From assembly GCF_900044055.2 (NCBI RefSeq), contig NZ_FCOX02000015.1:62001-126000 (forward strand): a stretch of 64,000 nt of DNA. Direction: 5' to 3'. Numbering within the stretch: position 1 is the first letter of the stretch; each line of letters begins with the position of its first letter. The notes below the pieces were generated by a model, which did not search any database, was not told the DNA's origin, and saw only the letters and a list, made by a program, of their open reading frames with translations. The position numbers and the translations under genes were made by a program. The DNA is from Caballeronia calidae. Lineage in GTDB: Bacteria > Pseudomonadota > Gammaproteobacteria > Burkholderiales > Burkholderiaceae. Shown piece by piece: positions 1 through 64,000 of the stretch.

Positions 1-627
1 AATCTCGACGCGCTTTTCGTCGCTGATCTTGCCCGCGTTGATATCGGTTTGAATGAGGCCCGGCGTCACGCAATTCACGCGGATGCCGTCGACGCCGAAC
101 TCGCGCGCCATCGCCTTGGCGAGACCGAGCACGCCCGCCTTGGCGGCGGAATAGTGCGGGCCGCCGAGAATGCCGCCGCCGCGTTGCGCCGATACCGACG
201 ACATGCAGCCGATCGAACCGCCGCCGTTGCGCTTCATCACCGGCACCACCGCTTGCGACAGATACAGCACGCCGCGCAGGTTCACGTCGAGAATGCGGTC
301 CCAGCTTTGCGGATCGATGTCGAGCAGCTTCGCAGCCTGCGTGATGCCCGCGTTGTTGATGAGAATGTCGATGGCGCCGAAGTCCGTGACGATGCGATCC
401 ACGGCGGCGTTGCACGCGGCGCGGTCCGTCACGTCGCACACATAGCCGCGATGCTCCGGGCCGATGCTGCCGGCCGCGTCGCGCGCGGCGGCTTCATCGA
501 GATCGAGAATGGCGACTTTCGCGCCGTGCTTCGCGAACATGCGTGCCGTCGCCATGCCGATCCCGCGCGGCGATGCCGCTCCCGAGATGACGGCGACCTT
601 GCCTTCGAGAAGACGCGACTCTGACAT
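1..627 (-). CDS. SDR-family dehydrogenase, 3' end cut by the window edge
   Basis: NAD(P)-dependent short-chain dehydrogenase/reductase of the Rossmann fold. The translation begins MSESRLLEGKVAVISG and shows the nucleotide-binding glycine motif in a slightly unusual form (SGAASPRGIG), then NNAG, a Ser in the SVSAQ stretch and the catalytic YSAAK. The last visible part (VNCVTPGLIQTDI) is the usual loop after the active site, so only about the last 40-50 residues lie outside the window. Start ATG at 627 has GGAG-like sequence upstream. It follows the two transketolase subunits on the same strand with a gap of about 36 bases, so it is probably co-transcribed and oxidises or reduces a sugar or polyol of that pathway. 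The substrate cannot be read from the sequence. Confidence 0.9.
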   Translation of the reverse strand, partial: MSESRLLEGKVAVISGAASPRGIGMATARMFAKHGAKVAILDLDEAAARDAAGSIGPEHRGYVCDVTDRAACNAAVDRIVTDFGAIDILINNAGITQAAKLLDIDPQSWDRILDVNLRGVLYLSQAVVPVMKRNGGGSIGCMSSVSAQRGGGILGGPHYSAAKAGVLGLAKAMAREFGVDGIRVNCVTPGLIQTDINAGKISDEKRVEI

Positions 628-663
628 GATTTGATTCTCCAAATGTTCGTGGTGGATGAAGGC

Positions 664-1647
664 TTAGCCGAGCCAGCCTTTGATGGTGTTGCACATCGCT
701 TCGGTGGAAATGCCGTAGCGATCGTGCAGCGTCGGTAATGCGCCCGCGTCGAGAAACGCATCGGGCAGGGCGATCTGGCGGAAGGCGGGGGTGACGCCCG
801 CGCCGAGCAGCGTGCGCGCGACGGCTTCGCCGAGTCCGCCGATCAGCGTATGGTTTTCCGCGACGACGACCATGCGGCCCGTGCGCTTCGCTTCGCGCAG
901 GAGGGTCGCGGTGTCGAGCGGCTTGATCGTCGGCACATGGAGCACGGCGACGTCGACGTTGTCCTGCTGCAAGGCCTTCGCCGTCTCGAGCGAGCGCATG
1001 GTCATGATGCCGGTCGAGATCAGCAGCACGTCGTTGCCGCCGCGCAAAAGCTTGGCCTTGCCGAGTTCGAACCGATAGCCGTATTCGTCGAGCACGGCGG
1101 GCACGTTGCCGCGCAAGAGGCGCGCGTACACGGGGCCTTTGTGCGCGGCGATGGCCGGCACCATCTGCTCGATGTCGAGCGCATCGCATGGATCGATGAC
1201 CGTCATGTTGGGCATCGCGCGCATCAGCGCGAGGTCTTCGGCGGCCTGATGGCTCGGACCGTAGCCTGTCGTGAGTCCCGGCAACGCGGCGACGATCTTC
1301 ACGTCGAGATTGTCTTCAGCGATCGTCTGATGGATGAAGTCGTAGGCGCGTCGCGTAGCGAATACGGCGTACGTCGTGACGAACGGCTGCGCGCCTTCGT
1401 GCGCCATGCCGGCCGCCGCGCCCATCAGCAATTGCTCGGCCATGCCCATCTGGTAATAGCGCTCGGGAAATTCCTGCGCGAAGACGTGCAGGTCCGTATA
1501 TTTGCCGAGGTCGGCGGTCATGCCGACGATGTTCGCATTCGTGCGCGCGAGTTCGACGAGTGCGTGGCCGAAAGGCGCGGATCGCGTGACTTGTCCTTCG
1601 CCCGCGATCGACGCGATCATCGCGGAGGTTTTCAGTCGCGTGCTCAT
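664..1647 (-). CDS. Transketolase, C-terminal subunit (split enzyme)
   Basis: A 327-residue protein that matches the pyrimidine-binding and C-terminal domains of transketolase, encoded separately from the ThDP pyrophosphate-binding half. Features include the family glutamate region (YYQMGMAEQLLMG), the YGPSHQAAEDLA segment and a C-terminal transketolase_C-like domain (VVVAENHTLIGGLGEAV). Start chosen at 1647 because the ATG overlaps the stop of the N-terminal subunit as ATGA, which indicates translational coupling and 1:1 production. Split transketolases with an SDR next to them are common in proteobacterial sugar or polyol catabolic operons. This one probably forms a heterotetramer with its neighbour and transfers two-carbon units. 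The exact sugar is unknown. Confidence 0.93.
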   Translation of the reverse strand: MSTRLKTSAMIASIAGEGQVTRSAPFGHALVELARTNANIVGMTADLGKYTDLHVFAQEFPERYYQMGMAEQLLMGAAAGMAHEGAQPFVTTYAVFATRRAYDFIHQTIAEDNLDVKIVAALPGLTTGYGPSHQAAEDLALMRAMPNMTVIDPCDALDIEQMVPAIAAHKGPVYARLLRGNVPAVLDEYGYRFELGKAKLLRGGNDVLLISTGIMTMRSLETAKALQQDNVDVAVLHVPTIKPLDTATLLREAKRTGRMVVVAENHTLIGGLGEAVARTLLGAGVTPAFRQIALPDAFLDAGALPTLHDRYGISTEAMCNTIKGWLG

Positions 1648-2492
1648 GCCTGGCGTCCTTGTTCGAGTGCGTCGAGCGCGAGCTTCCATTCGTGCGGATC
1701 GACGCGAATGAAGTGATTCTTTTCCCGCTCTTCGAGGAACGGCACGCCGCAGCCCATCTTCGTGTCGCACACGATGATGCGCGGCTTCGCGTCCTTCAAA
1801 TTGCGCGCGTTGTCGAAGGCCTGCTTCACGGCGCGGATGTCGTTGCCGTCGATGCGCTGCGTGTACCAGCCGAATGCTTCGAGCTTCTCGACGAGCGGCT
1901 CGAACGCCATGATCTGCGTCGATGGGCCATCGGCCTGCTGATTGTTCACATCGACGATGGCGATGAGATTGTCGAGCTTCCAGTGCGCGGCGGACATCAG
2001 GCCTTCCCAGATCGCGCCTTCATCGAGCTCGCCATCGGAGAAGAGCGTATAGACGAAGGACGCCGAGCCTTTGCGCTTCAGGCCCAGGCATCGTCCGACG
2101 GCGATCGTCAGGCCTTGCCCGAGCGAGCCGCCGGACATTTCCATGCCGGGCGTGTAGCTCGCCATGCCGGACATCGGCAGACGGCTATCGTCGCTGCCGT
2201 AGGTGTCGAGTTCGTCTTCGGGCAGCACGCCCGCTTCGAACAGCGCGGCATAGAGCGCAATCGCGTAATGCCCGTTGGACAGCAGAAAGCGGTCGCGCGC
2301 TTCCCATGCGGGATCGTCCGGACGATGATTCATCGCGCCGAAATACGCGACGGCCAGTACATCGGCGATGTCGAGCGCCTGGCCGATATAGCCCTGGCCT
2401 TGCACTTCGCCCATGAGAAGCGCGTTGCGGCGAATGCGATACGCATGTTCCGCGAGTTGCGCGATGTCGTTGTTCACGCGTGCTGTCTCCAT
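1644..2492 (-). CDS. Transketolase, N-terminal subunit (split enzyme)
   Basis: A 282-residue thiamine-diphosphate-binding half of transketolase. The ThDP/Mg motif is visible as FSDGELDEG followed about 25 residues later by VDVNNQQADG, and the substrate-side residues sit in RDRFLLSNGHYAIALYA and GGSLGQGLTIAVG. I take the ATG at 2492 (METARVNNDI) as the start. The open frame extends about 42 codons upstream, but that part does not look like transketolase and runs into the divergent LysR promoter region. No strong Shine-Dalgarno is visible. First gene of the operon; regulation by the divergent LysR protein is likely. Confidence 0.92.
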   Translation of the reverse strand: METARVNNDIAQLAEHAYRIRRNALLMGEVQGQGYIGQALDIADVLAVAYFGAMNHRPDDPAWEARDRFLLSNGHYAIALYAALFEAGVLPEDELDTYGSDDSRLPMSGMASYTPGMEMSGGSLGQGLTIAVGRCLGLKRKGSASFVYTLFSDGELDEGAIWEGLMSAAHWKLDNLIAIVDVNNQQADGPSTQIMAFEPLVEKLEAFGWYTQRIDGNDIRAVKQAFDNARNLKDAKPRIIVCDTKMGCGVPFLEEREKNHFIRVDPHEWKLALDALEQGRQA

Positions 2493-2635
2493 CGTTTTAT
2501 TGGCGGCCTGTTCGACTCCGGGTATTCCCTTGAATCGAGTGACCAGCGAGTACGTATAAGCGTATTGATTTGGACAGTCGCGCTCAAACGAATTAAAGTG
2601 GCCTATCGTTGAATTCAATTCATCCGATCACTGCA
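2493..2635. promoter_or_regulatory. Divergent promoter region, transketolase operon / lysR
   Basis: A 143-base AT-richer gap between divergent genes. It contains a perfect 10-base palindrome TTGAATTCAA at 2609-2618, close to the lysR start. LysR proteins usually bind such gaps at T-N11-A dyads, but I could not fix one consensus site with confidence. Assigned from gene layout. Confidence 0.4.
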
Positions 2636-3523
2636 ATGCACAATCGCGTCACGCTCAAGTCCATACAGGCATTCGAGGCTGCGGCAAGGCTCTCTTCTTT
2701 CGCACTTGCAGCAGATGAATTGTTCGTGACGCCTTCGGCGGTCAGCCATCAGATCAAGCTATTGGAAGAGCAATTGAGCGTGCGGCTCTTTCATCGCGTG
2801 CATCGCGCGGTGATCCTCACGGACAGCGGCCGGCATTACGCCGAAGAGATCGGCGCGGCGTTCGCGCGCATCGAGAAAGCGACGCGCGACATCGGGCGCG
2901 TCGCGAAGAGCGACATCCTCACCGTGCATTCGACGCCGAGCTTCGCCACGCAATGGCTCATGCCCCGGCTCGCGCGCTTTTCGTCGCGGCATCCGGATAT
3001 CGATTTGCGGCTGAATGCGTCGAACGATCCTGTCGATCTGACGCGCGCATCCGTGGATGTCGACTTGCGTTACGGCGCGCGCAAGCTGCAGCCGGCGGGC
3101 ACGCTGGTGCTCGATCTGCCGTCCGAGACCATCGTGCCGCTGTGTTCGCCGAAACTCATGGAAGGCGCGTACCCGATTCGCACGGTGGCGGATCTGAAGC
3201 ATCACACGCTGATTCACAGCGAGAACTGCCTCGTCGGATGGCGCGACTGGATGCGCATGCATCGAAAGACGCCGCTCGATATTTCGCGCGGGCCGCGCTT
3301 CGATCGCTCGTTCATGGCGATCAGCGCGGCCGCCGATGGCGTCGGCGTGTGTCTGGAAAGTCTGCTGCTTGTGCAGCGCGAGCTCGACGCGGGAAAGCTC
3401 ATCGCGCCCTTCGGCTTCGACGGTCTGAGCGTGAACGGCTATACGCTGAACCTGCTCAAGTCATCGGTGGATTTGCCGAAGGTGAAGAGCTTTCAGGACT
3501 GGCTGTTCGAGGAACTGGAGTGA
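2636..3523 (+). CDS. LysR-family transcriptional regulator (GcvA-like)
   Basis: A 295-residue LysR regulator: N-terminal winged helix-turn-helix (LKSIQAFEAAARLSSF, then TPSAVSHQIKLLEEQL) and a C-terminal periplasmic-binding-protein-like effector domain starting near residue 95 (LTVHSTPSFATQWLMPRL), typical of the GcvA/AmpR branch. The ATG at 2636 gives the usual start a few residues before the helix-turn-helix; an in-frame TTG at 2609 is possible but unlikely. Divergent from the split transketolase/SDR operon, so it most likely controls that operon and itself from the shared 140-base intergenic region. The effector is unknown. Confidence 0.92.
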   Translation: MHNRVTLKSIQAFEAAARLSSFALAADELFVTPSAVSHQIKLLEEQLSVRLFHRVHRAVILTDSGRHYAEEIGAAFARIEKATRDIGRVAKSDILTVHSTPSFATQWLMPRLARFSSRHPDIDLRLNASNDPVDLTRASVDVDLRYGARKLQPAGTLVLDLPSETIVPLCSPKLMEGAYPIRTVADLKHHTLIHSENCLVGWRDWMRMHRKTPLDISRGPRFDRSFMAISAAADGVGVCLESLLLVQRELDAGKLIAPFGFDGLSVNGYTLNLLKSSVDLPKVKSFQDWLFEELE

Positions 3524-3564
3524 TCGAATGCGCCGTCGATGACGGCGGCGTGAAGCGTTTTCGC

Positions 3565-3828
3565 TCAGTCGTCGAAATCGCCTGCTTCGAGCGCTTCAGC
3601 GAAATCCGTGAGCCAGGGGGCAAAGTGATCCGTGTCGTAGATCGCTTTCTTGCCGTTGGCGATTCGCGTGACGGAGATTCGCCGCGTAGCGCCGGTTTTG
3701 TTGCCCGCGGGAATGTCGACATCGTCCGTGATCTGGAAGTCACGCAGTTCGAGTCCCCGATTGGCAAGCACGGCTTTGACGTCTTCCTGTTCGTCCCAGG
3801 AAAACTGGGAGAAGTCATGGGCTGTCAT
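3565..3828 (-). CDS. Small conserved hypothetical protein (87 aa)
   Basis: An 87-residue acidic protein (MTAHDFSQFSWDEQED at the start, FAEALEAGDFDD at the end) with no signal peptide and no membrane segment. The start ATG at 3828 has a good Shine-Dalgarno (GGAGACCGC then ATG). The gene lies between the convergent lysR and the cellulose operon. Codon use is like its neighbours. I do not recognise a named domain; the protein looks like a soluble small conserved protein of Burkholderia relatives. Confidence 0.72.
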   Translation of the reverse strand: MTAHDFSQFSWDEQEDVKAVLANRGLELRDFQITDDVDIPAGNKTGATRRISVTRIANGKKAIYDTDHFAPWLTDFAEALEAGDFDD

Positions 3829-3948
3829 GCGGTCTCCTCGCGCGGTGAGCGAACTGCATGTCGGAAACGGTCGTAAAAACGAACGATCGCTTTAGTCCCT
3901 GAAATACTCAAACAGTATATGCGAGAGGGTTCGGTTCCATTGCGCCGA

Positions 3949-4206
3949 TCAACGAAGCATTCGATCCGCGCGTTCGTCTTCAGTCTCGGCCACCGCAGGC
4001 GTGTGTTGTTCCGGCGACGCTTGCGCCAGGTTCATCAACCGCGCGAGAACCGGCCAGCGGTCAAGCGCGCCGCGATATTCGATCTGCGCCTGAGCATCGA
4101 AATAGCGCTCCGCGTCCAGTCCGCTCACGCGTTGAGCGAGCGTGGCGACGTCATGCCGGCCACGCGCCGGCTTCGAACGGCCCTGTGCGCCGGTTTCCTT
4201 GCTCAT
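3949..4206 (-). CDS. Small BcsR-like cellulose-operon protein
   Basis: An 85-residue protein (starting MSKETGAQG) whose central part VSGLDAERYF...ALDRWPVLARLMNLAQ resembles the conserved core of enterobacterial BcsR (YhjR), in which a short acidic stretch precedes ALKRWPLL. BcsR acts with BcsQ and the synthase in the cytoplasm in E. coli. Its start ATG overlaps the bcsG stop as ATGA, so it is the last gene of the cellulose operon. In Enterobacteria bcsR is the first gene instead. The family call rests on one short motif and on context. Confidence 0.6.
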   Translation of the reverse strand: MSKETGAQGRSKPARGRHDVATLAQRVSGLDAERYFDAQAQIEYRGALDRWPVLARLMNLAQASPEQHTPAVAETEDERADRMLR

Positions 4207-5759
4207 TTCTGATCGACCCATACGCCATCCGGCGTCTTCACGACATAACCCGTCGCCGTTTTCATCGTGACCGTCCCTTCGTTCTCGCCGATCATCGGCG
4301 TTTCGGGCAAGTCGGCCGCATACTGCGCGAGCGTCACGCCCGGCTTGAACGGGCTGTTCGATACGAGGTTCGACACGAGTTGTGCGACCGCAAGAAAGCT
4401 CGTCGGCCGGTCGATGATCGTCGTCGGTCCATGATCGCCATTGAAGCCCACGAGGCGCACGCCAACCGGCCCATGTATGACGCTCGGCGTCGGAATCTCG
4501 CGGAGGCCCGCAACCTGATTGTTATCGCCGCGCAACGCCGCGCCATGCTCCGGCACGAACACGATCACCGCGCGCCGGCCCGATTGCCGGATCAGGTCCG
4601 CGAAGCGGTCGAAGTCGCTCATCAGCTTGTTCACCCGGATCGGGTATGAATCGATGCTCGACAGCTTGTTGTCGGGCAGGCGATTGCCGTCGTGCAGACT
4701 GATGGTGTTGTAGTACAGCGCGACCGGTCCCGGCACCTTCGCGCGCTGCGCATACCAGTTCGAAAGCGTCCCGTAGTCGTCCATGATCGCCGAGCCGTCG
4801 AACGCGTGCATCGCGACGGGCGCGGCCGTGTTCGGGATGAACGGCACGTTGGGCACCCCGAGATTGTCCTTCACGATCTGCGTGAAGTTGTCGAAGTGGC
4901 CGTCATGGTTGAACGTGACCTGCGGCGTGTAGCCCGCCTGGGCGAGATCCGCCATCAGATGACACTGCGCGGGTGAGTCCTTGTACAGGTCCGCGTGCGC
5001 CTGCTGGCCGCACGATGCGCGCAGCACGCGGATCGCCGCCGGCCCGCTGTAGCTGGCCGCCGTGCTGAAGTTCGCGAAGAGATAGTCGAAGTGCGACAGC
5101 ATCGGGTGATTGCGCGCCTTCGCGACATCGAGGTCATCCCACGAGAGCGAGCAGATATGCAGCACGATCACGTCGAATTGGGCCTGCGAATCGCTGGCCA
5201 GATGGCCGAACGCGACCTGACGTTGCGACTCGGCCGCACGGAACGCGGCGAGGGCGGCGTCGTAATCGGAGCGGGGCGCGGCTTGTCCGCTCGCCGGAGC
5301 CGTCGATGCGGCCTGCGGGTTCGCATGCATGCCCGCGAGGACGGTGCTTGCGCCGTGCCATACGGGCAGCGCGACGAGCGCGATCATCACGAGGGTCGCA
5401 ACGCGCAGCCAGCGGTTGACGATGAGATACGTCACGAGTCCGCCCAGCGCGATGACGACCAGCATCGGCGGAAGGAAGCGCGGCAGCAGTTCCAGCCAGT
5501 AACCGAAGCTGAAGGTCCTGAGGTTGCCGAACTCCTCGACGATGCGCGCGAACGGCGGCACGTTCGCCTCGCGGTACATGAGCGGCAAGCCGATGGCAAG
5601 ACCCGCCAGAAGCCGCATCGCACGCCAGACACGCGAGCGCAGCGGCGAACTCGCCGCGAGCGCGGCAGCGAAGCCGATGTTGGCCAGCCACAAAGGCGTG
5701 AGATGACCCGTCGAAAACAGAGCCAGCTTGATGATGAAATACAGGTTCCAGAACGTCAT
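4203..5759 (-). CDS. bcsG: BcsG, cellulose phosphoethanolamine transferase
   Basis: A 518-residue inner-membrane enzyme of the BcsG family, which in E. coli transfers phosphoethanolamine from lipid to cellulose in the periplasm. Several N-terminal membrane segments (within residues 1-140) are followed by an alkaline-phosphatase-like periplasmic domain. The zinc/nucleophile residues known from E. coli (Cys243, Ser278, Glu442, His443) have clear counterparts: Cys203 in LHICSLSWDD, Ser238 in SYSGPAA and Glu404-His405 in FVPEHGAA. All four are kept, so an active enzyme is expected. It starts 56 bases after bcsA and is coupled to the small BcsR-like gene. Its presence predicts modified rather than plain cellulose. 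Confidence 0.93.
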   Translation of the reverse strand: MTFWNLYFIIKLALFSTGHLTPLWLANIGFAAALAASSPLRSRVWRAMRLLAGLAIGLPLMYREANVPPFARIVEEFGNLRTFSFGYWLELLPRFLPPMLVVIALGGLVTYLIVNRWLRVATLVMIALVALPVWHGASTVLAGMHANPQAASTAPASGQAAPRSDYDAALAAFRAAESQRQVAFGHLASDSQAQFDVIVLHICSLSWDDLDVAKARNHPMLSHFDYLFANFSTAASYSGPAAIRVLRASCGQQAHADLYKDSPAQCHLMADLAQAGYTPQVTFNHDGHFDNFTQIVKDNLGVPNVPFIPNTAAPVAMHAFDGSAIMDDYGTLSNWYAQRAKVPGPVALYYNTISLHDGNRLPDNKLSSIDSYPIRVNKLMSDFDRFADLIRQSGRRAVIVFVPEHGAALRGDNNQVAGLREIPTPSVIHGPVGVRLVGFNGDHGPTTIIDRPTSFLAVAQLVSNLVSNSPFKPGVTLAQYAADLPETPMIGENEGTVTMKTATGYVVKTPDGVWVDQK

Positions 5760-5815
5760 CTTCGAATCTCTTTAGCGCTTTTATGCATCGGGTTGTCCGG
5801 CACGCGGTACATCGC

Positions 5816-8371
5816 TCATGGCGTCCGGTCCAGCGCGAGTTTTGCGACGAGCGCGCGGCGCACGCCGTCGAACAGCCGCACATAGCCTTCGACGCCCATC
5901 GACAGCACTTCCTTCAGGCCTTTGAGCGGCGCGTCTTCGTCGGTGCGCTCGTCCCAGTCGAGCCATGCGTCGGCGCGCCCGAACGTGCATTGCACGAGAC
6001 GGCGCTCGTCATCGAGACTCAAGGCATCGAAGCGCACGCCCAGATGCGAGCCCGCGAGACGCGTCACGCGCACGGGAAAGTGGAATTGCCGCTCGCCCCG
6101 GCTCACGACCACGCCGAGCGTGTCGCCCGGCTCCAGCGACAAGCCCGCATCCACGATCAGGCCGAGGCCTCCCGTCGAGTAGTCGCTGGTGGTGCATGCG
6201 GCCGTGCTGCCGTCGGGGAGCACCAGCATCGCCGGCATGCGCATGGCGATGCGGTGCGTGACCCGCACCTGCCTTGCCTCGCGCGCGACGCTCATCGCCG
6301 CGCCGAGCATGACCAGGTTGTAGGTGGTCCAGAACACGTTCATCAGGATGGTCGGCCCTTCTTCGCCCGCGTCGGCCGCGAGGCGGTAGAGGCCGACTGC
6401 CATCGCGAGCGCATTCACGCCGAGCAACACGAGATAGGGCTTGCTCATCACCCAGTCGATATAGGTTTCTTCGATGCGTCCGCCCTTGTCGGTCACGTTG
6501 AACTTGCCGTGCTTCGGGCTGAAGAACGCAATCGTCGTGGGGAGCGCGATATACCAGGCGAGCACCGACTCGTACACCTCCGCCCAGAACGAATGGCGGT
6601 ACTTGCCCTGCATGCGCGAGTTCGCCACGTTGGCGATGACGATATACGGCAGCACGAAGCTCGCGATGGTCGTCGCGGCGGCGTTGATGAAGTACATCCC
6701 GAAGAAGAGGTACCACATCGGCATCGTCAGGAACACGAGGCGCGGAATGCCATAGAAGAAGTGCAGCATCGCGTTGCCATAGCACAGGCGCTGAAAGAAG
6801 CCGAGGCCGCGTCCGAGAAACGGATTGTCGATGCGGAAAATTTGCGCCATGCCGCGCGCCCAGCGCGTGCGCTGCTTGATGTGGCTCGCGAGGCTTTCGG
6901 TGGCGAGTCCCGCGGCCTGCACCGTCGGCAGATAGGCGGTGGTATAGCCGCGCCGGTGCAGCTTCAGCGCCGTGTGGGCATCCTCGGTCACCGTCTCCAC
7001 GGCAATGCCGCCGACTTCTTCGAGCGGCGCACGCTTGATGACCGCGCAGGAGCCGCAGAAGAACGTCGCGTTCCACAGGTCGTTGCCGGCCTGCACGAGC
7101 CCGTAGAACAGGTTGCCTTCGTTCGGCACACGGCGGAACGTGCCGAGATTGCGCTCGAACGGATCGGGCGAGAAGAAGTGATGCGGCGTCTGCACCATCG
7201 CGCATTTCGGATCGGCGAAGAACGTGCCCATCGTCGCTTGCAGGAAGGAGCGCGTCGGAACGTGATCGCAGTCGAAGATGGCGATGTACTCGCCCTCAGT
7301 CTTCGCGAGCGCGCGGTTGATGTTGCCCGCCTTCGCGTGCTGGTTGTCGTCGCGCGTGATGTAGCCGATGCCCGCCTCGCGCGCGAGCGCCTCGAACTCC
7401 GGGCGATGTCCGTCGTCGAGCAGATAGACGCGCAACTTGTCCGCGGGCCAGTCGATGCCCTGCGCGGCGAAGAGCGTCGGCCTCACGACGCTGAGCGGCT
7501 CGTTGTAAGTGGGAATGTAGACATCGACGCTCGGCCAGTCGGCGGGATCGTCGGGCAGGCGCGAGACCGCGCGCTCGAGCGGCCACGCGGTCTGCACGAA
7601 GCCGAACAGCAGGATCATCCAGGTATAGGCCTCCGCGCCGAACAGCGCATAGCCGACGATGGCTTCGCCCGGCGTGCGGAAGGTGAGCGTCTGCGTCGTG
7701 CGCCACCAGACGTAGCGCGCCATCACGAGCAGCGCGAGCGCGGCGAGCATCAGCACCGGCATGCGGCCCGGCAGACGGCGGATCGCGAGCGCGAAGACCG
7801 TCAGCACGGCGAAGAACACGAACTGGCCGCCGGCGGCGAGCGGCGACGTGCCGACGAACATCCAGAGCAGCGCGCCCACGCCGACGAGCACCGGCAGCAG
7901 CAGACGTGCGCGGCCGATGCGCTGCACGCCGACTTCGAGTGAGTCGCCCCAGCGCGTCCAGGGCAATGCGTCGAGCGCAGCGGCGACGCGCCGCCGGCAC
8001 CAGCGGATCGTGACGACCGCCGGCGCAAGAACGCGCTCGACGAAGTTCAATACGGCGTGCACGCGCGCCGGGATGTTTCTGGCGTTCGCATCGGCTCGCG
8101 GCGGCTGCACGAAAGCGCGCAGCAGCCATTCGAGCGGGCTGTGCACGTCGATGACACCCCATTCGGCCGCCCAGCGCAGCACGAAGGCGCGCAACAGGTC
8201 CCGGGCGATATCGCGCCGGCCCGCGCGCGGCGGCTTGAAAAAGAGCCGCACGCACCAGTCGAGCGACGAGCGCTCGTCGGGCAGACCGAAACCGCGCGCG
8301 ATCCAGCCGATGGCGCGCTCGCGCAATCGGGGGCGTTCCGCGCGCGGCTCACGGCGGTTGTCTTGCGTCAT
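5816..8371 (-). CDS. bcsA: BcsA, cellulose synthase catalytic subunit
   Basis: An 851-residue processive GT2 enzyme making beta-1,4-glucan from UDP-glucose and moving it across the inner membrane. After an N-terminal extension of about 150 residues come membrane helices, then the catalytic domain with DD (319-320), DCD (367-369), TED (462-464) and QRTRW (500-504), then more membrane helices. The C-terminal PilZ domain has the c-di-GMP motifs RVTHR (703-707) and DYSTGG (730-735), so the enzyme should be activated by c-di-GMP. The ATG at 8371 overlaps the bcsQ stop (ATGA); the open frame upstream is read-through of the bcsQ region. Complete. Confidence 0.97.
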   Translation of the reverse strand: MTQDNRREPRAERPRLRERAIGWIARGFGLPDERSSLDWCVRLFFKPPRAGRRDIARDLLRAFVLRWAAEWGVIDVHSPLEWLLRAFVQPPRADANARNIPARVHAVLNFVERVLAPAVVTIRWCRRRVAAALDALPWTRWGDSLEVGVQRIGRARLLLPVLVGVGALLWMFVGTSPLAAGGQFVFFAVLTVFALAIRRLPGRMPVLMLAALALLVMARYVWWRTTQTLTFRTPGEAIVGYALFGAEAYTWMILLFGFVQTAWPLERAVSRLPDDPADWPSVDVYIPTYNEPLSVVRPTLFAAQGIDWPADKLRVYLLDDGHRPEFEALAREAGIGYITRDDNQHAKAGNINRALAKTEGEYIAIFDCDHVPTRSFLQATMGTFFADPKCAMVQTPHHFFSPDPFERNLGTFRRVPNEGNLFYGLVQAGNDLWNATFFCGSCAVIKRAPLEEVGGIAVETVTEDAHTALKLHRRGYTTAYLPTVQAAGLATESLASHIKQRTRWARGMAQIFRIDNPFLGRGLGFFQRLCYGNAMLHFFYGIPRLVFLTMPMWYLFFGMYFINAAATTIASFVLPYIVIANVANSRMQGKYRHSFWAEVYESVLAWYIALPTTIAFFSPKHGKFNVTDKGGRIEETYIDWVMSKPYLVLLGVNALAMAVGLYRLAADAGEEGPTILMNVFWTTYNLVMLGAAMSVAREARQVRVTHRIAMRMPAMLVLPDGSTAACTTSDYSTGGLGLIVDAGLSLEPGDTLGVVVSRGERQFHFPVRVTRLAGSHLGVRFDALSLDDERRLVQCTFGRADAWLDWDERTDEDAPLKGLKEVLSMGVEGYVRLFDGVRRALVAKLALDRTP

Positions 8372-9135
8372 GACGGCGCTCTCGCGGTGTGCGCGGGCAG
8401 CCACGCATCGACGTGTTGCGCGAGCCCGTGCAGGTCGTGCGAGGCCTGCGAGTGCGGCGCTTCGTCGAACAGCCAGCCGCCGCGCGCCAGGGATTCCGGC
8501 ATCGCCGCGTCCAGATGGATGCGCTGGGCGACGGGCGTGCCGCCGGCCGCGACGCGCAGCATCGCGAGCACGTCGCGTTGCATCTCGCGCGCGGGATTCA
8601 GCCGGTTGACGACGAGCCGCACATCGGCGCACGACTCACGCAGCGCGGGAAGGTGCGCGACGAACGTCGCACACGCGGCGGGCTCGGGCGGGCACACGCA
8701 CAGCACGAGATCGGCCGCGCGCGCGGCGTGATCGGCCTGCGGCGACGGATAGCGCGGTGTGTCGATCAGCACGACACCCGTGTCCGCGAGTCCGATCTCG
8801 CTGATCGCGCCTGCGAGCCATTGAGGGTTCGCGGCGAGGCGCGCGCTGCACGCGGCAGCCTCGGCAAGCGTGAGTTGTCCATGCGGCACGAAGAGAACGC
8901 CTTCGTCGTTGCGCCAGGTGTGCGCATGCCAGACGTGCGACACGTCGATCAGTGCCTGCGCGATGCCATCGCTCGCGAGCGTATCGAGACCGAGCCAGCT
9001 GCCAAGGATGTTCTGTGGATCGAAGTCGAGCGCGACCACTTCGCGTCCGCGGCGCGCGAGCAGCACCGCGAGCGACGCGGCCAGCATCGTGCGGCCCGCG
9101 CCGCCGGCCGTCGAAACGATTGCGATGGTTTTCAT
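8368..9135 (-). CDS. bcsQ: BcsQ, MinD/ParA-like cellulose biosynthesis ATPase
   Basis: A 255-residue ParA/MinD-family P-loop ATPase. BcsQ in E. coli is needed for cellulose secretion, binds with BcsR/BcsE and localises the machine at the pole. The deviant Walker A reads STAGGAGRTM: the P-loop has Arg at the position usually held by Lys, a change also seen in other BcsQ proteins as GGVGRTT. Walker A' follows as ALDFDPQN and Walker B as VVLIDTPR. The start ATG at 9135 overlaps the stop of the small membrane protein upstream, and the stop overlaps the bcsA start, so the three genes are coupled. Confidence 0.92.
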   Translation of the reverse strand: MKTIAIVSTAGGAGRTMLAASLAVLLARRGREVVALDFDPQNILGSWLGLDTLASDGIAQALIDVSHVWHAHTWRNDEGVLFVPHGQLTLAEAAACSARLAANPQWLAGAISEIGLADTGVVLIDTPRYPSPQADHAARAADLVLCVCPPEPAACATFVAHLPALRESCADVRLVVNRLNPAREMQRDVLAMLRVAAGGTPVAQRIHLDAAMPESLARGGWLFDEAPHSQASHDLHGLAQHVDAWLPAHTARAPS

Positions 9136-9371
9136 GCGCGGCCCTCGGCTTTCGCGGAATCGGTCGAGGCCGATGCCGTGGGCGGCGCATCCGCTTCCGG
9201 CACGAGCCGCGTGTTGAGCGCGACGGCTTCGATGCGGCACGGCACTGCGTCGCGCACATCGAAGTCGCGTGCGGCGGCCATGCCGCGCCGCGCGCCGCCG
9301 CGCTGCCAGACGATCCACGCGGGCACGCCGGCCAGCGCGCCGAGCACAACGGAAATCAGCAGAATGTCCAT
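9132..9371 (-). CDS. Small membrane-anchored protein, BcsF-like by position
   Basis: A 79-residue protein with one N-terminal hydrophobic helix (MDILLISVVLGALAGVPAW) followed by a basic turn and a soluble tail. It sits directly after bcsE, where enterobacterial operons carry bcsF, a small single-pass membrane protein that recruits BcsE. Sequence similarity to E. coli BcsF is too weak to claim by eye; the layout and the single helix followed by arginines support the analogy. Its stop overlaps the bcsQ start (ATGA) and its start is 3 bases after the bcsE stop. Confidence 0.6.
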   Translation of the reverse strand: MDILLISVVLGALAGVPAWIVWQRGGARRGMAAARDFDVRDAVPCRIEAVALNTRLVPEADAPPTASASTDSAKAEGRA

Positions 9372-9374
9372 GGT

Positions 9375-11264
9375 TCACCTCCTCGAAGCGGCGAGCGGCA
9401 TGCGCGCGGGCACGGCGCGGCGCGCGGCGGGCGAGGGGGCATCGCCTTGCGCGGTCCTGGATGCCTCTGCCTGCAGAACCTGCTCCAGCGCGTGGAGCTC
9501 GCCGCGCGCGCGGCGCACGGATTCGGGTTCGGGCTCGGCTTCTGACGCAGTGGCCCGCTCCGGCGAGGCGGGCGCGCGCGTCGTGAAAAGATCGCTGTAG
9601 TCGGCTGCGGACGAGCGCCGGTTGGACGCCTCCAGCGCCTTCAGCTCCGCCGCGATATCCTCGTTCGCCAGGTACGCGACCTCGGTCGCAATGTGCGTCG
9701 CCGGGCCGTTCAGGATGCGTGCGAGCGCGGCCTCGGCATCGGCGAGACGGCAGGCGAACAGAAACACGTAAAGATGCGCTGCATCAGCCGTGAAGACATC
9801 GCCCGCGCGGCGCGGCTGGCATTGGGCGAGCGCGTCGACGTGCGCGAGCGTAGGCGGCAACGTCAGCTTGACGAGCACATGCGGCAGGCGCAGCATCGCG
9901 CCGCGCGCGAAGGCGCCGTTCGCATGGGCGCAGAACGCGCCGACGCTCAGATAACCCGTCGCGGCCTCCGCGAGCGATGCGGCGAGCGCGGTCCGGTAAT
10001 CGGACATCAGCGGTCGCGTATAGAGCTGGCCTTGCAGCGATTGCAGCAGCGATTCGATGCGCGAAAACGGCACGTCGCGCCCGATCACGAGGTTGGCGCC
10101 GAGGCTCAACATGAGCAGCTCGTACTGATGCCGCAGCACCTCGCCGCGTTCGACCACCGCGATCTTGAGCGCCCGGCCGCATCGGCGTCTCAACAGATGC
10201 ACGGCGGCGCACAGCGCCTCCAGTTGCGAGCCGTCGCGATGCGCCAGCACGACGGTTGCGCCGCGCGCGACCTCGCATGCCGCGACCACCGCGTCGCGAT
10301 CGTCGAGCACTTCCCACTCGCGCGGCACCCACGGCTCGTCGCCGACTACCGCGCGGCTCACGACCACGCGCTGCTCGTCGTACGCGATACGCACCGCATG
10401 ATGCGTGTCGGACGGTTGCTCGTGCGGCGCGACGGTCAGTCGGCCGTCGTCGGTGAAGCGCAGCGGGCGCACATCGCCGGTCATGAGCGCCGTGCCCGTG
10501 CGCCAGAAGTCCACCTGCCACAGCAGTTCGCCGTGCGTGCGCCTGATGCGCGCGACGCCGGAACACGCGCCATTGAGCTCGCCATGCCCGGCGGACGCGA
10601 CCGCGTCGTCCAGGCCGAAGGATTCGTCGATGCCGGTCTCGCTCGCGCCGGCGTGCGGGCCGAGCAGCAACACCATCGTGATGCCGCGCGCTTCGCACCA
10701 GTTCGCGAGCAGCCGCCCCTCGCGCGCGAGCGCGGCCGGATCGCCCCACGTGAACCAGCGCTCGGCGCCTTCGACGAGATAGAGCGCATTCGAGCGAAAG
10801 CCGAAGCGCTTGAGCGCGCGCAGCCCGCCGAAGAGACGCGCGAGCGCGAGCGGCTGCGTGTCGTCGGCGGCTCCATCGTCCGTCATCGCGAGCACGTTCA
10901 GGCGGCGCGGCCAGCCAGCCGCGGTCGTGCCGGAGAAGCCCAGTTCGCGCAGGCGCGCGGCGGCCTGCGCGCGTTCGCGCGCAAGCACCACGGTCACATG
11001 ACGCGTGTTTGCCGCGCGTGCACTGGCCCAGATGAGCGCGTCGCATTCGGGCGAGCGCGGCGCGACGTGCACCGCGTAGAGTGCGCCCGGCATGAGCGTC
11101 GCCAGATCGACGGGCAGCGCGTCGACGGCGAGACGGCCGGTCGGGCGCCTGCCACGCGCCGTGCGTGCGCGGACGAAGCTCGATAGCGCGGTCAGCACAT
11201 CCGGCGCGGATCGTGAAGGCGAGGCGCGCGATGCGCCGTCGGGTCGGTTGGAGTCGTTGCTCAC
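9375..11264 (-). CDS. bcsE: BcsE, c-di-GMP-binding cellulose biosynthesis protein
   Basis: A 629-residue cytosolic protein of the BcsE family, which in Enterobacteria binds c-di-GMP through a degenerate GGDEF-like (GIL) domain and raises cellulose output. The I-site-like RxGD motif is visible as RRAGDVFT near residue 490, preceded by the conserved block NLVIGRDVPFSRIESLLQSL. The start is a GTG at 11264 with GGAACGGA upstream. A low-complexity tail rich in Ala, Pro and Glu (last 60 residues) looks poorly conserved. Lies 73 bases after bcsC. Together with the BcsA PilZ domain it gives the operon two c-di-GMP inputs. Confidence 0.88.
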   Translation of the reverse strand: MSNDSNRPDGASRASPSRSAPDVLTALSSFVRARTARGRRPTGRLAVDALPVDLATLMPGALYAVHVAPRSPECDALIWASARAANTRHVTVVLARERAQAAARLRELGFSGTTAAGWPRRLNVLAMTDDGAADDTQPLALARLFGGLRALKRFGFRSNALYLVEGAERWFTWGDPAALAREGRLLANWCEARGITMVLLLGPHAGASETGIDESFGLDDAVASAGHGELNGACSGVARIRRTHGELLWQVDFWRTGTALMTGDVRPLRFTDDGRLTVAPHEQPSDTHHAVRIAYDEQRVVVSRAVVGDEPWVPREWEVLDDRDAVVAACEVARGATVVLAHRDGSQLEALCAAVHLLRRRCGRALKIAVVERGEVLRHQYELLMLSLGANLVIGRDVPFSRIESLLQSLQGQLYTRPLMSDYRTALAASLAEAATGYLSVGAFCAHANGAFARGAMLRLPHVLVKLTLPPTLAHVDALAQCQPRRAGDVFTADAAHLYVFLFACRLADAEAALARILNGPATHIATEVAYLANEDIAAELKALEASNRRSSAADYSDLFTTRAPASPERATASEAEPEPESVRRARGELHALEQVLQAEASRTAQGDAPSPAARRAVPARMPLAASRR

Positions 11265-11337
11265 GCTGAAATCCGTTCCTGCAATCGATGACGCGTCTCG
11301 CGCGCGGGCGTTGTCCGAAGCATGTCCTGGCGTCCGT

Positions 11338-14300
11338 TCAATAACTCGAATAGAGACGCACCGGCGTCGGGCTGATGCGGTAATCGTCCTTGCGCGCGGA
11401 GAACGCGATGCGTGCGTAGATCATCCCGGAACTCGGCGCATAGTCATGCGAATGGTCGATGTTCAGGCGCGCGCCCATGACGAAATACGGATTCACGCGG
11501 TACTGCACGACGGCGGCGAATCCGTACGAGAAGCTGACGCCGCGCGTCGAGCTGCCGCTGAAGACGTTGCCCGACTGATCCGCGAGCGGCGCAAGACCCG
11601 CCACCGACGGCAGGCCGTTCGGAAAATACGGCGAGTCCTTCTCGTAAGAGTTCGATACGCCGACCGTCGCGGTCACGTCCCACGTGAAGCCACCGCGCCG
11701 CCCGAGCCACTCCACCGGCACGCCGAGCGAGAGATAGCGCTGCGGGCTGTAGTAGCCGCCTTGCCCGTACGTGTAGTAGCGCAGATTGTCCGTGTAGTGC
11801 CAGGCGTTACCGACGAGACCGGTCAGCACGCGCATCGTCGCCTGCTTGTATATCGGCACGTTGAAGCCGGTCCTGAGGATGAACTCCTGATTGCTCGCGA
11901 CGTTGCGCCCGGTCAGCTCGCCCACGCCGAGATCCGCGAAGGTGCTCACCTGACCGATGTCCGCGCCTACGTGCACGTCGATGCCATCGCGGCGCACGCC
12001 GCCCCACACGGTGTGCGTGAGCGGATCGGTGAGACCCGCATACGACAGCTCGCTGCTCGTGACCGCGCGACGCGACGCCGAGACGGACAGGCTCGCCGGT
12101 CCCGCGTCGAACCGATAGCGCAGCCCGCCGACGAGGTAATGCACCGGAAAGCCGATGGGCGTCGAGCCGAGATCGACGCGCCACGCGTCCGATGTGTAGC
12201 CGACGCCGCCGCCCAGGCCGTTCGCGTGCTGATGCAGATCGCCCTGGGTGACCGGCGAGCCATCCAGGTATTTGAGCAGCTTCGTGTAGGAATCCGGCTT
12301 GCCGTCGTAAAAGCCTGACGTCGTGCCGAAGGTTTGCACCGCGTACGGCACGCTCGGCGGCACCAGCGGGTCCACCGGATTGGGCACCCAGCTCGTGTCG
12401 AGTGTGCCCGCGTCGAGATGCACCGCATCGACGTGTGCGAAGAAATGCCCGTCATAGCGATACGGAATCTGCACGTACACCGGCACCTGCTGGGCGTGAT
12501 ATTCGGACACGCCCGCATCGCCCGACTTGTACGCGGGGATCCACGCCGTCTCCACTTCGGGATCGCGGCGCTGCTCGAGATCGTCGAGCGCGGCGCGCCC
12601 GGGCGTCGTACGGATTGCGCCGGCCGGCGTGCTGAAGCTCTGGCCGTTTGCCGAAGCGAGACCCGCCGCGCGCTCCTGTTCGACGGACAGCCGGTACAGC
12701 GACGCGGCGGCGTCGTACTGGCCGAGATCTTCGGCGACGCGGCCCGCCTGCACGGTGACGTCCGCACGCGCCGGATAGGCGACGCGCAGCGCCTGCGTGA
12801 TGCCGTTCGCCTCCTGCGGGCGGCGCAGCGCGGTCAGCCGCCGCGCGACGGACAGGCGCGTATCGACGTCGTCGGGCGGCGTGGCGTCGGCTACGCGATG
12901 CACGATGGCAAGGGCTTCCTCGCGCGCGCCGCCTTCGCCGAGCACGCGTGCGAACGCGAGCTGCGTTTCGGGATCGTCGGGCGTGCGGGCGAGGACAGGC
13001 GCAAGCACGGCGCGTGCTTCGTGATAGCGGCCCTGAGCACGTGCAAGATCGGCCAGTTCGAACGCATAGCGCTTGTCGCGGCGGCCGGCGTCGCTCACCG
13101 TATCGAGCAAGGCGCGGGCGCGGTCATAGCGCGCGGCGTCGATCGCTTCGTCGGCCTGACGCAGCGCGAGGCGCAGCGCCTGATCCTCGAGACGCTCCGA
13201 TTGACGCGGCGTGAGCCCGCCATCGCGGCGAAGTTTGGCGTGCGTGGCCGCGAGCGCGTCGTCCTGTCGTGCGCTGCCGAGCAGATCGCCGTAGCGCAGC
13301 CGCACATCCGTATCGGTCTGCTCCGGATGCGCGGCCATCCAGTCCGCCAGCAGCGCGAGACCGCGTTGCGTCTCTCCCTGATCGATGTACAGCGAGCCGA
13401 TCGACGCGAGCATGTCGGGATCGTCTTTCGCCAGCTTTTGCGCGGTTTCGAGCGATTGCCGCGCGGCGGCGGCATCGCCGGTTGCCAATGCGGCGCGCGC
13501 CGAGGCGAGCGCCTGTTGCGCGTCCAGGTTGCGGGCGAGCGCGCGCATCGCGTCGCTGCGCTCGGACTCGGGCACGGAAGCAAGCGCGGCTTGCGCGCCC
13601 GCGAGATCGTCGAGCGAATTGCGGTAGAGCGCGCTCGCATAGCCCATTTGCGCGCCCGGTGCGCGCGCGAGGCCGTCGTCCATGACCGCGCGGCCGAGTT
13701 GCGGAAGGCCGAGATTCTGATAGAGGCGCGCGAGTGCGAAGCGGGTCCACGGCTGGTCCGGATCGATGCGCAGCGACGCTTCGTACTTCTGCGCCGCCGG
13801 GCCGTTCTGCCCGCGCGCGACGAGCTGCTGCGCTTCGCTCGCGACGAGTTCGGCGCGCATTTGCGCGAGACTCTGGCGATCGTCGGCGGCGGTGAAACGG
13901 CTTTGCAGCGCATCGATGAGCGCTTCGACCTGATCGGCGCGTCCGGTGTGTTCGAGCAGCGTGCGCGTGCTGCGCAGCGCGGACATGCTCGGCTCGCGGC
14001 CGGCGAGCTGCGCGCGCAGGATCGGCTCGGCGGCGCGCCAGTCGCCTTGCGCGAGCAGCGCATCGGCGAGCAGGAGCTTCGCGTCGGCGCTGGCCGGCTC
14101 GACCGAGAGCGCCTCGCGCGCGAGGCGTTCGGCGTCCCGCGGCTTGCCCGCGTTGGCCGCCTCGCGGCCGCGGGCGAGCGTGCCCCAGAGTTGCGCGGTG
14201 CGCGCGAGGCTCTGCCACTTCGCGCGATTGTCCGCCGCGAGCGCCGCGGCGCGCTCGAACAGCGGACGTGCTTCATCGCGCCTGCCTTCGCGCATGCGCA

Positions 14301-15390
14301 GCAGGCCGAGGCCGCCGACGGCTTCGGCATCGTCCGGCCGCGTGGCGGCGGCGCGTGCGAGCAGCGGCGCCGCCGCGGCGAGATCGCCACGCGCGAGCGC
14401 AGCCAGCCCACGCTCCCGCGCAATGTAGTCGGGATCGCGTTCGAGCCGGCGCTGTGCCTCGATGCGCGCGTCGAGCTGATCGGCGCGATCGCGGAATTCG
14501 GCGTCATCGGGCACGAGCACGAGGTACGCGCGCAACGCCGGCAGATAAGCGGTGTCCGCGCCCGCAGACTCCAGCACGTGACGCCAGGCGTCGAGCGCGG
14601 CATTGCGGTCGGTGTCCGTGCGCGTCGCGAGATTCCATGCGATGCGGTTCGCTTCGGCGCGCGTCGCGCTGTCCGCGTTGAGCAGGCGCGCGAGCGTGAG
14701 CGCGGCGTGCACGTCCGCCGGGTCGGCGGCGACACGGCGATGCAGCGCGTCGAGCGCTTCCTTGCGGCGCGCCGGCGTCGCCGCGATGATCTGGTAGTAC
14801 TCGGCGCCCAGCGCCCCCGACGGCGCGCCATGCGGCAACAACGCGACGAGCCGGCGCGCGGCCTCTTGCGTCTGGCCGCTGCGCGACAGCAGGCGGATGG
14901 TCGCCATCTCCTGACGTCCGCTGCCGGCGACGCGAAATTCGTCGTCGATCTGCTGGACGAGCGCGCCATCCGCGCCGCCTGCTTTCATGCGCGCGAGCGC
15001 CGCCTGGGCAGCCTGCGTCTTGCCGAGGCGCAATTGCGCGAGCGCGAGCTGGGCGAGCAGACGCGGATCGCCCGGTGCGATCAACAGCGCCTTGTCGATG
15101 GCTTGAAGCGCGAGGTCATCGCGATGCTTGTTGGACCAGACACGCGCGGTGTCGTAAAGGCGCGCGGCCATGGGCGGCATGGGCGCTTGCGTTGCCTGAG
15201 CCGATGGGCGTGAAGCGAAGCCCGCCTGCGCAAATTCGCCTGCCTTTTGCGAAGGCGATGAATTCGACGCGCCCACGGCGGGCGGCATCGCGTGCGCGGA
15301 CATCGCGGCCCATTGCGCCGCGCAGACGAAGCTCGTCGATGCGAACGCCGCGCCGATCGCGTTCCGCTTCAGTCGTGGCGCTCGCATCAT
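11338..15390 (-). CDS. bcsC: BcsC, outer-membrane cellulose export protein with TPR repeats
   Basis: A 1350-residue protein. An N-terminal signal peptide (cleavage likely after SAHA) leads to a very long periplasmic alpha-helical part made of TPR repeats (about residues 50-950; repeated patterns such as LLAQLALAQLRLGKTQAA) and a C-terminal beta-barrel of about 330 residues that forms the outer-membrane exit pore. It is about 190 residues longer than E. coli BcsC, mainly through additional TPR sequence. The start ATG at 15390 overlaps the bcsZ stop (ATGATG/TGA). The open frame upstream of it lies inside bcsZ and is not used. Confidence 0.94.
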   Translation of the reverse strand: MMRAPRLKRNAIGAAFASTSFVCAAQWAAMSAHAMPPAVGASNSSPSQKAGEFAQAGFASRPSAQATQAPMPPMAARLYDTARVWSNKHRDDLALQAIDKALLIAPGDPRLLAQLALAQLRLGKTQAAQAALARMKAGGADGALVQQIDDEFRVAGSGRQEMATIRLLSRSGQTQEAARRLVALLPHGAPSGALGAEYYQIIAATPARRKEALDALHRRVAADPADVHAALTLARLLNADSATRAEANRIAWNLATRTDTDRNAALDAWRHVLESAGADTAYLPALRAYLVLVPDDAEFRDRADQLDARIEAQRRLERDPDYIARERGLAALARGDLAAAAPLLARAAATRPDDAEAVGGLGLLRMREGRRDEARPLFERAAALAADNRAKWQSLARTAQLWGTLARGREAANAGKPRDAERLAREALSVEPASADAKLLLADALLAQGDWRAAEPILRAQLAGREPSMSALRSTRTLLEHTGRADQVEALIDALQSRFTAADDRQSLAQMRAELVASEAQQLVARGQNGPAAQKYEASLRIDPDQPWTRFALARLYQNLGLPQLGRAVMDDGLARAPGAQMGYASALYRNSLDDLAGAQAALASVPESERSDAMRALARNLDAQQALASARAALATGDAAAARQSLETAQKLAKDDPDMLASIGSLYIDQGETQRGLALLADWMAAHPEQTDTDVRLRYGDLLGSARQDDALAATHAKLRRDGGLTPRQSERLEDQALRLALRQADEAIDAARYDRARALLDTVSDAGRRDKRYAFELADLARAQGRYHEARAVLAPVLARTPDDPETQLAFARVLGEGGAREEALAIVHRVADATPPDDVDTRLSVARRLTALRRPQEANGITQALRVAYPARADVTVQAGRVAEDLGQYDAAASLYRLSVEQERAAGLASANGQSFSTPAGAIRTTPGRAALDDLEQRRDPEVETAWIPAYKSGDAGVSEYHAQQVPVYVQIPYRYDGHFFAHVDAVHLDAGTLDTSWVPNPVDPLVPPSVPYAVQTFGTTSGFYDGKPDSYTKLLKYLDGSPVTQGDLHQHANGLGGGVGYTSDAWRVDLGSTPIGFPVHYLVGGLRYRFDAGPASLSVSASRRAVTSSELSYAGLTDPLTHTVWGGVRRDGIDVHVGADIGQVSTFADLGVGELTGRNVASNQEFILRTGFNVPIYKQATMRVLTGLVGNAWHYTDNLRYYTYGQGGYYSPQRYLSLGVPVEWLGRRGGFTWDVTATVGVSNSYEKDSPYFPNGLPSVAGLAPLADQSGNVFSGSSTRGVSFSYGFAAVVQYRVNPYFVMGARLNIDHSHDYAPSSGMIYARIAFSARKDDYRISPTPVRLYSSY

Positions 15391-16589
15391 CGACCTGCTC
15401 CGCATTCGAGCGCGGCGGCCTTCAGCGTGCCATCGGACGCGAATCGAAAGCGGCCTTCGCGCCATCCGAGCCCGAAAAGCGTCAACACGCTCGTGTAGTA
15501 ACCGGGCGCCGATTCGCGCTCAGCGCGCGCCGCCTGCGCATCCGCGAGCGCGCGCTCGCCGCGTGCGGCGAGAAACGGCACGGCGGCGGCGGAGAAGCCC
15601 GCGTTGCCGTCGTTCTCGCCGGGTTTGCCGGTTTGCGTATCGATGCGCTCGGGCGGCGCGCCGTGCCGCTCGATATGGGCCGCGAACGGTGCGAAATGTT
15701 CGAGCAGTTCCGTTCGCGCGGCGTCGCCTTCGCCGAGCATCCCGGCCCACAGATACACGCGTATCGCGTTGTAGGCGCTCTCGGCCTGCGTTTGCTGATC
15801 GCCCGCGAAGCCCTGATTCGCGCGATACATGGCCCAGTCGGGCGAGAAGCCGCGCGGCGCGGTGTCGATCAGCATGCGCACGCTCGTCGCGGCGAGACGC
15901 GGCCAGCGCGCATCGCCAGGCAGGCGTGTGCCGATGCCGCGTATCACCTGCAGCGGCCCATAGCTCGGATTGACGCGCCACGTGTCGGCGGCAGGATGAA
16001 AGCCTGTCGGTCCCGGCAGCAGCGTGAGGCCGAGGCCGGGCAGCGTGGCCGCTTCATCGTCGAGCACGCGCGTCGCGAGCATCGCGCCGCGTGCCGTGTA
16101 GCTGCGCTCGCCCCACACGCGGCCTGCTTCGAGAAGCGCGTAGGCAATCCACAGGTCCGCGTCCGATGCGGGGTTGGCATCGAGCACGCGCAACTGGCCG
16201 GCGTCGTCGCGGCCCCATAGCCAGGCGGGCAAGTGCGAGGTGAGATCGCCTTGCGCGAGCTTGTCCTCGGTCCAGTGCAGGATCGTGTCGAAGACTGCGC
16301 GTTCGTTCGCCACCAGCGCGAAGAAGAGCGCGTATGACTGCCCTTCGGAGACGGTGCGCGCATCGGCTGAGCCGACGTCGATCACGCGGCCGTCCTTCGA
16401 GATGAAGTCGCGCTTGAAGTTTTCCCAACGCATCCAGGACGATGCGCAGACGAGCGGACGATCGGCCGTCGACCCAATGCGCGGCGTGTCGTCCGTGACA
16501 CTTGCCGCGAACGCTTTTGCACCGGCGACACTCAACACAAAGCCGATCGAAGCTGCGCAGAGCGCGCGCGGAGAAACCCGAGCCATCAT
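15387..16589 (-). CDS. bcsZ: BcsZ, periplasmic endo-1,4-beta-glucanase (GH8)
   Basis: A 400-residue glycoside hydrolase family 8 cellulase. A signal peptide (MMARVSPRALCAASIGFVLS...AFA) directs it to the periplasm, where BcsZ trims glucan and is needed for proper cellulose output. The acid catalyst Glu lies in VSEGQSYALFFALV and the second conserved acid in NPASDADLWIAYAL, followed by RVNPSYG. It overlaps bcsC by 4 bases and starts 56 bases after bcsB. Length is normal for the family. Confidence 0.94.
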   Translation of the reverse strand: MMARVSPRALCAASIGFVLSVAGAKAFAASVTDDTPRIGSTADRPLVCASSWMRWENFKRDFISKDGRVIDVGSADARTVSEGQSYALFFALVANERAVFDTILHWTEDKLAQGDLTSHLPAWLWGRDDAGQLRVLDANPASDADLWIAYALLEAGRVWGERSYTARGAMLATRVLDDEAATLPGLGLTLLPGPTGFHPAADTWRVNPSYGPLQVIRGIGTRLPGDARWPRLAATSVRMLIDTAPRGFSPDWAMYRANQGFAGDQQTQAESAYNAIRVYLWAGMLGEGDAARTELLEHFAPFAAHIERHGAPPERIDTQTGKPGENDGNAGFSAAAVPFLAARGERALADAQAARAERESAPGYYTSVLTLFGLGWREGRFRFASDGTLKAAALECGAGR

Positions 16590-16645
16590 TCAAACGCTCC
16601 GGCGACCGTGCCCGCCACGCGGCAGAGAAGAAGACCCGCCATCGC

Positions 16646-18907
16646 TCAGATACCCTTGCGGCGCGCGGCCAGTTCCTGAAGCGCCGTGAACGCGGCGATC
16701 GCGAGCAGCAGACCCGCCAGCACACCGGCTACGCCGAGCAGGGCAGGGTGCCGCACCGCGAAGCTCCACAGCTTCGCGTACCACGGCACATAGCCGATGA
16801 CATAGGTATCGCCGACGCGCATGCTATCGACGACACCCCGCCGCACGAGCGACACGTCGCCTTGCACCTGCGAAACGCGGTCGGACCTTTCGAGTACGTC
16901 GAGCAGATCGGCGAGGCGGCCATCGCCGGTCGCCGCCAGCGCGACGACGCTGCGTCCCTTCGTGCCCGGCGCCTCGAAACCCATGAGCGCGGCGAGCGGT
17001 CCGCTCTGATCGAGCGATGCGCCGCCGTGCGTGACGAGCTTGCCGTCGCGCCAGCGTTCGCCGACCGAGAACGACGCCCGCGCGATGCCATCCTTCGAGG
17101 CCGCCTCGCCGACGCTCCCGATCGACAGCGGCAGCGCGTCGCGCCAGCGCGCGAACACCGGCGAGGACGACGTGCCGCCGATCACGAGCAGGTCCTTCTG
17201 TGCGAGGCCGGGGACGTCGGCCGGACGGGCGATCGTCACCCGCAGTGCCGGGAAACCCGTCCACTGGCCCATGTGACCCAGCATCGTCAACATCGTCTCG
17301 AGCTCGGCATCGGTCGGACGATCCGGAATCACGACGGCCGTTTGCGCCAGGTCCGCGACCCGCGTGAACGGGAAGCCGCTGTTGGCGAAGAAGGCGAGGT
17401 TCGGCATCTGCGCGTAATGCACGAAGCCGGAGAAGTCGATGGTCGAATCCGGGTCCACCGCCGCGCGTGCCGGATTGTTCTGCACGCCCGCGCACAGCCC
17501 GGTCTTTTGCGAATCCAGATTGAAGCGCAATTGCAGCTGGTTCGAGCTGCCCACACGGAACGCCGGAATGTCGAGCGCGCTGGCCGAGCCGCTGTTCAGG
17601 CCGGAGAGGATCGGCAACTGAAACCGGCCCTGGCTGTCGTCGGTTCGGGCGACCGGCAGGCGGAACGATTTCACCAGCTGATCGTTGATGTCGACGGCGA
17701 GCGTGGAGTTGTTCTGCACCGTCGGCGCGGTGTAGCGGTACTTCAGATTGAGCGGCACGCCTGCGCTGTTCCAGGCGAACAGGTCGGCGGGCACGCGCAG
17801 GTTGAGGCGGATCGGCTCGGGTGTCCCCCCCGCGACTTGCAGTTGCGACGGGTCGCCGATGAGGTCCTTGAAGGCGACGGCGCGATCCGTGGGCAGCCAT
17901 CGCGGCGCGTCGTAGGGCTCGCGCGGCTTGCCGATGTCCACGTGCGCGACCTTGACCGACGCACCCGACATTGCCGCGCGGCCGAGCACCAGCGCGAACA
18001 CCGCGTCGTCCACTTCGGCCGCGGTGCGTCCGGTCACGACGAGCAGCTTGCGGTCTGTCGATGCGGGGTTGTCGGTGACGAAGATCGTCGGGCCGTCGAT
18101 GTCCGGCAGCGCACCGCGCGCCGACAATTCCGCAGGCAACTGCGCGCGCGTGCCGATGACCGCCGCGTGTTCGTTCGCCGGCAGCGTCGTGCGTGCCGGG
18201 AAGCGCGCCTGACGATAATCGGCGAGCGCGCCGAGCCACGAGGCGAGCACGCCCGCGCTCTTCAAGGTCGCGCTGTCGGGCGATGCGGGCAGCACGAACG
18301 GCAGCGTGAGGCGGCTCACGTCGCGCGCATCGAAGAAGGGTGCGGGAAGGAGGGCGAGATCGTTCGGCAGTCTGATCGGCGCGGTGTCGAGGATGAATTC
18401 GCTCGTCGGGCTGACGTCGGCCCACAGCGCGCTGTTGGCGGGGTCCTCGCAGTGCTCCAGCGTGTAATGCCCGATGAAGCGCAGGCCGAACTGGTTGTAG
18501 TCGGTGAACAGATGCGGATCGACGGGGATGTCCTGCGTGACCATCGTTCCGGCGTGTTCCTTGTCGAAGGGCACGGTCGCGATCACTTCGTTGTTGATCG
18601 ACACCTTGATGTGCGAGAGCGCGAATGCGAGCGCGGGCGAATACGTGTAGCGCAGACGCAGGCGCGCGCCGGTCACGACGCGATCGAGCCGCACCCCAAG
18701 CGCGACCGAGCGCGCGTCCTCGAGACCGCGCAGCCGTAGCGGCTCATAGGCGCCGAGCGCCGAGAAGGGCACGCGGATCGATTGCGCATCGCTGGCGGCG
18801 ATGGCAGCGGACACTTGCGAAGGTGCGGCGGCGGCAGGCGACGCGGCGGCGTACAGTGCGCCGATAGCCGTCGCCAGGGAGAGACAGAGCGAGCGGACCG
18901 TATTCAT
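16646..18907 (-). CDS. bcsB: BcsB, periplasmic cellulose synthase subunit
   Basis: A 753-residue membrane-anchored periplasmic protein of the BcsB family, which guides the glucan and is required for BcsA activity. N-terminal signal peptide (MNTVRSLCLSLATAIGAL...AAAA), two carbohydrate-binding/flavodoxin-like repeats and one C-terminal transmembrane helix (residues about 722-745) followed by ARRKGI. ATG at 18907 was chosen because it starts the signal peptide; an in-frame ATG further upstream would bury it. This is the first gene of the locus, unlike Enterobacteria where bcsA precedes bcsB. Confidence 0.93.
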   Translation of the reverse strand: MNTVRSLCLSLATAIGALYAAASPAAAAPSQVSAAIAASDAQSIRVPFSALGAYEPLRLRGLEDARSVALGVRLDRVVTGARLRLRYTYSPALAFALSHIKVSINNEVIATVPFDKEHAGTMVTQDIPVDPHLFTDYNQFGLRFIGHYTLEHCEDPANSALWADVSPTSEFILDTAPIRLPNDLALLPAPFFDARDVSRLTLPFVLPASPDSATLKSAGVLASWLGALADYRQARFPARTTLPANEHAAVIGTRAQLPAELSARGALPDIDGPTIFVTDNPASTDRKLLVVTGRTAAEVDDAVFALVLGRAAMSGASVKVAHVDIGKPREPYDAPRWLPTDRAVAFKDLIGDPSQLQVAGGTPEPIRLNLRVPADLFAWNSAGVPLNLKYRYTAPTVQNNSTLAVDINDQLVKSFRLPVARTDDSQGRFQLPILSGLNSGSASALDIPAFRVGSSNQLQLRFNLDSQKTGLCAGVQNNPARAAVDPDSTIDFSGFVHYAQMPNLAFFANSGFPFTRVADLAQTAVVIPDRPTDAELETMLTMLGHMGQWTGFPALRVTIARPADVPGLAQKDLLVIGGTSSSPVFARWRDALPLSIGSVGEAASKDGIARASFSVGERWRDGKLVTHGGASLDQSGPLAALMGFEAPGTKGRSVVALAATGDGRLADLLDVLERSDRVSQVQGDVSLVRRGVVDSMRVGDTYVIGYVPWYAKLWSFAVRHPALLGVAGVLAGLLLAIAAFTALQELAARRKGI

Positions 18908-18956
18908 CGACGAGTCTTGTTTGAGTATCGCGACTGCGTACCGTGTCTCGCTACGG

Positions 18957-18993
18957 TCGCAAGCATCGTATAAATAGCAAGCATTTCTATCAA
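18957..18993 (-). promoter_or_regulatory. Candidate bcsB promoter with a direct repeat
   Basis: On the minus strand TTGATA (18993-18988), a 17-base spacer and TACGAT (18970-18965) fit a sigma-70 promoter, placing the transcript start about 50 bases before bcsB. Two exact copies of GCAAGCAT (plus-strand 18959-18966 and 18977-18984) are 18 bases apart and overlap the spacer and -10, so they could bind a regulator. Predicted from sequence only. Confidence 0.4.
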
Positions 18994-19028
18994 CCCCGCG
19001 CATCCTTCGTAAAAGGCCACGTCTCGAC

Positions 19029-19268
19029 ATGGCCAAATCATCATTCACTCAGCGTCCGTCCTTTTCTGCCGCGAAATCACGTACCGGCAAACGCAGCGGC
19101 CCGATGCGCGGCTTCTTCGCGTTGCGCCATTCGCGGGACGAAATCGCGGCTCGCTGGAACGTCAGAGGCAGCGCGGCAGTGACGATCGCCATCGTGATTT
19201 GCGCTATCACCTGGGGCATGGTCAGCGGGCCGCTTGCGTGGCATCGGGTCCGCGTCTCGTATGGATGA
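19029..19268 (+). CDS. Possible small membrane protein (79 aa)
   Basis: An open frame divergent from bcsB encoding a basic N-terminus (MAKSSFTQRPSFSAAKSR) and one hydrophobic helix (VTIAIVICAITWGMV), ending shortly after it. A weak AAAGG lies 12 bases upstream. No known family is recognised. It could be a real single-pass membrane protein; the evidence is the composition and the basic-then-hydrophobic pattern. Confidence 0.38.
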   Translation: MAKSSFTQRPSFSAAKSRTGKRSGPMRGFFALRHSRDEIAARWNVRGSAAVTIAIVICAITWGMVSGPLAWHRVRVSYG

Positions 19269-19785
19269 GCACCGTCGTGCCGAGGGTTGGCGTGCGCGCC
19301 GCCTGCAATTGCCCGGAAAACGACCTGATCTTCCAGTGCATCAGACGGTATATCGGCACGGGATGGCGGATCTTTATGCTTGGTGGATTAAAAAAGTGAG
19401 CGGCCGAGAGGCATGAAAGATTGAGTTGATTCTCGTCAGAATTGCCTTGAAGCGTGTCCCGCAATGAATTCGAAACACGACGAGCCTTGGAAGCGCCCGA
19501 GCGCGTGGTGGCGAACTCGTCCTCAGCATCGCGGCGATCCATGCGCGTGGGGTGCTGTGCCCGACTTTGTCTATAGCCCTAAAGTGCGACGACTCCGCGC
19601 AAACGATTACCGTTGCAGTCGCGCTACACGCGCCTGGAATCACAATCTGGTCATCTTTATCACGATGATCAGTATGCTAAGGTGTGAGCGGTTTTCGGCA
19701 AATAAGAAGAATAAGTCGATTACCCAGTACGGACGTGCCTAAGCGCGCACGACCGATTGCTGATAGGGCTCTAGGTACGCTATAT
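19269..19785. other. Gene-poor spacer upstream of a terminator
   Basis: No convincing protein-coding frame. Several short overlapping frames on both strands are mutually exclusive and lack ribosome binding sites. Because a clear plus-strand terminator follows, a non-coding transcript could end here, but I see no recognised RNA family. Confidence 0.4.
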
Positions 19786-19787
19786 CG

Positions 19788-19812
19788 CCCCACCGCACGG
19801 TGGGGTTTTTTT
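19788..19812 (+). terminator. Intrinsic (rho-independent) terminator
   Basis: CCCCACC (19788-19794) pairs with GGTGGGG (19799-19805) around a GCAC loop and is followed at once by seven T residues on the plus strand. A textbook intrinsic terminator. The T-run exists only on the plus side, so it ends a rightward transcript whose start lies in the spacer at about 19.4-19.7 kb. Confidence 0.85.
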
Positions 19813-20086
19813 ATAAGGCGTTTCGCCCTCGTTAGGCGGTCTTATTCGCTTAGGCCGCGTTCTTCATGCTAGCAATGTAATGAGCGACGGCACACTTTTC
19901 AAATCTTCGCCTGGTGCTTCGCGGCCCTTGCGCATGCAAGCCAACCGCAGCGAATTTCTCGGCGCGACCCTAAGAATCGCCCTTCACGCAATAAGCCGTC
20001 TTTCGCTTTTGATAAGACGTGGCCATCGCAATGAGGGCAACCGTGCGTGGGTCGTCGCCCCACGCAAGGCCCCGGCCGAGGCGCCG

Positions 20087-20284
20087 ATGGATAAGCATCG
20101 TGTCAGGGCCATCTTTGCCGCGGCGGAGCTTGCCGCTGAGGCGACCGTCACGACCCAGTTTGGGCACTATGACGAGTTCGATCCGCAACATGGTGCCGCG
20201 TACGACAGGATTTTCTATAGCCTGCTGGCGAAGCGTTGTCCCGACGCGAACTTGGAAGATCTGTTGAAGATCCTGAATTCATAG
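20087..20284 (+). CDS. Possible small soluble protein (65 aa)
   Basis: From the ATG at 20087 (MDKHRVRAIFAAAEL) the frame encodes a compact, mostly helical 65-residue protein with typical third-position GC. The frame is open further upstream to a possible start at 19880, but that part has poor codon quality. No strong Shine-Dalgarno. I do not recognise a family. Either an orphan small gene or the tail of a decayed one. Confidence 0.38.
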   Translation: MDKHRVRAIFAAAELAAEATVTTQFGHYDEFDPQHGAAYDRIFYSLLAKRCPDANLEDLLKILNS

Positions 20285-20749
20285 GCGTCGATGCCTGTCT
20301 CGGGCTGTTCGCTGCATTGGCTATCGCCATGGCGTTGGACCTGTCGTGCCGCCGTCGCGGCGCGATGATTCGAAGCATTCCGCCGTTATGGACCAGAAGT
20401 CGGCGGAGAAGCTTATCAGGGCGCCTTTTTTCGATGCGTCGTCCGATCCAATCAGATTGAGCGCCAAGATATTCTCGTAAGAATTGCGCGACAGGAGCTT
20501 GAACATGACGCGGAATTCAGGCGCATCCTGCGTGCCCTTCGCCCGATCTCCATCCAGAAGTAAGCTCTGGAATCAGCCAGACAACCTCGTAGCTCCGGAA
20601 AGAGTAGAGCGCATCCGCAAAGGTTTGCTGACTAACATTCGGCCATCTTATTCGGCGATAAGATTCGGTCTGCGCGCGGATGTCGCACGACTGCTGCAGT
20701 CGTTATAAGCGTATGACCAGTCGCACAGCGTTTTGGCCGACGATTGTCG
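20285..20749. other. Intergenic stretch without supported genes
   Basis: About 465 bases between the small open frame and the end of the priming glycosyltransferase gene. Only short frames occur, with poor codon quality and no ribosome binding sites. No repeat or mobile-element motif was recognised. Confidence 0.4.
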
Positions 20750-22165
20750 CTAATAGGCGTTCTGATCCCCGAGCGTGCGCAGGGCGGTATAGAAAACAAT
20801 ACGCATATCAAGGGCGAACGACCAGTTCATTATGTAATAGAGATCGTGCTCGACCCGACGTTGCATCTTCTCGACCCGGTCGGTCTCGCCTCGAAACCCA
20901 TTCACCTGCGCCCATCCCGTGATTCCGGGTTTGATCCGATAGCGGTGAATATAGTTATTCACGATCTCCCGATATAGATCGTCGTGTTCAATGGCGTGCG
21001 GACGCGGACCCACCACCGACATCTCGCCACGCAAAACGTTAATGAATTGAGGTAACTCGTCCAGGCTCGTTCGACGGAGGAATGCCCCCACGCGCGTGAC
21101 ACGGGCATCACCGCGCACTGCTTGACGCACGCCTCCTGCACCGTTGCCATGTACTCGCATCGATCGGAACTTATAGATCTTGAAGGTCTGACCGTCAGCG
21201 CCCTTGCGGGTTTGAGTGAAAAGCACGGGACCCGGCGACGAGAGCTTGACTGCAATCGCAATGCAGGCAAGCAAAGGTGACAGGAAGATCAGGAGAAGAA
21301 ACGCAAACAGCTTATCAAATATCTCTTTCTTCAATAGCGCGTGCGGGGCCAATGGCGAAGCCGCGAGGTTGATCGCCGGCGTTCCGATCAGATCAACCAA
21401 TCCGCCATCGAAAAGTGCCATGCTCTGGACATCTGGAATCAGGCGAATATTGACGAGCTCGTGTCGAAACTCATTGACGAATCGCAAGATGGTCTTCTCT
21501 TCCGACAGCGGCAAGGCGAGCCAAAGCTCTTGAATCCCGCGCGCTCGAACTCGTCGAACGAAGTCCTGGAATTCCATGAAGACCTCGATGTCGCCGGTGC
21601 CGGGTCTGAACGTTGACTTTAGTGCCAGGACTGCGGCAGTACGAAATCCGGACCCAGGCGAGCTTGCAATCGTGGCGAGAACGCGCTGGCAATGCAAACC
21701 GTCACCCACAATCGCGACCTGACGCAGGCTCATTCCCTCGCGCCTCAACCGGCGTAGAACTGCATACATTGCAACCCGGAAGAAGATCAGCCCGCCTCCG
21801 GTGATGCCCGTCCAATACATCGCCCACAATCGCGAGACCGAACCGGTTCGATGCAGCATGAACACCAGAACGACACCCGCGATCTGCGTGACCAGCCACG
21901 CTAACGCAATGCGGGAGAAGAGGCGGTGTTTGGACCGGCCTCGCCACGATTGATAGCAACCGAATGAAGGGAAGAGGGCAAGCGAAACCGCTGCGACAAA
22001 CACAGTCAGAGCCAATTCGAATTCAGGCAGTTGCGCCTCTTCGAACCGAATCCGGAAGGCGAGTGCAGCGCCTGCGATCACTATTCCCGTGTCGATGATG
22101 CGCAGTAGTAGCGCCGCCAGGCTGAAAGGCTCCTGACGCGGAGCGGCCGTCTTGATTGAATTCAT
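20750..22165 (-). CDS. Undecaprenyl-phosphate sugar-1-phosphate transferase (WcaJ/WbaP type)
   Basis: A 471-residue polyprenyl-phosphate hexose-1-phosphate transferase that starts exopolysaccharide repeat units by moving a sugar phosphate (often glucose) onto undecaprenyl phosphate. Four N-terminal membrane helices, a CoA-binding-like middle domain (VAIVGDGLHCQRVL) and the C-terminal catalytic domain with its re-entrant helix, KFRSM, RVGAFLRRTSLDELPQ and the VVGPRPH motif. The length and architecture fit the WcaJ group. It is divergent from the regulator and the export/assembly genes that follow, and is the only priming enzyme seen in this locus. Confidence 0.94.
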   Translation of the reverse strand: MNSIKTAAPRQEPFSLAALLLRIIDTGIVIAGAALAFRIRFEEAQLPEFELALTVFVAAVSLALFPSFGCYQSWRGRSKHRLFSRIALAWLVTQIAGVVLVFMLHRTGSVSRLWAMYWTGITGGGLIFFRVAMYAVLRRLRREGMSLRQVAIVGDGLHCQRVLATIASSPGSGFRTAAVLALKSTFRPGTGDIEVFMEFQDFVRRVRARGIQELWLALPLSEEKTILRFVNEFRHELVNIRLIPDVQSMALFDGGLVDLIGTPAINLAASPLAPHALLKKEIFDKLFAFLLLIFLSPLLACIAIAVKLSSPGPVLFTQTRKGADGQTFKIYKFRSMRVHGNGAGGVRQAVRGDARVTRVGAFLRRTSLDELPQFINVLRGEMSVVGPRPHAIEHDDLYREIVNNYIHRYRIKPGITGWAQVNGFRGETDRVEKMQRRVEHDLYYIMNWSFALDMRIVFYTALRTLGDQNAY

Positions 22166-22595
22166 TTACGTAGCGACACAACTGAAAGACCCTCGAGCTC
22201 ATTCACTGAGGCGCTGTCGCTGTCTTCTCTGGCGTTTAAGTACTTCTGCGTGTCGACGAACTGCCCTCTTGCTTTCATGCCTTGTGTACTTTTAGTCATG
22301 GCAATGCTCGGAAACACAACTACGCGTCCAGCCTGTGCGAGACGAATCGAGTCTGAACGCGTAGTGATTAGCTGTAACAGTCAGTAATTCGGCGACGAAC
22401 TTATCGAAATAAATAGACCCTCACAAGTTGCCAAACGTTTGTCAGTTTGATAAGCGTTGCGAAAAGACGACGAACGATCATTCGGCTTGGTAGATTCCGA
22501 CGATCTTGTGTCGGATTCGGACGAATGGCGGACAAGCTGGCTGATTGAGACTATGATTCGCCACGAACAAAAACTGCCGAAGACAGTGGGCCAAC
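22166..22595. promoter_or_regulatory. Divergent promoter region of the exopolysaccharide locus
   Basis: A 430-base non-coding gap between the priming transferase and the AraC/GlxA-like regulator. It contains a perfect 9-base inverted repeat, ACTACGCGT (22319-22327) and ACGCGTAGT (22357-22365), whose 29-base loop holds a second small dyad (AGAC/GTCT). This may be a regulator site or a hairpin in a leader RNA. No coding frame is supported. Confidence 0.5.
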
Positions 22596-23597
22596 ATGGA
22601 AGGTTTTACCGATGGGCGCGGGGTATCTGAATTCAAGCGTGAGGTCGCAAAGCGTCCAGAAACGCAGCAGCGCGTGGCGATAGCTCTGTACGAGCACTTC
22701 TCTCTACTCGATGTCAGTGGGATAGCAGAGGTGTTCAATCTGGCGAACCGGTTGCATTCTTCGTCGGAACATGACTTCAGCATGTTCACCGTCAGCCTCT
22801 TGTCGACTCATGGCGGCGCCGTATCATCGACATCGGGCGTGCGCGTCTCTACGCATAGCTTCGATGCACGTTATGCATCTGGATTCGATGCGCTGTTTAT
22901 TGCCGGCGGCGTCGGAGCGACTGTAGCGGCGCAAGATGAGAGCACTCTGTCCTGGGTAAGGGATCTCTCGCGTGAAACGCGCCTGCTGTATGCGTGTGGG
23001 GAAGGGCGTCTGGTCTTGAACGCTGCTGGCATTCCAGCCGACGACATCCACCGACCTGATCCTGACGTTGAGGATCGTGAATCAGCAGCATTCATTTCGG
23101 TCCAAGCCCGCCTTAGAGCAATCGACGAACCTCTGTCGGTTGCACTGTCGTTCGTACAGGCATCGAACCATCAAACCGCTCGCCGCGTCGCTGATCGTTT
23201 GATGGCTCGATCCGAGGAGCCTGCCGAGCGCGCGTCGAACGAGACCGCGCTCGAACCCGTCAGCGACGCCATTCGTCATGCGGTTCAACGCATGCGCCAG
23301 GATTGCGAAAAGGTCATCACAGTATCCGAACTGGCTAGAACCGCAGCGATGAGTGAACGCAATTTTCTCCGTCGCTTCAAGGAGGAAATGCAGATGACGC
23401 CGTCTGAGTTTTTAACGACGGTGCGCCTCGAGAAAGCCTGTCATTTGCTCACGCGGAGGGAATTGCCGGTGGGCACAGTTGCTCGACGTTCAGGTTTTGG
23501 AGCCGGCGATCGACTTGCCAAAATCTTTCGGCAGCGGTTTGCTATGTCCCCTACGGAGTACCGGCTGGCGAGTCGGCGTACGTCGGGAACAAGCTGA
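22596..23597 (+). CDS. GlxA/FtrA-like AraC-family transcriptional regulator
   Basis: A 333-residue regulator with an N-terminal DJ-1/PfpI-like domain (residues about 25-190) that keeps the nucleophile-elbow style segment LLYACGEGRLVL, and a C-terminal AraC helix-turn-helix pair (ITVSELARTAAMSERNFLRR, then VGTVARRSGFGAGDRLAKIF). Such proteins sense small molecules through the DJ-1-like domain. The position at the head of the polysaccharide genes suggests it controls them. Start ATG at 22596; no perfect Shine-Dalgarno. A further ATG downstream is not needed because the first residues are charged and soluble. Confidence 0.88.
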   Translation: MEGFTDGRGVSEFKREVAKRPETQQRVAIALYEHFSLLDVSGIAEVFNLANRLHSSSEHDFSMFTVSLLSTHGGAVSSTSGVRVSTHSFDARYASGFDALFIAGGVGATVAAQDESTLSWVRDLSRETRLLYACGEGRLVLNAAGIPADDIHRPDPDVEDRESAAFISVQARLRAIDEPLSVALSFVQASNHQTARRVADRLMARSEEPAERASNETALEPVSDAIRHAVQRMRQDCEKVITVSELARTAAMSERNFLRRFKEEMQMTPSEFLTTVRLEKACHLLTRRELPVGTVARRSGFGAGDRLAKIFRQRFAMSPTEYRLASRRTSGTS

Positions 23598-23651
23598 ATC
23601 AACCGGTGCGTGTTTCTATCGTTTTGAATTGAAATATCGTGGCGATTGCAG

Positions 23652-23664
23652 ATAGGAATCCTAT
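23652..23664. promoter_or_regulatory. Short inverted repeat upstream of wza
   Basis: ATAGGA-A-TCCTAT is a perfect 6-base dyad around one base, located about 85-130 bases before the candidate wza starts in an AT-rich stretch. It could be an operator for the exopolysaccharide operon. No confident -35/-10 pair was found next to it. Confidence 0.3.
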
Positions 23665-23780
23665 TCAGCAAGTCGCGCGCAAGTTAAGTGAGTGGGAACG
23701 TGCCGCTTGGGAAGAGTTCTCACTTTGAGCCTACAAAGAGAAGACCTGTGTTCGACGTTTTAAAGATTTCCAGCGTGTGC

Positions 23781-24917
23781 ATGTCGCGCTTTAGGCGTGC
23801 GTTATCCCTTTCGTTGGCGTGCTCCATCGTTGTATTGGAGACGGGTTGCGCTGTCGCGCCCGGCATGGAAATACCGTCCGCGATGAAACACGAGAGCGAA
23901 TCCTTGTCGAGCGCACAACGCGCTAACGATGCTTCTGTTCCTATCACGGAAATAGATGCAAAAGTTGTGGCATTGCAAGCGAGTCGCACGGAAGCAGACA
24001 TTCAACGGGTAGCCGTCGATTTGGCTGGACCTGTTACCGCATACAAGATCGGACCTGCGGATGTTCTTCAGGTTATCGTATGGGACCATCCGGAACTCGC
24101 TGCGGCGCAGGGATCGCAGCCGACCGCGGCACCGCGTCCTGCAGATCCTCCACAAGGCGTGGTGGTGGATGAGGACGGGTACATTCAGTTTCCTTATGTC
24201 GGGCGACTAAAGGTTTCGGGGCTGAGTACGGGTGAGATCCAGACGCGCCTCAGAGCCGCACTCGCCGAATACTTTCGCTCTCCGCAAGTCACGGTAAGAA
24301 TCGCGTCGTTTCGTGCCCGAAGGGTGTTCGTCGACGGAGAGGTTCATGCGCCCGGCACGCAGCAACTCAATGACGTGCCGATGACCCTCATCGAAGCAAT
24401 CGGGCGTGCCGGAGGCTTCACACCGAATGCCGACAAGGCGCGCCTGGTGCTCGCAAGAGGCGGCCGGACGTATGCCGTCGACATTCCCGCGCTGTTGGCG
24501 CATGGAGAAGATCCCGCGAGTCTGATGCTCAGGAGCGGCGATGTCCTCCGGGTCATGTCCCGAGAGGAAAGCGGCGCATACGTCATGGGTGAGGTAGTCA
24601 AGCCGACGACGGCGATACCCAAGCCGGACGGAGTTCTCACGCTGGCAGACGCACTCTCGCAAGCCGGGAGCCTTAATGCGGCGACGTCCAATCCGCGTCA
24701 GTTGTACGTCGTTCGCGGCGCGAAGGGCGCGCAACCGGAAGTCTTTCACCTCGATGCCCGTTCGCCTGTAGCCATGGTGATGGCGGGTAGATTCAAGCTG
24801 CAACCCGATGACGTTGTTTATGTCGATGCGACGGATCTCGTTCGCGTGAATCGCGTGCTGACGCTCTTGCTTCCGGCTATCAATGCAGCACTTACGGGCG
24901 CGGTGGTGACGAAGTGA
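23781..24917 (+). CDS. wza: Wza/BceE-type outer-membrane polysaccharide export lipoprotein
   Basis: A 378-residue outer-membrane lipoprotein that forms the exit channel for capsule or exopolysaccharide. The signal peptide MSRFRRALSLSLACSIVVLE ends in a lipobox with Cys (LETGC). Then come the Poly_export domain (YKIGPADVLQVIVWDHPEL), two SLBB-type domains (RRVFVDGEVHAPGTQQL; SGAYVMGEVVKPTTAI) and the C-terminal amphipathic helix (VNRVLTLLLPAINAALTG) that builds the alpha-barrel. The start is a choice: ATG at 23781 gives the ideal signal peptide, while in-frame GTGs at 23748 (with AGAGAAG upstream) and 23688 are possible. It ends in a GTGA overlap with a partial copy of itself. Confidence 0.88.
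   Translation: MSRFRRALSLSLACSIVVLETGCAVAPGMEIPSAMKHESESLSSAQRANDASVPITEIDAKVVALQASRTEADIQRVAVDLAGPVTAYKIGPADVLQVIVWDHPELAAAQGSQPTAAPRPADPPQGVVVDEDGYIQFPYVGRLKVSGLSTGEIQTRLRAALAEYFRSPQVTVRIASFRARRVFVDGEVHAPGTQQLNDVPMTLIEAIGRAGGFTPNADKARLVLARGGRTYAVDIPALLAHGEDPASLMLRSGDVLRVMSREESGAYVMGEVVKPTTAIPKPDGVLTLADALSQAGSLNAATSNPRQLYVVRGAKGAQPEVFHLDARSPVAMVMAGRFKLQPDDVVYVDATDLVRVNRVLTLLLPAINAALTGAVVTK
24630..24917 (+). repeat. Tandem partial duplication, copy 1 (3' end of wza)
   Basis: The last 288 bases of wza, coding from GVLTLADALSQAG to the stop. Copy 2 follows after 2 bases at 24920-25207. By eye, protein identity is about 85 of 96 residues and most codon differences are silent. Confidence 0.9.
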
Positions 24918-25207
24918 TTGGAGTACTCACACTGGCGGACGCACTATCGCAAGCTGGCAGCCTGAATGCAGCCACATCCAATCCGCGTCAGTTATATGTC
25001 GTTCGTGGCGCAACGGACTTACAACCCGAAATTCTTTACCTTGATGCACGTTCTCCTGTAGCCATGGTGATAGCAGGCCGATTTAAGCTTCACCCCGATG
25101 ACGTTGTATATGTCGATGCGACCGATCTGGTTAGCGTGAATCGAGTGTTGACTCTTCTGCTTCCGGCGATTAATGCTGCACTGACTGGCGCGGTGGTGGC
25201 CAAGTGA
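24914..25207 (+). CDS. Stand-alone copy of the Wza C-terminal domain (97 aa)
   Basis: A 97-residue open frame nearly identical to the last 96 residues of Wza: end of the last SLBB domain plus the amphipathic C-terminal helix (VNRVLTLLLPAINAALTG). It starts at a GTG inside the wza stop (GTGA) and ends in a GTGA overlap with the phosphatase gene, so it can be translated by coupling. There is no signal peptide, which argues against export on its own. Differences from copy 1 are mostly silent (about 38 silent codons against about 10 changed residues by my count), suggesting selection or import from a related strain instead of simple decay. It may be expressed, or may be a scar of recombination. 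Confidence 0.75.
   Translation: MIGVLTLADALSQAGSLNAATSNPRQLYVVRGATDLQPEILYLDARSPVAMVIAGRFKLHPDDVVYVDATDLVSVNRVLTLLLPAINAALTGAVVAK
24920..25207 (+). repeat. Tandem partial duplication, copy 2
   Basis: 288 bases matching wza 24630-24917 with the same reading frame and the same GTGA overlap to the next gene. Many single-base differences, mostly at third codon positions. Confidence 0.9.
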
Positions 25208-25641
25208 TCACTAGCGTACTGATCGTGTGCATTGGAAACATATGTCGTAGTCCGATGGCTGCCGGTCTCTTGAAGGACAGACTTCCGCAACTCAGAGTGA
25301 AATCGGCTGGCCTCGGTGCGTTGATCGGGCATCAGGCGGATCGTCTCGCTCAAGATTTGCTATCCGAAAGAGGGATCGACATCTGGGCACACCGCGCACA
25401 ACCGCTTACTGAGGCACTTTGTGCGGATAGTGAGCTGATACTCGCAATGGATAAGTCTCAGAAATCTTCAATTGAGCAACGCTATCCCTTCACGCGGGGG
25501 AAAGTCTATCGGCTCGCGGAGTTCGACGGACTTGACATCTTTGATCCGTATCGTCAAGACCGCACTCGATTCGAGGCGTGCCTTGAGTTGATCGAGCGCG
25601 GGGTCGAGGCATGGTCCGCGCGCATAAAAGCACTGAATTGA
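25204..25641 (+). CDS. wzb: Low-molecular-weight protein tyrosine phosphatase (Wzb/BceD type)
   Basis: A 145-residue cytosolic phosphatase with the P-loop CX5R(S) as CIGNICRSP near residue 9 and the general acid Asp in DPYRQD near residue 118. In Wzx/Wzy systems this enzyme dephosphorylates the autokinase Wzc, allowing cycling that is needed for long polymer. GTG start at 25204 overlaps the stop of the duplicated wza tail. The next gene is the partner kinase. Normal length. Confidence 0.95.
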   Translation: MITSVLIVCIGNICRSPMAAGLLKDRLPQLRVKSAGLGALIGHQADRLAQDLLSERGIDIWAHRAQPLTEALCADSELILAMDKSQKSSIEQRYPFTRGKVYRLAEFDGLDIFDPYRQDRTRFEACLELIERGVEAWSARIKALN

Positions 25642-25697
25642 TCGGAACGTTCGAGGCTGGTGGATGAATCAGCTTCCTAGAAAAGAGAATTTAAAAA

Positions 25698-27962
25698 TTG
25701 GACAACAGCAACATCGTCAAGCGTCCCGACATGAGGGACGTTCAGGATGGTTCAAATAGGCCCGCTAAGGAGCAAGACGACGATATCGATCTCGTGACTT
25801 TCCTGGACACGGTCATGGCGAGTAAGAAATTGATCGTCTGCGTAGTCGCGACCTTCTTTGTTTCTGCCTGCATCTACGCATTCCTTGCGACGCCGGTGTA
25901 CCAAGCATCAATTCTGGTTCAAGTCGAGGACAACGTTGATTCATCCGCTAAGAGCTTGCTCGGCGACGTATCTTCGCTATTCAACGTTAAGTCGACCTCT
26001 GTCGGTGAAATCCAGATTCTTCAGTCCCGCATGATCATCGGTCAGGCTGCGGACAATCTCGCTCTTTATGTTGAGGCGAAGCCGCAGTACTTCCCAATAA
26101 TTGGTGGATGGATCGCTCGTCATTCCGATGCGTTGCCTGCGTGGAATGTGCTTCCCGGTGGCGGATATGCGTGGGGGAAGGAGCGGATTTCGGTCGCAGT
26201 CTTTGATGTCCCAAAATACTTCGAGGGCGACAAATTCACAGTCGTGGCGCTTCAGAACGGCAGCTATCGTTTGGAAGGAAGCGATCTGACTTCACCGATC
26301 GAAGCCGAGGTTGGAAAGTTAAGCACGATCGCGATGCCTCGTGGAGATGTCCGGATCCTTGTCGATAAGATCGACGGCTCAGCGGGTACGCGCTTCTCGC
26401 TTAAGCGTTACGCTCGTCTAAAGACCATCTCAGATCTCCAGGACGCCGTGAAGGTCGTTGAACAGGGAAAGGATTCCAACGTCATCTCCGCGACGTGGGA
26501 GGACACAGACGCCGAACGCGTATCTCTGACCATGAATGAGATCGCTCGCCTGTATCTGAAACAAAATGTAGAGCGCAAGGCCGCCGAGGCTCAGAAGTCG
26601 CTCGATTTCCTAAACGGACAGATTCCCACATTTAGGAAGCAGTTGGAGACGGCAGAGCGGCGCTACAACGAAATGCGGACCAGGTCCGGATCAATCGATC
26701 TGGATGCGGAAGGGAGAATCATGCTCCAGCAGTCCACCGACATCGAAACCAAGATGCTGGACCTGACGCAACGTCGAATCGCACTCCTCGCGAACCTTTC
26801 GGAGCGACACCCCGAGGTTCTAGCTCTCAACGAACAGATCGGCGCGCTCAACGAACAAAGCGCGAAACTCAAGCACAAAGTCGCTCTGCTGCCGGACCGA
26901 GAGCAAGAGATTGTACGGTTGACGCGAGACGTTCAAGTTGACACGAATCTGTATACGGCCCTTCTGAGCAACGTACAGCAACTCGAGTTGCTTAAGGCAG
27001 GTAAGGTGGGGAACGTTCGCCTGCTCGATAGCGCGGTTGTGCCTGACGATCCGGTTAAGCCCAAAAAGGCGATCGTGATCCTGGCGTCTATCTTCGCAGG
27101 ACTGTTTGTAGCTGTTGCGCTCGCGTTCCTTCGTCGTGTGTTGTATGACGGCGTGAGCGACGCGCATGAAATCGAAACTCACGCAGGCTTGCCTGTTTAT
27201 GCTGTCGTTCCGTTCATGGACGGTGAGGACCAGTCGAAGCCCTCTCGTGGTGGAACGAAGCTCCTCCAAGCCGTTGCCAACCCGGAAGAACCCGCCATTG
27301 AGAGTCTTCGAAGCTTCAGAACCGCGTTGCAATTCGCGATGCTTGAATCGAACAATAATCTCGTTTTGTTGACCGGTTCGGCGCCGGGAGTGGGAAAGTC
27401 ATTTATCTCGGCAAATCTCGCCGCGGTACTTGCATCAGGAGGAAAGCGCGTCTTGCTGATCGACTGCGATTTGCGAGCGGGCCGGCTTCATCAATACTTC
27501 GGAGGTTCTCGCGCCCCCGGTTTCTCTGATCTCATTGCAGGTAGGCTCGAAGCACAGCAGGTCATTAGAAAAGAGGTGGCGGGTGACTTCGATTTTGTTT
27601 CAACAGGAACGTTTCCACCGAATCCGGCGGAACTGCTGCTTTCTGAACGGCTGAAGACCGTGCTAGGTACGTTCTCTAAGCAATATGACATCGTGCTGAT
27701 CGACTCGGCCCCTATTTTGGCTGTGGCCGACACCATCAACGTCGCATCTGTGGTTGGAACGACCTTCCTGGTCGCTCGCGCCGGGAAAACACGGGTTGGC
27801 GAACTCGTCGAGTGCAGAAAGCGGCTCGCTCAAAACGGTGTGCAAGTAAGAGGATCCATCTTGAATGGTATGCGCTCCCGAACCGGACGTTATGGTTATG
27901 GCGACAAATATGGGATGTATCGCTACACCACCTATAAATATGGGCCGAGAAACGGCGACTAA
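25698..27962 (+). CDS. wzc: Wzc/BceF-type tyrosine autokinase and chain-length regulator
   Basis: A 754-residue inner-membrane BY-kinase. An N-terminal Wzz domain is flanked by two membrane helices (about 45-65 and 455-475), with a periplasmic coiled-coil region containing the GNVR-like part. The cytosolic kinase has Walker A GSAPGVGKS (about 560), Walker A' LLIDCDLRAGR and Walker B IVLIDSAPI. The tail is rich in tyrosines (RYGYGDKYGMYRYTTYKYG), the usual autophosphorylation cluster. The start appears to be TTG at 25698 with AAAAGAGAA upstream; an ATG at 25731 lacks a ribosome site. It works with Wza for export and with Wzb for cycling. Confidence 0.94.
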   Translation: MDNSNIVKRPDMRDVQDGSNRPAKEQDDDIDLVTFLDTVMASKKLIVCVVATFFVSACIYAFLATPVYQASILVQVEDNVDSSAKSLLGDVSSLFNVKSTSVGEIQILQSRMIIGQAADNLALYVEAKPQYFPIIGGWIARHSDALPAWNVLPGGGYAWGKERISVAVFDVPKYFEGDKFTVVALQNGSYRLEGSDLTSPIEAEVGKLSTIAMPRGDVRILVDKIDGSAGTRFSLKRYARLKTISDLQDAVKVVEQGKDSNVISATWEDTDAERVSLTMNEIARLYLKQNVERKAAEAQKSLDFLNGQIPTFRKQLETAERRYNEMRTRSGSIDLDAEGRIMLQQSTDIETKMLDLTQRRIALLANLSERHPEVLALNEQIGALNEQSAKLKHKVALLPDREQEIVRLTRDVQVDTNLYTALLSNVQQLELLKAGKVGNVRLLDSAVVPDDPVKPKKAIVILASIFAGLFVAVALAFLRRVLYDGVSDAHEIETHAGLPVYAVVPFMDGEDQSKPSRGGTKLLQAVANPEEPAIESLRSFRTALQFAMLESNNNLVLLTGSAPGVGKSFISANLAAVLASGGKRVLLIDCDLRAGRLHQYFGGSRAPGFSDLIAGRLEAQQVIRKEVAGDFDFVSTGTFPPNPAELLLSERLKTVLGTFSKQYDIVLIDSAPILAVADTINVASVVGTTFLVARAGKTRVGELVECRKRLAQNGVQVRGSILNGMRSRTGRYGYGDKYGMYRYTTYKYGPRNGD

Positions 27963-27973
27963 AGGAAGCAAGG

Positions 27974-29215
27974 ATGTTAGGGCGATTGGTGAACATGTCG
28001 CTGAGGGGAGCAACGTTGAGCAGTCGCTTTGTTCTACTGTTCTTCCTCGCGCGATTTATGAAGCCCGAAGACGTGGGCGAGTACGGACTCGTATGCGCGA
28101 CGATCGGATATGCGATGTTCGTCCTTGGGCTCGATTTCTATACCTATAGCACTCGCGAGCTGATTGCCAGCGAACGCGGGCGTTGGCCACGGCTGTTGAA
28201 GGATCAAGCGGCATTCTTGTTGGTGTGTTATGCGATGACGCTCCCGGCTATTCTCCTCGTGATCGAGTTAACAGGGGCAATCCCTTGGTCAGCCGTTGGG
28301 TGGTTTCTCGTGCTATTGATTCTGGAGCATCTTAGTCAGGAGTTCAATCGGTTGCTGATCGCCATGTCGCGCCCCCTCTTAGCGAGCGTTGTGCTCTTCG
28401 TGCGAAGCGGCGCGTGGTGCATTGTATTTCTGATCGCAATGATCGCCGTCCCGGAGGTGCGTACGCTAGGCTGGTTATTTGCCTCGTGGACCTGTGGAAC
28501 AGCGGTGGCAGTCGGTATTGCGTTGTTCACGCTGGCTCGCCTCGACTGGCCGTCCGTCGGAAAGGGTGTGGACTGGCCATGGATCAGGCGCGGTTTGAAG
28601 GTGGCGCTCCCGCTACTCGTGGCCACCTTGGCGCTGCGCGTACTTTTCACCGCTGATCGATATCTCGAGCGCTTCGTCGCTGGCGACGAATTGCTTGGGG
28701 TATATACGTTCTACGTCGGAGTCGCGGGCGCACTAATGGGATTTCTCGATGCAGCCGTGTTTTCCTTCTTATCGCCGCGATTGATCGCAGTAGTGCGCAG
28801 AGGCGACATAGAAGATACGGCACGTGCTTTCAATCAGTTTCGGGACGCTACTGTCAGATGGCTGGTAGGACTTGCCACTCTTTGCGCGATCGCGATTGAA
28901 CCAGTGCTCGCGCTCATCGGAAAGCCGATCTATATGGCCCATTTGCAGATGTTCTATTTGACGCTGGCGGGGTCATGCTTGTTTTGCCTGAGTATGGTGC
29001 CGCACTACGGACTCTACGCTCACAGAGAGGACGCCGCCATCATCGCAGTCAACTTTCTGGGCGGCGCAACGTTTCTTGCGGCGTTTTTCGTATTCGCTAG
29101 CGTGTTGCACGAGCTCGCGGTTCCGGTCGCATTAATCTGCGCGTTTGCGTTTGTTTGCGTTGGGAAGTTCGTTATGTATCGAAGGCTTTGCGCCGTTCGG
29201 CTAGCCGAAGCCTAG
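27974..29215 (+). CDS. Wzx-like polysaccharide flippase (MOP superfamily)
   Basis: A 413-residue multi-pass membrane protein with about 12 hydrophobic helices, starting MLGRLVNMSLRGATLSSRF and containing the family pattern FLARFMKPEDVGEYGLV in the first helices. Wzx proteins move undecaprenyl-linked repeat units across the inner membrane. It starts 12 bases after wzc with AGGAAGCAAGG before the ATG. No other flippase is found in the locus, so it is the best candidate. Confidence 0.88.
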   Translation: MLGRLVNMSLRGATLSSRFVLLFFLARFMKPEDVGEYGLVCATIGYAMFVLGLDFYTYSTRELIASERGRWPRLLKDQAAFLLVCYAMTLPAILLVIELTGAIPWSAVGWFLVLLILEHLSQEFNRLLIAMSRPLLASVVLFVRSGAWCIVFLIAMIAVPEVRTLGWLFASWTCGTAVAVGIALFTLARLDWPSVGKGVDWPWIRRGLKVALPLLVATLALRVLFTADRYLERFVAGDELLGVYTFYVGVAGALMGFLDAAVFSFLSPRLIAVVRRGDIEDTARAFNQFRDATVRWLVGLATLCAIAIEPVLALIGKPIYMAHLQMFYLTLAGSCLFCLSMVPHYGLYAHREDAAIIAVNFLGGATFLAAFFVFASVLHELAVPVALICAFAFVCVGKFVMYRRLCAVRLAEA

Positions 29216-29311
29216 GTGCTCAACTCTCTCCATTAACCGCCGACGTTCTCTGTCGAAAGCGTGTTGAGTCATGGACACGGTCGGAACTAGTCTCCCAAAA
29301 TACGTATTCAT

Positions 29312-30301
29312 ATGAATCTTTTGATCTGCTATACGCCTCTGCACGTGTTGATTGCGGAGCGGCTCGTCGCGCTTGGAGAACTTGGAGAATTCTATCTTCT
29401 ATACATCTGCTTCAATGACTCCGATCGACACGATTTCTATTTCCGTAGGTTGGCGGAAAGTGCCACCTATGGCGGTGAGTTGTTGCGACTTCCTCACGAC
29501 TGGCGCGATCCGTTCGTCATCGCGAGATGGCGCGTTAGGCAGATGCCGCTGAAGCCCCGCACGCTGTTCTGCGGAAATATTAAGCATGCGCATTCACGAT
29601 GGGCGGCATACCTATTCGGAATCAAACAGTTCAAGACGTTTGACGACGGCAGCGGAAACATCGCCTCTTCCGGATATTTTTACGATATGAGCGAATCCGC
29701 GGCCGGAAAAACATTGTTTTCGACCCTGGCGCCACGTTATCTTTATCGCAACGTTATTCGGAAAATTGATGTTCACTTCTCCATCTATGAAGAGCCGAAC
29801 GTCTACTCGAAATTCGCGAGGCAAACCAGGCGGATCCCTCTGCTCATCAATCAACGATTCTCCAGGGAGCCGGGCGAGGGGAAGGTGACGGTGTATGTAG
29901 GACACGCCCTGGTAGAGGATGCTTTAAAGAGTCGCGAGGAAGGCGAACGTCTCGACCGAGCCGTTTTCCGTAAGTACGGCGTGGACCATTTTCTACCTCA
30001 CCCGCGGAGCGCGAACTTGTCGTTTTATGCTCCGCTACGCGACGTTGCCGAAACAACACCATTGGTCGCGGAAGAATTCGTTCTCGGATTGCTGGAGCAG
30101 TATGCGAATGTTCGGGTAATCGGCTTCAAAAGCAGCGCCTTGCTCAACCTCGCATTCGTTCCGGGCGTGGACGTTATCAATCTGAACGCCAACGACGCCG
30201 TCGAGCAAGCCAGCTCCTTGAGCATCGCTATGCAGGCAAGAAAAATAAGAACTGTGACCGAATCAGAGCTTCTATCGGACTATGAGAAGACGGACGCTTA
30301 A
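29312..30301 (+). CDS. GT52-like sialyltransferase (nonulosonic acid transferase)
   Basis: A 329-residue glycosyltransferase that resembles family GT52, known from Neisseria and Haemophilus lipooligosaccharide sialyltransferases. Visible hallmarks: N-terminal MNLLICYTPLHVLIAE, an acidic glycine-containing motif FDDGSGNI near residue 110, the HP motif in FLPHPRS near residue 230, and a serine motif FKSSALLNL near residue 272. Bacterial sialyltransferases use D/E-D/E-G, HP and S/T-rich motifs for catalysis and CMP-sugar binding. It would add a nonulosonate made by the NeuA/PseG-like and NeuB enzymes downstream. Cytosolic, no signal peptide. Overlaps the polymerase gene by 20 bases. Confidence 0.78.
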   Translation: MNLLICYTPLHVLIAERLVALGELGEFYLLYICFNDSDRHDFYFRRLAESATYGGELLRLPHDWRDPFVIARWRVRQMPLKPRTLFCGNIKHAHSRWAAYLFGIKQFKTFDDGSGNIASSGYFYDMSESAAGKTLFSTLAPRYLYRNVIRKIDVHFSIYEEPNVYSKFARQTRRIPLLINQRFSREPGEGKVTVYVGHALVEDALKSREEGERLDRAVFRKYGVDHFLPHPRSANLSFYAPLRDVAETTPLVAEEFVLGLLEQYANVRVIGFKSSALLNLAFVPGVDVINLNANDAVEQASSLSIAMQARKIRTVTESELLSDYEKTDA

Positions 30302-31454
30302 CGCCATTTTGTTGGCTGGGGTGACGACCAGCATCGTCAATGTCGACGGCTTCCTTGCGCTGTCTCGCGGACTCACGGTTGCCGGTGAGTTTAATCCGCA
30401 GGTTGCGATGGTCGTCTTCACAATCGTCGCTACGATTTTCGCCTTCAGGGCACGTGCGCCGATTTGGCTGCTTGGTGTAATTGGATTCGCTTTGGTTCTG
30501 ATGATGGTGCTGGCCGGAATCGCGGACAACGAACCTCAGAAAATGTTTCGGGATTTCATTTATTTAACACTACTTGCGCTCTCTTTTTTGATTTTTCGCC
30601 AGGACTTGAAGGGCCAGAAGATTGACGGAACCACGTTCGCCATGTATCTGGCGCTTTTCAGTTTGCTCGTCTTCCCAGTGCTAGGAGTGGCCGGCGGTCT
30701 CGAAGGATACGACGGAAGATTTCCGGGATTCTCCACGTCGCCACCCATCTTTGCGAATAGCGTGCTTCTTGCATATCTAATTGTTCGGAATGCAAGAGTT
30801 GGTGATCTTTGGACAGCCCTTTTTTGCGCTCTTTCTGTCGGCTGTATCGTTTTATCCGGAACTCGAAGCCCGTTAGCGACCCTTGCTGTCTATGAGATGT
30901 TGCTCTTGGTGTCGGGGCAAACAGTTTCGCGAGGCCGTACCGCATATTTCGTCATTCTCGCCCTCGGTGCAGCGGCGTTAGCTCTGGTTGCGGCAGATAT
31001 ATACGATTCTAGCGGATCGGGCGATGCGAGCACGTCGCGGATATTTGCGCAGAAAGGAGCGGATGGCGGTTCCCTCGAAACTCGTTCTGGATGGTATTTG
31101 ACCATTCTCCTCGGATTGCGGAACAACTTTTTTTTGGGGGGATTTGGCGCGGGCGCGGCGGAGCGTTTGACCGGCTATATCACGCATTTTGACTTGCTTC
31201 GCTACTGGTACGACTATTCAATATTCTTCCTGCTGCTGTTTGTCTATCTCATCTACAAGGCGCACAGGTGCTCCGATGCTCCAAGCGATATGCATACCCG
31301 GTGGTACAGCTTACTTATTGGCCCATTCGTTATTTTGAATTCAACGCTTCTATCGATGCATAACATGTTTCAGGTACCGGGAATGATCCTGCTTTTCGCC
31401 GCATACTTGAACTGCTCGACGATGAGACACCGGGGGGCATGTGAAGCCAAATAA
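30282..31454 (+). CDS. Wzy-like polysaccharide polymerase
   Basis: A 390-residue inner-membrane protein with roughly ten hydrophobic helices and a large periplasmic loop between residues about 230 and 290 holding acidic and Arg residues (SRIFAQKGADGGSLETRSGW), as in the O-antigen ligase/polymerase family. The motif SGTRSPLATL before the loop is typical for Wzy/Wzy_C members. It would join repeat units in the periplasm. Starts inside the end of the transferase gene and ends inside the next gene, so the three are coupled. Wzy proteins vary strongly, and the call rests on topology and context. Confidence 0.85.
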   Translation: MRRRTLNAILLAGVTTSIVNVDGFLALSRGLTVAGEFNPQVAMVVFTIVATIFAFRARAPIWLLGVIGFALVLMMVLAGIADNEPQKMFRDFIYLTLLALSFLIFRQDLKGQKIDGTTFAMYLALFSLLVFPVLGVAGGLEGYDGRFPGFSTSPPIFANSVLLAYLIVRNARVGDLWTALFCALSVGCIVLSGTRSPLATLAVYEMLLLVSGQTVSRGRTAYFVILALGAAALALVAADIYDSSGSGDASTSRIFAQKGADGGSLETRSGWYLTILLGLRNNFFLGGFGAGAAERLTGYITHFDLLRYWYDYSIFFLLLFVYLIYKAHRCSDAPSDMHTRWYSLLIGPFVILNSTLLSMHNMFQVPGMILLFAAYLNCSTMRHRGACEAK

Positions 31455-32193
31455 GGCTGCCGTGCACCTGAACGCGCTTAGAAGAAATAGTAGGAAGATT
31501 GCCGAGGGACCAAGCGACGTTCTGTCAGCGCGTTTGTGTACCTTCCTCAATCCCTATTCTTATTTTCTGCTACGGTCTCATGGGTCGGTTCTGGAGAAGT
31601 TTGACGTAATCGGAGTTGATGGTTTCTCACTTTGCGTGATATTGCGCTGGATGGGGGTATGTAATACGCCTAGATTGAGCTTCGATATGACGTCCATCGC
31701 AAGGGACGTGCTTCGTCACGCCGAAAGGAAGGGCAAAAGTGTCTTTCTCGTGGGCACGACTCGAGATCACCTCGATGTGGCTACAAAAAGCATTTTGGAA
31801 AGATTCCCGCAGCTTAAGTTTTGTGGCACACATCACGGCTACTTTAACCAGGAAGAGGAGCAGTCACTTATTGATTCAATTATCAAGACTCGTGCGGACA
31901 TCGTGATTTGCGGTATGGGCGCCATAAAGCAGGAGCGATTTCTTGCGGCATTGGCGGGACGTGGTTGGGACGGGCAGGGATATTCGTGTGGAGGGTTCAT
32001 TCATCAAATTGCGAAGGGCGGCCTTGAATACTACCCCTCCTGGATCAATCGATGGAATTTGCGGTGGCTGTTTCGAATTTTCGATGAACCTAGGCTTCTT
32101 AAACGATATTTTCTTTTATATCCAATCGCAATGCTGATATTAATGAAGGACGCTGCTGGCTTGCGAGTTAGTCGAAGGTCAGAGAATTCTTGA
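31441..32193 (+). CDS. WecG/TagA/CpsF-family glycosyltransferase (GT26)
   Basis: A 250-residue GT26 transferase that adds a sugar to an undecaprenyl-linked intermediate at the membrane face. Characteristic segments: VIGVDGFSLCVILRWMG, KSVFLVGTTRDHLDVA (the usual FLLGG-like region), YFNQEEEQSLIDSI, ADIVICGMGAIKQERFL and the C-terminal NRWNLRWLFRIFDEP with basic residues that bind the membrane. GTG start at 31441 overlaps the polymerase gene. It probably makes the second linkage of the repeat unit. Confidence 0.92.
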   Translation: MKPNKAAVHLNALRRNSRKIAEGPSDVLSARLCTFLNPYSYFLLRSHGSVLEKFDVIGVDGFSLCVILRWMGVCNTPRLSFDMTSIARDVLRHAERKGKSVFLVGTTRDHLDVATKSILERFPQLKFCGTHHGYFNQEEEQSLIDSIIKTRADIVICGMGAIKQERFLAALAGRGWDGQGYSCGGFIHQIAKGGLEYYPSWINRWNLRWLFRIFDEPRLLKRYFLLYPIAMLILMKDAAGLRVSRRSENS

Positions 32194-32196
32194 CAC

Positions 32197-33429
32197 ATGA
32201 ACCGGCGAAATTTCAATAAAGCGTTCATATCGGTCCTAACAGGGTTGAGCTTCTGCGAGACGGCGAAAGCTGCGTCTCGCATGCAGGATCATGTGGTTCT
32301 GGACTCGAGAGGACCGTTAGAAGCTGCAGATCTGCAGCGGGCATTTCATAACGCCGTATCGCGGGGTCAAAAGACTTTAACGGTCTCAAATGACGTCACC
32401 CTGTGGGAATCGCTTGCTCTTCCGTCCGGAATTGAACTGATCTTCCTCGGTACCGTTTACAACCGCTGTCGTGACGTCGCCTTGTTACTGGAAGGCGTAA
32501 CTCGTACGCGAGTTCGGTTCACGAGGCTCGTTGGAGACGGAATGAATGATCGACAGTCCGGAATTGCGGTGCGTAATAGCAGCGATTGCGAAATTGAGGG
32601 CGTTTCTATATCGGCAACGCGAAACAAGGGCGTCGAAATCTCGTGCTCCGGAGAAAACACGTCACAGAGAAACGCTGTTTCGATAGGGTACGTTAGCGGA
32701 TCCGTTGGTCCTGATGGCGCGGGAATCTCCATCTTCGGACGGTCGTGCACTCGCACGATTATCAAAGGGGGCCAGTATTGCGGAAATCGAATTGGCATCA
32801 CGATCAATGGTGGACAGGACAATCTTATCGCAAAGGCGACGTGCAACGATAACCACGAAGCGGGAGTTATGATCGACGGAATTGTCTCGCGAACTGGCGA
32901 TGGCGGTCGGTGCAATTCGCTAAGATCAATCACGTGTAATGGAAACGGAACGCACCATGACGGATATGGCGGGCTCTATCTCGGAAATGGAGCCTCGTCG
33001 AACGTAATCGTAGACCTTCGAGCGGAAGAAAACATCGGTTCTGGCTGCCGAATGAGTGGTGGTGACGGATTTGCGAACCGAAGTAACGTGTTCGCTCGGC
33101 TTAGCTTGGGAAAGAATCGCAACGGGGGCTTCGTAGCCTCGTCCTCACCGGAAACGGTCATCTTGGACTCGGAAGCGAGTTCTAACGAGGGGCCCGGCAT
33201 ACACTTTTTCAGAAGCGATCGCTCTCGGCTGTCAGGTCGTTCGATTGCAAATAGCGCCGATGGCCTACTCATTCAATCTGCGGACGTCGATGTGACGAGT
33301 TTTGAAGCGGAAGATAACGGGGGATTCGGTATAAGAATAGCTGACGGCGGCAGCAAATCGCCTGGCGCTTCCGTGAAGAGATATGTGAGTAGGAGCAACA
33401 GACGAGGAAGTCAGAGTTGGACCGACTGA
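32197..33429 (+). CDS. Exported right-handed beta-helix protein, possible polysaccharide-active enzyme
   Basis: A 410-residue protein predicted to fold as a parallel beta-helix: repeated short turns of the type NSSDCEIEGVSIS, GITINGGQDNLIAKATC and DGLLIQSADVDVTSFEAEDN from about residue 90 to 400. The N-terminus MNRRNFNKAFISVLTG carries a twin-arginine motif (RRNFNK) and ends in AKA, so Tat export to the periplasm is likely. Parallel beta-helix proteins in Wzx/Wzy loci are often lyases or hydrolases that trim the polymer. No catalytic residues could be assigned. It lies between a glycosyltransferase and the nonulosonate genes and starts 3 bases after the former. Confidence 0.82.
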   Translation: MNRRNFNKAFISVLTGLSFCETAKAASRMQDHVVLDSRGPLEAADLQRAFHNAVSRGQKTLTVSNDVTLWESLALPSGIELIFLGTVYNRCRDVALLLEGVTRTRVRFTRLVGDGMNDRQSGIAVRNSSDCEIEGVSISATRNKGVEISCSGENTSQRNAVSIGYVSGSVGPDGAGISIFGRSCTRTIIKGGQYCGNRIGITINGGQDNLIAKATCNDNHEAGVMIDGIVSRTGDGGRCNSLRSITCNGNGTHHDGYGGLYLGNGASSNVIVDLRAEENIGSGCRMSGGDGFANRSNVFARLSLGKNRNGGFVASSSPETVILDSEASSNEGPGIHFFRSDRSRLSGRSIANSADGLLIQSADVDVTSFEAEDNGGFGIRIADGGSKSPGASVKRYVSRSNRRGSQSWTD

Positions 33430-33515
33430 TGTTTTTACGAGCGGGTCAGTCGACGATGATCTGCTGAAAAAGGGAACGAAAAAAATAATAATTGGCTACT
33501 TTGGATATAGACAGA

Positions 33516-35231
33516 ATGAATACGTGTGAAATGACGCTGGGGCGCGGCGTAAGGCAGTGTGCATCATCGATCGCGGTAATTCCGGCGCGTGGCGGCTCGA
33601 AGGGGGTTCCTCGTAAGAATCTTAGGCCGCTCTTCGGAATGCCGTTGATTTACTACGCTATTCGGGCATGTATTGATTCGGAAGCGTTCGAAGAAGTGGT
33701 CGTAACCACTGACGACGAAGAGATTGGCTTGATCGCTGAACGATTCGGCGCGCGGGTTATCATGCGCCCCCATGGGCTTGGGCAGGATTCTGTAACGTTG
33801 GATCCCGTCATTGAGCATGCTGTGGACGTTGTCGAACGGATGCTGGAAAAGCGATTCGACATCGTTATGACCGTACAGCCCACCTCGCCGTTGGTCAATT
33901 CCGACGATATTAGGAACTCGCTCAGCAAATTTGACGCGTCGGGCGACGTAGATAGCGTGCTTTCGGTGGTCGATGATCGACATCTGTGCTGGACGCGTGA
34001 CGCCGGGTTCGCTATTCCAAAATATCAACGACGAGTCAATCGTCAGCAGTTACCTGAAAGCTACAAGGAGACCGGGGCTGTCATCGCCTGCAGACGTAAC
34101 GTACTGAAGTCTGGAAGCCGGATCGGAAAGCGTGTCGAACTTGCGGTACTGCCGCCGGAGCGCAGCATTGATATCGACTCGGATCTTGATTTCTTTATTT
34201 GCGAAGCCATTCTCGCGCGCAAAACGGTGGTCTTTCCAATAGTCGGACGCAAAGAACTCGGGCTTGGTCATGCCTATCGTGCAGTTATGATCGCCAGCGA
34301 GTTCGTCGGCCATGAAATAGTATTTGTCTGCGAAAATCGAGATGAGTTGGCCGCAGAGGTCATAAGAGAGCGCAACTACAGAGTCGTCGTTGCGGCTGAT
34401 GGCGGTCTGCAAAGAGCCGTTCTTGACCTGAGCCCGGATTTGGTCGTGAACGACATTCTGAATACTTCAGCCGCGTACATAAAGGCGCTGAAGGAGGCGG
34501 GGGCGGCGGTTGTCAATTTCGAAGACTTGGGTGAAGGGGCTTTGCACGCGGATGTCGTTGTTAATGCGTTGTATCCCCATCAGGATGCTTCGCCAAAACA
34601 CCTTATTGGTGAGCAATATTTCTGCCTTCGCGATGAGTTCATCCACCTTCCGTCGAAAAAAATATCCGATGAAGTGAGAAGGATCCTCATAACATTTGGG
34701 GGCGTTGACGAAAATGACCTGACCTCGCGGCTCCTGACTCTTTGCGCTCCGTTTGTTAGAGAGAGAGATATCCAGGTTGACATTGTCGCTGGGCCCGGTT
34801 ACTGCCATGGAGAAGCCCTTTCCGGCTTGATTGAACGTGAGTCGCTTCATAAGCACGTGAGATGGCTCACCAGTACTCGCAAGATTTCCGAGTTTATGTT
34901 AGCAGCGGACTTGGCTCTTACATCCGGTGGTCGCACCGTCCTCGAGTTGTCGGCGGTGGGCGTGCCGACAATGGTGATTTGTCAGAATGAACGCGAGACG
35001 ACGCACACGTTCGCTTCGGACGCCAATGGCGTGGTCAATCTCGGCCTCCACTCGGAGGTTACGGACGACGTGATCACTGCGGCGATCGAATCCTTGATTG
35101 GCTCGGCCGACATCCGCCGCGTAATGGTCGACAAGATGACGACGGTCGACCTGACGAAAGGTAAGCACCGGGTAGTCTCAAGAATTTTTGCTTTGCTAAA
35201 AACTTTGGAGAAGCAGCATGCAAATCGATAA
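33516..35231 (+). CDS. CMP-nonulosonate cytidylyltransferase fused to a PseG-like domain
   Basis: A 571-residue two-domain protein. Residues about 20-235 are a CMP-sugar synthetase of the NeuA/PseF family with the nucleotide motif IPARGGSKGVPRKNL, the TDDEEIG region and the QPTSPLV motif. Residues about 240-571 resemble PseG-type UDP-sugar hydrolases: GLGHAYRAVMIA, ITFGGVDENDLT and LALTSGGRTVLELSAVGVP. The first would activate a nonulosonic acid with CTP; the second would release a 6-deoxy-hexosamine-type precursor from UDP before condensation. ATG at 33516 is preferred; TTG at 33492 is open in frame. It overlaps neuB by 14 bases. Fusions of these two activities suggest substrate coupling in one enzyme. 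Confidence 0.86.
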   Translation: MNTCEMTLGRGVRQCASSIAVIPARGGSKGVPRKNLRPLFGMPLIYYAIRACIDSEAFEEVVVTTDDEEIGLIAERFGARVIMRPHGLGQDSVTLDPVIEHAVDVVERMLEKRFDIVMTVQPTSPLVNSDDIRNSLSKFDASGDVDSVLSVVDDRHLCWTRDAGFAIPKYQRRVNRQQLPESYKETGAVIACRRNVLKSGSRIGKRVELAVLPPERSIDIDSDLDFFICEAILARKTVVFPIVGRKELGLGHAYRAVMIASEFVGHEIVFVCENRDELAAEVIRERNYRVVVAADGGLQRAVLDLSPDLVVNDILNTSAAYIKALKEAGAAVVNFEDLGEGALHADVVVNALYPHQDASPKHLIGEQYFCLRDEFIHLPSKKISDEVRRILITFGGVDENDLTSRLLTLCAPFVRERDIQVDIVAGPGYCHGEALSGLIERESLHKHVRWLTSTRKISEFMLAADLALTSGGRTVLELSAVGVPTMVICQNERETTHTFASDANGVVNLGLHSEVTDDVITAAIESLIGSADIRRVMVDKMTTVDLTKGKHRVVSRIFALLKTLEKQHANR

Positions 35232-36273
35232 CTTCAAGATTGGCCAATATCTCGATCCGTACATCATCGCTGAGATCGGTGTGAACCATGCCAACTCGAT
35301 GGCTTTGGCGGAGCGAATGATCGACGAAGCCGCGGAGGCTGGTGCGCACGCCGCCAAATTTCAGACCTACAAGGCGGAACGACTTGCGTCGCGTTATAGC
35401 CCGGCATATTGGGACACGAGCAAGGAGCCTACGTCGAGCCAATTCGCGCTCTTTAAAAAATTCGACTCCTTTGGACCGCAGCAGTACAAGCAACTTGCAG
35501 ATTATTGTGAACGGCGGGGAATTCACTTCCTGTCAACACCGTTTCACGACGAAGCCGTCGACGAATTGTGCCCCCTTGTCCCGGCATTTAAGATCGCTTC
35601 AGCGGATATCACCAACGTACCACTGCTTCGTAAAGTTGCCGAGACCGGAAAGCCGATCATTATGTCCACAGGAGCGTCCACAATTGCAGAAGTTGAGTTT
35701 GCTGTGACGACCCTGCGTCAGGCCGGTGCGGTTGACATTGCTCTGCTGCACTGTGTCTTGAATTACCCAACACCGCCGAATGACGCGCAGCTTTGGAACA
35801 TCGCCGCATTGAAGAGAGCATTCCCGGACACGGAGGTGGGATATTCTGACCATGTGCCTCCATTGACAAGCATGCCGGCATTGGAGCTTGCGGCGCTGCA
35901 AGGGGCGGTGATCCTTGAAAAGCACTTCACGTACGATAAGTCGCTGGAAGGCAACGACCACTATCATGCAATGGACAAATCGGATCTTGCCAGTTTCACG
36001 GATCGGCTGTCGCTATTCAGAACACTCCAGGGCACCGTCGGAGCGGGGCTAGATAGTCAGCGAGCGGCCCGGCAACATGCCCGACGGAGCATCGTGGCGG
36101 ATAAGGACCTCAAGGCGGGCCATGTCATTCGCGCGACTGACATAACGGTAAAGCGGCCCGCCCATGGCATCAGTCCGATATTCTGGGACGACGTGATCGG
36201 TGCGAAACTGAACCAGGACGTTTCCGAAGATCGGCCCTTGGCGTGGAGGAATCTGGAACGTTCGGCGGGGTGA
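35218..36273 (+). CDS. neuB: NeuB/PseI-family nonulosonic acid synthase
   Basis: A 351-residue synthase condensing phosphoenolpyruvate with a six-carbon aminosugar to a nine-carbon sialic-like acid. The TIM barrel shows IIAEIGVNHANSM, AAKFQTYKAERL, KIASADITNVPLL, IMSTGASTIAE, HCVLNYPTPPND, GYSDHVPP and EKHFTYDK; a C-terminal SAF antifreeze-like domain follows (SIVADKDLKAGHVIRATDI). The last four residues (RSAG) and the stop fall in sequence that also reads as IS3 orfA in another frame, so the natural 3' end has probably been replaced by a few codons. The enzyme itself looks complete. Confidence 0.92.
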   Translation: MQIDNFKIGQYLDPYIIAEIGVNHANSMALAERMIDEAAEAGAHAAKFQTYKAERLASRYSPAYWDTSKEPTSSQFALFKKFDSFGPQQYKQLADYCERRGIHFLSTPFHDEAVDELCPLVPAFKIASADITNVPLLRKVAETGKPIIMSTGASTIAEVEFAVTTLRQAGAVDIALLHCVLNYPTPPNDAQLWNIAALKRAFPDTEVGYSDHVPPLTSMPALELAALQGAVILEKHFTYDKSLEGNDHYHAMDKSDLASFTDRLSLFRTLQGTVGAGLDSQRAARQHARRSIVADKDLKAGHVIRATDITVKRPAHGISPIFWDDVIGAKLNQDVSEDRPLAWRNLERSAG

Positions 36274-36755
36274 CAGTCTCCGAAGCGCAACGCCTGAAGG
36301 AACTGGCGCAGGAGAACAACAAGCTCAAGCGCCTGTTGTGGCCGAATCGATGCTCGACAACGCTGCGCTGAAGGACCTGCTGGCTCGAAAGTAGCAAACC
36401 CGCAGGCCAAGCGCGAAGCGGTCGAAATATTGATGACCGAACGCGCCATGGGTGTTATCCGGGCCTGCGGGCTGGTAGGGATTTCGCGCTCGCTGTTCCA
36501 CGACGAATCACGCCGCCGAGTTGACGACGAAGCACTGACTGGCCGCATGATGGTCACCGCTGCTCAGAAGCACCGCTATGGCTATCGCCGGATTCACGTA
36601 CTGTTTCAGCGGGATGGTTGCTTCTCCAACCACAAGCGCATCTGGCGCCTGTACAGCAAGGCAGGACTGAGCGTGCGCAAGCGGCGACGCAAGCGTATTG
36701 CGGCTGTCGAGCGTACGCCGCTGCCGTTACCAACAGGCACAAATCAGAGTTGGTA
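36261..36755 (+). pseudogene. IS3-family transposase remnant (orfA tail and truncated orfB)
   Basis: Two broken pieces of an IS3-type transposase. The orfA end is read as FGGVTVSEAQRLKELAQE from 36261, interrupted by a frameshift near 36338 (the sequence then continues in another frame as SMLDNAALKDLLARK and a stop at 36391-36393). The orfB start follows at 36391 with VANPQAKREAVEILMTER and the HTH-like region AAQKHRYGYRRIHVLF, and breaks off at about 36755 after TGTNQSW, before the DDE catalytic core. No terminal inverted repeats were found. Not functional. It sits exactly between neuB and the truncated MFS gene. Confidence 0.88.
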
Positions 36756-36837
36756 CCCGTCGGCAACGCGCCATATTGCTGACACGCACGCGGGCCTCGT
36801 CGAACATCGGCAATGGCCGAAGTGCCAGCGCCCATCA

Positions 36838-37791
36838 TCAGTAGATGAAGAGCGTCGTCGGATTCGCACCGGTTCGCATGAGGAGGAACAGAAAGACAGC
36901 CGCGCCGATCACCGAGAAGATCATGACCGGCTTTCTGCCAAGTCGGTCGGATAGAGCGGGCATCACGAGTGTGCCGATTGTGCCGCCGAAGCCGATCGCA
37001 GAAAGCACGTAGCCCATCTGCTGCATGCTCAGGTGCAGATAATCGATCAGGTAACTCGGGAACAGTGCGCTCAGCACGACGAGGCACGTCAGCCAGCACA
37101 GCATGCCGACGATATTCAACGGAATGTTGCGGTAGCGAAAGACATCGGTCCACTTGTGGGCGTAAAGATCGTCCGTCGCCGTGTGCAATGCGGCAGCCGT
37201 CGGTCGAGTATTACGCAGCACTCTGAACATCAGATAAGCCACCAATAAACCCGGAATCGACACGACCGCGAAAATCCAGTGCCACGGCAACACCTTGAGC
37301 AATTGCGTCACGAGAATCGGCGCGATGCCCAAGCCAAAAAGCGGCAGCGCCATCTGCTGAATGCCGATGTTGCGCCCGTGACGCGTCGGCCTGGATGCGT
37401 CCAGGGTCGCGATGATGCTCGCAGGCGTGTACGCACCTTCGGCAAAGCCCATTACCGCGCGGATCAGGATCAGCGAGCCGACGCCGGTAGCAAGACCACT
37501 CAATCCCGCTAACAGCGAGAACACGACGATGGCTGGAATGATCACCTTGCGGTGACCGATGCGGTCGGAGAGGTTGCCCATGAATATCGCGGAGATTCCC
37601 CATGCGACGGCGAGCGCCCCGGTAATGTGCCCGAGGTCCTGATAGTCGAGGTGCAGCTCCGCCATCATGACGGGAAAGAGCGGCATGATCATGAACCGAT
37701 CGATGCCTACCAGTCCAAAGCCGAGGGACAGCAAGGCCACGGCTTTCCACTCATAAGCCGTATCCCATCTGAATCCGTTGTTGTGTTCCAT
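36838..37791 (-). pseudogene. MFS transporter lacking its C-terminal end
   Basis: The translated frame (starting MEHNNGFRWD) is a major facilitator with the usual loop motif GNLSDRIGHRK and a second half SDRLGRKPVM, but it stops after 317 residues at TTLFIY, at least 70-80 residues and about two helices short of the usual 400-430. The start at 37791 has GGAG nine bases upstream. The stop lies about 80 bases from the truncated IS3 remnant, so an IS-linked deletion probably removed the 3' end. The transporter belongs to the aromatic operon upstream and would have taken up an aromatic acid. Function is doubtful. Confidence 0.8.
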
Positions 37792-37884
37792 GTTTGCCAT
37801 CTCCAATCGATAAGCGGCGTCTTTTAAACGCGACGATCCAATGTGCGCGAGGGATTCGCGCACGCTTCGAGAAGGGAATACGTG

Positions 37885-38985
37885 TCAGAAAGAGGTCTGC
37901 AGGCCGAGGCGGCCGATGACCTGATGCGTCGTGCTCGATTGAGCCGTACCGTTGATCCAGGCGTTGTGTCCGCCTTCGACATCGCCACCGGTCCACTGGC
38001 AGACCGCTTCGGCGTAGAGCGTCGTGCGTTTGGAGAGAAGATACTGCGCTGCGCCCGTGACCTGCTGCGCCCTGTTATGACTGAGCTGCGCGTTGCCCTT
38101 CATGTACTGATAGTTCGCGCCGAACCTGATGTCCGGCATGAACGTGTACAGCGCTCCGACCTGAACCGCCTGCACGACGCCGCCCGTCAGCGTATTGCGC
38201 GTGTTCGTGTATAGCGCGTTGAGAAACACGCCGCCGATGGTCTGACTGACTCCGCCTCCGAAATTGCGGATTCCGTCGTGACCGTCGTTCAGCGCCGCGT
38301 ACTTCGTTTCGTTGTAAGCGGCCGCGATACCGAAACCGCCGATCGCATAGTTCATGCCGAAACCGATCGTGTTGTTCGCGGAAAACGAGCCTGGCGTATT
38401 GCCGAAGCCGTACATCGCGCCGAGTCTCAAACCTGCGAGGGTGGCCGACACGATCTTGACCGAATTCGACACCCGCGACGTACCGCCGGTCTGATCGAAG
38501 TCGAACGAGCCGGTCGGATTCTGCGGAATGCCGAGCGCGGCGAACGGCCCCTGTCGCATGTTGTAAAGGCCGCCATAGGTGAAGGCGCCATCCAGTTTCG
38601 CGGGCGGGAAGAAGAGGAAGTCGGCCATCAGGTTGTATTGCTGGCCGAACGTAATGCGCCCGACATCGTCCTTCGACAAGCCGACGAAAGCCTGCCGGTT
38701 GAAGTCGGCGTTGGGTCCCGGGATTCCGGCGCCGCTGTTCACCGAGAACTGCGACGCAAGCTCGAACAAGGTCCTGTAGCCTCCGCCCAGATCTTCGACG
38801 CCACGAATGCCCCAGATGCTTGGCGTCCAGATCGAGTCGTCGGCTTTGAAGTTGTGACTGCCGTTTTCGTTGCTCACATAGCTCACGCCGACGTCGAGAA
38901 TGCCGAACAGCGTCACGCTGCTTTGCGCTCGAGCGTGCGTGGCGAGTGCGCATGCCGCGACCAGCGCCAAAAGTGTCTTCCTCAT
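37885..38985 (-). CDS. Gram-negative outer-membrane porin (OmpC-like)
   Basis: A 366-residue porin with a signal peptide (MRKTLLALVAACALATHARA) and 16-strand-type barrel features: SSVTLFGILDVGVSYVSN at the start and a C-terminal aromatic end (GRLGLQTSF). Belongs to the betaproteobacterial porin family that forms trimers in the outer membrane. It is in the catabolic operon between the hydroxylase and the MFS gene, suggesting uptake of the aromatic substrate. Start has GGAGGGAAAC before the ATG. Complete. Confidence 0.93.
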   Translation of the reverse strand: MRKTLLALVAACALATHARAQSSVTLFGILDVGVSYVSNENGSHNFKADDSIWTPSIWGIRGVEDLGGGYRTLFELASQFSVNSGAGIPGPNADFNRQAFVGLSKDDVGRITFGQQYNLMADFLFFPPAKLDGAFTYGGLYNMRQGPFAALGIPQNPTGSFDFDQTGGTSRVSNSVKIVSATLAGLRLGAMYGFGNTPGSFSANNTIGFGMNYAIGGFGIAAAYNETKYAALNDGHDGIRNFGGGVSQTIGGVFLNALYTNTRNTLTGGVVQAVQVGALYTFMPDIRFGANYQYMKGNAQLSHNRAQQVTGAAQYLLSKRTTLYAEAVCQWTGGDVEGGHNAWINGTAQSSTTHQVIGRLGLQTSF

Positions 38986-39016
38986 GTTTCCCTCCAGCGA
39001 TTTTTATTGTTCGAGT

Positions 39017-40633
39017 TCAGGAAACGGCCGCATCGATGGATTCGGCAAGCGCAAGCCGCGATACGAGATCGCTCAGCAACGACGGCAGATCCTGAAGCGT
39101 CGTCACTCCGCCGAAGATGTAGAAGTCGGGCCGCACGACGATGGCTTTGACGTCGTGCTCATCGAAGAACTGCTGATACTTGCCGCTGACGTCGAGCAGC
39201 ACGCGATCCTTGACGGCTTTGCCCGCGTCGGTCGTGATGCCGATCGAATGCCCGCCGATGGCAGCGAGAGCCGCCTTGTCCCGCTCGTCGAGATACTGGT
39301 TCGGATGCGCATCGAGTGCGATCACGTGAAAGCCGTTGGGCATCGCCTCGTCGTAGCGGGATGCTTCGCCGAGGTTCCTGACCTGGCCGTGTACGCTCAG
39401 CAGTCCGGCGACGCCCTCGCAGGCGAACGCGGGGTCATTGCAGATCATGCCTTCGGTCAGGCCGGGGAACGGCGCAAGCGCAGGCACTTCGCCGGCGAGA
39501 TACGCTTCGTCGCGTCGAGCCGCCTCTTCCTTATCGGAGATGCAAACGACCTGTCCCATCGCGATGGATGCGTCGATCACCGCACGCACTTGCGGGCGAC
39601 GCTCGGGCGTATAGCTTTCGAGCAGACGGTCCGATGAAATGCCCTTGAGGATCAGATCGAAACGCCAGGCGAGATTCCATGCGTCCCGGATGCCGGAGCA
39701 CATGCCCTGGCCCATGAACGGCGGCATCTGATGGGCCGCGTCGCCCGCGAGCACCACGCGCCCGCTATGCCAGTTTCTCGCGATCAGCGAACGAAACTTG
39801 TAGACGGCATGGCGCACGAGCGTCGCGTTCTCCGGCGTGACCCACGGCGACAGCAGCTCCCACACTTTCTCCGGCTTTTGCAGGTCTTCGATCGACTCGT
39901 GCGGCAGGCGCATGAACTCCCAGCGACGCAGGCCCGGGCCGCCCGGCACCATCGTCGTCGGGCGGGCAGGGTTGCACCACTGCCCGATGTCGGGCACGTC
40001 GAGCTTCACGCCGTCGTTGGGCTTCAGATCGATGACGAGCCAGTCTTCCTGGAAACCGAGATCGTCGAACTCGATGTGCTGCGACTTGCGCACGAAGCTG
40101 TTCGCGCCGTCGGCCCCGACGACGTAGCGGGCGCGCACGGTCTGGGTCTCGCCGGTCGGCTCCCAGTTCGCGCCGTTCATGACGCCGCGACGCAGGGTCA
40201 GTTCGCAGCAGTCGGACAACTGTCGCAGTGCGGTGGCTTCCCAGCCTTGTTGTACCGAGACATTCGCCAGCGACTTCGCCTTGTTGTCGAGCAGCGCTTC
40301 GAGCGACGGCTGATTGAAGAGGTAGCCCACCGGGCCATCGCTGATCGATTCCGCCGACCAGTCGATCTCGACGAGCGTCTTCCAGTCCGCGTTGAACCAC
40401 TGATATTTCGCCGACGGCTGCGAGATGCGCTCGACGTCCTCTCCGATATCCATCGCATGAAAGATGCGGCGGATCTCGTGGTCGTGAAAAACGGCGCGCG
40501 GAAGCGGATACAGCGAAGGCCAGCGATCGAAGACCGCAACGTCATAGCCGCGTTCTCCGAGCAATATCGAAAGAGATTGCCCGACCGGTCCGTATCCGAC
40601 AATCGCGACGTCGAGAATGTTTTGATCTGTCAT
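39017..40633 (-). CDS. FAD-dependent aromatic hydroxylase (MhpA-like)
   Basis: A 538-residue flavoprotein monooxygenase of the PHBH/MhpA family that hydroxylates a phenolic ring with NAD(P)H and oxygen, producing a catechol-type product. FAD motifs: VAIVGYGPVGQSLSILLG at the N-terminus, the DG region VVGADGANSFVRK and GDAAHQMPPFMGQGMCSG. A C-terminal thioredoxin-like domain (about 420-538) is present as in the longer members. Next upstream in the operon is an extradiol dioxygenase, so the two probably act in succession. The precise substrate (for example 3-hydroxyphenyl alkanoate) cannot be decided. Confidence 0.92.
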   Translation of the reverse strand: MTDQNILDVAIVGYGPVGQSLSILLGERGYDVAVFDRWPSLYPLPRAVFHDHEIRRIFHAMDIGEDVERISQPSAKYQWFNADWKTLVEIDWSAESISDGPVGYLFNQPSLEALLDNKAKSLANVSVQQGWEATALRQLSDCCELTLRRGVMNGANWEPTGETQTVRARYVVGADGANSFVRKSQHIEFDDLGFQEDWLVIDLKPNDGVKLDVPDIGQWCNPARPTTMVPGGPGLRRWEFMRLPHESIEDLQKPEKVWELLSPWVTPENATLVRHAVYKFRSLIARNWHSGRVVLAGDAAHQMPPFMGQGMCSGIRDAWNLAWRFDLILKGISSDRLLESYTPERRPQVRAVIDASIAMGQVVCISDKEEAARRDEAYLAGEVPALAPFPGLTEGMICNDPAFACEGVAGLLSVHGQVRNLGEASRYDEAMPNGFHVIALDAHPNQYLDERDKAALAAIGGHSIGITTDAGKAVKDRVLLDVSGKYQQFFDEHDVKAIVVRPDFYIFGGVTTLQDLPSLLSDLVSRLALAESIDAAVS

Positions 40634-40722
40634 TTCAGTTCACCTGCTTAAAAAAGAGCGAGTTGTGCCCTGACGCCGGATGAACCGGCAGTCATCGAAT
40701 CGATGCAAAGGGTATGAAGCGG

Positions 40723-41661
40723 TCAGTCTTTGAAAGCGACGCCGGCTTCGGTGTTATGGATGAAGTCGTCGGGGACCGACGGGCCCCACAGATAGAGCGA
40801 GTCTTCCGGCGCGAAGTCGCCGGCGGGCCACGTCTTGCCTGCGGACACGAAATCGATGTCGGCGGAGTACTCGCAGAACGAACCCCACGGGTCTTGCACG
40901 TAGTGGAAGTAGTTCGAGCCCAGCACGTGCCTGCCTGTGCCCCAGCCCTTAGTGAAACCGGCGGCGGCCATCTGCGACGCCCCCTGGCCCACGAGATTCA
41001 CGTTATCGACGTCCCACGCCGCGTGATGCCAGCCGCGCGCGCTGCTCTTGGCGAACGCGACCAAATGATGGTCGCTGCCGTGCGGCGCATGCGTGAACGC
41101 GATGATGTCGAGCGACTTGTCCGACAAACGCAGGCCGAGCGCCTTGCCGTAAAAGTCGAGCGCACCGAGGACGTCGGGCGAGAACAGCAACACGTGAGAA
41201 AGACGTCGCGGACGCACGGTCTTCGCTTCCGAGCGCATGTGCGCGCCGCGCTCATCCGCGTTGCTCGATTCAACGACGCACGGCGTCTTGTCGAATGGCG
41301 TCGTCTTCGGGCCGATCTTGACCTGGATCAGATTGCCGTCAGGATCGCGGAACCAGAAGCCTCGATCGGGTGAGGCAACCAGGTCCGCACCTGCCGCCAC
41401 CACCTGATTGCGGATCGCCGCGAAGTCCTCTTCGAAGCAGTTGAAACTGAGATATGCGAGTGACTTTCCCGATGCGGGAAGGATGCGCGCCCAGCGATGG
41501 CCATCGGCTGCGCGCAATTCGAGTTCGGCTGTGTTCGCCGCCACATCGAGACCGAACGCGCTGAAGAAGCGCTCGGCGTCGGCGAGCGAGGGAACGTTGA
41601 GCGCGAAGTGATCGATCGAGTGAACACTCGCGCATGCGGATGCTACGGCAGGGTCGCTCAT
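40723..41661 (-). CDS. Extradiol ring-cleavage dioxygenase (VOC family)
   Basis: A 312-residue type I extradiol dioxygenase with two VOC modules. The metal triad is visible in the C-terminal module: His156 (RRLSHVLLF), His212/213 (GWHHAAWDVDN) and Glu264 (SFCEYSAD). It would open a catechol made by the MhpA-like hydroxylase using Fe(II) and oxygen. ATG at 41661 has GGAGACACGGTC upstream; the open frame before it is not coding. Neighbouring FAH-family hydrolase upstream fits the following step. Confidence 0.92.
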   Translation of the reverse strand: MSDPAVASACASVHSIDHFALNVPSLADAERFFSAFGLDVAANTAELELRAADGHRWARILPASGKSLAYLSFNCFEEDFAAIRNQVVAAGADLVASPDRGFWFRDPDGNLIQVKIGPKTTPFDKTPCVVESSNADERGAHMRSEAKTVRPRRLSHVLLFSPDVLGALDFYGKALGLRLSDKSLDIIAFTHAPHGSDHHLVAFAKSSARGWHHAAWDVDNVNLVGQGASQMAAAGFTKGWGTGRHVLGSNYFHYVQDPWGSFCEYSADIDFVSAGKTWPAGDFAPEDSLYLWGPSVPDDFIHNTEAGVAFKD

Positions 41662-41719
41662 GACCGTGTCTCCATGTTCGATGAACGCCGGCTCTGCGAC
41701 CGGCTCCGCGGATAAGGAA

Positions 41720-42568
41720 TCAGTGCGCTGCTTCGTCGGCGATGACATTGCGCAGGGTGCCGATCTTCTCGACCGACACTTCGCACACGTCGCCTGCTTT
41801 CATCAGAAGCCGCGGCGTGCGGGCCCAGCCGATGCCCGATGGCGTGCCGGATACGATCACGTCGCCCGGTTCGAGCGTGATGGCCTCGCTGATCACGCTG
41901 ATGAGCGTCGCGACATCGAAGACCATGTCGCTGGTGCTCGCCGACTGAACCACTTCGCCGTTCACGCGTGTTTCCAGCAGCAGACCTTTCGCGCCCGCGG
42001 GCAATTCGTCGGCGGTCACGAGGTCGGGACCGAACGCGCCCGTGCCATCGAAGTTCTTGCCGACGGTCCACTGCGGCGTCTTGAACTGATACTCGCGCAC
42101 GGAGCCGTCGTTGAAGAGCGCATAGCCTGCGACGTGCGAGAGCGCGTCTTCCGTCGCAATGTGACGGCCGCCCGTGCCCAGCACGACCGCGACCTCGCCT
42201 TCGTAGTCGAGCCCTTCGCAATCGGTCACGCCCGGGCGAATCATCGGCTGCTCGTGCGCGACGAGACTGGTGTTGACGCGCAGGAAAAGCGTCGGGTAAT
42301 CGGGTTGTTCGTACTTGCTTTCCTTCGTGTGATCGGCGTAGTTCAGACCCACGCACACGATCTTCGGCGGCTTTTGCAGCGGCGGAAGAAACTTCAGGCC
42401 GGCGGCCGGCACTTTGTCTTCCGTCGCGTGGGTCTTCGCGTACTCATCGAGACGGACGCCGCGAGCGAGAAGCGACTCCAGCGGCTCGTCGCCGATCACG
42501 CGCACATGATCTCCATCGCGAACGCCGAGGGTTGCCTTGCCATTCTTTTCGAAACTGATGAACCGCAT
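41720..42568 (-). CDS. Fumarylacetoacetate hydrolase (FAH) family protein
   Basis: A 282-residue FAH-family enzyme, acting on an acylpyruvate or 2-hydroxy-dienoate product of ring cleavage. Conserved segments: VGLNYADHTKES, the metal-binding GLDYEGEVAVVLG, GKNFDGTGAFGPDLV and the C-terminal GTPSGIGWARTP. ATG at 42568 has AGGAGACAAAT upstream. First gene of the operon and closest to the TetR-controlled promoter. Its precise reaction (hydrolysis, decarboxylation or isomerisation) cannot be told from the family. Confidence 0.92.
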   Translation of the reverse strand: MRFISFEKNGKATLGVRDGDHVRVIGDEPLESLLARGVRLDEYAKTHATEDKVPAAGLKFLPPLQKPPKIVCVGLNYADHTKESKYEQPDYPTLFLRVNTSLVAHEQPMIRPGVTDCEGLDYEGEVAVVLGTGGRHIATEDALSHVAGYALFNDGSVREYQFKTPQWTVGKNFDGTGAFGPDLVTADELPAGAKGLLLETRVNGEVVQSASTSDMVFDVATLISVISEAITLEPGDVIVSGTPSGIGWARTPRLLMKAGDVCEVSVEKIGTLRNVIADEAAH

Positions 42569-42622
42569 ATTTGTCTCCTGTTCACCCGAGGCAGCCGCCC
42601 CGGGGTTGTGTGATTCTCGAAT

Positions 42623-42670
42623 TGACGAATTTGTCATTTTCAATTCTAAGCAAAATGACGATATCGTCAA
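42623..42670. promoter_or_regulatory. TetR-controlled promoter with two operator-like palindromes
   Basis: On the minus strand TTGACG (42670-42665), a 16-base spacer and TAGAAT (42648-42643) form a strong sigma-70-like promoter for the catabolic operon, with the start near 42636. Palindrome 1, TGACGATATCGTCA (42656-42669), is perfect and overlaps the -35. Palindrome 2, TGACGAATTTGTCA (42623-42636), matches it with two mismatches and lies over the start point. Their centres are 33 bases apart (three helical turns). Placement fits repression by the divergent TetR protein. Confidence 0.75.
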
Positions 42671-42742
42671 TATGAATCGGCATAGGACAAACCCGCAGGC
42701 CGCATGCGCTGCTAAAATCAAGCCAGATCAAAGGGATAGTCA

Positions 42743-43462
42743 ATGGAAGCGACAGATTCGATCGAGAATCATCGAACCCGCGTGGGCGCATTGCGGCGCG
42801 AGAAGACACGCATTCGTCTGATCGAAAGCGCGCTGGGCGTTTTTGCGGAGAAGGGTGCGGACGCGCCGACGATCGACGATTTCATCGCTGCGGCGGGCGT
42901 CGCGCGCGGGACGTTCTACAACTACTTCCGCACGACGGCGGAATTGCTGTCGGCGGTGGCAGGCGAAAGCAGTGACGAAGTGCTCGCGGTGATCGACCCG
43001 CTGGTGCGCGCCATCGACGATCCGGCGCAGCGCGTGGTGGTGGGTTCGCGCCTCTACATGGGCATGGCCGCACGCTATCCGCTGTGGGGCGCGTTCATCA
43101 CGCGCGTGGGCACGAAACGGGGTTCGCGAGGCCGCTTGCTCGACGAGTACCTCATCCGCGATCTGCAGATGGCTCTGGATGCGGGTCGATTCGACGTCGC
43201 GGACGTGGTCGTCGCGCGCGATATTGCGCTTGGCTCGATCATGTACGGCATCGACACGCTGCTATCTGACGACGCGCCTGTCGACTACGCCGAGCAGTCC
43301 ATGTACGCGCTCATGCGCGCCTTCGGAATCGGAGCGAAGGAAGCGCGAAAATTGGCCTACGCGCCGATCGCTGATCCTCCGGCGCCTCGCGGCGCCATCT
43401 TTGAGCGGGTTGATGCATTGGCGGACGGAGGCGGCGATCTTCATCGTGACCCAACGAGTTAG
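42743..43462 (+). CDS. TetR-family transcriptional regulator
   Basis: A 239-residue TetR repressor: N-terminal HTH domain (RIRLIESALGVFAEKG, then GVARGTFYNYFRTTAELL) and a helical ligand-binding domain. Divergent from the FAH-dioxygenase-hydroxylase-porin operon, with paired palindromes in the gap, so it most likely represses that operon and is released by a substrate or intermediate. ATG at 42743; AAAGGGATAG lies upstream. Confidence 0.92.
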   Translation: MEATDSIENHRTRVGALRREKTRIRLIESALGVFAEKGADAPTIDDFIAAAGVARGTFYNYFRTTAELLSAVAGESSDEVLAVIDPLVRAIDDPAQRVVVGSRLYMGMAARYPLWGAFITRVGTKRGSRGRLLDEYLIRDLQMALDAGRFDVADVVVARDIALGSIMYGIDTLLSDDAPVDYAEQSMYALMRAFGIGAKEARKLAYAPIADPPAPRGAIFERVDALADGGGDLHRDPTS

Positions 43463-43687
43463 GGCGCACGAAGAGTTCTAAAGCGTGCGTCGCGTCCTTT
43501 AAGAGAAAAAGAAGCCCAGTGGGAAGTCGCGGCGCAAGGAACGGCCGCACAGGCCCCTGGAAGGCGGTCGTTCGATTCGATGGCTGCAACGTCCCAATAA
43601 GGTCGAGTGCAGAAGTCCGGAGTGAAAAGCCGGAGGGTCGCCGAAAGCTGGCAGCAGCGAGCAGATAAACTTTAAACAACCAAACCT

Positions 43688-45088
43688 TTATTCGTCGCGG
43701 TGTGCATCATTGCGCGGGCGTGCTCGGTGCCGGCTTGCATCCTCAACCGGCGGAATGTATCGCGTCCCAAAGACGTAACATGCAAGCACACTTGCGGCGC
43801 CGACGCCTGTGGCGAGGAGCACTCCCTGTGCACCGTAAAGGCGGGCCAGTATAACGTTGCCGGCAATCTTGACGACGAAGCCCAGGACGGAAATGACGGA
43901 TATCGTCCGGTAACGCCTCTCGCTCGCGAACAACTGGACCAGCACGCACATGCCGAAGTAGAACGGCACCTGCAATAGCCCAAAGCGAAACAGGTTCGTG
44001 ACGGCGATGGTGTCCTTCGCCGTGAAAGCGCCCTTCTGAAAGAGCAGCTTGATGACGTATGGCGCGAGCGCGTACGCGATGCAGCCGCCGACGACTCCGA
44101 CCGTCAGCATGACGCCCGACCATTTCAATGCGGTGCTACGCGCGCGGGCGTGGTCTCCTTGAAAAAGGATCTCCGAAAGTATTGGCAGTGTCGCGCGGCC
44201 GATAGCGAGCGCGCCCATGCTGAGGAGCAACGAGAGCAAGCGGTTCGCGTAACCGAGCGTGGCGATGGCGCCATCGCCCTGCTGCGCCATGAAGTATTGA
44301 TCCACCGGGAGCCACAAGCCCGCGGCGACCGAACCGATCATGAGCGTGCCCATCGACCGCACAGTGTTCGGCCATTGATGCGCACGCGTCGAAACGCGCG
44401 GAATGGCGGACAATGCATCGGCGCGCCGCGCCAGCACTCTCAGCCACAAACCCTGAATCACGAAGCCGATCGACGTGCCCAGCACGAGCGGCATGATCGA
44501 CTCATCGTTGCGCGCAGCCAGTACGAAAACCAGCAGGCCAATGGCCGGCACGCATTCGAGCAGGGTATTGATGTGCCGCCCCGAAGCCTGCAACCGTGAC
44601 GACGAGATGCAGATCGTGAAGGTCAGAACGCCGGCAGGCGCCATCCCGATGATCATCTGCCGGACCGTTTCCCGGGTCGACCCCGCAAGATTCTTCGCGA
44701 CGAGCTCGGCCATATATGGCCAAAAGAGAAAAAGCAACAGACACGAAGCAAGGCCGACGACGAGCCCCATGCCTTCGAGTTCGCCTAGAAATCCATTCTG
44801 CGCCGACTTGTCCTTGCGTAATGCGACGAGCGCGGGAACGAGCAGGACGCTCAACTGGTTCGTGATCATCGTCGGAAGCCATGTGACGAGCGTTAGCGCA
44901 AGCTGATAGGCGTCGACGACTCCGCTGATCCCATATCGATAGGCGATCGCCATTTCCTTCGATGCGCCTATGCATTTTCCCATCAGGACGAAGAAAAGGA
45001 GGACGACCGCGCTTCGTGCAATCCGTTTGTGGTCCTGATGAATGCCCCGAAAACGCTGTCTTACCGATTCGACCGCTGGGGTCAGCAT
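43688..45088 (-). CDS. MurJ/MviN-like lipid flippase, orphan copy
   Basis: A 466-residue MOP-superfamily membrane protein with about 12-14 helices and a pattern close to MurJ/MviN (GKCIGASKEMAIAYRYGISGVVDAY; QGDGAIATLGYANRLLSL). Housekeeping MurJ moves lipid II; this copy sits alone between catabolic operons and may serve a polysaccharide lipid carrier instead. The first 20 residues are basic. It is encoded on the minus strand with no partner gene within 300 bases on either side. Confidence 0.82.
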   Translation of the reverse strand: MLTPAVESVRQRFRGIHQDHKRIARSAVVLLFFVLMGKCIGASKEMAIAYRYGISGVVDAYQLALTLVTWLPTMITNQLSVLLVPALVALRKDKSAQNGFLGELEGMGLVVGLASCLLLFLFWPYMAELVAKNLAGSTRETVRQMIIGMAPAGVLTFTICISSSRLQASGRHINTLLECVPAIGLLVFVLAARNDESIMPLVLGTSIGFVIQGLWLRVLARRADALSAIPRVSTRAHQWPNTVRSMGTLMIGSVAAGLWLPVDQYFMAQQGDGAIATLGYANRLLSLLLSMGALAIGRATLPILSEILFQGDHARARSTALKWSGVMLTVGVVGGCIAYALAPYVIKLLFQKGAFTAKDTIAVTNLFRFGLLQVPFYFGMCVLVQLFASERRYRTISVISVLGFVVKIAGNVILARLYGAQGVLLATGVGAASVLACYVFGTRYIPPVEDASRHRARPRNDAHRDE

Positions 45089-45641
45089 TATGTGCCTCCG
45101 ACACTGAAGCTTTTCGTCGAAAAGAATCGACGCCGGTACGTGCGCGTCTAGTTATAGTTGGACGACTCGGAAGCCAGCGGGATGGTCTGCCAGTGCTTCA
45201 TTTCCCCAAGGCGAGGACAACCGCCGCGTCAATCTTTTTATCACACGCCCGTGCGGCGGGTTGTAACGCATTCTTACGCTCCCTTACATCATTTGATACG
45301 ACAGGGTCCGTGGCTCGCGCTCGAAACTCGAGATGCTTTCACCTTCGCGTAACTCTGCAGGTCGTTTGCCAGCCCATGGGCATCTGCAGCGGACCGATAC
45401 GACCGGAACATCGCAGAGCCGAGTCGTCGCGCTTGGCGTATCACGGCAACCACGCGTGGCGAGCTATGAGCCGGGAGAGAGGTCAGTATCGAAGCAGGGT
45501 GCGCGCCTGTACCTCGCGAGTGAAGAGCACGGAGAGCGCGATAGCGCGCTCGGTGTTTGTCACAGGATCCGGCTATCGTGCCAACTCATCGTTCCGGTTG
45601 CCTTCCGCTGCGCCAAGGCGGCTGCACGTTCAGGAAACCAG
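45089..45641. other. Non-coding gap
   Basis: About 550 bases between the flippase start and the end of the AraC gene. Short frames here are not supported by ribosome sites or codon quality. An AT-richer piece around 45230-45310 probably contains the flippase promoter. No repeat or RNA gene recognised. Confidence 0.4.
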
Positions 45642-46649
45642 TCACTTCCTGAATTGCTGATTCCGCCATGCGCGAGGTGATGTGCCAAATCTCGCCGTGA
45701 ACCATTGCGTGAAGGTTGACTGTCGGGGATAGCCAAGCAGCATCGCCACGCGCCCGATTGGAAAACGCCGATTGGTCAGGTAGCGAACTGCGAGCTCGCG
45801 GCGAACCTCGTCGACCAGATTCGAGAAGTTGGTACCGGCCATTCCGAGTTGGCGTTGCATTGTGCGTACGCTCAGATGAAGGTGGCTTGCAACCTGGTCC
45901 ACGGCAGCTTGCTCAATGGGCAACAGCAGGTAGATGGTCTTGCGGACATCCAGGACGATCGAATGCGCCTCTGACAAGTTCAGCGGGCTGGCCAGGCTTT
46001 CCGCATACCTCACGAGTTCCGGGTCGGCATTCGGATTTGGCCGGTCGAGATCCTCGGCGGCGCACGCAATGCCATTGAAGTCGCTGTCGAACGCCACGGG
46101 GCATCCGAAGAAACGCCGGTGATAATTCACGCTGGCCGGCCCGGGATGGGCGAAGTAGACGCCTCGTGGTTGCCAGTGTTCTCCCAGGAGGGCGACACAG
46201 GTGCGGGCCAGAACCCCAATGGCAAGTTCCGTAGCCTGACGCGTCGGAATCCCTTGGTCGGCGATGATCTCTTCGCGGATCACGACCGTGCTTGCGCCCG
46301 CTTCCACGTAAATGGCCAGCGCTTCGTTGAGCAGGTGGCGATATTGAACCGCCGCCAGCAGTACTTCCCGCAGGGTGCGTTTGTGCGAGAGCATGAGTTC
46401 GAGCATGCCGAAATCCAATGGCTGGCGGGTGTCGGCCATCTCCAAACCGAACGTGGGGCACTGCGCATTCGACGCGGCACTTTCCAGCAGCTGGCAAACG
46501 GCTGTGATTGGAATGCGATGCTCGAGATTGGGCAGGACAGCGGCATCGAGCCCCACCTGCTTCAGCAGTTCCTGGGGCGCGAGACCGTGTCGCCGGGCCA
46601 CCTGCAAGTAGCCGTTCAACGCTCTGGCACGGACCATCGGCTCTGCCAC
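45642..46649 (-). CDS. AraC-family regulator (OruR/ArgR-like architecture)
   Basis: A 335-residue regulator with the AraC_bind-type N-terminal domain (residues about 15-190; HRIPITAVCQLLESA) and C-terminal AraC HTH (QVASHLHLSVRTMQRQLG; IGRVAMLLGYPRQSTFTQWF). The start is taken as GTG at 46649 because GAGGAG lies eight bases upstream; the ATG at 46637 is possible. Divergent from the BKACE gene, so it probably activates the acetoacetate-forming operon in response to its substrate. Confidence 0.9.
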   Translation of the reverse strand: MAEPMVRARALNGYLQVARRHGLAPQELLKQVGLDAAVLPNLEHRIPITAVCQLLESAASNAQCPTFGLEMADTRQPLDFGMLELMLSHKRTLREVLLAAVQYRHLLNEALAIYVEAGASTVVIREEIIADQGIPTRQATELAIGVLARTCVALLGEHWQPRGVYFAHPGPASVNYHRRFFGCPVAFDSDFNGIACAAEDLDRPNPNADPELVRYAESLASPLNLSEAHSIVLDVRKTIYLLLPIEQAAVDQVASHLHLSVRTMQRQLGMAGTNFSNLVDEVRRELAVRYLTNRRFPIGRVAMLLGYPRQSTFTQWFTARFGTSPRAWRNQQFRK

Positions 46650-46842
46650 TTTGCGATCTCCTCGGCACATCAGCCGTGCACTTTAAAGCACTCGAGCGCG
46701 TGGTTGGTATTTTCCCTACTGGCGCCAAAACGAAAATAACTGGCGCCGTAACGAAAAAGTCTATCGCAAGGGCGGCCTACAGTGTAGCCATGCACCCAAC
46801 GGCAAGCCGACATCGGTGCCCAACACCCAAGGAGCCCATTCC

Positions 46843-47898
46843 ATGCAATTCCTCGACGATTCGCTTCACCCCGCAAACCAGCAGAAGGTTGTCATCACGG
46901 TCGCCCCTTACGCCCCGGAGTGGATGCCTGCCGATTTCCCGGAAGACATTGCAGTCACCATGGACGAGCAGATTCAAAAGGCCGTCGACTGCTATGAAGC
47001 CGGGGCGAGGGTGCTGCACCTGCACGTGCGCGAACTCGATGGCAAAGGCTCGAAGCGCCTGTCCAAGTTCAACGAATTGATCGCCGGCGTGCGCAAGGCA
47101 GTGCCCGACATGATCATCCAGGTCGGCGGCTCGATTTCTTTCGCACCGGAAGACGAAGGCCAGGCCGCGAAGTGGCTGTCCGACGACACCCGCCACATGC
47201 TCGCGGAACTGGACCCGAAACCGGACCAGGTGACGATCGCGATCAATACCACGCAGATGAACATCATGGAGTTGATGACGCCGGATGCCGTGGCAGGAAC
47301 CTCGCTCGCCGAGCCGGCATTGCAGCAAGCCTATCGCGAGATGACTGTTCCGGCAGGCCCGGGTTGGGTTGAAGAGCACTTGCGGCGCCTGCAGGCTGCC
47401 GGTATCCAGCCGCACTTCCAGCTCGCGGGCGTTCACTCCTACGACACGATCGAACGCATGATCCGCCGCGGCATCTACAAAGGCCCGGTCAACCTGACCT
47501 GGATCGGCATCGCCGGCGGCGCCGACGGCCCCAATCCCTACAATTTCATGTACCTCCTGCAGCGTGCAGCCGACGGCGTCTGCGTCACTTCGGAGTCTCT
47601 TCTGCATAACGTGCTGCCGCTTAACATGATGTCGATGGCAATGGGATTCCATCCTCGCGTCGGGACGGAGGACACGCTGACCGATCAGCGCGGCAATCGC
47701 ATGACGTCCGTGCAGCAAATCAAGCAGTGCGTGCGCGTTGCCCATGAGCTCGGCCGCGACATCGCCACCGGCAAGGAAGCCCGCGAAATCTACCGCATCG
47801 GTACCTGGTACGACAGTATCGACGAGACGCTGACCGCGAACGGCATGGCGCCCAACCGCCAGCCAGGCATCCGAGGCGTTCCGCTGCGCGCTGCCTGA
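46843..47898 (+). CDS. BKACE-family beta-keto acid cleavage enzyme (DUF849)
   Basis: A 351-residue enzyme of the beta-keto acid cleavage family (3-keto-5-aminohexanoate cleavage enzyme type), which with acetyl-CoA splits a beta-keto acid into acetoacetate and a new acyl-CoA. Zinc-binding HLHVRE (about 57-62), the GGSISFAPEDEG strand and HFQLAGVHSYDTI are visible. ATG at 46843 has AAGGAG eight bases upstream. A downstream acetoacetyl-CoA synthetase would use the acetoacetate. Known members act on dehydrocarnitine, 3-keto-5-aminohexanoate and other keto acids; the substrate here is not known. Confidence 0.9.
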   Translation: MQFLDDSLHPANQQKVVITVAPYAPEWMPADFPEDIAVTMDEQIQKAVDCYEAGARVLHLHVRELDGKGSKRLSKFNELIAGVRKAVPDMIIQVGGSISFAPEDEGQAAKWLSDDTRHMLAELDPKPDQVTIAINTTQMNIMELMTPDAVAGTSLAEPALQQAYREMTVPAGPGWVEEHLRRLQAAGIQPHFQLAGVHSYDTIERMIRRGIYKGPVNLTWIGIAGGADGPNPYNFMYLLQRAADGVCVTSESLLHNVLPLNMMSMAMGFHPRVGTEDTLTDQRGNRMTSVQQIKQCVRVAHELGRDIATGKEAREIYRIGTWYDSIDETLTANGMAPNRQPGIRGVPLRAA

Positions 47899-48038
47899 GA
47901 GAACGATCGCACGTCGAGACTCCAGTGCCCTGGTTGCTTCGCCATCCTTATGAAGTAACGACTTTTCCGGTTTCGTTGTGAGACTGCCAGACAGAAAGAG
48001 GTTCTCCATGAAAGAGCCTCGCCTCGGAGACATCAATC

Positions 48039-49379
48039 ATGAACTTACACTCCGCCGCGCCGCGCTCGGACGACCGCGACGGCTATCTTGTCAGTCGGCG
48101 TCAGGCCTGGTTCGCCTTCGCGATGACCTTCGCACTTATGTTGTTCGATTACATCGACCGTCAGGTCATCGTGTCCTTGTTTCCGCACCTGAAGGCCGCC
48201 TGGGGTCTGTCGGACATGCAGCTTGGCAGCCTTGTGTCGATCATCTCGATCGTCGTGGCGGCTGGCGGCCTTCCTGTCGCGCTGATGGCTGACCGCGTCA
48301 GCCGGGTCAAGAGCATCTTTGTGATGGCGACGGTCTGGAGCCTGGCGACGATCTCCTGCATGTTCGCGCGCAACTTCGGACAGCTCTTCGCAGCGCGCGC
48401 CATCGTCGGGCTTGGCGAGACCGGCTATGGCTCGGTGGGCGGCGCCCTGATTGCCAGCCTGTTTCCGAAGCGACTGCGTACCACACTGCTTGGCGCCTTT
48501 TTTGCGGCGGCCTCGCTCGGTTCCGTGCTTGGCGTAATGCTGGGTGGCGTTGTCGCGGCCCATTGGGGATGGAAGGCGGCATTCGGTGTCGTCGGCGTTC
48601 CGGGCCTGCTCCTGGCTTTCCTGTACCTGCTTGTGCCGGACTATAAGACTGTGGAACTCGCCCCGCGCGTTGGCCACGCACGGCACTCCGTGCGGAGCTT
48701 TGCGAGGCAAATCGTCTCGACACTGGCCGGTTCGCCCACGGTGTGGTGGACCTGCTTAGGCGCCGCGCTTCAACTCGTCGTCGTGTCGATGATCTGGTCG
48801 TGGCTTCCGAGCTATTTCCACCGTTATCACGGCGCTGCCTCGGATCACGCCGGCATGCTGGCCGCGGTGATTGTGCTGTGCGGCGCGGTGGGCTCGGTCA
48901 TCTGGGGCGTGATAGCGGACCGACTCGCCGTTCGCCGGCCGCGCAACAAACTGGTGATGATGGCCATCCTGTGCACGGCCACGTTGCTGGTCTTCGTGAC
49001 GGCCTTTGGCTGCACGATGTCCGCGAACCTGCAGTTCCTGCTGATCGCCCTGGGTGGTTTCCTGATGATGTGCACGGTGGCGCCCACCGCCACCGTGGTG
49101 CTCAACGTGATTCATCCGGGTGTCCGGTCCACTGGCGCCGCCATTCTGGCGCTGTTCCAGAATCTCTTCGGCTTGGCTGTCGGTCCCTTTGTAGGTGGCC
49201 TGCTGTCCGATGCCTTTGGCCTGCAGGTGGCGCTCGCCGTCATGCCCGCTTTCGGTTTGTTCGCTGCCCTGTGTTTCCTGCTGGCCACGCGTACCTACGA
49301 ATCGGAACTGGCGAAGGTGGAGCATATCCGCCTGGATGTCGCGACCTCATCGACGTCCCCGATGACGGTATCGGCCTGA
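48039..49379 (+). CDS. MFS transporter (anion:cation symporter-like)
   Basis: A 446-residue, 12-helix major facilitator. Motifs include FDYIDRQVIVSLFPHLK in helix 1, the loop motif MADRVSRVKS, GLGETGYGSVGGALIASLFPKRLR and the second-half IADRLAVRRPRNK. It resembles the ACS/hexuronate-type symporters of organic acids. ATG at 48039 has GGAG nine bases upstream. It is in the BKACE operon, so it probably imports the acid that is degraded there. Confidence 0.9.
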   Translation: MNLHSAAPRSDDRDGYLVSRRQAWFAFAMTFALMLFDYIDRQVIVSLFPHLKAAWGLSDMQLGSLVSIISIVVAAGGLPVALMADRVSRVKSIFVMATVWSLATISCMFARNFGQLFAARAIVGLGETGYGSVGGALIASLFPKRLRTTLLGAFFAAASLGSVLGVMLGGVVAAHWGWKAAFGVVGVPGLLLAFLYLLVPDYKTVELAPRVGHARHSVRSFARQIVSTLAGSPTVWWTCLGAALQLVVVSMIWSWLPSYFHRYHGAASDHAGMLAAVIVLCGAVGSVIWGVIADRLAVRRPRNKLVMMAILCTATLLVFVTAFGCTMSANLQFLLIALGGFLMMCTVAPTATVVLNVIHPGVRSTGAAILALFQNLFGLAVGPFVGGLLSDAFGLQVALAVMPAFGLFAALCFLLATRTYESELAKVEHIRLDVATSSTSPMTVSA

Positions 49380-49432
49380 GCCGCGCAACCATGTTCCTTG
49401 ACTGTAAAGAAACCCTTATCGGTAGCCAAGCA

Positions 49433-51439
49433 ATGAGCATTTCCATGAGTCCGACCCTGAACGTTGATGCACTGACGCCTGCCTGGTCGCCGTCTGCAGA
49501 CGTCATCGACCACGCCCGCGTCACGCAATTCATGCGGTGGCTCGAAGCAGAGCGCGGCCTGTCATTCGCAAACTACGACGCCTTGTGGCAGTGGTCCGTC
49601 GACGAGATCGACGCCTTCTGGCTGGCGCTGTGGGATTGGGCGGGCATCCCGTCGATCCGGAAGCCAAGCGTCGCACTGGCTGACGCCACCATGCCGGGCG
49701 CTGCGTGGTTCCCGGGCGTGCAGATGAATTACGTCGAACAGGTGTTTCGACACGCCGCAGCGGGCCGGCCCGCAATTGTCTACCGCGACGAGGCGGGAGA
49801 GGCGGGAGAAATCAGCTGGGCCGAACTGGAACGGCAGGTTGCGGGCCTGGCTTCCTCCTTGCGCGGCATGGGTGTAGTTCGGGGCGACAGGGTTGCCGCG
49901 TACCTGTCCAATACCCCGCACGCGATCGTTGCGTTTCTCGCCGTGGCCAGCATCGGTGCCATCTGGTCGGCTTGTGCGCCCGATATGGGGGACTTGGCGG
50001 TGCTGGATCGCTTCCGCCAGATCGAGCCCAAGGTCTTGATCGCCGTCGACGGCTATCGGTATGGCGGCAGGGAATTCGATCGTCGACCGGTACTGCGCAC
50101 GCTGCTTGAGCAGTTGACGAGCGTCGAGCATGTCGTCGTCGTTCCGACGCTGCGTGGCCAGGACGATCACCACGGACTTTCCAACGTGGTGACGTGGGCC
50201 GAAGCGATTTCCAAGCACGCGCTGCCGCTTAACGTCGAGCACGTGCCATTCGACCATCCGTTGTGGATTGTCTACTCCTCAGGGACGACCGGCCTGCCGA
50301 AGCCCATCGTTCACTCGCAGGGCGGCATCGTGCTCGAGCACGTCAAGCTCACCACGCTCCATCTGGATCTGCATGCCGGCGACCGCTTTTTCTGGCAGGC
50401 CAGTACCGGCTGGATCATGTGGAACCTGCAGGTCGGCGGATTGCTCGCAGGCGCGACTGTGTGCCTGTTCGACGGCAATCCGGGCTATCCCGACATGAAT
50501 GCGCTGTGGCGATTCATCGGTGAGGCGGAGGTGAATGTCTTCGGTGCGGGCGCGGCGTACTTCCAGGCTTGTGAAAAGTCCGCCATCGAGCCGCGCAACG
50601 TGGCCAATCTGTCCCAACTGCGCGCCATCGGCTCGACCGGTTCTCCGCTGTCGCCGGAAGGTTACCGGTGGATCCTCGATCGCGTCGGCCCGATCTGGAT
50701 CAACGCACTCTCCGGCGGCACTGACTTTGCCGGTTGCTTTGTCGCAGGCGTGCCCACGCTGCCCGTCTTCCTTGGCGAAATGCAGTCGCGCTGCCTGGGC
50801 GCGCGGGTGGAGGCCTTCGACGACGCAGGCAACGCAGTGGTCGACGAGGTCGGTGAGCTGGTCTGCACGGCACCCATGCCGTCGATGCCGCTTTGTTTCT
50901 GGAACGACAAGGGCAACGCACGCTACCGCGACAGCTACTTCGACATGTATCCCGGAGTCTGGCGCCATGGAGACTGGGTCCGCATCACCTCGAGAGGTGG
51001 CGCCATCATCTATGGCCGTTCGGACGCCACGATCAATCGCCACGGCATCCGCATGGGGACCAGCGAGTTGTACCGGGCCGTGGAAGAGTTGCCCGAGGTG
51101 CTGGACAGCATGGTCGTGGATCTCGAGTACCTCGGCCGAGAGTCTTACATGCCCCTGTTCGTGGTGTTGCGTCCGGGTGCCGAACTGACGCCCGCGCTCA
51201 CCGGGAGCATTCGCCAGCGTATCAAGGTCGCGCTCTCGGCTCGGCACGTGCCGAACGACGTGTTCCAGGTGTCGGCGATTCCGCGCACCCTGTCCGGCAA
51301 GAAGATGGAACTGCCCATCAAGAAGCTGCTGCTCGGGCAGCCGCTGGTGAAAGTGGCCAGTCCGGACACCATGGCGAATCCGGAAAGCCTGGATTGGTTC
51401 GCCCAGTTTGCCGCCGATCGCACCGCGATGGCACGGTAA
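49433..51439 (+). CDS. Acetoacetyl-CoA synthetase
   Basis: A 668-residue AMP-forming ligase that activates acetoacetate with ATP and CoA. ANL motifs: YSSGTTGLPKPIVHSQGG (A3), SGGTDFAGCF (A5-like), HGDWVRITSRGGAIIYGRSD (A8) and the catalytic Lys in SGKKMELPIKKLL near the C-terminus. The N-terminal ACAS_N-like section (ANYDALWQWSVDEIDAFW) fits the acetoacetyl-CoA branch. ATG at 49433 is preferred (an in-frame ATG at 49391 exists). The long open frame before it overlaps the MFS gene in another frame and is not coding. Follows BKACE and the transporter, making an acetoacetate-consuming step. Confidence 0.93.
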   Translation: MSISMSPTLNVDALTPAWSPSADVIDHARVTQFMRWLEAERGLSFANYDALWQWSVDEIDAFWLALWDWAGIPSIRKPSVALADATMPGAAWFPGVQMNYVEQVFRHAAAGRPAIVYRDEAGEAGEISWAELERQVAGLASSLRGMGVVRGDRVAAYLSNTPHAIVAFLAVASIGAIWSACAPDMGDLAVLDRFRQIEPKVLIAVDGYRYGGREFDRRPVLRTLLEQLTSVEHVVVVPTLRGQDDHHGLSNVVTWAEAISKHALPLNVEHVPFDHPLWIVYSSGTTGLPKPIVHSQGGIVLEHVKLTTLHLDLHAGDRFFWQASTGWIMWNLQVGGLLAGATVCLFDGNPGYPDMNALWRFIGEAEVNVFGAGAAYFQACEKSAIEPRNVANLSQLRAIGSTGSPLSPEGYRWILDRVGPIWINALSGGTDFAGCFVAGVPTLPVFLGEMQSRCLGARVEAFDDAGNAVVDEVGELVCTAPMPSMPLCFWNDKGNARYRDSYFDMYPGVWRHGDWVRITSRGGAIIYGRSDATINRHGIRMGTSELYRAVEELPEVLDSMVVDLEYLGRESYMPLFVVLRPGAELTPALTGSIRQRIKVALSARHVPNDVFQVSAIPRTLSGKKMELPIKKLLLGQPLVKVASPDTMANPESLDWFAQFAADRTAMAR

Positions 51440-51525
51440 TCAATATTTGCGCGCCCGCGACGAGGTGCCGATCCGGCACACAGCTGAGGCGCCCCTACTC
51501 AGACGATGAATCAAGGAGACAAATC

Positions 51526-52506
51526 ATGGCAAAAGCTGTTCGTTTTTATGAAACCGGTGGTCCTGAGGTCCTGCGCTATGAGGACGTGACGGTCGGCGAA
51601 CCCGGACCGGGTCAGATCAAGTTGCGCCAAGAGGCGGTCGGCCTCAACTTTGCGGACATCTACTTTCGCACGGGCCTGTATCCGGCGCCGCTGCCCTCGG
51701 GCATCGGGACGGAGGCCGCCGGCGTGGTGGAAGCGGTGGGGCCGGGAGTGACCAATGTGGTGGTCGGCGATCGCGTGACCTATACCGGCGCGGCAAACAC
51801 GCTCGGCGCGTATTGCTCGGAGCGGCTCATTCCTGCGGCTCCGCTCATCCGGCTGCCCGAGGGCATTGCCTGTGATACGGCCGCAGCCATGACGATGCGC
51901 GGCCTCACCTCGGCTTACCTGATGCGCCGCATTTACGCCTTCAAGGAAGGCGACACCATCCTGCTGCACGCGGCGGCCGGCGGTGTGGGGCTGATCGTGT
52001 CGCAGTGGGCGAAGCTGCTCGGGCTGACGGTCATCGGCACGGTTTCCAGTGAAGCCAAGGCCGAGGTTGCCCGCGCCCATGGGTGCGACCACATCATCAA
52101 TTACAGCCATGAGAAGGTCGCCGCGCGGGTGCGTGAGTTGACCGATGGCGTGGGCGTCAACGTCGTGATCGACAGCGTCGGCAAGGACACTTTCGAGGCC
52201 TCGCTCGACTCGGTCAAACGCCGGGGCCTGGTCGTCTGCGTCGGCACCGCGTCGGGCCCGATCCCGCCGTTCAATCCGCAGATCCTTGCCTTCAAGGGCT
52301 CGCCGTACCTGACCCGTCCGGCGCTGGCTGACTATATCGCCGATCCTGCCGAGAAGGCGGACCTTGCCGGCGAGCTGTTTGGCCACGTGGCATCGGGCCG
52401 CATCCGCATCGAGATCAACCAGCGCTACGCCCTGGAGGAGGCCGCGAACGCTCATCGTGATCTGGAGTCGCGCAAGACGACCGGCTCGTCGGTCTTCGTG
52501 ATCTGA
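51526..52506 (+). CDS. NADPH:quinone oxidoreductase-like MDR enzyme
   Basis: A 326-residue zinc-free medium-chain dehydrogenase/reductase of the quinone oxidoreductase (Qor) family. Typical segments: MAKAVRFYETGGPEVLRYED, GTEAAGVVEAVGPGV, and the nucleotide-binding LLHAAAGGVGLIVSQWAKLLG. ATG at 51526 has AAGGAG eight bases upstream. Its role in the operon is unclear; it may reduce an enone intermediate. Confidence 0.92.
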   Translation: MAKAVRFYETGGPEVLRYEDVTVGEPGPGQIKLRQEAVGLNFADIYFRTGLYPAPLPSGIGTEAAGVVEAVGPGVTNVVVGDRVTYTGAANTLGAYCSERLIPAAPLIRLPEGIACDTAAAMTMRGLTSAYLMRRIYAFKEGDTILLHAAAGGVGLIVSQWAKLLGLTVIGTVSSEAKAEVARAHGCDHIINYSHEKVAARVRELTDGVGVNVVIDSVGKDTFEASLDSVKRRGLVVCVGTASGPIPPFNPQILAFKGSPYLTRPALADYIADPAEKADLAGELFGHVASGRIRIEINQRYALEEAANAHRDLESRKTTGSSVFVI

Positions 52507-52516
52507 GGAAGAAACG

Positions 52517-53341
52517 ATGCGTATAGAACAACTGACTTACGCCCTTGGCGCCGAACTGACCGGCGTCAAGCTGGCAGACGCCCTTCACGACGAAGGCCTT
52601 TTCGCCGAGATCCGCGCGGCGCTGCTGAAGCATCGCGTTCTGTTTCTGCGCGACCAGGAATTCAGCCGCGCAGAGCACGTAGCGTTCGCCCGGCGCTTCG
52701 GCGATCTCGAGGGCCATCCGGTAGCAGGAAGCGACCCCGAGCATCCCGGTCTCGTGCGGATCTACCGCACGCCCGAGCAGCCGAATGACCGGTATGAAAA
52801 CGCCTGGCATTCGGATGCGACCTGGCGCGAGGCGCCGCCGTTCGGCGCAGTACTGCGCTGCGTCGAGTGCCCGCCCGTCGGTGGAGACACCATGTGGGCC
52901 AACATGGTGCTGGCCTACGAAAAACTGCCCGAACATGTCAAGGCGGAGATCGCCGAGTTGCGTGCGCGTCACAACATCGAGGCGGTGTTCGGCGCGATCA
53001 TGCCGATCGACAGGCGGCTGGCACTCAAGGCGCAATACCCGGACGCAGAACACCCGGTCGTTCGCGCGCACCCCGAAACCGGCGAAAAGGTTCTCTACGT
53101 CAACGTCTTCACGACCCACTTCACCAACTTCCACACCCCGGCGCGGGTGCGCTACGGCGCCGATGCGAACCCGGGGGCCGCGGACTTGCTGCGCTACCTG
53201 ATCAGTCAGGCGTCCATTCCGGAATACCAGGTGCGCTGGCGCTGGAAGCCCAACAGCGTCGCAATCTGGGACAACAGCGCGACGCAGCACTACGCCGTCA
53301 TGGATTATCCGCCCTGCCATCGCAGGATATCGCGGTCATGA
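52517..53341 (+). pseudogene. TauD/TfdA-family dioxygenase, C-terminus lost by fusion
   Basis: Fe(II)/2-oxoglutarate dioxygenase: HSDATW carries the His-x-Asp ligand pair, and the distal His lies in WDNSATQHYAVMDYPP. The normal end (an Arg-containing segment and a few more residues after PPCHRR) is replaced by ISRS and a stop because the sequence jumps into the middle of an acyl-CoA ligase gene near 53325. All three metal ligands remain, but the 2-oxoglutarate-anchoring Arg region is at the break, so activity is uncertain. It starts 10 bases after the oxidoreductase and belongs to the same operon. Confidence 0.82.
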
Positions 53342-53706
53342 CGCCCGACGGGTTTATCCAGATCGTCGACCGCATCAAGGATGTGATCAAAACGGGCGGC
53401 GAATGGGTGTCATCGATCGAAGTCGAGAGCCTGATCACGGGCGTGGCCGGCGTGCAGGAATGTGCGGTGGTCGGCGTGCGCGACGAAAAGTGGGGAGAAC
53501 GGCCCATGGCGTTCGTCGTTCGCGATGCGGAAATGGGCGTGTGCGTTGAGGCGATTCGTGAACGGCTGATGCAGCATGTTGATGCCAAGCGGCTCAGCAA
53601 ATACGCGGTGCCTGATGCGGAGCGCATTGCCTTCGTCGCGGAAATCCCGAAAACCAGCGTGGGCAAGATCAACAAGAAGTTGCTTCGTGAGCGAGGCTTG
53701 GCATGA
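53323..53706 (+). pseudogene. C-terminal fragment of an acyl-CoA ligase
   Basis: Only the C-terminal domain of an AMP-forming acyl-CoA ligase remains: DIAVMTPDGFIQIVDRIKDVIK (hinge), GGEWVSSIEVE, and the catalytic-Lys end KTSVGKINKKLLRERGLA. The adenylating N-terminal part (about 400 residues) is missing and the frame is fused to the dioxygenase gene by a deletion. Cannot be a functional ligase. Confidence 0.85.
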
Positions 53707-54146
53707 CTGATCAAGCTCAGCCAAGCAGCGCGCCGAATCTGGTGCCGGTCGCGTTGGCGACTGAGCTTTCCCCCGGCCAACGCAAGCTTGTCTTCGCCAA
53801 GGGCAAGAGCGTCGTTATGTTCAACGTCGCAGGGACGATCCACGCCATTGAGAATTCCTGGCCCAACAACGGCGCATCGCTGGCGAGCGGCTGTATCGAC
53901 GGAACGGTGTTGCGATGTCCCGCCCATGGGTTGAAGTTTGACCTGGCCGAACCCGACGAAGGGAGGGCGGGCTGTGCCTGCACACGTTTCCCGTGCGCGA
54001 GATGGGAGGTATGTGATCTTGCAGACCGAAGCTGGCGACCACTGGCCCATGCCGCGAATGGGCCGGTAATGCGGCAATGTAGCGCCCGCCCGCCGCGGAC
54101 AACGCCCGGGACAATCGAGGCGGGAAGGCCTGTGGCGGGAACATGA
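53703..54146 (+). pseudogene. Rieske-type ferredoxin with lost cluster ligands and frameshifts
   Basis: The reading frame resembles a small Rieske ferredoxin (second ligand pair in RCPAHGLKFDL is intact), but the first pair, normally CPHxG, reads WPNNG, so one Cys and one His ligand are gone. After about residue 87 the frame differs from the family; the expected end (QTEAGDHWPMPRMGR) is present in another frame around 54020-54070, so frameshifts occurred. The gene overlaps the ligase fragment by 4 bases. Confidence 0.75.
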
Positions 54147-54225
54147 CGGAAACGACTCAGTGAACCGCGTGCAATTCTTCCGGCCTGCTAGACTGGAAGT
54201 TCCCCTGCAAACCATGGAGGGAGAC

Positions 54226-54414
54226 ATGACGACCGTCTACGTCGTGAAGACCGGTGCGCAGTTCCTCTGCACCGCCGAGGACGGTGACATGGGGCTGGCA
54301 CCTGCGGTCGAAGAAGCCACGTCCTTTCTCTCGTATGAGGAAGCGGAAAAAGCAGCGAGTGAGCACACCGATCCCGGGTACGAAATCGTGGCCGTCGACG
54401 TCACCAGAAGCTGA
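54226..54414 (+). CDS. Small conserved hypothetical protein (62 aa)
   Basis: A 62-residue protein, acidic, starting MTTVYVVKTGAQFLC and ending EIVAVDVTRS. GGAGGGAGAC directly before ATG 54226 supports the start; longer in-frame starts at 54160 and 54214 lack such a site. Alternating strands suggest a small alpha/beta fold. No named family recognised. Confidence 0.6.
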   Translation: MTTVYVVKTGAQFLCTAEDGDMGLAPAVEEATSFLSYEEAEKAASEHTDPGYEIVAVDVTRS

Positions 54415-54839
54415 TGCGTAGTCGGCTGCCGGGCGCTTGTGCGGGAGGGCTCTTGCAATTGGCCGGCGCCATGCGATCTGGTGCTCCGGTCGGCTGCGTC
54501 CGAATCCTCTTGGAAGGACTGCGTCCTGCAGCGAAATTCGCACTTTGCATGCAACGTGCGCGCCTACAGCGCGGGCTCATAGCCGCCGCGAACGTTTGCA
54601 CCGGTTCAGCAAACCGTCCACAGCATGCGGTACAGAGTATGGCGCTTGAAGACCCGTCACCCCGGCCATCTACCAAGCGCGCCGCCGCCGTCTTCGTGGC
54701 GCGATGAATATCGCCGCCGAACTGCCCCACGGCCTCGCGGCCTCGTGCGCAAGGTTCTATTTTGTCTCAGTACGGCCAACTTCGGTCGTTCGATCTTGCG
54801 TCCGATAGCGGACGGTCACGCGGCAGATGCACTACTCTT
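54415..54839. other. Non-coding gap
   Basis: 425 bases between the small gene and the response regulator. Short frames on both strands overlap one another and are not convincing. No hairpin with a T-run and no repeat was recognised. Confidence 0.4.
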
Positions 54840-55235
54840 TCAATGAGAGTCGATGCCGGGTTGAAGGCCCATCGCCACCGTAGCCAAAAGAGCGGGCAAC
54901 ATGACCGGTTTTGCAAGGTGGCAGTCGAACCCTGACCGGAGCGATTCGGCACGCTCGGACACTGATACAAGGCCGGTAACCGCCACCAGTAGTGGGGAAG
55001 GTGTGGCTTGTAAGCGGCGAATCTCTCTTGCTACCGCACGTCCGTCCATACCGGGCATCTGGATATCGAGGACAACAACGTCAGGCCGCCATGCACTGTA
55101 CGTCGCGAGTGCTTCCACTCCGTCTCTGGCTGTCCGAGTGTCATACCCGTGCGCGTCTAAAAACAACGCATATGCGTCCAACAAATTCGGGTCGTCGTCC
55201 GCGATAAGCACTCGCGATGCGTTCCCGGTAGCCAT
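54840..55235 (-). CDS. Stand-alone response regulator receiver protein
   Basis: A 131-residue single REC domain without output domain: acidic pocket VLIADDDPN, phosphorylation Asp in VVVLDIQMPGMDG (about residue 56), Thr in AVTG and Lys in CHLAKPVM. Such proteins pass signals by protein contact. ATG at 55235 with GGAG upstream was chosen. Divergent from a histidine kinase gene 78 bases away. Confidence 0.9.
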   Translation of the reverse strand: MATGNASRVLIADDDPNLLDAYALFLDAHGYDTRTARDGVEALATYSAWRPDVVVLDIQMPGMDGRAVAREIRRLQATPSPLLVAVTGLVSVSERAESLRSGFDCHLAKPVMLPALLATVAMGLQPGIDSH

Positions 55236-55312
55236 CGAATTCTCCAAGGGCGATCTTTAATAACAGCAATTACCGGACCCGAAGAAACGCTGCGATTTGT
55301 TTGCGTGTCACA

Positions 55313-56494
55313 ATGGATTACGCAGAAATCTACAGCGATAGGTGTTTCCCATTCTCAGAGGCAAATATGAGGCTGGCTGACTTCATCCTGCGTGACATGG
55401 AACGGATTCTGGTGCAATGGGAGGCGTTTGCTGCCACGTTGTTGCCTGCCGCCGCAAACATGCGATCACTGGGCTTGCGCGACCATGCGCAGCAGATTCT
55501 GGAGGCGGTAGCACAAGACCTGTCTACAATCCAGACCAGGGAAGCCCAGTTCGAGAAATCAGTCGGTCGGGCGCCCAAACTGGCCGGAGCCCCGCAGACC
55601 GCGGCACAAACCCACGCGCTTCTGCGCGCGCGGGGCGGGTTTGACATCATCCAACTGGTTGCCGAGTACCGCGCCTTACGCGCCAGCGTACTTCGCTTAT
55701 GGATGGATGAATGCGAGCCCGACGCCCCCCGTCCGGACGACATCACCCGCTTCAACGAAGCCATCGACCAGGCGATCGCCGAATCAGTTGGCTTTTTCAG
55801 TGCCCACGTCGAGCAGGCTCGTAACCTTTTGCTAGGCATGCTGGGGCACGACATGCGCAGTCCGCTCCAGACTATCGTGATGACAGCTTCGTACCTCGCG
55901 GCGCTGAACGCCGGCGAGAGAGTATCGGAAGCCGCGTCCCGTTTGATCAAAAGCGGCACCCAAATGCAGGCGCTCCTGGACGATCTCGTTGATTTCAATC
56001 GGACCCGGCTAGGCTTGGGTATCAATATCGCGCGGACCGAGGGAGACCTTGCAAAATGGCTTGCCGATGAACTGGACCTCGTGCGCGCAGCGCACCCGGA
56101 CCACAGAGTCGATCTCAACGTAGCAGGTGACTGCCAAGGCGTCTGGGATGGCCGGCGTATGCAGCAGTTACTCGGTAACCTCGTTCTGAACGCGATCAAA
56201 TACGGAGCGCCAGACATGCCGGTGCGCGTGACGGTGACCGGCGAGGAAAGCGAAGTCCGTCTGGAGGTGAAAAACAGCGGGCCGGCCATCGAATGCTCAA
56301 CTCTCGACCGTATCTTTGATCCGCTCCAGCGGGGCTCTGACGATCTGGACAGACACGCCGATAGCAGCCTGGGGCTCGGACTGTATATCGCGAGCGAGAT
56401 TGCCAGGGCCCACGGGGGCGGCATCGAAGCGCGCTCTGACGAGACAGAGACGGTGTTCGTCGTGCATCTGCCCCGTCATCAGCAATGTTCATGA
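55313..56494 (+). CDS. Sensor histidine kinase without membrane segments
   Basis: A 393-residue cytosolic kinase. The N-terminal 160 residues are helical and resemble the RsbRD_N-like sensor region (ARGGFDIIQLVAEYRALRASV). Then a HisKA domain with the phospho-His in LGHDMRSPLQT (about 179) and an HATPase with QLLGNLVLNAIKYG and SSLGLGLYIASEI. ATG at 55313 (MDYAEIYSDR) follows an in-frame TTG. Paired with the divergent receiver protein. Confidence 0.92.
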   Translation: MDYAEIYSDRCFPFSEANMRLADFILRDMERILVQWEAFAATLLPAAANMRSLGLRDHAQQILEAVAQDLSTIQTREAQFEKSVGRAPKLAGAPQTAAQTHALLRARGGFDIIQLVAEYRALRASVLRLWMDECEPDAPRPDDITRFNEAIDQAIAESVGFFSAHVEQARNLLLGMLGHDMRSPLQTIVMTASYLAALNAGERVSEAASRLIKSGTQMQALLDDLVDFNRTRLGLGINIARTEGDLAKWLADELDLVRAAHPDHRVDLNVAGDCQGVWDGRRMQQLLGNLVLNAIKYGAPDMPVRVTVTGEESEVRLEVKNSGPAIECSTLDRIFDPLQRGSDDLDRHADSSLGLGLYIASEIARAHGGGIEARSDETETVFVVHLPRHQQCS

Positions 56495-57261
56495 AACAGA
56501 CCCACAGATCGGCCGTCCGCTGGCCTTGTAGGCGTCGTTCGCCAGCATGGGGAAATCGCCGTTGATACTACGCGGCAAAGGTTTGAGAGGTCATCCTTTT
56601 CGCTTGCCTTTCGGACAAGGAATCGCTCGTCTGGCGAGGTTCACGGAGGTCCGCTCTTAACCCGGGCCTATGACTGCTTGGGGTCGTTTTCACCAACCGT
56701 TCAACGTAGGTGGCGCCTGTTCGATGAACACGCGGGATGACGGCGTGGCCCGGGCTCCGCTTGGGTTGTCGCGGCAGCGAATTGCTTTTTCACGCTGTGC
56801 GCCGAATCATGAGACGTCGGCGCGATCAGCCACGCGAGGTGGACGTTTATCTGCCGATGTGGGCAACTAATCGTCAGCGCCGCACACCTCATGAGCAAAC
56901 TTCGCCATCGATGAGCCGCAGGCGCAGAACGAAGAGACTGGCCAACGACGAGTCGGTCGTATATCGGCCGCGGACAGTTTCCGATCCACGAGCGCCACAT
57001 GTCCCCCGACATTGGCGAACGCGCGGGCGATGCCGGCACCAATGCCACTTCCTGCACCCGTGACCACGCAGACCTTTCCGGCCAGATTCAGCGAGTAGGG
57101 GCTAGACGCCGCAGCGCGATTTCAAGTTCCTGTCTCAAGTCGTTGTACTTCCTTAAGTTTTCCTGTGAATTTGCTTCCTGAAATCCGTACCGTCATTGAA
57201 CGCCCCAAGCGCCTGTGGAACAATGCACAGAGATCACATAGAGCAGGACATAACGTGCATC
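56495..57261. other. Gap with gene debris, left of the AraC gene
   Basis: No intact gene. It includes the fragment of an SDR dehydrogenase listed separately; the remaining parts have poor codon quality and short conflicting frames. Confidence 0.45.
56958..57091 (-). pseudogene. Fragment of an SDR-family dehydrogenase
   Basis: On the minus strand LNLAGKVCVVTGAGSGIG... continuing ARAFANVGGHVALVDRKLS is the classical N-terminus of a short-chain dehydrogenase with the TGxxxGIG motif. Before it the sequence does not look like the start of an SDR, and after the VDRK strand the frame becomes unrelated. A 45-residue remnant left by a deletion. Confidence 0.8.
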
Positions 57262-58230
57262 ATGGCCAATGACCTGCAGCGCCGCCGGACCGTTCTGCAT
57301 TTCGCGCTATATGGCGCGGAAGCTGACCAATCCTGGCTCGACATGGTCCATTACGAACGCATTCCCCTGCGTGCCGGCCGTTTCGACTTCGACATCAAGC
57401 CGCACGTCCATGACGCGCTGATCCAGGTGCTCTACGTCACGGCGGGAGGTGGCGAGACTTTCATCGACGGCAAGACCTGGAAAGTCGAAGCGCCATGCCT
57501 GATCGTCGTGCCGGCGCGCTCGGTTCACGGCTTTCACTTCCGCAGCGACATCGACGGTCACGTCATCACCGCCGCGCAGTCCGCGTTGGAATCGCTGGCA
57601 ATGGCGGCCGCGCCCGAGCTGCTGGAATTCATCCGCACGCCGACGGTGCTGTCGATCGATCCCGACGTTGAGCGCGGCACCCCCCTTGACACCCTTTTTG
57701 AGTCGATCGGGCGCGAGGCGGAGAGCCACGAGCGCTGGCAATTCACCGCGGGGGCCGCACTGACGATTGCCCTGTTCGTCAAGATCGGGCGCCTCAGCGA
57801 GAGTACCCGGCTTTCAGCCAGTTCCGAGCAGCGGACCATGGCCGTGCGGATCGAGCGGTTCCGCGCCTTGCTCGACCGCCATTGCCGCGAGCGGCGGCCG
57901 GTCGCCAGCTATGCCGACGAAATGGGCGTGAGCACCGGCCAGCTCTCGCGTATCTGCCGCGCCGCCTTCGGGGTCTCGGCAATCGAGGCAATCGATGCAC
58001 GCTCGATCCATGAGGCCAAGCGGCTGCTCGGCTATTCGACGCTCAGCGTCAAACAGATCGCCAGTGAACTGGGCTTTCAGGACGAGGCCTATTTCGGTCG
58101 CTTCTTCCGCAAGCAGACGGGGCTTCCGCCAACCGAATACCGCGCTGCGGCCCACGATCGCTCCTTGCCGTCTGAAAAGGGAGAGCGGGCCGACCCCGCT
58201 TCACCCCCGTCGTCCGGGTCAGGCCGATAA
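57262..58230 (+). CDS. AraC-family regulator with cupin-like sensor (PobR/HpaA type)
   Basis: A 322-residue regulator. N-terminal cupin-type domain (FDIKPHVHDALIQVLYV...IVVPARSVHGFHF) and C-terminal AraC HTH (SYADEMGVSTGQLSRICR; VKQIASELGFQDEAYFGRFF). PobR/HpaA-type members respond to hydroxy-aromatic acids. ATG at 57262 is chosen; ATG at 57223 or TTG at 57196 are also open. Convergent with, and overlapping by 12 bases, the reductase-P450 fusion gene, so its control of that gene would have to act from a distance. A link to an aromatic substrate is inferred. Confidence 0.87.
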   Translation: MANDLQRRRTVLHFALYGAEADQSWLDMVHYERIPLRAGRFDFDIKPHVHDALIQVLYVTAGGGETFIDGKTWKVEAPCLIVVPARSVHGFHFRSDIDGHVITAAQSALESLAMAAAPELLEFIRTPTVLSIDPDVERGTPLDTLFESIGREAESHERWQFTAGAALTIALFVKIGRLSESTRLSASSEQRTMAVRIERFRALLDRHCRERRPVASYADEMGVSTGQLSRICRAAFGVSAIEAIDARSIHEAKRLLGYSTLSVKQIASELGFQDEAYFGRFFRKQTGLPPTEYRAAAHDRSLPSEKGERADPASPPSSGSGR

Positions 58231-61008
58231 CCCACGGAACTTCACGAACAGGTGTTCCGGGCCGGAGTTGGTCAGGTTGTTGCCCCGGACATACTGGATC
58301 GGCCTTGCCTGATCGAGTGCGATATCGCCAATCTTGCGGGCCAGAGCCTTCGTGGCGATGAGCGTCTCCAGCTTGGCGAGCGGCGCGCCGAGGCATTTGT
58401 GCATGCCGTTGCCGAAACCCAGATGGCCGCTGGAATCGCGGTCGATGTCGAAGGTCTCGCCCGCGGCAAACTTGCGGCTGTCGCGGTTCGCAGCCGACAG
58501 CAGCAATCGCACCACCGCGCCCTTGGGCAGATCGATGCCCGCGACCGTGGTCGCCTCGGTGGTGATGCGGCTCACGCGCTGGACGGTCCCGCGGTAGCGC
58601 GCCACTTCCTCGACGAAACGGTCGGCGTCGGCGGGGTTTTCGCGGATCCGTCCAAGCAGATCCGGCTGTTCGGCAAACATGCGAAAAGCGTTGGCGACAA
58701 GGATCGTCGTCGTATCGTGCCCGGCGATGAAGACGAAGGCGCACAACTCCTTCGCCTCCTTTTCCGAAAGCAACCCGTCCTTCCACATGCGCGCGATATG
58801 CCCGCCGATCGACTGGCTGTCGGTGCGAGCGAGCCGCTCCATCGCGTCCTTCAGGTATGCGAAGAAAGCCTGCGCGCTTTGTTCGTCGGTGCCGGTCCCC
58901 GGCGCGTTGCGGGCGAGGCGGCCGAAGTAGCTGAAGGTCTCGTCCGACCAGAACTTCATCTTCTCCTCATCCTCGTTCGGCACGTCGATCATCGTGGAGA
59001 TGGTCGAGATGCTGAGCGGGATGGCGAAATCATTGACGACATCACCGCCGCCATTGGCGATCATCGCGTCGAGCAGGTCCTCCGCCCTCTGCCCGATCTG
59101 CTCGATGAAGGGATCGAGCGCCAGCGGCAGGAAGGACGGCTGGACGACCTTGCGCAACCGCGAATGATCGGGCGCATCGAACAGCGTCAGGAAGGTCAGC
59201 GGCGGCGGGCTGACGACCTCGGAGGAAAACAGCTTCGGGTTGCGGATCGCCTGGTAGACGTCGTCATAGCGCGAGAGGAACCACACGTCCGAAGTCGCCG
59301 ACTGGCAACGCAGCACCGGCGCGTGCTCCCGCATCCAGCGGTAGTGCTCGTAAGGGTCGCCTTGCGAGCCGTCATCGACCACCTTGAACGGCTCCAGCCC
59401 CTCGGGCCAGTCCAGTTCGTGCGAATAGGGCGGAAGGGTTTTCGCCGTGAACGGGCAGATCTGCGGCGCGCTTTGCGGAACAGCCGCCGGGGGAGCAGGG
59501 GGCGCTGCGAGCATGGGCGCCGTTTTGCCCGGCGTCATACGTTCCAGAGCCCGGCTCATCGTGGCCTTGGAATGGAGCGCATGCAGCGCGATCACGTCTC
59601 GCGCCGCGTTCAGGTCGCCCAGTTCGAAGGCGGCGACAATGTCCCGGTGTTGCTGGACGATATCGCCGACGATCTCGATCTGGTCGGTCAGCGCGCGAAC
59701 GATGTAGTCCTGCACGGCCAGTTGCCGGTAGAGCGCGATCAGTTGCGCGTTCCCGGAAGCTTCGATCGTGAACAGGTGAAAGGCATGGTTTGCCTCGATG
59801 TAGCGCGCAACGTCGGTAAAGCGCTGTCCGGACACGAACGGCGCCGTCGCCTCGGCGAGCTGGCGGAAGGTCATCAGTTGCTCGCTCGACAGCCGGCCCA
59901 TGGTCAGCTGAGCCGCTCCCAGTTCGAGCGCCATGCGCAGGTCGAAGGCTTGATCGACATCAACGGGAGCGATGCGCTCCTCGCCGGTCTGAACCACCAG
60001 ACCGGTGCCGGCGAACTTCTCGTAATAGAAGTTGCGCGGCGTCAGCCCTTCGGACGAAAGAAAATTGCGGACCGCATCCACCATCGGCGGCGGGCCGCAG
60101 AGGTAGACATCAGCATCCCCATCGTTGAGCTGCGACGCGCTGATGTGATGGGTGACATAACCCTTGTTGGGATGGGAACTGTCGGGGCTTGCGACGGTGC
60201 AGGCATAGGTGAAGTTGGGCAGACGCCGTGCATAAGATTCGAGGCGGTCGATGCCAACCAGATCCTCGTCGGTGTTGACACCCAGAATCATGTGGATCGG
60301 GTACGGACTTCCGCCGTCTGCGACGATCTTGTCGAGCATCGAGAGAAATGGCGCGAGGCCCGTGCCACCCGCCAGAAACAGCACTGGCCGCTCGATCGCG
60401 CGCAGGTAGAAGCCTCCCAGCGGGCCGCGAAACTCGATTGGGTCTCCCACTTTGGCGGTGTCGCAGAGCCATCTCGACATCACCCCTTGGGGTACGTTGC
60501 GCACGAGGAAGGACAGGCGCGGCTCGGACGGCCCCGAGCTGAACGAGTAGGAGCGTGTCTGATCGGTGCCCGGGACCCGGATGTTGACATACTGCCCAGG
60601 AAGGAAGCTGAGATCTGCGCGGTTCTCGAGCTCGACAGAGAAAGCGATCGTGGTATCTGACGCTCGTTGGCAGGCGACGATTCGTCCGCTGTGGGAGGAA
60701 GGTCCGGTACCCGAGACATCGGAGTTCGTGGCGATCTGAATCACACAGTCGGAACGTGGGCTCATCTGGCAGGTAAGAACCTTGCGGGCGCTCGCTTCCT
60801 CGGGGCTAAGCGCATCTTCTACGCAGTCGCCCAGAACATACTCGCCGGACTCGCAGACCGCCTTGCAGGTGCCACACACACCATCACGGCAATCGAGTGG
60901 AATATTGAGCTTGGCGCGAATGGCGGCATCGGTGATTCGCTCGCTCTCCTTGCACTCGATGAAGCGGGTCACTCCGTCCTCAAAACGAAGGGTTATCTGA
61001 TGGGCCAT
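58219..61008 (-). CDS. Self-sufficient cytochrome P450 fusion: [2Fe-2S]/FAD/NAD reductase - FCD domain - P450
   Basis: A 929-residue single frame with three parts. (1) 1-335: BenC/GcoB-type reductase, with plant-type [2Fe-2S] Cys40, 45, 48, 80, FAD motif RSYSFSS (152-158), NAD-binding GGTGLAP (214-220) and CGPPPM (304-309). (2) about 350-490: an FCD helical domain of GntR-type regulators, with N407-x3-H411, H454 and H476 in the metal-ligand spacing, but no DNA-binding domain. (3) Pro/Ala-rich linker 495-515, then P450 from 535: I-helix AGHDTT (762-767), EVAR (801-804), heme loop FGNGMHKCLG with Cys872. All cofactor residues are intact. ATG 61008 has GGAG nine bases upstream. Substrate unknown; an aromatic acid or ether is plausible. 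Confidence 0.92.
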   Translation of the reverse strand: MAHQITLRFEDGVTRFIECKESERITDAAIRAKLNIPLDCRDGVCGTCKAVCESGEYVLGDCVEDALSPEEASARKVLTCQMSPRSDCVIQIATNSDVSGTGPSSHSGRIVACQRASDTTIAFSVELENRADLSFLPGQYVNIRVPGTDQTRSYSFSSGPSEPRLSFLVRNVPQGVMSRWLCDTAKVGDPIEFRGPLGGFYLRAIERPVLFLAGGTGLAPFLSMLDKIVADGGSPYPIHMILGVNTDEDLVGIDRLESYARRLPNFTYACTVASPDSSHPNKGYVTHHISASQLNDGDADVYLCGPPPMVDAVRNFLSSEGLTPRNFYYEKFAGTGLVVQTGEERIAPVDVDQAFDLRMALELGAAQLTMGRLSSEQLMTFRQLAEATAPFVSGQRFTDVARYIEANHAFHLFTIEASGNAQLIALYRQLAVQDYIVRALTDQIEIVGDIVQQHRDIVAAFELGDLNAARDVIALHALHSKATMSRALERMTPGKTAPMLAAPPAPPAAVPQSAPQICPFTAKTLPPYSHELDWPEGLEPFKVVDDGSQGDPYEHYRWMREHAPVLRCQSATSDVWFLSRYDDVYQAIRNPKLFSSEVVSPPPLTFLTLFDAPDHSRLRKVVQPSFLPLALDPFIEQIGQRAEDLLDAMIANGGGDVVNDFAIPLSISTISTMIDVPNEDEEKMKFWSDETFSYFGRLARNAPGTGTDEQSAQAFFAYLKDAMERLARTDSQSIGGHIARMWKDGLLSEKEAKELCAFVFIAGHDTTTILVANAFRMFAEQPDLLGRIRENPADADRFVEEVARYRGTVQRVSRITTEATTVAGIDLPKGAVVRLLLSAANRDSRKFAAGETFDIDRDSSGHLGFGNGMHKCLGAPLAKLETLIATKALARKIGDIALDQARPIQYVRGNNLTNSGPEHLFVKFRGLSA

Positions 61009-61289
61009 GACGGTGTCTCCTCTAGAGGCGCCCGAACAACCGCTCGGATGGCGGTATCGTCGGTCGGGTTGGCGCGCGAGGTAACCTTGTTTCTCGCAAG
61101 CGCCCGGCGGGTTCAGTGACGCCAATTTAGAGCCTCAGCCGCATTCCTCTCAATGGACAGAGACGTCGTTAGACCGGACAAAACGTGCACCGACGTCTCG
61201 TTGAGACTTCATGTACCAAGTTTGGGATTTCGCAATGTTCAATCTCAGCGTCGACAGCAAGCTTGCAAGCTTCGCGCTGGTACCCCGAC
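61009..61289. promoter_or_regulatory. Upstream region of the P450 fusion with paired GACGTC sites
   Basis: GAGACGTCG (61160-61168) and CGACGTCTC (61191-61199) form a perfect 9-base inverted repeat with a 22-base spacer; each arm holds the palindrome GACGTC, 30 bases apart centre to centre. This may be an operator for the P450 fusion or the permease. Confidence 0.45.
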
Positions 61290-62167
61290 GTGGGAGAGTG
61301 GATCCGAATCAATCCATCAGCAACTTGTGGTCGCACGGCGGCTTCCTGCCGAACGGCATCTCGGGGCTGGGCATGTCTTTCGCGTTCATCATGTTCGCGT
61401 TCGGTGGCGTGGAGATGCTGGGTTTCGCCGCAGCGGAAACCGACGAGCCGCGCAGGGTGATTCCGAAAGCGATCAATCAGCTGGTGTATCGCGTGCTGGT
61501 CTTCTATATCGGCTCGATGGTGGTCCTGCTGTCGCTCACGCCCTGGAACGCGCTCGTCGCACAACTCAAGGCCGGCGGCGGTGCCTACAGCAGCAGCCCG
61601 TTCGTGCGGGTCTTCTCGGGAATCGGAGCGCACTTCGCCGCGCACATCCTGAACTTCGTGATTCTGACGGCCACGCTGTCCGTCTATAACAGCATGGTCT
61701 ACAGCAGCAGCCGCCTGCTGTATGGCATGGCCCTCGAAGGCAACGCGCCGAAGTCCCTCATGCAGGTCAACAGGCGCGGTGTGCCGGTGCGCGCCATCGT
61801 CTATCCCGGCATTGTGACTGTGTTCTGCATCGTGCTGAACTACGTGGCGCCTGCAGGCGTGATCGAATTGCTGATGTCCCTGATCGTCGCGGCGCTCGTC
61901 ATCACCTGGGTCGTCGTCATCGTGGCACACATGGGCTTTCGCATGAGCAGCAAGGAGAAGGGCATCGCCGCGCGGTTTCCCGCCCCCCTCGCGCCGTTCA
62001 CGAACTACCTGTGTCTGCTGGCGATGGCCGTGGTTGTGGTCGTCATGCTGCTGACGCCGGCCATTCGCGTGTCTGCCATCGCGATCCCGATCTGGATGGC
62101 CATCGTCTACGTGTCGTATCGCATCGTTGCGCCGAAGACGCTTCAAGTGCCTGTCGACGCGTCCTGA
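61290..62167 (+). pseudogene. Aromatic/neutral amino-acid permease without its N-terminal third
   Basis: From about 61300 the frame (NQSISNLWSHGGFLPNG, then FGGVEMLGFAAAETDEPRRVIPKAIN) is an APC-family permease of the AroP/PheP/GabP type, but the first 150-170 residues with the first four or five helices and the substrate-site glycine motif are absent. The frame before 61290 (starting MYQVWDF at 61211) is unrelated. It leads directly into the HPPD-fumarylacetoacetase chimera, so it was probably the uptake gene of a tyrosine pathway. Confidence 0.82.
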
Positions 62168-62191
62168 ATTCAATCTCTAGAGGAAATCACC

Positions 62192-62713
62192 GTGACTGCG
62201 CTTTTCGATAATCCAATGGGCCTGATGGGCTTCGAGTTCGTCGAATTCGCCTCGCCCATTTCGAACGTGCTCGAGCCGATGATGGAGAAACTCGGCTTCA
62301 CGCTCGTCGCCAAACATCGCTCGAAGGACGTGGTGCTGTATCGTCAGGGCGACATCAATTTCATCGTCAATCGTGAACCGAACAGCCCGGCGGCGTATTT
62401 CGCCGCCGAGCATGGCCCGTCGGCGTGCGGTCTGGCATTTCGTGTGAAGGACGGTTGTAATCTCAATCCTGGCGATTTGCTGGGCACGGGAACGCTTTCG
62501 GGACCGAAGCCGGAGCAAGCGGCATCATTGATGGAGCTGACATCGAACGGCAAACAGCCCATCACGCTTTCCAACGGCGAAGAGCGCGGCTTTTTAAATG
62601 ACGGCGACAGCATTATCCTGCGAGGATATTGCCAGCGCGCGGGACAACGCCGCGTTGGATTCGGGGAGTGCCGGGGCACGGTCCTGCCAGCTCGCGGCTC
62701 TCGCGCGGCCTGA
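62192..62713 (+). pseudogene. Chimera of 4-hydroxyphenylpyruvate dioxygenase N-terminus and fumarylacetoacetase C-terminus
   Basis: The first 88 residues ([19 protein letters not shown] to GLAFRVKD) are the N-terminus of 4-hydroxyphenylpyruvate dioxygenase. From about 62456 on the sequence becomes the C-terminus of fumarylacetoacetase ([42 protein letters not shown]). A deletion joined the first and last enzymes of tyrosine/homogentisate degradation in frame. Neither active site is complete: the iron ligands of HPPD are in the missing C-terminal half, and most of the FAH catalytic core is missing. Confidence 0.88.
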
Positions 62714-62749
62714 TGCCGACGCCACAGTGATGAAATGGAAGGAGGCTCG

Positions 62750-63412
62750 ATGGGCAAGACCTGTAATGTGAGCGATGCCGTAGCCTCCATTCCGGAGGGG
62801 GCGACGCTGATGATTGGCGGCTTCATGGGCGTCGGTACGCCACGACGCCTGATCGACGAACTGGTACGGCAGGAACGCCGCGGGTTGACCGTCATCGCCA
62901 ATGACACGGCACGACCGGGCATCGGTATTGGCCGGCTGATTTCGGCGCGACTCGTGAAGCGTCTCATCACCAGTCATATCGGCACCAACCCCGAGACGCA
63001 GCAACAGATGCTTGCACATGAGATCGATGTCGAGCTCGTTCCTCAGGGAACGCTCGCGGAAAGAATTCGCGCCGGCGGACACGGTCTTGGAGGGGTGCTG
63101 ACGCCCACCGGCGTGGGTACGGTCGTGCAGGACGGAAAGCAGACGCTCGAAATCGACGGGCGGCTATTCCTCGTGGAGCGGCCACTGCGAGCCGACTTCG
63201 CGCTCGTCAACGCATGGCGCGCCGATCACATCGGTAATCTGACTTACGCGATGACGGCCCGCAACTTCAATCCGCTCATGGCGATGGCCGCCGATGTCGT
63301 CATCGCCGAGTCGAAGGAGATCGTGCCGACGGGCGTCATCGCACCTGACGATGTGATGACGCCCGCCGTGATCGTGGATCGGCTGATTGGCAGGGAGAGA
63401 CTCAATGGATGA
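62750..63412 (+). CDS. 3-oxoacid CoA-transferase, subunit A
   Basis: A 220-residue alpha subunit of the family I CoA-transferases (ScoA/AtoD/PcaI type). Glycine-rich CoA site IGGFMGVGTPRRLIDEL, GGVLTPTGVGTVV, and the C-terminal strands ADVVIAESKEIVPTGVI. ATG at 62750 has GGAGG five bases upstream. With subunit B it transfers CoA from succinyl-CoA to acetoacetate (or another 3-oxoacid). Its place behind the tyrosine remnants fits acetoacetate as substrate. Confidence 0.93.
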   Translation: MGKTCNVSDAVASIPEGATLMIGGFMGVGTPRRLIDELVRQERRGLTVIANDTARPGIGIGRLISARLVKRLITSHIGTNPETQQQMLAHEIDVELVPQGTLAERIRAGGHGLGGVLTPTGVGTVVQDGKQTLEIDGRLFLVERPLRADFALVNAWRADHIGNLTYAMTARNFNPLMAMAADVVIAESKEIVPTGVIAPDDVMTPAVIVDRLIGRERLNG

Positions 63413-64000
63413 CAAGAAGCTGATCGCGATGCGCGTTGCACAGGAGCTGCGCCCGGGCTACCTCGTGAATCTGGGTATCGGTCTGCCGACGCTGGTCGCT
63501 GCCATGGTGCCCAAGGACGCCGATATCTTTTTTCAGTCGGAGAACGGCATCATCGGTATGCACGCCATTCCCGAGGAAGGCCTCGAAGCGGAAGACCTGA
63601 CTGACGCCGGCGGGAGTCCCATCAGTGCGCTCCCAGGCGCGGCGACGTTCGATAGTGCGATGTCTTTTGGCCTGATCCGCGGTGGCCATCTCGACGTGAC
63701 CGTGCTCGGCGGCCTTCAGGTCGATCAACAAGGGCGGCTTGCAAACTGGATGGTGCCCGGACACATGGTTCCGGGAATGGGAGGCGCGATGGATCTGGTC
63801 ACGGGCGCTCGCCGCGTCATCGTGGCCATGACACATACGGCGAAGGGCAAGCCGAAGATCGTCGAGAACAGTACGTTGCCGCTGACTTCCCAAAGGAGAG
63901 TGGACTTGATCGTGACCGAACTGGCGGTGATCAGGCCCTCGGAGCAAGGACTGGTCTTGCAGGAGCTCGCGCCGGGCGTTGATGTCGAAACCGTCCAGCG
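63405..64000 (+). CDS. 3-oxoacid CoA-transferase, subunit B (cut by the window edge)
   Basis: The frame starts MDDKKLIAMRVAQELRPGY at ATG 63405, overlaps subunit A by 8 bases and is open to the window end. It carries NLGIGLPTLVA and the catalytic Glu in FFQSENGIIGM, then GHLDVTVLGGLQVD and WMVPGHMVPGMGG. About 198 of the usual 210-220 residues are visible. Forms the catalytic beta subunit of the heterodimeric transferase with the preceding protein. Confidence 0.92.
   Translation, partial: MDDKKLIAMRVAQELRPGYLVNLGIGLPTLVAAMVPKDADIFFQSENGIIGMHAIPEEGLEAEDLTDAGGSPISALPGAATFDSAMSFGLIRGGHLDVTVLGGLQVDQQGRLANWMVPGHMVPGMGGAMDLVTGARRVIVAMTHTAKGKPKIVENSTLPLTSQRRVDLIVTELAVIRPSEQGLVLQELAPGVDVETVQ

Follow-up and report, generated by a model that had tools for sequence, protein, structure and literature searches.

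In self-sufficient enzymes of the CYP102 type the P450 is followed by FAD/FMN, and in those of the CYP116B type by FMN and then [2Fe-2S], while the GcoA/GcoB system, which performs O-demethylation of aromatic ethers, consists of two proteins with the reductase order [2Fe-2S]-FAD-NAD. The domain orders of CYP102 and CYP116B, with the P450 first, are given in PMC9687028, which also describes an enzyme of Paraburkholderia terrae KU-64 with the order N-[2Fe-2S]-FAD-FCD-like-P450-C that starts the degradation of cyclohexanecarboxylate by hydroxylation (Yamamoto, Hasegawa and Iwaki 2022, doi 10.1093/bbb/zbab199). The P450-started route is described as leading from cyclohexanecarboxylate via the 4-hydroxy and 4-oxo acids to 4-hydroxybenzoate (PMC9795900), and in the chc cluster of Sinomonas cyclohexanicum (Yamamoto et al. 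2021, as summarised in PMC9795900) a P450 start, a dehydrogenase and two desaturases yield 4-hydroxybenzoate. Furthermore, a Rhodococcus benC product has been named FCD domain-containing protein (PMC11858498).

We analysed a stretch of 64,000 nucleotides of Caballeronia calidae (contig NZ_FCOX02000015.1, positions 62,001 to 126,000 of the forward strand), referred to as the window, in which one gene encodes a BenC-type reductase, an FCD domain and a cytochrome P450 in a single chain. The features of the locus, numbered from the first letter of the window, are as follows.

56963..57145, minus strand: remnant of an SDR gene (codons 3-59 of 281, 74% identity, in-frame stop, then unrelated sequence), by comparison with the adjacent SDR of relatives
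57262..58230, plus strand: gene of an AraC-family regulator, in convergent orientation to the fusion gene; 44 of the 45 loci L009-L053 have a homologue next to the fusion
58219..61008, minus strand: fusion gene, 929 aa, BenC-type reductase, FCD and cytochrome P450 (ORF, Pfam, NCBIfam)
58234..59436, minus strand: cytochrome P450 domain, residues 525-925, with AGHDTT 762, E801-x-x-R804 and heme Cys872 (Pfam p450)
59449..59550, minus strand: Pro/Ala-rich variable linker, residues 487-520 (highest dN/dS, length differences from copy to copy)
59581..59949, minus strand: FCD domain, residues 354-476, with presumed metal-site positions N407, H411, H454 and H476 (Pfam, PDB profile matches, conservation)
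60010..60711, minus strand: FAD and NAD binding domains, residues 100-333, with RSYS 152 and GGTGLAP 214 (Pfam FAD_binding_6, NAD_binding_1; 1krh)
60724..61008, minus strand: [2Fe-2S] ferredoxin domain, residues 1-95, with Cys40/45/48/80 (Pfam Fer2 10-84; cysteines in 44 of 44 copies)
61017..61021, minus strand: AGGAG ribosome-binding site, 8 nt 5' of the fusion ATG

The gene runs from an ATG at 61008 to a stop codon at 58221-58219; a preliminary description of the window had its coordinates right and omitted the strand. Frame reading and a motif check confirmed what that description had claimed, a single frame of 929 residues with all motifs at the residues given, and Pfam placed the domains in the order Fer2, FAD_binding_6, NAD_binding_1, FCD, p450. 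The reductase part scored 498 bits against NCBIfam BenC over residues 3-333, above the cut-off of 430, and its best match in the PDB over the same residues was the benzoate dioxygenase reductase 1krh (E 5.4e-110), so that the proposed arrangement, a BenC-type reductase at the N-terminus and a P450 at the C-terminus of one chain, was borne out. A BenC-type reductase preceding a P450 in one chain makes the protein, by its anatomy, a self-sufficient monooxygenase, for which, by homology, NADH rather than NADPH is a plausible electron donor. The earlier account of the reductase and the P450 thus stood, and the FCD domain between them, which it had mentioned only in brackets within a proposed check, had no part in its reasoning.

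Of 355 confirmed stretches, the best 80 supplied the homologous loci, 79 in all, 53 of which were translated (plus L090). At least 44 single-frame fusions were found (41 of the 45 loci L009-L053, the plasmid records L088 and L089, and the window), and all six motifs were kept in 44 of 44; of the other four loci, L048 ends at a contig end, and L051, L052 and L053 are without the P450 heme motif in the ATG-starting frame. Median dN/dS, computed from 12 of the 43 other fusions (11 for the linker), was 0.08-0.12 in the four folded segments, lowest in the P450 domain (0.082) and, at 0.24 in the linker, highest of the five segments. Because 43 other single-frame copies carry the same motifs and dN/dS is low in each domain, the fusion is not an assembly join, and no frameshift or join lies between residues 340 and 530, a region for which the preliminary description had raised this concern. 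That a frameshift, an assembly join or a chimeric contig placed benC beside the P450 is virtually inconceivable: nothing specific to this gene speaks for it apart from the three of 45 loci whose ATG frame is without the P450 motif, and it is refuted by the independent copies, 44 of them single-frame, and by a survey of 398 family genomes, in which 17 matches cover essentially the entire protein in one piece. The fusion gene is therefore real and encodes a single intact protein.

Within the family, 21 of the 398 genomes had a match to the fusion, with a patchy distribution in Burkholderiaceae, and among the best 80 of 355 stretches it was also found in Enterobacteriaceae and Amaricoccus. In a sparse sample of the phylum searched at E 1e-150, the own genome was the sole match (1 of 398), and the E. 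coli genomes searched contained nothing close to the copy of Kluyvera cryocrescens (L044). A stand-alone P450 of Rhodococcus USK10 shares 48% identity with the P450 domain of the fusion. The reductase tree comprised 15 of the 44 fusions together with L053, 30 BenC and 5 BenC-FCD sequences; the FCD alignments comprised 20 and 19 rows and the full-length alignment 16 rows.

To the extent that the neighbours of relatives and the published enzyme are a guide, the fusion is probably a self-sufficient P450 and hydroxylates ring carbon 4 of cyclohexanecarboxylate; for this copy we infer activity, substrate, electron path and the use of a homologous gene set on contig C11 of the same genome. Architecture, intactness, conservation, neighbours, local loss and the homologous set were computed here, and the reaction is taken from print, where it is described for an enzyme with this architecture. 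NAD(P)H would reduce the FAD, which would hand single electrons to the [2Fe-2S] cluster, and the cluster would in turn reduce the heme of the C-terminal P450 domain, where O2 would be activated and cyclohexanecarboxylate hydroxylated. A short-chain dehydrogenase would then yield the 4-oxo acid, ChcC-type flavin desaturases would aromatise it to 4-hydroxybenzoate, and PobA would convert the latter to protocatechuate.

Neighbours were scored across 48 sources (the window, L009-L053, L088 and L089), several of whose flanks end at contig ends, by counting tblastn pieces with an identity of 40% or more. In 31 of the 48 loci the surroundings of the fusion include homologues of an SDR, a ChcC-related FAD desaturase and NIPSNAP. 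Because of these neighbours in relatives and the published KU-64 enzyme, the substrate is probably alicyclic and not, as had been supposed, aromatic; cyclohexanecarboxylate becomes aromatic only later. The relatives' desaturase scored 542 bits against NCBIfam ChcC2 (cut-off 900) and 304 against ChcC1 (cut-off 1000), its best model being the generic PRK06134 (708 vs cut-off 747), and their SDR scored 176 against ChcB2 (cut-off 350) and passed the generic subfamily PRK07231 as its best model (230 vs 215). Their transporter reached 510 bits against PcaK (cut-off 770), and a monooxygenase in L034 passed the PobA cut-off (679 vs 539); the PobA homologue of the own genome is just 49% identical to this counterpart.

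The intact set is absent near the fusion in 17 of the 48 loci, where the substrate might be a different one. The window is one of these loci: in it and in the five Caballeronia-named loci (L009, L016, L020, L022 and L037), tblastn revealed no intact SDR, no desaturase and no NIPSNAP near the fusion. As the local aromatisation genes have been lost, the same self-sufficient chemistry might in this copy act on a different ring acid, either aromatic or a cyclohexanecarboxylate that is substituted or unsaturated, and the best model of the AraC regulator, HpaA of 4-hydroxyphenylacetate catabolism (169 bits, below the cut-off of 275), points the same way. We consider this unlikely, since the P450 domain, the segment with the lowest dN/dS, shares 91% identity with its counterpart in L034, a locus with the full neighbour set, and since contig C11 groups homologues of the SDR (63% identity), the desaturase (67%) and NIPSNAP (55%), together with those of the transporter (67%) and the AraC regulator (41%). 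The genome also encodes four other desaturase homologues, with identities of 38-50%, and gave 110 SDR matches; the C11 set is thus the best match and not the sole candidate. A C11-type desaturase was found in 7 of 7 fusion-bearing genomes of the genus (one fusion truncated) as against 14 of 51 without the fusion (one-sided Fisher p 3.9e-4, uncorrected for kinship). Under cyclohexanecarboxylate hydroxylation, the C11 set would probably supply the dehydrogenase and desaturase steps, the local SDR being a remnant and the local desaturase missing.

The SDR remnant, the truncated genes among the window's neighbours and a genome of the genus (G034) in which the match covers residues 1-403 only would also agree with a fusion that has been unused since the loss of the local operon and is intact in looks alone. 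This is very unlikely, as the window and its 99% relative L009 both have frame and motifs intact and share the same SDR remnant, and as dN/dS is low, though most of the divergence may predate the operon loss. With regard to benzoate, a second BenC (55% identity) is encoded on contig C48 with an SDR directly 3', and the fusion therefore need not act as a benzoate reductase. No benA/benB dioxygenase genes were found among the Pfam-scanned window neighbours of the fusion; among the shared neighbours of the compared loci, benA/benB-type clusters were restricted to L054-L057 and L090. One annotated public record calls the entire fusion protein just BenC, and such annotation hides a P450 useful for biocatalysis and for the breakdown of naphthenic-acid-type compounds. 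A link to the naringenin fde cluster, with FdeC as a P450 fusion, was also considered and rejected, FdeC being likened to a putative glyoxalase in PMC11069340.

Between its reductase and its P450 the fusion carries an FCD domain, a family that supplies the ligand domains of GntR regulators. The domain passes the Pfam gathering cut-off (58 bits vs 24, E 1.4e-15), and at profile level this region matches GntR-type regulators of the PDB. Metal ligands of FCD domains are an Asp and three His; His411 and His454 are present in 43 of 44 fusion copies, Asn407 replaces the Asp in the same 43, and His476 is found in 16 of 16 rows of the full-length alignment, so the fusion retains three of the four presumed ligands. 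The same succession of reductase and FCD, without the P450, occurs in actinobacterial BenC proteins with an FCD tail (L054-L057, 511-531 aa) and in a BenC-FCD-SDR fusion of Tsukamurella (L090), whose FCD domains are 36-43% identical to that of the window and whose genes adjoin genes that cluster with those annotated as benA and benB in L090. Tentatively, the FCD domain could be a transferable coupling module of BenC-type reductases, which would bind a carboxylate (substrate or product) or pair two chains and gate electron flow to whichever redox enzyme follows it, attached or docked. In actinobacteria this enzyme would be a free dioxygenase, in Tsukamurella the fused dehydrogenase and here the fused P450. 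If so, a sensor domain of transcription factors would have been reused as an allosteric switch within an electron-transfer chain. Against this reading, the FCD is eroded in the homologue L050, whose operon is otherwise complete; with this natural copy the role of the domain can be tested directly.

Compared with known systems, the fusion resembles CYP102 and CYP116B in having the P450 and its redox partner in one chain, but those enzymes have the P450 first: in contrast to CYP102, the fusion carries its P450 at the C-terminus and gave no Pfam match to a flavodoxin domain, and unlike in CYP116B the reductase comes first, with an N-terminal [2Fe-2S] and the FCD in between. GcoB shares the reductase order, but GcoA/GcoB are separate proteins and the fusion is one frame. 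BenC (1krh) aligns end to end with residues 3-333 and has neither FCD nor P450, and the four lone BenC frames translated end at 335-336 residues. The Sinomonas cyclohexanicum P450 system reportedly uses separate redox proteins. Its chc cluster, described in PMC9795900 as a P450 monooxygenase system, shares the P450-started aromatisation. Around the window copy, genes for the later pathway steps are missing. The order of its domains, once held to be unlike that of known self-sufficient P450s, is in print for the KU-64 enzyme: by published description (PMC9687028), N-[2Fe-2S]-FAD(/NAD)-FCD-P450-C in one polypeptide, as in our Pfam order, both enzymes being from Burkholderiaceae. The reductase-FCD-P450 architecture has thus been known since 2022 and is not new, and it recurs patchily in Burkholderiaceae, Enterobacteriaceae and Amaricoccus.

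The fusion gene is preceded, 8 nt upstream of its ATG, by an AGGAG box.

58219-61008, minus strand: fusion gene, an open frame of 929 residues with an ATG start

Its Pfam domains follow in the order Fer2, FAD_binding_6, NAD_binding_1, FCD and p450. Residues 3-333 scored above the NCBIfam BenC cut-off (498 bits vs 430) and matched 1krh, the structure of benzoate dioxygenase reductase, and the P450 part matched 283 different PDB sequences with E-values of 1e-20 or below, among them many soluble bacterial P450s. The Pfam order and the intact frame confirm the preliminary description of a BenC-type reductase ahead of a P450 in a single frame, and every motif residue named there was found in its place.

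The scan of 84,980 species genomes yielded 79 loci, taken from the best 80 of 355 confirmed stretches. At 45 of them (L009-L053) the match extends beyond the reductase, and 41 of these are single-frame fusions; L048 is truncated by the end of its contig, and in L051, L052 and L053 the P450 heme motif is absent from the starting frame. Two plasmid records and the window itself bring the number of intact copies to 44, and none of the 44 lacks the [2Fe-2S], FAD, NAD, I-helix, ExxR or heme motif. The fusion is genuine. Among the loci listed, most hosts belong to the Burkholderiaceae and others to Kluyvera, Pseudocitrobacter, Enterobacter and Amaricoccus, and the closest named relative among the matches listed is a Caballeronia hypogeia protein (99% identity). 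In the family sample 21 of 398 genomes matched, 17 of them by a single stretch covering practically all of the protein, one (G783) by two stretches within one frame, two (G701 and G776) with split frames and one (G034) over residues 1-403 only; seven of 58 genus genomes matched, six at full length. On G701 contig 6 (L113) a break near the linker leaves two frames, one with the reductase and FCD and one with the P450, the latter having a possible start of its own; either gene fission or a sequencing error would account for this. The public record of one plasmid copy (L088 12001-14790) bears only the product name benzoate 1,2-dioxygenase electron transfer component BenC, which makes no mention of the P450 half. 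Median dN/dS of the window fusion against 12 other copies (11 pairs for the linker) was 0.117 for Fer2, 0.112 for FAD/NAD, 0.109 for FCD, 0.24 for the linker and 0.082 for P450; by this measure the FCD domain is under the same constraint as the reductase domains, and the linker under less.

The AraC gene is convergent with the fusion in 44 of the 45 loci. Of 48 sources (the window, these loci and the two plasmid records), 31 have homologues of an SDR, an FAD desaturase and a NIPSNAP protein close to the fusion. In 25 of the 31, all Burkholderiaceae, the order is AraC, then SDR, FAD desaturase and NIPSNAP, with mutual identity mostly 89-98% (76-83% for L050) and the SDR of L052 split into two pieces. 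Six Enterobacteriaceae loci carry the desaturase first, with an old-yellow-enzyme homologue, then NIPSNAP, and the SDR on the opposite strand; identity is about 50-75%, and L051 carries several of these genes in pieces. Within the flanks examined, a PcaK-like transporter homologue was found in 12 of the 48 sources and a PobA homologue in nine (49-50% identity in four); the L034 monooxygenase lies above the NCBIfam PobA cut-off. The desaturase scored 542 bits with NCBIfam ChcC2 (cut-off 900) and 304 with ChcC1 (cut-off 1000), and the SDR 176 with ChcB2 (cut-off 350); generic families outscore these models (desaturase 708 of cut-off 747, SDR 230 of cut-off 215). From these neighbours and the Sinomonas pathway, the fusion P450 would convert cyclohexanecarboxylate to the 4-hydroxy acid, which would pass through the 4-oxo acid and 4-hydroxybenzoate to protocatechuate.

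In the window the AraC gene still adjoins the fusion, followed by a remnant.

56963-57145, minus strand: SDR remnant, codons 3-59 of 281, 74% identity, with an in-frame stop and then unrelated sequence

No desaturase or NIPSNAP homologue was found in the window, and the five loci named Caballeronia showed no intact SDR, and no desaturase or NIPSNAP at all, within the flanks examined. L009 shares the window's SDR remnant, SDR pieces of different lengths remain in L020 and L022, and L016 and L037 show no SDR piece within those flanks; this pattern points to loss more than once. Another contig of this genome, C11, holds together SDR (63%), desaturase (67%) and NIPSNAP (55%) homologues, with transporter (67%) and AraC (41%) homologues; the genome also carries four further desaturase homologues (38-50% identity), a PobA homologue on contig C8 (49% identity) and another BenC on contig C48 with an SDR immediately behind it. 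The C11 desaturase type occurs in 21 of 58 genus genomes, in 7/7 with a fusion match (one truncated) versus 14/51 others (one-sided Fisher 3.9e-4, kinship uncorrected). We infer that the fusion would now supply the C11 set. Other frames of the window are also incomplete, and the permease frame adjoins the start of the fusion gene.

53338-53706, plus strand: detached AMP-binding enzyme C-terminal domain, directly after a TauD-type dioxygenase gene
61211-62167, plus strand: amino acid permease frame lacking the N-terminal part (aligned to positions 177-445 of the 456 of the AroP model)
62216-62713, plus strand: chimeric frame, hydroxyphenylpyruvate dioxygenase N-terminal part, then a stretch of the fumarylacetoacetate hydrolase C-terminal part (weak match, 22.3 bits against 23.9)

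The chimeric frame may be the scar of a deletion within a tyrosine/homogentisate cluster, and the detached domain looks like another such scar.

The FCD profile matched eight PDB sequences with E-values of 0.01 or below, all named as GntR-type regulators, with 6az6 as the best match (E 9.7e-5). Of the 44 fusions, 43 retain His411 and His454, and all 16 rows of the full-length alignment retain His476, positions which we take to be metal-holding places in that family, with Asp as fourth ligand; at the Asp position 43 of the 44 fusions have Asn407, and the five actinobacterial BenC-FCD rows also have Asn. The reductase tree groups its 16 fusion rows in one branch (100/100), its five BenC-FCD rows in a second (98/90 as drawn with a midpoint root) and 29 of 30 lone BenC rows in a third (100/99), with L066 separate; the fork joining fusions and lone BenC is weak (91/36), and L050, L057, L066 and L090 have long branches. 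FCD may be ancient on BenC and later lost from lone BenC, or may have been gained twice. L050 (Paraburkholderia atlantica, 8001-10571), a divergent homologue with 61% identity to the window protein in the genome scan and 67% in the full-length alignment, has no Pfam FCD but just a shorter stretch that lacks the His411 and His454 motifs; it carries SDR, desaturase, NIPSNAP, AraC and PobA homologues, which argues against FCD as an essential sensor and makes L050 a natural test of the need for FCD.

A published self-sufficient P450, the cyclohexanecarboxylate hydroxylase of Paraburkholderia terrae KU-64, credited to Yamamoto et al., has the same domain order and belongs to the same pathway by its description in PMC9687028, so the architecture is already known; PMC9795900 places a P450 as first enzyme of the route from cyclohexanecarboxylate through the 4-hydroxy and 4-oxo acids to 4-hydroxybenzoate. 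The earlier interpretation stands in outline, its novelty of domain order does not, and its aromatic substrate is probably of the wrong class, judging from the neighbour genes and this pathway. The window fusion belongs to an architecture that was described recently, and the unexplained FCD domain is the part deserving experiment. A BenC with FCD and then a fused SDR, on a Tsukamurella tyrosinosolvens plasmid, argues for FCD as a reusable module.

L090 10001-12583: benC, an 860-residue BenC-FCD-short-chain dehydrogenase, adjoining benA and benB

There reductase and dehydrogenase share one chain.
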